Positions 1 through 18,570 of a stretch of 18,570 bases of DNA are shown here, in pieces. The DNA is taken from contig SBGC01000091.1 of assembly GCA_006226985.1 (NCBI GenBank), positions 1-18,570 on the forward strand, written 5' to 3'. Made by a program: the position numbers and the translations under genes. Source of the stretch: Bacillota bacterium (lineage in GTDB: Bacteria > Bacillota_I > Bacilli_A > Acholeplasmatales > Acholeplasmataceae). The notes below the pieces were generated by a model. The model had not been told where the DNA came from. It saw only the letters and a list, made by a program, of their open reading frames with translations, and made no database searches. Numbering within the stretch: position 1 is the stretch's first letter; each line of letters starts with the position of its first letter.

Positions 1-19
1 GTATTTAAGGAGAATATAT

Positions 20-2857
20 ATGAACATATGGAATGCCATGAATAAAAAAATAGCCATGGCAGTGATTCTTTTTGCATCACTTTTCATCCTCATCGCTTGT
101 GGAGATGATGCACCAAAAGAATTTACTGTGACCTTTAATTCAAACGGGGGCTCAAATGTATCAGAGATTGTTGTTGAAGAAGGAGAAACATTTACACTTC
201 CTGCAGATCCAACACGGACAGGATATACCTTTGATGATTGGTATATTGATGAAGATTTAGAAACAGTATTTAACAATTTTTTAATTACACAAAATATTAC
301 TGTTTATGCAAAATGGACGATTAATACCTACACAGTCACATTTAATGTTGATGGTGGTAGTGTCGTTTCTAACGCAAGTGTTAATTATAACCAAACAGTG
401 ACTGAGCCTGTTGATCCTACAAAGGTAGGTTATACATTCGCTGGATGGTACACAGATGCAGAAAAGACAGCTCTTTTCACATTTACAACACCAGTCATGG
501 GAAACATGACACTTTATGCGAAGTGGACTGTTTTAGAATATCAAGCAACCTTTAATTTCCCTGAAGGTAATCCAATCGTGTTGACATTTGAACATGGTGA
601 TACAATTGTTCCACCAACAACACGTGAAATAGAAGGATATACATTTGTAGGTTGGTTCTTCGATGAAGCTTTCCAACAACCACTAAACGGTGGTGGCATC
701 GATAACGACTGTGATTTATATGCGCTTTATGACAAAAACGAATATACCGTTACATTTAATACAAACGGTGGTGAAGCAAAAGCATCTGAAAATGTTTTAT
801 ACGAAGAATCATTAGAAACACAAAATCCATTATATGAAGGCTATAACTTCATGGGTTGGTTCTATGACGAAGCCTTAACTGAACCATTTAGTGAAAATGA
901 TCTAATTACTGAAAATGTGACTTTATATGCAAAATGGGAACTAATTCCACCAACAGATGAAGAATTAGCATTAGAAGATATTGAATCACTTGGAATTCCT
1001 GAAACATTAGGTACAGATATTGTATTACCTGCAACAGGTGTTAATGGAACAAGTTTTACATGGTCTACAAATAAACCTCATTTAATCACTGAAACAGGTA
1101 AAGTTACAAAAGCTGGTCACGGTACAGGTGGAGAAATTGTATGGTTAACTGCATTAGTTACTAAAGGCACATATACAAATGTTCATTTATTTGAAATCTT
1201 AGTAGAAGAAGCACCAGAATCACTTGTTACATCAACAAGAAATGTACCATTTACAAATATTTCAACAGAATATTTCCCAGCCAATGGAGCGATTGATTTA
1301 TACTTCATGAATAATCAAGATGTCCCATTTGTTGACATCGCTGAATTTATGTATTTAGTGGATGGAGCAATTGACACGATTGCATCTGACCCAGTAGAAA
1401 TCATTGGTGATGATGGATTAACATACTTCGTTGTTCAATATGTTACATTCGAAATGACTGAAGTTGATATCATGACCATTCGTTACATCGTTGAATACAG
1501 TCAAGATGAAGTTGTTGTTGAATCAGATGTTTATGAAGCAATTATTGATTTCACTGAAAACACATTCTATACAGATTCATTTGATTTCTTTGATGCTATG
1601 GTTGCATCTACTTCAACAAACTTTGGTGAAGGTTTATCCTTTGGTGATTCGATCATTACTGAGGGAACAGGTATTTTTATACCGTTATCAAATTATCGTT
1701 TTGATCTTGTTATTCATGAAGATGGTGAAGAAACGTATTACTTAATGCCACTTCATGTTGCTAACTTACTCTTTGTTGGCTCAGTTTATTATGATGTTTA
1801 TTATAATGGCGATGCATTATATGGTGTTGACTCGTATCAATTCCTAGATGATGTCCCAGAAGTTGTTACAGCTAAAACAAGTTCTTACAATTCAAAATCA
1901 GCATCATTAGCAATGCGTCAAGCAACGTATGATTATTTAGTATTACTCTTCGATTTCTTCTATGGATTAAAAGAAGTGAATGGCGTTAATACATATTATG
2001 AAGTTTTTGGTGAATTTGTTAATAGCATTATGTTTGGTCGTGACACAGCGCATTATCGTGGAATTTATGACTTAACATATTCACTTGATGATTTACATAC
2101 ATACCATATTACAACAGGTTATTATGTTGAAACCGATTACGGATTCTCACTTACACTTAATGATTTAGGTCCAAGAAGCGCTGGTTACTATCAAGGTAGT
2201 TGGGCAGTAGATGATGCCATTGAACTTGCGTTCCCAAGTGGTAGACCTAATTTAAGAATTACACCAGATGGTAAAACAGCTATCGTTGTCATCAACAGCT
2301 TTACTGTGGATACTCCTAACCAATTCAGATTAGCACTCATGGATATTTCATCCAGCTATCCAAATGTAGAAAATGTTGTCGTAGACTTAACGAAGAATGG
2401 TGGCGGAAATGTCGGTGCTGTTTGGAGAACACTTGGTTATATGTGGGATGATGTGATTTATTATCATTCTCAAAATCCAACAGAAGGATCTGCTGTCTCA
2501 TATCAAATTTATGACACTTATGATGCTTACGATTACAATTGGTTTATTCTAACATCATCAGTAACCTTCTCAGCAGCAAACCTTATGGCTTCAACTGCTA
2601 AAGAACAAGGAATTGCTACAATTATTGGATTAAACAGTACAGGTGGTGCATCCTCAATTTCAGGTACAGTGCTTCCTACTGGAGATGTTATCTTTATTAG
2701 TTCAACAAACGTTATTTCTACACTAGTTGGTGAAGAATATGTTTCTGTTGAATATGGTGTTGAAGTTGATTATAGTGTTGGTAATGTCAACAACTTATTC
2801 AATGATGTTTACTTACAAGAATTAATTGACACCATCAATCAAAACAACGCAGAATAA
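20..2857 (+). CDS. Surface lipoprotein with four InlB B-type repeats, an Ig-like domain and an S41 peptidase-like domain
   Basis: 945 aa. The N-terminus is a lipoprotein signal (positive start, hydrophobic 11-26, lipobox LIAC with Cys27), so the protein should be anchored outside the membrane. Residues 34-307 hold four Listeria-Bacteroides repeats, each with a TVTFN.NGG start and a YAKW-like end (the third is degenerate). Residues 312-396 resemble an atrophied bacterial Ig-like domain (LPATG..GTSFTWST, ITETGKV). From about 685 the sequence fits family S41: LDDLHT (689-694), VVDLTKNGGG (787-796), TFSAAN with candidate nucleophile Ser851, and a GLNSTGG turn at 870-876. The lysine of CtpA-type S41 enzymes is not seen; His693 could be the partner, as in tricorn/IRBP-like members. 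Residues 400-640 I do not recognise. The start at 20 is chosen for AAGGAGA six bases upstream; ATG 38 has no comparable site. The family call is good; proteolytic activity is unproven. The promoter lies outside the window. Confidence 0.85.
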   Translation: MNIWNAMNKKIAMAVILFASLFILIACGDDAPKEFTVTFNSNGGSNVSEIVVEEGETFTLPADPTRTGYTFDDWYIDEDLETVFNNFLITQNITVYAKWTINTYTVTFNVDGGSVVSNASVNYNQTVTEPVDPTKVGYTFAGWYTDAEKTALFTFTTPVMGNMTLYAKWTVLEYQATFNFPEGNPIVLTFEHGDTIVPPTTREIEGYTFVGWFFDEAFQQPLNGGGIDNDCDLYALYDKNEYTVTFNTNGGEAKASENVLYEESLETQNPLYEGYNFMGWFYDEALTEPFSENDLITENVTLYAKWELIPPTDEELALEDIESLGIPETLGTDIVLPATGVNGTSFTWSTNKPHLITETGKVTKAGHGTGGEIVWLTALVTKGTYTNVHLFEILVEEAPESLVTSTRNVPFTNISTEYFPANGAIDLYFMNNQDVPFVDIAEFMYLVDGAIDTIASDPVEIIGDDGLTYFVVQYVTFEMTEVDIMTIRYIVEYSQDEVVVESDVYEAIIDFTENTFYTDSFDFFDAMVASTSTNFGEGLSFGDSIITEGTGIFIPLSNYRFDLVIHEDGEETYYLMPLHVANLLFVGSVYYDVYYNGDALYGVDSYQFLDDVPEVVTAKTSSYNSKSASLAMRQATYDYLVLLFDFFYGLKEVNGVNTYYEVFGEFVNSIMFGRDTAHYRGIYDLTYSLDDLHTYHITTGYYVETDYGFSLTLNDLGPRSAGYYQGSWAVDDAIELAFPSGRPNLRITPDGKTAIVVINSFTVDTPNQFRLALMDISSSYPNVENVVVDLTKNGGGNVGAVWRTLGYMWDDVIYYHSQNPTEGSAVSYQIYDTYDAYDYNWFILTSSVTFSAANLMASTAKEQGIATIIGLNSTGGASSISGTVLPTGDVIFISSTNVISTLVGEEYVSVEYGVEVDYSVGNVNNLFNDVYLQELIDTINQNNAE
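119..940 (+). repeat. Four tandem Listeria-Bacteroides (InlB B-type) repeats, protein level
   Basis: Four units of 65-70 residues lie at residues 34-100, 102-170, 172-237 and 240-307 of the lipoprotein. Each unit has a beta strand ending in NGG, a P.....GY.F.GW centre and a LYAKW end. Unit 3 lacks the NGG and ends LYALY, so it is the most diverged. Such units are known from surface proteins of Listeria and many Firmicutes and are thought to act as extracellular stalk or binding modules. Confidence 0.85.
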
Positions 2858-2864
2858 AAAAAAT

Positions 2865-2900
2865 AAGCTCACTTCATCCGAGGTGAGCTTTTTTATTTTT
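2865..2900. terminator. Bidirectional rho-independent terminator
   Basis: An 8-bp stem AAGCTCAC / GTGAGCTT (2865-2872 and 2883-2890) with a 10-base loop is followed by a T-run on the plus strand. It is preceded by an A-run that serves as the T-run for the minus strand. It sits between two convergent genes that end at 2857 and 2900, so it probably stops both transcripts. Confidence 0.85.
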
Positions 2901-3280
2901 TAATTTTTATAGATAATGTATAAGACTGCAAACAAGATAATGTAGACTGCAGCGGATAACCAGAATCCGAGGTAAACATCTTTAGATACACGCTCTTTGT
3001 TTGTCGTGTAATCATAATATGAATCCTTCATTCGTTTACCAACAAGTGCTTTACCAAATGCTTGAACACCATAAACTAAAATGTCAAGTGAACCCTCATT
3101 TGATATATACAAGAACCAACCTAAAACGAACAAAATAATCGCACTCATCGTCGCTCCATCAACGAGCCCTTCGAGTGTGAAATTTTGACTGTAAAGAAGG
3201 GTACCTCCAAAGACAATCATGCCAATAATTACACCTGAAAACATGTATTTGAATATCTTTCTATCTTTGATTTGTTTCAC
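2900..3280 (-). CDS. Small three-helix membrane protein, DUF3899-like
   Basis: 126 aa from a GTG start. Three hydrophobic segments at about 12-31, 43-60 and 103-123 mark an integral membrane protein. A central motif, GSLDILVYGVQAFGKAL (63-79), and an aromatic DSYYDY (86-91) lie in the loop before the last helix. This pattern resembles the DUF3899 family of short Firmicutes membrane proteins, judged from memory, and no function is known. The longer reading frame begins at a TTG at 3286, but that codon directly abuts GAGGTGA (3293-3287). The GTG at 3280 has correct spacing from that ribosome site, so I place the start there. The gene is transcribed alone, divergently from the opp operon, and shares a terminator with the upstream lipoprotein. 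Confidence 0.7.
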   Translation of the reverse strand: MKQIKDRKIFKYMFSGVIIGMIVFGGTLLYSQNFTLEGLVDGATMSAIILFVLGWFLYISNEGSLDILVYGVQAFGKALVGKRMKDSYYDYTTNKERVSKDVYLGFWLSAAVYIILFAVLYIIYKN

Positions 3281-3319
3281 GGTCAATCACCTCATATATC
3301 TTAGTATATACACGCACAC

Positions 3320-3348
3320 ATTATATAATGATAACACAAATTTTTCAA
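3320..3348 (-). promoter_or_regulatory. Sigma-A-type promoter of the small membrane protein gene
   Basis: On the minus strand the -35 TTGAAA (3348-3343) and -10 TATAAT (3325-3320) are separated by 17 bases. The predicted start near 3313 leaves a leader of about 33 bases before the GTG at 3280. A 6-bp palindrome TATGAT-AC-ATCATA (3350-3363) lies just upstream of the -35 box. Confidence 0.75.
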
Positions 3349-3407
3349 TTATGATACATCATATGCTCATTTTGTTTCTTTTTTGATGTTTTGCAACATT
3401 TTGCTAT

Positions 3408-3422
3408 TTGAAAACGATTTCA
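3408..3422. promoter_or_regulatory. cre-like operator (CcpA-type) upstream of opp
   Basis: TTGAAAACGATTTCA matches the relaxed Bacillus cre consensus WTGNAANCGNWNNCW at every fixed position. It lies inside an 8-bp inverted repeat (3406-3425). The site ends 24 bases before the opp -35 box, a position that in Bacillus is often used for activation. Whether this organism has CcpA cannot be seen here. Confidence 0.5.
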
Positions 3423-3446
3423 AATTGATAAAAGGTGTTAGAATTG

Positions 3447-3475
3447 TTGACAAAAGACGTGCTTTATAGTAAAAT
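3447..3475 (+). promoter_or_regulatory. Sigma-A-type promoter of the opp operon
   Basis: A perfect -35 TTGACA (3447-3452), a 17-base spacer and -10 TAAAAT (3470-3475) give a predicted start near 3482. The short leader carries AAGGAGAGAGGA (3494-3505), a strong ribosome site before the ATG at 3514. Confidence 0.85.
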
Positions 3476-3513
3476 TTCTACAAACCTAAAAATAAGGAGA
3501 GAGGAACGAAGAA

Positions 3514-6500
3514 ATGAAAAAATTCATGACAAGTTGGCTTTTACTGTTATTCGTTGTATTCTTAGTTGCCTGCGGTGGCGGCGAAGAAACTCAAGAGTTC
3601 ACTATTACGTTTAACGTTAATGGTGGTACAGCTGTAACAGCTCTTACTGTAGAAGAAGGTACATTGGCAACTGCTCCAACAGCACCAACCAGAACTGGTT
3701 ACGTGTTCAAGGGATGGTTCGCAGATGCAGCTTTAACTACACAGTTTAGTTTCGCACTTCCAATTACAGGAGATTTAACACTGTATGCGAAATGGGCACA
3801 ACTCTTTACCGTTACATTTGAATCAAATGGAGGTAGTGCAGTTGCGTCAGTTCAAGTTGAACAAGGTCTAACCGTATTACAACCTTCAGATCCAACTAAG
3901 GCTGGATTCGTATTTGAAGATTGGTATACAACAGCAGCTTTAACAACTAAGTATAACTTTGGTGCTCCAGTTACTGCAGCATTAACATTATACGCTGGTT
4001 ATACAGCAATTGCTGAAGACCAATTCGTAGTATCATTTAACTCAAATGGTGGTACTTATATTGCTCCACAAGTTGTAACAGACGGTGATGCTGTAGCAGC
4101 TCCAACTGCTCCAACTCGCGCTGGCTTTACTTTCCAAGGATGGAATTTAGGCGCAACAGCTTATAACTTTGCTACTCCAGTTACTGCAAACATTACATTA
4201 ACTGCACAATGGCAAGCAATTCCACAATACACAGTGACTTTCCAACGTCAAGATGGTATCGTATTAAACACTGAAACAGTTTACCAAGGTACAGCAGTTG
4301 CTGAACCAGTAGATCCTGTTAGAGATGGTTACGAATTCCTTGGTTGGTTTGTTCAAGGTGAAGAAGCTCTTGAAGTTTATGATTTTGCTACACTAGTAAC
4401 TGAAAACTTAGTTATTATTGCAGTATTCAAGATTATTCCACCAGCTGTAGACACAAACGCTACTTATTTAACTTATATTGGTACAGTTACTAACTTAAAC
4501 CCATATTCAGAAACATTAGCAAATGCATCTGAACTATACACTTTAATTAGCGACTACTTATATCGTGGCGATTATGACTGGGACTTAGCAATTGAATTAG
4601 GTTTAGCTACTGAAGTTGGTGATTTCACTAATACAGCTAATCTGCCATTCACTTATGTTCCTTCAATGGCTGCTGATCTTCCATTAGACGTTAATGGTGA
4701 TGGTATGGTTTGGGAAGTTACACTTCGTGAAGACTTAGAATTCGTAGACGGTACAGCAATTGATACTGCTACATTCGATTATTCATACCAACAATTACTA
4801 GATCCAAAATTATTAAATGCTAGAGCAACTAACCTATATTCAACAGATTCACTTCCATTAATTAATGCTGAAGCATACTTTACACAATTAACTCCAGACA
4901 AAGACGAACTTGGCTACATTATGTATACAGTTGGTGAAGTTCAATTTGCTAGAGCAAACTCATTATATGGACATGTTATTGGTCATGAAGATTGGCCACT
5001 ATATTATCCAGAACAACCATTTGATACACTTGTTGGTCCTGCTCATGAGCAGTTATTAGAAGGCCAAAAAGCATATGTTGAACCTTGGGGTACAGGATAT
5101 GGTGTTGAAGGTTATGTATTAGTTGATGAATTAGACAACGCATTCCGTATGGGTACTGACAATGTTATGTACGCACCATACGCAGGCTGGACATTAGACG
5201 GTGTTGCAGTTCCTCACGTATTACCAGAAGGCGTTTCATTTAAATCTGGTGGTGCTGGATATGCAGGTGCTTTACCAGCATATATGGATGCAGCTCAAAA
5301 CTATGCAACTGTAGATGAAGATGGTCTACCAGTTGGTGGTGTTGAAACTTATGAACAAGCAACTGCAGTTCTTTGGTCAGAAGTTGGTTTCGAAGTTGTT
5401 GATCAATATACAATGAGATTCCACTTATCAGCTAAGAAGAGCCAATGGCAAGTTATGACTAACTTAGCAAGTGCTATTACTTCAGTTGTTCACCCAGCAA
5501 ACTTTGAAGCAGGTTTGATTGAAGGTGGAGCTCGTACAAACTACGGTTCTATCGACAACCCACTTGTTGCATTTGGTAGATATGAAGTTATCGAATGGCA
5601 ACCAGATGGATTCTTCAGATTCCAAAGAAATGATGATCATTTTGATGCAGCGAACTATAGAATTAAGTATATTCGTTATGATATTATTAACGACCAAAGT
5701 ACAGCAGTTAATGAATTCCAACAAGGACGTCTTGACTTAGCTGGTGCAAGTGGATCTTACTATCAAACATATAAGAATTCACCATACTTAAAACTTAGCC
5801 CTGTTACAACATTCTTCCGCTTTGCATTCTCACTTGATAGAATGAATGATGATGATCCATCAAATGATACTCCAATTATGCAATACTTAGATTTCAGAAA
5901 AGCATTATACTTTGCAACTGACCGTGAAACATTCGTTACTGACGTACGTGCTCCAGGTTTCCCAACTCATGGTATCCTTGGACCAGTCTACTTCTCAAGC
6001 GAACAAAATCCATTCTCTTATAGAGCATCACTTCCAGGTCAAGCAGTATTAGCTGATTTAGCTCCTGAAACTTATGGATATGATCCAATTATGGCTAAGC
6101 AATTATTTGATGCAGTATATGCTCAAGCAGTTGCTGATGAAGTAATCCCTGCTGATTCAGTTGTTGAAATTGAAATCGTATTCTCAGATGCTGAAACAAA
6201 CCATACAATGGCTAACTGGCTAGAAGCTACATGGGAAGAAATTTTCGGAGATAAATTCGACCTCGTTAAGAATCCAGTTCCAAGTGCTCAATTAACAGCA
6301 ACTGGTACAGGTATTTGGGATACAGGTAACTTCGACTTAACATTTGGCGGCTGGCAAGGTCTTCAATTCTGGGCACCTGGTATGTTACAAGTTTACTCAA
6401 GTGGTAGAGGCGCAGCATACATCCTAGAAGTTGGTTTCGAAACTGGTAATGCAGTTCTAGAAGTTGAACTAGGCGCTGGTAAAGCTGCTGTTCAAGCTTG

Positions 6501-6861
6501 GTTAGACGAATTATTATTAGTTGCTGAACCTACATCTGCTCAAGAAGAATATATCGACTTGTTCGAAGACTTCTTAGCTGATTTCACAGGCGACATCTAT
6601 ACTAACACTTATGACTATATTTGGGAAACTGTATATTATACAATTCTTGACTATGATCTATATGAAGGTAGAGAAGACGACTTTGACCGTATTACTGCAG
6701 CGCTTGAAGGTGAATTATTAGCTCAAATGATTAACATTCCATTATTCACATCAGTTGGCGCTACAGTTTACAGTGCACGTGTTCAATTTGAAGCTCAAGC
6801 ATACCATGCACGCATGGGTTGGGGCGGATTAAGATACATGTACTTAGGTATCATGGCATAA
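3514..6861 (+). CDS. oppA: Oligopeptide-binding lipoprotein OppA with N-terminal InlB B-type repeats
   Basis: 1115 aa; first gene of the opp operon. The lipoprotein signal ends in LVAC with Cys20, so the protein sits outside the cell and hands peptides to OppBC. Residues 28-306 form four Listeria-Bacteroides repeats. From about 317 the chain fits the SBP_bac_5 (OppA/DppA) family: the NLNPYSETLANASELYTLI start (327-345), WEVTLREDLEFVDGTAI (400-416), the FQQGRLDLAG segment (735-744) and the LDFRKALYFATDRE block (792-804). The binding part is about 800 residues against roughly 520-560 in ordinary OppA, with extra sequence around 470-620 and 970-1050. DVNGDG (392-397) resembles the start of a calcium loop, but position 12 is Thr, so I do not claim calcium binding. 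The bound peptide cannot be inferred. A stem-loop rather than a promoter separates it from oppB. Confidence 0.88.
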   Translation: MKKFMTSWLLLLFVVFLVACGGGEETQEFTITFNVNGGTAVTALTVEEGTLATAPTAPTRTGYVFKGWFADAALTTQFSFALPITGDLTLYAKWAQLFTVTFESNGGSAVASVQVEQGLTVLQPSDPTKAGFVFEDWYTTAALTTKYNFGAPVTAALTLYAGYTAIAEDQFVVSFNSNGGTYIAPQVVTDGDAVAAPTAPTRAGFTFQGWNLGATAYNFATPVTANITLTAQWQAIPQYTVTFQRQDGIVLNTETVYQGTAVAEPVDPVRDGYEFLGWFVQGEEALEVYDFATLVTENLVIIAVFKIIPPAVDTNATYLTYIGTVTNLNPYSETLANASELYTLISDYLYRGDYDWDLAIELGLATEVGDFTNTANLPFTYVPSMAADLPLDVNGDGMVWEVTLREDLEFVDGTAIDTATFDYSYQQLLDPKLLNARATNLYSTDSLPLINAEAYFTQLTPDKDELGYIMYTVGEVQFARANSLYGHVIGHEDWPLYYPEQPFDTLVGPAHEQLLEGQKAYVEPWGTGYGVEGYVLVDELDNAFRMGTDNVMYAPYAGWTLDGVAVPHVLPEGVSFKSGGAGYAGALPAYMDAAQNYATVDEDGLPVGGVETYEQATAVLWSEVGFEVVDQYTMRFHLSAKKSQWQVMTNLASAITSVVHPANFEAGLIEGGARTNYGSIDNPLVAFGRYEVIEWQPDGFFRFQRNDDHFDAANYRIKYIRYDIINDQSTAVNEFQQGRLDLAGASGSYYQTYKNSPYLKLSPVTTFFRFAFSLDRMNDDDPSNDTPIMQYLDFRKALYFATDRETFVTDVRAPGFPTHGILGPVYFSSEQNPFSYRASLPGQAVLADLAPETYGYDPIMAKQLFDAVYAQAVADEVIPADSVVEIEIVFSDAETNHTMANWLEATWEEIFGDKFDLVKNPVPSAQLTATGTGIWDTGNFDLTFGGWQGLQFWAPGMLQVYSSGRGAAYILEVGFETGNAVLEVELGAGKAAVQAWLDELLLVAEPTSAQEEYIDLFEDFLADFTGDIYTNTYDYIWETVYYTILDYDLYEGREDDFDRITAALEGELLAQMINIPLFTSVGATVYSARVQFEAQAYHARMGWGGLRYMYLGIMA
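3595..4431 (+). repeat. Four tandem Listeria-Bacteroides (InlB B-type) repeats at the OppA N-terminus
   Basis: Units lie at residues 28-95, 97-164, 170-234 and 238-306. Units 1-3 keep the NGG and the P....GY/F.F..W pattern. Unit 4 has QDG in place of NGG and ends IIAVFK. They match the repeats of the 20-2857 lipoprotein in kind, but the sequences have diverged well beyond a recent copy. Confidence 0.85.
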
Positions 6862-6898
6862 TTGCTAGATATTCAAAAATTTATTAAATAAAAATTAA

Positions 6899-6944
6899 CG
6901 ACATCGCAACCCTAGTGGGTGTTCCATTAGGGTTGTTTGTGTCG
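6899..6944 (+). promoter_or_regulatory. Stable intergenic stem-loop between oppA and oppB
   Basis: A 12-bp stem (6907-6918 with 6924-6935, one G-T wobble, 5-base loop) is extended by an outer CGACA/TGTCG stem (6899-6903 and 6940-6944). No T-run follows, so it is not a standard terminator. Its place after a binding-protein gene and before permease genes fits an mRNA-stabilising or partial-attenuation hairpin that would leave oppA mRNA in excess. That role is inference. Confidence 0.65.
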
Positions 6945-6965
6945 CAAGAAGATTGGAGTAGTATT

Positions 6966-7943
6966 ATGACAAGATACATATTTAAACGTATCGGACTAAT
7001 GATTATAACAACCATGATTATTATTTTTATGGTTTTTGCATTCGTTAGAATGATGCCTGACTTAAAAATACAAGCAGATCCTTCAATCGACCCAGCAATT
7101 TTACAGCAATTGTTAGATAGAGATGGTATTGGTCAAGGTCCAATTATTGAACAGTTCTTTAGATGGATTAACAATATGTTCGAATACAAGAGCTTAGGCT
7201 ATTCACTACGTGAACCACGAGAAGTTTCAGATATGATTAGCGAACGACTCATCGTAAGTATTCGTATTAACATTATTCCTTATCTACTATCGATTCCTAT
7301 TGGTATCAGTTTGGGTATATGGGCTGCACTAAAAAAGAACAAAATTACTGACCATGTGATTTCAACTGGTGTCATGGTCTTAATCTCAGTACCCTCGTTT
7401 GTTATTGGGGTTCTTTTACAATATTATTTTGCATTTAGATTAAACTGGGTACCTTGGAAGGTTGCTGTTGGTTCAGACTTTTCAACAGATATCATTAAAG
7501 GGTTATCGAGTTATATTCTCCCTATCGTCATGCTTACATTAGGTGGTATTGCAGGTTTAGCCAGATTAACACGTGCTGAATTAACAGAAGTTCTGACTTC
7601 AGAGTTTATGTTACTTTGCCGTACAAAAGGTCTTAACCGCAGACAATCAACTGTTAGACATGGTATTCGAAACGCTTTAGTACCTATCGCCCCAGGTTTA
7701 ATTGGTGGTCTAGTTGGTATTTTAAGTGGAGCGATCGTAACTGAGCAAATTTTCCAAATTCGTGGTATTGGTCAGTTATACATTACTGCCTTTACGGCAA
7801 CTTCTGGTACAAAACCAGATTATCCTATCATTATGGCATTAATTATGTTCTATACAGTCATTGGTTTAACAGCAACATTAGTTATTGACTTATCCTATGG
7901 TGTGATTGACCCAAGAATCAGAATGGGGGCAGGAAAACGATGA
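6966..7943 (+). CDS. oppB: Oligopeptide ABC transporter permease OppB
   Basis: 325 aa. One of the two transmembrane subunits that form the peptide channel with OppC. Six hydrophobic helices can be seen at about 9-28, 100-121, 134-154, 181-201, 238-258 and 287-308. The ATPase-contacting EAA-type loop is at 209-238 (EFMLLCRTKGLNRR..RHGIRNALVP), followed by GAIVTEQIFQIRGIG and the family end YGVIDPRIR (311-319). The frame is open from a GTG at 6915, but that lies inside the stem-loop. ATG 6966, seven bases after GGAG (6955-6958), gives the usual OppB start, MTRYIFKRI. Its TGA overlaps the oppC ATG by four bases, so translation is coupled. Confidence 0.93.
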   Translation: MTRYIFKRIGLMIITTMIIIFMVFAFVRMMPDLKIQADPSIDPAILQQLLDRDGIGQGPIIEQFFRWINNMFEYKSLGYSLREPREVSDMISERLIVSIRINIIPYLLSIPIGISLGIWAALKKNKITDHVISTGVMVLISVPSFVIGVLLQYYFAFRLNWVPWKVAVGSDFSTDIIKGLSSYILPIVMLTLGGIAGLARLTRAELTEVLTSEFMLLCRTKGLNRRQSTVRHGIRNALVPIAPGLIGGLVGILSGAIVTEQIFQIRGIGQLYITAFTATSGTKPDYPIIMALIMFYTVIGLTATLVIDLSYGVIDPRIRMGAGKR

Positions 7944-9304
7944 ACCAAAATCAAGTTGACAAATCAAAATTAGTTTTAGCACATCGCGCCGATATCCGTT
8001 TTGATGAAGAGTTTAAAACAAAACCTATTGGTTATTACAAAGATGCATGGATTCGTTTTAAGAAGAATAAAGCATCTGTAGTTGCTGCTATTATCATGCT
8101 TATGCTTATATTTTTCTCTTTAATTGGACCTATTGTTCGTAAAGATGAATTATATAACAACAACGTTATTGTTGCGCAAAAACTTGTTAGTAAAGGTGAA
8201 CTTCCACCTAAAATTGAAGCATTAAAATGGATTCCAACATTCGATGGAAGACGTAATATCGTTCGTGCAAGTATGGAATTAGACTTAATACCATTAACTG
8301 ACCCTGCTATTGTTGAAGAATATGGCAGAATTATTTACACGGACTTATCAAAAGTAAAACCAAATCCTGATTCGACATATACCGTACGAGTTGATTTCTA
8401 TAATTATGTCAATTATGAATTATCTATCGCTTTTCAAGCTTTAACAGCTGATCAAGTCAATGCTGTCCTTCGTATAGAAGAAGAAAAAGGTATTACAATC
8501 TTTACAGATCGTACCCGTATCTATCTTGACGGAGAAGGCAATGCAATTCAAGGTGCACCTCACCGTGCAAAAATGAATTATTTCCAATTTGTAGAAGAAG
8601 TTTACGGAGTTTCACCAAATTACTGGTTTGGTGCTGACGTTCGTGGACGTGACTGGTTCAATGTCTTATGGAACGGAGCAAGAATCTCCTTATTAATCGC
8701 GTTCTCCGTTGCTATTGTTAACATCATGATTGGTGTGACCATTGGATCAATTTCTGGATACTTTGGTGGAACAGTCGACCTAATTATTGAGCGTATAAGT
8801 GAAATTATCGCGGGTATACCTTTCCTTGCCCTGATAACACTGCTCATTCTTCGATATGGAAGTGGGGTTGGAATTGTCATCATCGCATTCACTTTAACCG
8901 GATGGCTTGGTATATCCGGTGTGACCAGAACTCAGTTTTATCGTTATAAAAATAGAGAATACGTACTTGCTGCACGTACATTAGGAGCTACAGACATTCG
9001 TATCATGACGCGTCATATTCTCCCTAATGCAGTTGGTACTTTAATTACAAGCTTCGTGCTTTATATTCCTTCAGTTATTTTTGCTGAATCAACGTACTCT
9101 TATCTAGGTATCATCAATTATGGTGATGTGACATCCGTTGGACGTATGTTAGCAGATGCACAACCAAAACTAAGAGAAGATCCAAGTTTAGGATTCCTAA
9201 TCCTATTCCCAAGTATGTTCGTATCGTTCTTAATGCTATCGTTTAACTTGTTTGGTAATGGATTAAGAGATGCGTTTAACCCATCATTGAGAGGAGTTGA
9301 ATAA
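7940..9304 (+). CDS. oppC: Oligopeptide ABC transporter permease OppC with a long extracytoplasmic insertion
   Basis: 454 aa, against about 300 for most OppC. It is the second channel subunit. A cytoplasmic N-terminus of about 45 residues precedes helix 1 (46-66). The conserved block NYWFGADVRGRDWFNVLWNGARISL (227-251) opens the usual permease domain, with further helices near 248-270, 287-305, 309-327, 362-382 and 416-438. The EAA loop is at 340-366 (EYVLAARTLGATD..MTRHILPNA). Between helix 1 and the conserved block lie about 160 residues, several times the usual linker. By topology they should be outside the cell. They have a mixed composition with no motif I recognise. The gene overlaps oppB by four bases and is followed after two bases by oppD. 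Confidence 0.92.
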   Translation: MNQNQVDKSKLVLAHRADIRFDEEFKTKPIGYYKDAWIRFKKNKASVVAAIIMLMLIFFSLIGPIVRKDELYNNNVIVAQKLVSKGELPPKIEALKWIPTFDGRRNIVRASMELDLIPLTDPAIVEEYGRIIYTDLSKVKPNPDSTYTVRVDFYNYVNYELSIAFQALTADQVNAVLRIEEEKGITIFTDRTRIYLDGEGNAIQGAPHRAKMNYFQFVEEVYGVSPNYWFGADVRGRDWFNVLWNGARISLLIAFSVAIVNIMIGVTIGSISGYFGGTVDLIIERISEIIAGIPFLALITLLILRYGSGVGIVIIAFTLTGWLGISGVTRTQFYRYKNREYVLAARTLGATDIRIMTRHILPNAVGTLITSFVLYIPSVIFAESTYSYLGIINYGDVTSVGRMLADAQPKLREDPSLGFLILFPSMFVSFLMLSFNLFGNGLRDAFNPSLRGVE

Positions 9305-9306
9305 TC

Positions 9307-10455
9307 ATGGCAGAACAACGAGATAAAATTTTAGAAGTACGTGATTTATCAATATCCTTCAAAACACAACAAGGGTTACTAAGAGCAGTTCGCGAAGTTT
9401 CTTTTGACTTGTATCGCGGAGAAACACTTGCAATCGTAGGTGAATCCGGATCTGGTAAGAGTGTTACTTCAAGAGCAATTATTGGTATCCTAGCAGGTAA
9501 CTCTGTTCATGATGGTGGATCGATTTACTACTATAGTAAAGATGTAAAAAATTTAAGAAAATTTCAAGAACTTAAAGCTCAAGAAGGCAAATCGATCGAA
9601 GACGATCAAGAACCTGTCATTGACTTAATGACGATTCCTGAAGATGACTTCCATAAATTACGTGGTAGTCGTATTTCAATGATTTTCCAAGACCCCATGT
9701 CAAGTTTAAATCCTATTATGCGCATTGGTAAACAAATCTCAGAAGCGCTATATTTAAAAATGGGATTAACCAAAGAAGAAGCTAAAGTGAGAGCACTCGA
9801 ACTGATGAAGGAAGTAGGTATTCCTGATCCAGAAAAACGTTATACAAATTACCCATTCCAATTTTCAGGTGGTATGAGACAACGTATCGTTATTGCCATC
9901 GCACTAGCAAATAATGCTGAAATCTTAATTTGTGATGAGCCTACAACAGCACTTGATGTGACAACACAAGCACAAATTCTTGAACTTATTAATCGTATTA
10001 AAGCTGAAAGAAATCTATCAGTTATTTTCATTACGCATGACCTTGGTGTTGTTGCAAATATGGCTGATCGTGTCGCAGTTATGTATGCTGGTAAAATTGT
10101 TGAATTCGGAACATCAGATGAAATATTCTATAATCCACAACATCCATACACTTGGGCATTATTATCTGCTATGCCAGACTTAAACTCAGAAAAGAGCGAA
10201 CAAAAATTATTCGTTATCCCTGGAACTCCGCCAGATATGCACTTCCCACCTAAAGGTGATGCATTTGCACAACGTAATAGATATGCTCTTGAAATTGATT
10301 TTGAAGAACAACCCCCACTATTTAAGGTATCTGAAACTCACTATGCAGCAACATGGTTATTACATCCAGATGCAGAAAAAGTAGAATTACCTGAAATTAT
10401 TACAAAACGTACACAACGCAATCGTCTAGCTAAGGAAGTAGGTGCTAAAAAATGA
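9307..10455 (+). CDS. oppD: Oligopeptide ABC transporter ATPase OppD, cysteine-less C-terminus
   Basis: 382 aa. One of two cytoplasmic ATPases that power peptide import. Walker A GESGSGKS (45-52), Q-loop Gln128 in MIFQDP, signature FSGGM (186-190), Walker B ILICDE (206-211) and switch His244 are all intact. An acidic insertion of about 35 residues (78-113) lies before the Q-loop. The C-terminal oligopeptide/dipeptide transporter tail is present (PPDMHFPPKGDAFAQRN, then HYAATWLLHP). The four cysteines that often bind a 4Fe-4S cluster in OppD/DppD are replaced by Asp318, Asn324, Asp331 and Thr349. Streptococcal AmiE-type proteins show a similar loss, as I recall. ATG 9307 follows GAGGAG (9291-9296). 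The gene overlaps oppF by four bases. Confidence 0.93.
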   Translation: MAEQRDKILEVRDLSISFKTQQGLLRAVREVSFDLYRGETLAIVGESGSGKSVTSRAIIGILAGNSVHDGGSIYYYSKDVKNLRKFQELKAQEGKSIEDDQEPVIDLMTIPEDDFHKLRGSRISMIFQDPMSSLNPIMRIGKQISEALYLKMGLTKEEAKVRALELMKEVGIPDPEKRYTNYPFQFSGGMRQRIVIAIALANNAEILICDEPTTALDVTTQAQILELINRIKAERNLSVIFITHDLGVVANMADRVAVMYAGKIVEFGTSDEIFYNPQHPYTWALLSAMPDLNSEKSEQKLFVIPGTPPDMHFPPKGDAFAQRNRYALEIDFEEQPPLFKVSETHYAATWLLHPDAEKVELPEIITKRTQRNRLAKEVGAKK

Positions 10456-11813
10456 GCGAAAGAGTAAAAGCCCTTGAGGTCAAAAATTTAAAGCAATACT
10501 TTAAAGTTGGACATGGTAAAAGCAAACTAGTTGTTAAAGCAGTTGATAATATTTCATTTCATATTTATGAAGGCGAAGTATTTGGTTTAGTTGGTGAATC
10601 CGGATGTGGTAAAACAACAACTGGTCGTTCAATCATCAAGTTATATGATGCAACTGATGGAGAAGTATATTTCAAAGGTAAACGCATTGGTGGTGGTGTT
10701 GAAAAACAAAGAGAAGCTATCAAAGCAGCTAAACAAAAAGCTAAAGAAGAAATACTTGCTCACAAGCCAGATCAACTTAAACTTCATGAAATTAAACATG
10801 AATATCACTTAGCAGTACACGCAGCTAAAGAAGCGTATGCTCTTCAAAAAGAAGCAGCAAAGAATGAATCAGATGCTATTAAAAAACAAGAACTGTTAAC
10901 AAAAGCAGCAGAAACGAAAAAGAATGCTATAGCTGCAGCAACTGAAAAGAAAACTGCACAAACAGAAGCGCTAAAAGCTGAAATGCTAGCTAATCCAGAA
11001 AAGTATGCACACCATACAGATGAAATTAATCGCATCAACGCTGAACTTGAAGCATACATTAGCGAACAAAGAGACATCATTAAAGGCATTTTAAACGACA
11101 ATGCTTTCCGTGGTGAAACATATGAAATTATGAAGAAAATTCAAATGATCTTCCAAGATCCTATTTCTTCACTAAATCCTCGTATGACTGTTCGTGAAAT
11201 TATTGCAGAAGGTCTTCGTATTTCTGGAGTTCATGATAAAGATGAAATTACACATCGCGTTTATGAAGCATTAAATCTTGTAGGACTTGTTCCTGAGCAT
11301 GCTTTCAGATATCCACATGAATTCTCAGGTGGACAAAGACAACGTATTGGTATTGCACGTGCACTAGTTGTTAACCCTGAATTGCTCATCGCTGATGAAC
11401 CTATTTCAGCACTTGACGTATCAATTCAAGCTCAAGTTATCAACTTACTAAGAGAATTAAAAGATAAGTTAAACTTAACAATTTTATTTATTGCACATGA
11501 CTTATCTGTTGTTAAATTCTTTAGTGATCGCTTAGGTGTCATGTATTTCGGTAAAATGGTTGAAATGGGACCCGCAGAAATGGTCTTTAAGAATCCTTTA
11601 CACCCTTATACAAAATCATTACTATCTGCAATTCCACAACCAGACCCAGATTATGAAAGAACACGTAAACGCTTTAGCTATGTTCCAGCAAAAGATCATA
11701 AGTACACAGCTGAAAATCAACCATCATTTGTGGAAATTGAAAATGGACACTTTGTCTTAGCATCTCCAGATGAAGTTGAAAAAATCAAAAAGGACATGGC
11801 AAGTAAAAAATAA
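10452..11813 (+). CDS. oppF: Oligopeptide ABC transporter ATPase OppF with an inserted helical/coiled-coil segment
   Basis: 453 aa, against about 300-330 for typical OppF. It is the second ATPase of the importer and the last gene of the operon. Walker [10 protein letters not shown] (48-56), Q-loop Gln235 in MIFQDP, signature FSGGQ (291-295), Walker B LLIADE (311-316) and His349 are intact, as is the [16 protein letters not shown] tail. The extra length is mostly one block at about 83-222, rich in Lys, Ala and Glu and nearly free of Gly and Pro, as expected of long helices or a coiled coil. It sits between the first beta-sheet part and the Q-loop, where normal OppF has about 20-25 residues. 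OppF of Mycoplasma is also enlarged by insertions, so this may be a mollicute-lineage trait. A terminator follows directly. Confidence 0.93.
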
Positions 11814-11819
11814 TTTCTC

Positions 11820-11851
11820 AAAAGCTTAGTCAATTGACTAGGCTTTTTTTA
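11820..11851 (+). terminator. Rho-independent terminator of the opp operon
   Basis: A 12-bp stem (11820-11831 with 11836-11847, one T-G wobble, AATT loop) is followed by a run of T. It lies seven bases after the oppF stop. Confidence 0.9.
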
Positions 11852-11857
11852 TTTATG

Positions 11858-11885
11858 AAAAAGAAAAGGAGCTCTTTCGAGCCCC
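11858..11885 (-). terminator. Minus-strand rho-independent terminator of the small RNA
   Basis: Read on the minus strand, a 7-bp stem GGGGCTC/GAGCTCC with a GAAA tetraloop (11885-11868, one G-T wobble) is followed by TTTTCTTTTT (11867-11858). An alternative CCCC/GGGG pairing (11894-11897 with 11882-11885) would compete with the stem. Confidence 0.7.
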
Positions 11886-12025
11886 GTTCTTTTGGGGTAA
11901 CTTTTTTTAGCATCAGATCATGATGGCAGTCTGATCTGATGTTAGGTGAAGTTAAACCTTGATATTTTTTGGGAGAAAAATATTGAATGTAACGAATTAT
12001 CCAAATAAAAGGTGGAAGTTGTTAC
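11858..12025 (-). ncRNA. Candidate stand-alone small RNA with C-rich anti-Shine-Dalgarno segments
   Basis: About 165 nt on the minus strand, with a promoter (12059-12032) and a terminator (11885-11858) of its own. No gene follows on that strand, so it is not a leader. Visible folds from the 5' end: a GUAAC/GUUAC-closed arm; an 8-bp AUAUUUUU/AAAAAUAU hairpin (11962-11983) whose loop is CUCCCA; a weak AGGU/ACCU arm; a 12-bp hairpin (11909-11920 with 11932-11943); and the terminator. The segments CCACCUUUU, CUCCC, UCACCU and UACCCC are complementary to ribosome sites of the AGGTGG/GGGAG/AGGTGA kind. Firmicutes small RNAs such as FsrA, RsaE and RsaA work through similar C-rich motifs. I do not recognise the family. 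It could also be antisense or leader-like in a way I cannot see. Confidence 0.55.
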
Positions 12026-12031
12026 ACTTCA

Positions 12032-12059
12032 ATTATAAACAAAATAAAACAGTTTTCAA
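12032..12059 (-). promoter_or_regulatory. Sigma-A-type promoter of the small RNA
   Basis: On the minus strand, -35 TTGAAA (12059-12054), a 16-base spacer and -10 TATAAT (12037-12032) predict a start near 12025. The cre-like site (12081-12095) lies 21 bases upstream of the -35. Confidence 0.65.
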
Positions 12060-12080
12060 GTAAATTTTCTGTAAATTTTC

Positions 12081-12095
12081 ATGAAAACGTTTCCT
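12081..12095. promoter_or_regulatory. cre-like operator between the small RNA and suf promoters
   Basis: ATGAAAACGTTTCCT fits the relaxed cre consensus WTGNAANCGNWNNCW at all fixed positions and shares the TGAAAACG core with the site before opp. It sits just upstream of the suf promoter region on one side and of the small RNA -35 on the other, so it could affect either. Confidence 0.5.
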
Positions 12096-12120
12096 AGATT
12101 TTTCTTTTTCTAAATTAGCG

Positions 12121-12155
12121 TATAATTAGCATTTAAACATCAATTGTTATATAAT
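12121..12155 (+). promoter_or_regulatory. Probable suf operon promoter(s)
   Basis: Two perfect -10 boxes TATAAT are seen at 12121-12126 and 12150-12155. The first has only a poor T-rich -35. The second has TTAGCA (12126-12131) at 18 bases, four of six matches. I cannot decide which is used. Leaders would be about 50 or 21 bases. Confidence 0.5.
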
Positions 12156-12182
12156 AAAAATGTTGAAATCAAGGAGGTCTAT

Positions 12183-12950
12183 ATGGCAAAATTAGAAATT
12201 AAAAATCTTCATGTGTCCATTGAAGATAAAGAAATATTAAAAGGTGTTAATCTTGTAGTCAAATCTGGTGAAGTCCATGCGATCATGGGGCCAAATGGTA
12301 CAGGGAAGTCAACATTAGCAAGTGCTCTTATGGGGCATCCTAAATATCAAGTCACTGAAGGTGAAGCGTATCTCGATGGAGAAAATCTATTAGAGATGGA
12401 AGTAGATGAACGTGCACGTGCAGGTTTATTTTTAGCTATGCAATATCCAGCAGAAGTTCCTGGTGTGACAAACAGTGATTTTATGCGTCAAGCTTTGAAA
12501 GCAACTTCTGGCAAAGAAGTCGGTCTTTTTGAGTTCGCCATTAAGTATGAAAAGACAGTTGAGGAACTTAAAATGCGTGCAGATTTAGCACATCGTTATT
12601 TAAATGAAGGTTTTTCAGGTGGCGAAAGAAAGAGAAATGAAATCTTACAACTCAAGGTTTTACGTCCAAAATTTGCGATTTTAGATGAAATCGACTCTGG
12701 TTTAGATGTTGATGCGTTAAAGATCGTCGGAGAAAATGTATCAAGCTTAGTGAATGAAAACTTTGGTTGTATTCTAATTACACATTATCAACGCATTTTA
12801 GATCATATTAAACCAACCAATGTCCATATTATGATTGATGGTAAGATTGTATTAAGTGGTGGTCAAGAACTCATTGAAAAAATTGACAAACAGGGATATT
12901 TATGGATTAAAGATGAACTTGGCATTGACTTTACCGAAGGCGATGAATAA
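12183..12950 (+). CDS. sufC: Fe-S cluster assembly ATPase SufC
   Basis: 255 aa, the usual SufC length. A soluble ABC-type ATPase that works with SufB and SufD in the cytoplasmic Fe-S scaffold. Walker A GPNGTGKST (36-44), Q-loop Gln87, signature FSGGE (144-148) running into the SufC-specific RKRNEILQ, Walker B FAILDE (164-169), the DSGLDVDAL block (171-179) and His201 are present. The frame is open from a TTG at 12144, but ATG 12183, five bases after AGGAGG (12172-12177), gives the normal SufC start. It is the first gene of a five-gene operon in the Bacillus order, and its TAA overlaps the sufD ATG. Confidence 0.95.
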   Translation: MAKLEIKNLHVSIEDKEILKGVNLVVKSGEVHAIMGPNGTGKSTLASALMGHPKYQVTEGEAYLDGENLLEMEVDERARAGLFLAMQYPAEVPGVTNSDFMRQALKATSGKEVGLFEFAIKYEKTVEELKMRADLAHRYLNEGFSGGERKRNEILQLKVLRPKFAILDEIDSGLDVDALKIVGENVSSLVNENFGCILITHYQRILDHIKPTNVHIMIDGKIVLSGGQELIEKIDKQGYLWIKDELGIDFTEGDE

Positions 12951-13825
12951 TGAAAGAGTTAATGATTCAAAAAGATCATATTAAAAACACGTTACCTAAA
13001 AATTTCGAGTTTAACCATAATGAGCTCATCATACCTAAAAATATCCAATTTCAAGAACCCATCAAGATAACCATCGAAACAGATCAAATGGAAACATTTA
13101 AAATAGTTGTATCAGCTTCAACCGGTATTAAAATTATCTTAGAAATATTAAGTACATCCAATGAAGAACATGTTTATAATATTGATTTAATTGCTAAAAA
13201 CAACAGTCATGTTAAATATCTACTTGTTGGTGAGATTCAAAGCACAAAATCAACGATTAATCATACGTTCACTGCACATCGTGATGCAAAATTAGAAATC
13301 ATTGGTGGATTTGTCTCCAATGTATTAGATGCGAGAATGCATGTTGATTTAGTTGAAGAAGGCGCAGAAGTGAAGATGAGAGCTGTAGCTGTCTCATCTG
13401 ATGATAACATTCAAAATATTGATGTTTACATCACGCACAAGGCACCAAATACGTTTGGTGATATGACGAACATAGGTATCGCAAACAAACGCGGTAAAAT
13501 CATTTTAAATGGTATTGAAAAAATAGAAAAGGGAATGAAGCATGCAAATGCTTTCCAAACACTTAAAGGGATTATTACATCCGATCAAGCAATAGTTGAA
13601 GTCAATCCAATCTTACTCATTGATGAATATGATGTTAAAGCTGGACATGGCGCAACCATTGGTAAAATCGAAGAAGATGTTCTCTATTACTTAATGAGTA
13701 GAGGATTAAACAAAAAAGAAGCAGAAAAACTCATTATCAATGGTTTCTTACAACCCGTCATTGATGAAATTGATGATGAACCCTTAAGAGAAAGATTTGT
13801 AAGCCTCGTTAATTCACGTATATGA
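12950..13825 (+). CDS. sufD: Fe-S cluster assembly protein SufD, short form
   Basis: 291 aa, against about 420-440 for Bacillus or E. coli SufD. SufD pairs with SufB through a beta-helix core to form the SufBC2D scaffold. The core is clear: YDVKAGHGATIG (227-238) with His233, matching the His of E. coli SufD needed for cluster formation, and then the family end VLYYLMSRGLNKKEAEKLIINGF (244-266). The missing length is N-terminal; residues 1-40 hold little of the helical domain seen in longer SufD. No frameshift is visible, as the stop of sufC overlaps the ATG by one base, so the short form looks natural. It overlaps sufS by four bases (ATGA). Confidence 0.88.
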   Translation: MKELMIQKDHIKNTLPKNFEFNHNELIIPKNIQFQEPIKITIETDQMETFKIVVSASTGIKIILEILSTSNEEHVYNIDLIAKNNSHVKYLLVGEIQSTKSTINHTFTAHRDAKLEIIGGFVSNVLDARMHVDLVEEGAEVKMRAVAVSSDDNIQNIDVYITHKAPNTFGDMTNIGIANKRGKIILNGIEKIEKGMKHANAFQTLKGIITSDQAIVEVNPILLIDEYDVKAGHGATIGKIEEDVLYYLMSRGLNKKEAEKLIINGFLQPVIDEIDDEPLRERFVSLVNSRI

Positions 13826-15030
13826 TCGATGTCAAAAAGATTCGAGAAAATTTCATCATTTATCAAACACAACCCAAGCTTTGTTACTTGGATTCTGCTG
13901 CATCATCGCTCAAAGTTAAAACTGTTGTTGATCAAGTAAATAAGTATTATCATACACTCGGTGTTAATGTGCATCGTGGCGCATATGAACTCGCTTATGA
14001 AGCAACAAAACAATATGAAGATGCAAGAATAACAGTTAAAAACTTTATTAACGCAGAGTCGGAAGACAATATTATTTTTACACGTGGGACAACATCTTCG
14101 CTCAACTTGATCGCTAAAGGTTTTGAGCATATGTTAAATCCCGGTGATGAAATTATCACGAGCGAACTTGAACATCATTCATCGGTATTACCTTGGATGG
14201 TTGTAGCTAAATCGACAGGTGCAAAACTTGTCTATGTACCACTTACTAAACAAGGAAAAATTACCGTTGAAAATTTCAAATCTGTTTTAACATCAAAAAC
14301 AAAAGTTGTCGCATTAACACATGTATCAAATGCCATGGGTTATATGACACCAATTAAAGAGATTGCATCCATCGCACACAAACATCAAGCTGTTGTCATT
14401 TTAGATGCTGCACAATCTGTACCTCATACCAAAGTAGATGTTCAAGAGCTAGGAGTCGATTTCTTAGCATTTAGTGGACACAAAATGTTTGGTCCATCAG
14501 GTGTTGGTGTACTCTATGGTAAAACAAGTTTACTCAATCAACTTGAACCTTATGAATTTGGTGGAGAAATGGCTGATCAAGTATTTAAAGATCATTTCAC
14601 ATATAAAGATGCACCGCTTAGATTTGAAGCAGGTACACCGGTGATTAGCGGAGCGATTGGTCTTGCAGAAGCGATGAGATATATCGAATCAATCGGTATG
14701 GATAACATCGAAGAACATACAAAAAAACTCCATCAGTACACCTTATCAAAGATGAAAGACATTGACGGTATTACAATCTACAATACAGAAGCAGAAATGC
14801 CTATTATTAATTTCAACGTTATCGGTGTCCATCCACATGACATCGCGACAACACTTGATCAATATCAGATCAACGTACGTGCTGGGCATCATTGTGCACA
14901 ACTCGTTACCAAATTTTTAGATGTTAATTCAACATTGCGTGTATCATTTCATGTATATAATTCCATCGAAGATTGTGATATATTTATCAAGGGATTAAAA
15001 GAATCCATTCAATTCTTTAATGGTTTTTAG
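13822..15030 (+). CDS. sufS: Cysteine desulfurase SufS
   Basis: 402 aa. A PLP enzyme that takes sulfur from cysteine as a Cys persulfide and passes it to SufU. The family is clear from LDSAASSLK (23-31), the ELEHHSS segment (115-121) with its histidines, DAAQSVPH (195-202), PLP lysine 221 in SGHKMFGPSGVG, RFEAGTP (267-273) and active Cys358 in RAGHHCAQ. The short loop around Cys358 marks it as the SufS (group II) rather than the NifS/IscS type. The ATG overlaps the sufD stop and has no clear ribosome site, so translation is probably coupled. The paired sufU supports SufU as the sulfur acceptor. Confidence 0.95.
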   Translation: MIDVKKIRENFIIYQTQPKLCYLDSAASSLKVKTVVDQVNKYYHTLGVNVHRGAYELAYEATKQYEDARITVKNFINAESEDNIIFTRGTTSSLNLIAKGFEHMLNPGDEIITSELEHHSSVLPWMVVAKSTGAKLVYVPLTKQGKITVENFKSVLTSKTKVVALTHVSNAMGYMTPIKEIASIAHKHQAVVILDAAQSVPHTKVDVQELGVDFLAFSGHKMFGPSGVGVLYGKTSLLNQLEPYEFGGEMADQVFKDHFTYKDAPLRFEAGTPVISGAIGLAEAMRYIESIGMDNIEEHTKKLHQYTLSKMKDIDGITIYNTEAEMPIINFNVIGVHPHDIATTLDQYQINVRAGHHCAQLVTKFLDVNSTLRVSFHVYNSIEDCDIFIKGLKESIQFFNGF

Positions 15031-15040
15031 GAGAAAAGTT

Positions 15041-15490
15041 ATGAATCAAATTGAACATCTTTATCGACAAGTCATTATGGATCACTATAAAAATCCGAAA
15101 AATAAAGGATTAGTTGCTAACCCAGCTTATTTGACGATTCATTTAAATAATCCAAGTTGTGGTGATGAAATGACCGTTCAAATGCATGTTAATAATGACC
15201 AAATTGTCGATATTAAACATCAAGGAACAGGATGCTCAATTTGTTGTTCAAGTGCAAGTGTGATGAGTGTTACACTCAAAAACCATACACTTGATGAAGC
15301 AAATCAAATCATTCATGAATTTTATGAAATGATTAAAGGATACCCTTATAACCCTGATATTCTCAAGGGAGATGCTATCGTTTATCAAGGAGTTGCTCAA
15401 TTTCCAGCACGTATCAAATGTGCTACACTCGCTTGGAAAGCCATTGAGCAAGGTATGATTAAAATAAAGGAGGAACAACCAAATGGATGA
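15041..15490 (+). CDS. sufU: Zinc-dependent sulfur transfer protein SufU
   Basis: 149 aa, matching Bacillus SufU (about 147). It accepts sulfur from SufS by zinc-ligand swapping. The four zinc ligands are present: Cys40 and Asp42 in NPSCGD, Cys65 in GTGCSIC and Cys127 in RIKCATL. The insertion that separates SufU from IscU is present ([18 protein letters not shown]). Two further cysteines follow Cys65 (GCSICC, Cys68 and Cys69), where GCSIS followed by a non-Cys residue is usual. An upstream ATG at 15020 would give an odd extension. ATG 15041, six bases after AGGAGA (15029-15034), matches family length. It overlaps the sufB start by eight bases. Confidence 0.93.
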
Positions 15491-16892
15491 CAATAAAAAG
15501 AAAATAGACGCCATCGTTGGTGACTATAAGTTCGGATTTAAGACGGAATCAAAATCAGTATTTGATACCGGAAAAGGCCTTAACGAAGATATTCTTCGTA
15601 TTATTAGCAAGAACAAGAATGAACCTGAGTGGATGTTAGATTTCCGCTTAAAATCATATAGAAAGTTTTTAGAATTAAAGAATCCTACCTGGGGTCCAGA
15701 TTTATCGTTTATTAACTTTGATGAATTCACCTATTTTATTAAAGCAAGTGAAAGAGCAGAAACTAGCTGGGATGAAGTACCAACTGCCATCAAAGACACA
15801 TTTGAAAAATTAGGTATTCCTGAAGCAGAAAGAAATTTCTTAGCTGGGGTTTCCACGCAATTTGAAAGTGAAGTCGTTTATCATAATACACAAAAAGAAT
15901 TAGAAGATTTAGGCGTTATTTACGTCGATACAGATACTGCACTTCGTGAGTATCCAGACTTAGTCAAAAAGTATTTTGGCACAGTTATTCCCTATGCAGA
16001 TAACAAATATGCAGCACTAAATAGTGCAGTATGGAGTGGTGGATCATTTATTTATGTTCCAAAAGGTGTTAAAGTTAACAAACCATTACAATCTTACTTC
16101 AGAATTAACTCTGATCAAATGGGTCAATTTGAACGTACACTCATCATTGTTGATGAAGGTGCATATGTAAACTATGTTGAAGGCTGTACAGCACCTGTAT
16201 ATACAAAAGATTCACTTCATGCAGCGATTGTAGAAATCATTGTTGAAAAGAATGCGACGTGTCGTTATACGACCATTCAAAACTGGTCAACTAATGTTAT
16301 TAACCTTGTTACAAAACGTGCATTTGTTTACGAAAATGGACATATGGAATGGATTGATGGTAACATCGGTTCAAATGTCAACATGAAATATCCTTCATGT
16401 GTACTTCTCGGTGAACGCGCAAAAGGAACAACGATTTCAATTGCATTTGCTGGCAAAGGACAATGGCAAGACTCAGGAGCAAAAATGATTCATGTTGCAC
16501 CAAACACTACATCAACGATTATTTCTAAATCCATCTCACGTGGTGGTGGTAAAGTGAACTATCGTGGTAAAGTAGACTTTGGTAAAAAAGCTAAAGGTGC
16601 TAAAGCCCATGTTGAATGTGATACCATCATTTTAGACGACTACTCGTTCTCAGATACGATTCCCTATAATTCTGTAAGAAATAGCGATGTATTCTTAGAA
16701 CACGAAGCAACCGTTTCAAAAATCTCTGAAGAGCAATTATTTTATCTCATGAGTCGCGGTCTTACCGAAGCAGAAGCAACCGAAATGATTGTCATGGGAT
16801 TTATTGAACCATTTGCTAAAGAACTACCCATGGAATATGCAATCGAGCTCAATCAATTAATTAAACTCGAGATGGAAGGTTCAATCGGTTAA
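15483..16892 (+). CDS. sufB: Fe-S cluster assembly scaffold SufB
   Basis: 469 aa, full family length. It is the central scaffold of the SUF complex, building the nascent cluster with SufD. Key residues of E. coli SufB are matched: Cys235 in YVEGCTAP, Cys379 in HVECDT, and Glu406-His407-Glu408 in [10 protein letters not shown]. The family end, [23 protein letters not shown] (418-440), is clear. AAGGAGG (15467-15473) precedes the ATG by nine bases, so sufB has the strongest ribosome site of the operon after sufC. It is the last gene and is followed by a strong terminator. The sufC-D-S-U-B order equals that of Bacillus. Confidence 0.96.
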
Positions 16893-16899
16893 CACACAC

Positions 16900-16937
16900 A
16901 AAAGATATTTGAACACTCAAATATCTTTTTATTTTTT
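16900..16937 (+). terminator. Rho-independent terminator of the suf operon
   Basis: A perfect 13-bp stem (16900-16912 with 16917-16929) with an ACAC loop is followed by TTTTTATTTTTT. It begins eight bases after the sufB stop. Confidence 0.92.
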
Positions 16938-16950
16938 CTTATGAATGGGG

Positions 16951-16956
16951 TAAAAT
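16951..16956 (+). promoter_or_regulatory. Possible -10 box before the trypsin-like lipoprotein genes
   Basis: TAAAAT lies 24 bases before the TTG start. No good -35 exists: the right position (16928-16933, TTTATT) falls in the T-run of the suf terminator. Either the promoter is weak or expression depends on read-through from suf. Confidence 0.3.
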
Positions 16957-16974
16957 AAGATTAAGGTGATGATA

Positions 16975-17766
16975 TTGAAGAAATACCTCATATTATTAGT
17001 CACAATTTTATCAATGTTGATTTTATCAAGTTGCCAAGAAGAAAAAACATACGATGATTTACGCGATGAGTTTCAAAATCATTTGGATAACAATCACGAA
17101 CTCTATCAAGAACGTCTTGATTTTTTTAATACTGCCTCTACAGAAACCATCAAAAGTATTGTGATGATTAGTGTGAATGTGATACCTACAAATACAACCA
17201 TTCGAGCATCTGGTGTTATATTTGATGAAGATGAAACATATTATTATGTTCTAACCAATCATCATGTTGTTTACGTTGATCAAAATGAACAAGGCATCTA
17301 TCGTATATTTGATTACCAAGGAAATATTTATCAAGCATCTCTACTTACATCAAATCCGTCTTATGATTTAGCTATTTTAAGATTTACAAAATCAATAAAA
17401 ACACTAAAACTTGTTGAATTTAGTGAAGAAGACGCTATTAAAGATGACAACATCATGATTATGGGCTATCCCAATATCCGCATGGTAGCAATGACCATGG
17501 GTGCAGTTATCAATTACGATAAACTAGATATATCAAGTATTAATGAAAATATCATTGATGTTCAATTTGATGTTATGATATCTTACGCACCTGTAAATTA
17601 TGGTAGTAGTGGTAGTTTAGTGATTAATGAGATGTCAAAACTTGTAGGCATCGTTTTTTCAGCTTACATTCCTGCAAATAGTGATATATCAGAAGCCACA
17701 TTCATTATTCCACTGAGTAAAGTGAAAGAGTTTATTACCTTGTTTCATGGAGGTATAACAACATGA
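16975..17766 (+). CDS. Trypsin-like (S1C/DegP-type) serine protease lipoprotein
   Basis: 263 aa from TTG. The lipoprotein signal ends LSSC with Cys20, so it should act outside the membrane. Residues 60-255 follow the trypsin-like fold of HtrA/DegP: His97 in TNHHVV, Asp131 in YDLAIL and Ser212 in GSSGS form a complete catalytic triad. The second Gly of GNSGG is Ser214. There is no PDZ domain, unlike classic HtrA. Substrates are unknown; surface protein quality control is plausible. GTG 16966 and ATG 16969 lie inside or too close to AAGGTGAT (16963-16970). TTG 16975 sits eight bases after AGG and gives the normal MKKYLIL start. The stop overlaps the next gene by four bases. Confidence 0.78.
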   Translation: MKKYLILLVTILSMLILSSCQEEKTYDDLRDEFQNHLDNNHELYQERLDFFNTASTETIKSIVMISVNVIPTNTTIRASGVIFDEDETYYYVLTNHHVVYVDQNEQGIYRIFDYQGNIYQASLLTSNPSYDLAILRFTKSIKTLKLVEFSEEDAIKDDNIMIMGYPNIRMVAMTMGAVINYDKLDISSINENIIDVQFDVMISYAPVNYGSSGSLVINEMSKLVGIVFSAYIPANSDISEATFIIPLSKVKEFITLFHGGITT

Positions 17767-18536
17767 GAAAAGTCATCTTATTTTTCATGATTATCATCAT
17801 GACAACTGGCCTATCTTCATGTGGCTTGATTGTCCCAGAAGAAGATAGTGAAGCTTATGTCTCACTTAAAGAACAGTTTAATGCATATCATGAAAATGAT
17901 TTTATGTTTACCAACCGTTTTCATGAATTCGTTAATCAAGCATCTCTTAATGTTTCAAAATCTGTCGTTAAGATCAAGGTAGATATCATCCATGAAGATG
18001 GATATACCCTTGTCTCACGGTATGGTTCAGGTTCCATTTTTATGGAAGACGAACAAAAATATTATATTATCACTGCAAATGACTTGTTAAATACTTCTGA
18101 TCAACAAACAATTAGACTACAAATCACAGATTATAAAGGTAATTTATATACAGGTCAATTGATTCATAAAGATATCGATTATGAGCTTGGGGTTATAAGC
18201 ATTAACATCAACACGCTTTCTCCGCTGCCTTTAATCACATTTTCTGATGTATCACCACTACCTCAAGAACCGATTTTACTCATAAGTTATCGTGGACAAA
18301 CCATCAACTCCATGGCGATGGGATTTGTTGTTTATACATTTGATGGTGATCCTCTACATCCGATATATACAACCATTCAATCAGATATTTTTGGTAACGG
18401 TGGTGCAATTTTTAATAATCGATTGGAAGTTGTAGGTATCCAGTTTATGGTTGAAATTAATGAATCCGTAGGCATCAACGTAAAAGGGATTCAACTGTAT
18501 TTAGACATGTTTAATCAATTTTTTAATCAAACATAA
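17763..18536 (+). CDS. Trypsin-like lipoprotein paralogue without catalytic triad (pseudoprotease)
   Basis: 257 aa, a tandem paralogue of the preceding gene: same length, same lipobox (LSSC, Cys20), same order of segments (SVVKIKVDII, YGSGSIF, YYIIT, ITDYKGNLY, GFVVY, VVGIQF). Each catalytic position is changed. The TNHHV site reads TANDL, with Asp107 at the His position. YDLAI reads YELGV, with Glu141 for Asp. GSSGS reads GNGGA, with Gly213 for Ser. The protein should be inactive as a serine protease and may bind peptides or regulate its neighbour. There is no frameshift or stop, so it appears to be under selection. The ATG overlaps the previous TGA and has GGAGG (17749-17753) nine bases before it, so the two proteins are probably made together. 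Confidence 0.78.
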   Translation: MRKVILFFMIIIMTTGLSSCGLIVPEEDSEAYVSLKEQFNAYHENDFMFTNRFHEFVNQASLNVSKSVVKIKVDIIHEDGYTLVSRYGSGSIFMEDEQKYYIITANDLLNTSDQQTIRLQITDYKGNLYTGQLIHKDIDYELGVISININTLSPLPLITFSDVSPLPQEPILLISYRGQTINSMAMGFVVYTFDGDPLHPIYTTIQSDIFGNGGAIFNNRLEVVGIQFMVEINESVGINVKGIQLYLDMFNQFFNQT

Positions 18537-18554
18537 AAAAACAGATTTTTTTAT
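18533..18554 (+). terminator. Possible weak A/T hairpin terminator
   Basis: A 9-bp stem made only of A/T (18533-18541 with 18546-18554) and a CAGA loop overlaps the stop codon. It has no G/C pairs, so it may be chance in this A/T-rich sequence. The window ends 16 bases later. Confidence 0.3.
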
Positions 18555-18570
18555 ATTTTTTATATAAGAC

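Follow-up and report, generated by a model that had tools for sequence, protein, structure and literature searches.

Evidence for a conserved small RNA gene beside the suf operon in the Acholeplasma group

A conserved RNA gene with its own promoter and terminator is almost certainly present on the minus strand at 11858-12027 of the window, the whole stretch of 18,570 nucleotides that was analysed, judging from sequence signals and from the relatives of the gene. The RNA lies back to back with the genes for iron-sulfur cluster assembly (suf), and it is classed as a new RNA family whose mode of action is probably of a familiar kind. Repression of translation in trans is a plausible activity for such a molecule, given its layout.

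The RNA gene and its distribution

The gene and its immediate surroundings comprise the following features:

11858 to 12027, minus strand: small RNA gene of about 165-170 nt (fold z -6.99, covariance-model match, relatives)
12059 to 12032, minus strand: promoter TTGAAA-16-TATAAT, with 11 of 12 matches
12059 to 12054, minus strand: -35 box TTGAAA, part of that promoter
12032 to 12037, minus strand: -10 box TATAAT, exact just upstream of the RNA in 29 of 40 sequences
11858 to 11885, minus strand: intrinsic terminator with a GAAA loop and a T-tract at 11867-11858; 39 of 40 sequences have a T-run at their 3' end
12183 to 16892, plus strand: divergent sufC-sufD-sufS-sufU-sufB operon (Pfam ABC_tran, SUFBD_core, Aminotran_5, NifU_N and SUFBD_core)

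An earlier note on this DNA had described a TTGAAA-N16-TATAAT promoter with a start near 12025 and a GNRA-loop terminator ending near 11858. Both signals were located, and its coordinates hold with an error of only a few bases. The promoter ranks best among the 15 promoter-like sites in 11000-13000, a region for which shuffled sequences predict 8.2. Pairing of U12026 in relatives suggests that the RNA starts at about 12027-12025. At the other end, a stem of seven pairs (11885-11868) with a GAAA loop is followed by TTTTCTTTTT. The note had seen no gene downstream on the same strand; the next gene in the window is convergent and encodes an opp ATPase. A 12-pair terminator that closes the opp genes (window 11820-11847, plus strand) faces the terminator of the RNA.

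How widely is this RNA distributed? A DNA search of 61 genomes found a 20-base core around CUCCC that is identical in many genomes of the same genus. A covariance model was built from 15 homologues picked by this core and a downstream GCCATC, and it included the pairs of hairpins P1 and P2 and of the terminator. The model matches the window at 11859-12028 with 119.9 bits, the window being one of the 15 seeds. In the order to which the window belongs it matches an RNA in 40 of 160 genomes, in the family in 31 of 88 and in the genus in 19 of 20; in the twentieth genus genome (G007), the contig with suf ends before sufC. In a class-level sample the RNA was found in 14 of 395 genomes, all of them within the order. 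The carriers are wall-less bacteria of the Acholeplasma group: assemblies of Acholeplasmataceae or Acholeplasmatales, a Tenericutes RIFOXYA12 assembly and Tenericutes bacterium MO-XQ. The strict filter missed two diverged copies beside sufC, one in G105 (model E 6.5e-4) and one in G026 (E 0.097, recognised by motifs only).

A single model match was found in 38 of the 40 carrier genomes. In Tenericutes bacterium MO-XQ, two copies of the RNA with its suf neighbours lie 98,930 bases apart (loci L204 and L205) and have identical model scores, which reflects either a segmental duplication or an assembly artefact. In G031, a full match stands at the start of a contig (L218) and a second, partial one on the sufB contig (G031:C26:13018-13122), and the two are probably one gene cut by assembly. 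A scan of the genome contigs yielded at least 119 matches, most of them by chance. Phage copies of the RNA were rejected: nine pattern matches were seen in viral contigs, with no model match below E 0.2.

Rfam 15, searched at gathering thresholds, gave no match in the window and none in 18 homologous loci. The 21 loose matches around the RNA were all under the cut-offs, the lowest E value being 0.17. This agrees with the earlier description of a small RNA gene outside the catalogued families. No published account of the RNA was found among the best-ranked 6-20 of 33 to over 22,000 papers in a mostly open literature, which is a weak test of absence; transcription start sites of A. laidlawii were mapped earlier (PMC5138195).

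Fold and conserved loops

The elements of the proposed fold are as follows:

11988 to 12026, minus strand: hairpin P1, arms 12026-12021 and 11993-11988, with CCACCUUUU from 12015 (covariation and arm-swap)
11962 to 11984, minus strand: hairpin P2, an A/U stem with loop CUCCCA at 11975-11970
11944 to 11959, minus strand: tentative short stem P3, AGG 11959-11957 with CCU 11946-11944
11949 to 11954, minus strand: 5' strand UAACUU of a long-range helix, partner 11903-11898 (arm-swap)
11898 to 11903, minus strand: 3' strand AAGUUA of the same helix, partner 11954-11949 (arm-swap)
11911 to 11941, minus strand: hairpin P4, a 10-bp stem with loop GACUGCCAUCA at 11931-11921 (arm-swap)
11894 to 11899, minus strand: UACCCC, the site of a second CUCCC in relatives

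The window RNA folds at -45 kcal/mol against -22.1 +/- 3.3 in 200 shuffles (z -6.99), none of which reached as low a value. In a model-fitted alignment of 44 matches (40 distinct rows), which is biased toward its own structure, 15 of the 20 modelled pairs vary at both positions, compared with 7.0 in shuffles, and none of 500 shuffles has as many. The covariation score is 0.356; shuffles give 0.142, and slid pairs do not exceed 0.085. All seven pairs of P1 change on both sides in this model-fitted alignment.

An alignment-free test, here called arm-swap, compares two duplex energies, that of the arms native to a species and that of arms exchanged between species; it used 37 of the 40 sequences, near-duplicates having been removed. 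P1 reaches z -12.4, with its own arms better in 36 of 37 sequences, and P4 reaches z -19.2 with 37 of 37. The long-range helix gives z -4.0 with 37 sequences, -3.6 with 28 and -3.7 with 22, and -4.2, -4.3 and -4.4 when the windows stay clear of P4. Its own arms beat the swapped mean in 27 of 37 sequences, and ten sequences thus give this helix no support. Among seven other region pairs, six have |z| no higher than 1.5; for the remaining one (z -5.3), the base of P4 is taken to extend into the region that was tested. One control for the pseudoknot excised every pair around the P4 loop and, with them, the helix in question (z -2.1, -0.9 and -1.1), which made it unusable.

By these comparisons, P1, P4 and the long-range helix that encloses P4 covary, which answers the search for covarying base pairs in relatives that the earlier note had proposed. 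The stem of P2 is paired in 96.3% of cells, and it gives no covariation support because its inner A/U pairs are nearly invariant. A pseudoknot, which would arise if P3 forms beside the long-range helix, is likely but weakly supported: the crossing stem P3 reaches arm-swap z values of only -2.0, -2.5 and -2.5, and its pair variants were judged by eye.

The P2 and P4 loops are near-invariant. CUCCC stands in the P2 loop of 40 of 40 sequences, the model seeds having been chosen partly by the CUCCC core, and GCCATC stands in the P4 loop of 39 of 40, with seeds chosen partly by GCCATC. The P1 loop is of the CCUUU/ACUUU type in 40 of 40 by a loose pattern. These counts leave out L205 (the identical second copy of G073), the duplicates L075, L118 and L149 and the partial second match of G031, and they predate the copies in G026 and G105.

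The earlier note had listed four C-rich segments and had placed CUCCC in the loop of an 8-bp A/U hairpin, where the fold indeed exposes it. Two of the four, CCACCUUUU and CUCCC, are conserved loops. UCACCU is partly paired and includes the 3' arm of a small stem, and at the place of UACCCC, between P4 and the terminator, 18 of 40 relatives carry a second exact CUCCC. The list omitted the GCCAUC loop of P4. Loss of the hairpins and C-rich loops in close relatives had been named as grounds for abandoning the proposal; both are conserved, and the likeness to C-rich loops of the Firmicutes type is borne out across relatives.

By sequence, the GCCAUC loop is as conserved as CUCCC yet not of Shine-Dalgarno (SD) type, and we know of no such non-SD loop in other Firmicutes sRNAs. 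It may be a protein site. Two pairing roles were rejected for it. Its complement, GGATGGCAG, occurs at 136 sites; of the 30 inspected, one is the complement of the RNA itself, and the remaining 29 include no start codon. Pairing of the P4 loop is slightly stronger with sufC start regions (-8.8, n=38) than with 101 other ORFs (-7.0), but the loop is kept in relatives whose sufC starts ATGTC.

Neighbourhood and the region between the divergent promoters

The suf side of the neighbourhood is constant. The nearest upstream ORF is a divergent sufC, with the SufC signature, in all 39 loci with upstream sequence, and SufB/D-like and SufS-like clusters come next in all 37 loci with enough sequence. 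SufB is present in 126 of 160 genomes of the order, and suf is thus more widespread than the RNA. From model-negative genomes, 20 suf regions were taken, and sufC could be judged in 14 (G007, G068, G060, G070, G041 and G039 were not judgeable). At 12 of these 14, no RNA was found within 480 bases upstream; suf therefore does not need the RNA. The sufB homologue of one carrier, L354 (G035), has three in-frame TAA codons.

The other side varies. The first downstream gene encodes an S41-peptidase lipoprotein, a leucine-rich-repeat protein, a member of one of two families without a Pfam match or, in the window, an Opp component. The downstream ORF is on the strand of the RNA in 28 of 40 loci and on the opposite strand in 12, including the window; L201 was scored as opposite, though a same-strand ORF overlaps its RNA end. 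An Opp-type ATPase, recognised by a best match among the opp genes of the window, is encoded on the other strand at most about 4 kb downstream in at least 26 of 40 loci, a lower bound because some stretches end early. All six Opp-ATPase representatives checked have the oligo_HPY domain. The gene is mostly 2-3 kb from the RNA; only in the window and in L227 does no other gene come between. The location between opp and suf given by the earlier note thus holds fully on the suf side, while opp is often nearby but adjacent in just these two.

Across loci L190-L228, suf, the RNA and opp recur together, with varying genes between the RNA and opp, a stretch that is possibly an insertion hot spot. The opp operon of the window includes an unusual fusion, an SBP_bac_5 oligopeptide-binding protein with four N-terminal Listeria-Bacteroides (Flg_new) repeats (3514-6861, plus strand). 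Similar repeats occur in a 945-aa lipoprotein at 20-2857 (plus strand), whose C-terminal part looks S41-type protease-like by eye. A lipoprotein with Flg_new and S41 parts comes after the RNA in L189.

Between the two promoters, two further elements are conserved:

12082 to 12094, minus strand: cre-like motif GGAAACGTTTTCA, a possible operator; exact CGTTTTCA stands upstream in 34 of 39 loci
12115 to 12131, minus strand: suf-side promoter element TGCTAATTATACGCTAA; in the genus, 15 of 20 genomes have exact GCTATTTATATGCTAA here

The GGAAACGTTTTCA-type motif is conserved on the RNA side together with AT-rich inverted repeats, and the GCTATTTATATGCTAA repeat, from which the window copy differs at two positions, is conserved on the suf side. 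Exact GCTATTTATATGCTAA was found nowhere but at the RNA/suf locus in 20 genomes, with two one-mismatch sites elsewhere. Exact GGRAAACGTTTTC has eight sites in 21 genomes, all at the RNA locus; the window copy misses it by one base. With up to one mismatch, AAACGTTTTCAATGAAAA has one site elsewhere in 20 genomes; with up to two, it has 40 sites elsewhere against 13 for a backward control, and weaker sites may therefore exist elsewhere. Where suf stands without the RNA, the RNA-side motif is lacking too (12 of 12 loci); G026 (as AACGGTTTC) and G105 have it. Thus, this motif goes with the RNA. That two motifs of 12032-12131 are exact solely at the RNA locus makes a dedicated regulator possible.

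Which signal might control the RNA? Its upstream motif resembles a LacI-type cre box, and carbon control is possible. The link to carbon state suggested in the earlier note gains from the conservation of this motif, while exact GGRAAACGTTTTC sites are restricted to one locus; given the two-mismatch counts, a CcpA/cre regulon shared with other genes is conceivable. Fur-family proteins are encoded in 18 of 20 genus genomes; judged by eye, we recognise no Fur box.

Possible functions and known relatives in kind

The RNA has its own promoter and terminator, a conserved unpaired C-rich motif and no constant downstream gene, as would be expected of a trans-acting sRNA with C-rich loops. We tentatively propose, at a little short of an even chance, that it masks ribosome-binding sites without Hfq and is linked to iron-sulfur or iron supply. 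Its C-rich loops would pair with the purine-rich ribosome-binding sites of several mRNAs and so stop their translation. The layout of the RNA points to masking of SD sequences in trans, and its synteny with suf to the iron-sulfur link. The RNA would most likely act upon a change in iron-sulfur demand or iron supply, because its gene and suf share a regulatory region; for example, iron might be spared by lowered synthesis of iron-using proteins. Hfq was not found in any of 20 genus genomes by a search that did find it in 5 of 14 controls, E. coli and B. subtilis included. When duplexes were scored for 265 and 266 start regions, taken from parts of two genomes, none of 22 ortholog pairs stood out as a clear target; each sample contained one Fe-S-like protein by a crude motif, so that the scoring has little power. 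A sugar-type ABC ATPase, named by eye, scored -13.0 and -5.8 with P2 and -7.3 and -13.1 with P4, inconsistently between the species.

Several sRNAs offer comparisons. RoxS/RsaE is a C-rich Firmicutes sRNA, from which the suf-side RNA is set apart by having no Rfam match. One parallel in motifs is with the LhrC family of Listeria (LhrC1-5, Rli22 and Rli33-1), which carries UCCC both in the loop of a hairpin and in an unpaired segment, binds SD regions and represses oppA (PMC8079631). Pairing of LhrC with its targets was described there in 2021 as independent of Hfq; a 2026 paper reportedly places Hfq with LhrC5 on ferritin (PMC13350326). The suf-side RNA likewise has UCCC-type motifs in a loop and in a single-stranded stretch. 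However, LhrC RNAs are given as multicopy molecules of 105-121 nt with two stem-loops, whereas the RNA described here is about 165 nt long and mostly single-copy by model match, and it has a long-range helix, the GCCAUC loop and a constant place at suf. A link to peptide uptake is a live alternative, since LhrC represses oppA and opp genes recur near the RNA.

Two other systems share the theme of iron. IsrR of Staphylococcus aureus has three C-rich regions able to pair with the ribosome-binding sites of iron-protein mRNAs (PMC11257911). Compared by description, it resembles the suf-side RNA in these regions, and its targets include Fe-S proteins, the link proposed here; it differs in being Fur-regulated and, in that description, in having no suf linkage. 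FsrA of Bacillus subtilis is presented as an Hfq-independent iron-sparing sRNA (PMC12871923), but at 84 nt, under Fur control and with FbpABC helpers it is unlike the present RNA, which Rfam does not match. The uORFC-13-1 motif is a structured RNA reported solely from Acholeplasma and environmental sequences (PMC8632094). It is a cis-element with a uORF upstream of aroF, in contrast to an RNA at suf with no constant downstream gene.

Could the RNA instead bind a protein or another RNA, its invariant loops titrating an RNA-binding protein or serving as a sponge? The near-invariant GCCATC, which matched no start codon at the inspected sites, and the elaborate scaffold would suit such a role, but the loops CUCCC and CCUUU belong to the anti-SD type and we know of no candidate protein partner. 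This reading is unlikely. A constitutive, housekeeping-like RNA that acts on the ribosome or RNA polymerase would fit the single match in 38 of the 40 carrier genomes, and the P1 loop CCUUUU resembles the 16S anti-SD tail. Such a role is quite unlikely given the patchy distribution (40 of 160 genomes, with absence at 12 of the 14 suf loci that could be judged in genomes without a model match) and the conserved motif upstream, which suggests regulation.

Regulation of suf in place, by transcription of the RNA from a competing divergent promoter, is very unlikely: the divergent arrangement in 39 of 39 loci and the conserved region between the promoters would allow it, but covariation and loop conservation within the RNA indicate selection on the product. 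It is highly improbable that the RNA is a cis-acting leader or attenuator. The 28 same-strand downstream ORFs would permit this, but the 12 opposite ones, the window among them, and the several unrelated gene families downstream do not, and no constant same-strand gene of the kind expected of a leader or riboswitch was found. Behind the RNA, a promoter-like match of at least 10 of 12 occurs at 15 of the 28 same-strand loci, but at only 3 of the 28 does it beat 95% of shuffles. A small protein, for which ORFs of at least 15 codons in 36 of 40 sequences and a 29-codon ORF common to L189-L191 might speak, was rejected as extremely unlikely, because GCCATC is read in all three frames (in peptides with TAIH, LPST and CHP), the ORF starts vary among relatives and the stems covary.

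The preferred reading remains masking of ribosome-binding sites in trans. A bolder form of it, which is doubtful, would make the RNA a dedicated iron-sulfur riboregulator that works without Hfq, is probably pseudoknotted and is fixed at suf across two families, with anti-SD loops and GCCAUC as a second, non-SD seed or a protein site. To our knowledge, conserved trans-acting RNAs of mollicutes are little known. The covariance model of the suf-side RNA is a family model that databases can use, and an RNA locked to suf and supported by covariance offers a testable entry to post-transcriptional control without detectable Hfq in the Acholeplasma group.
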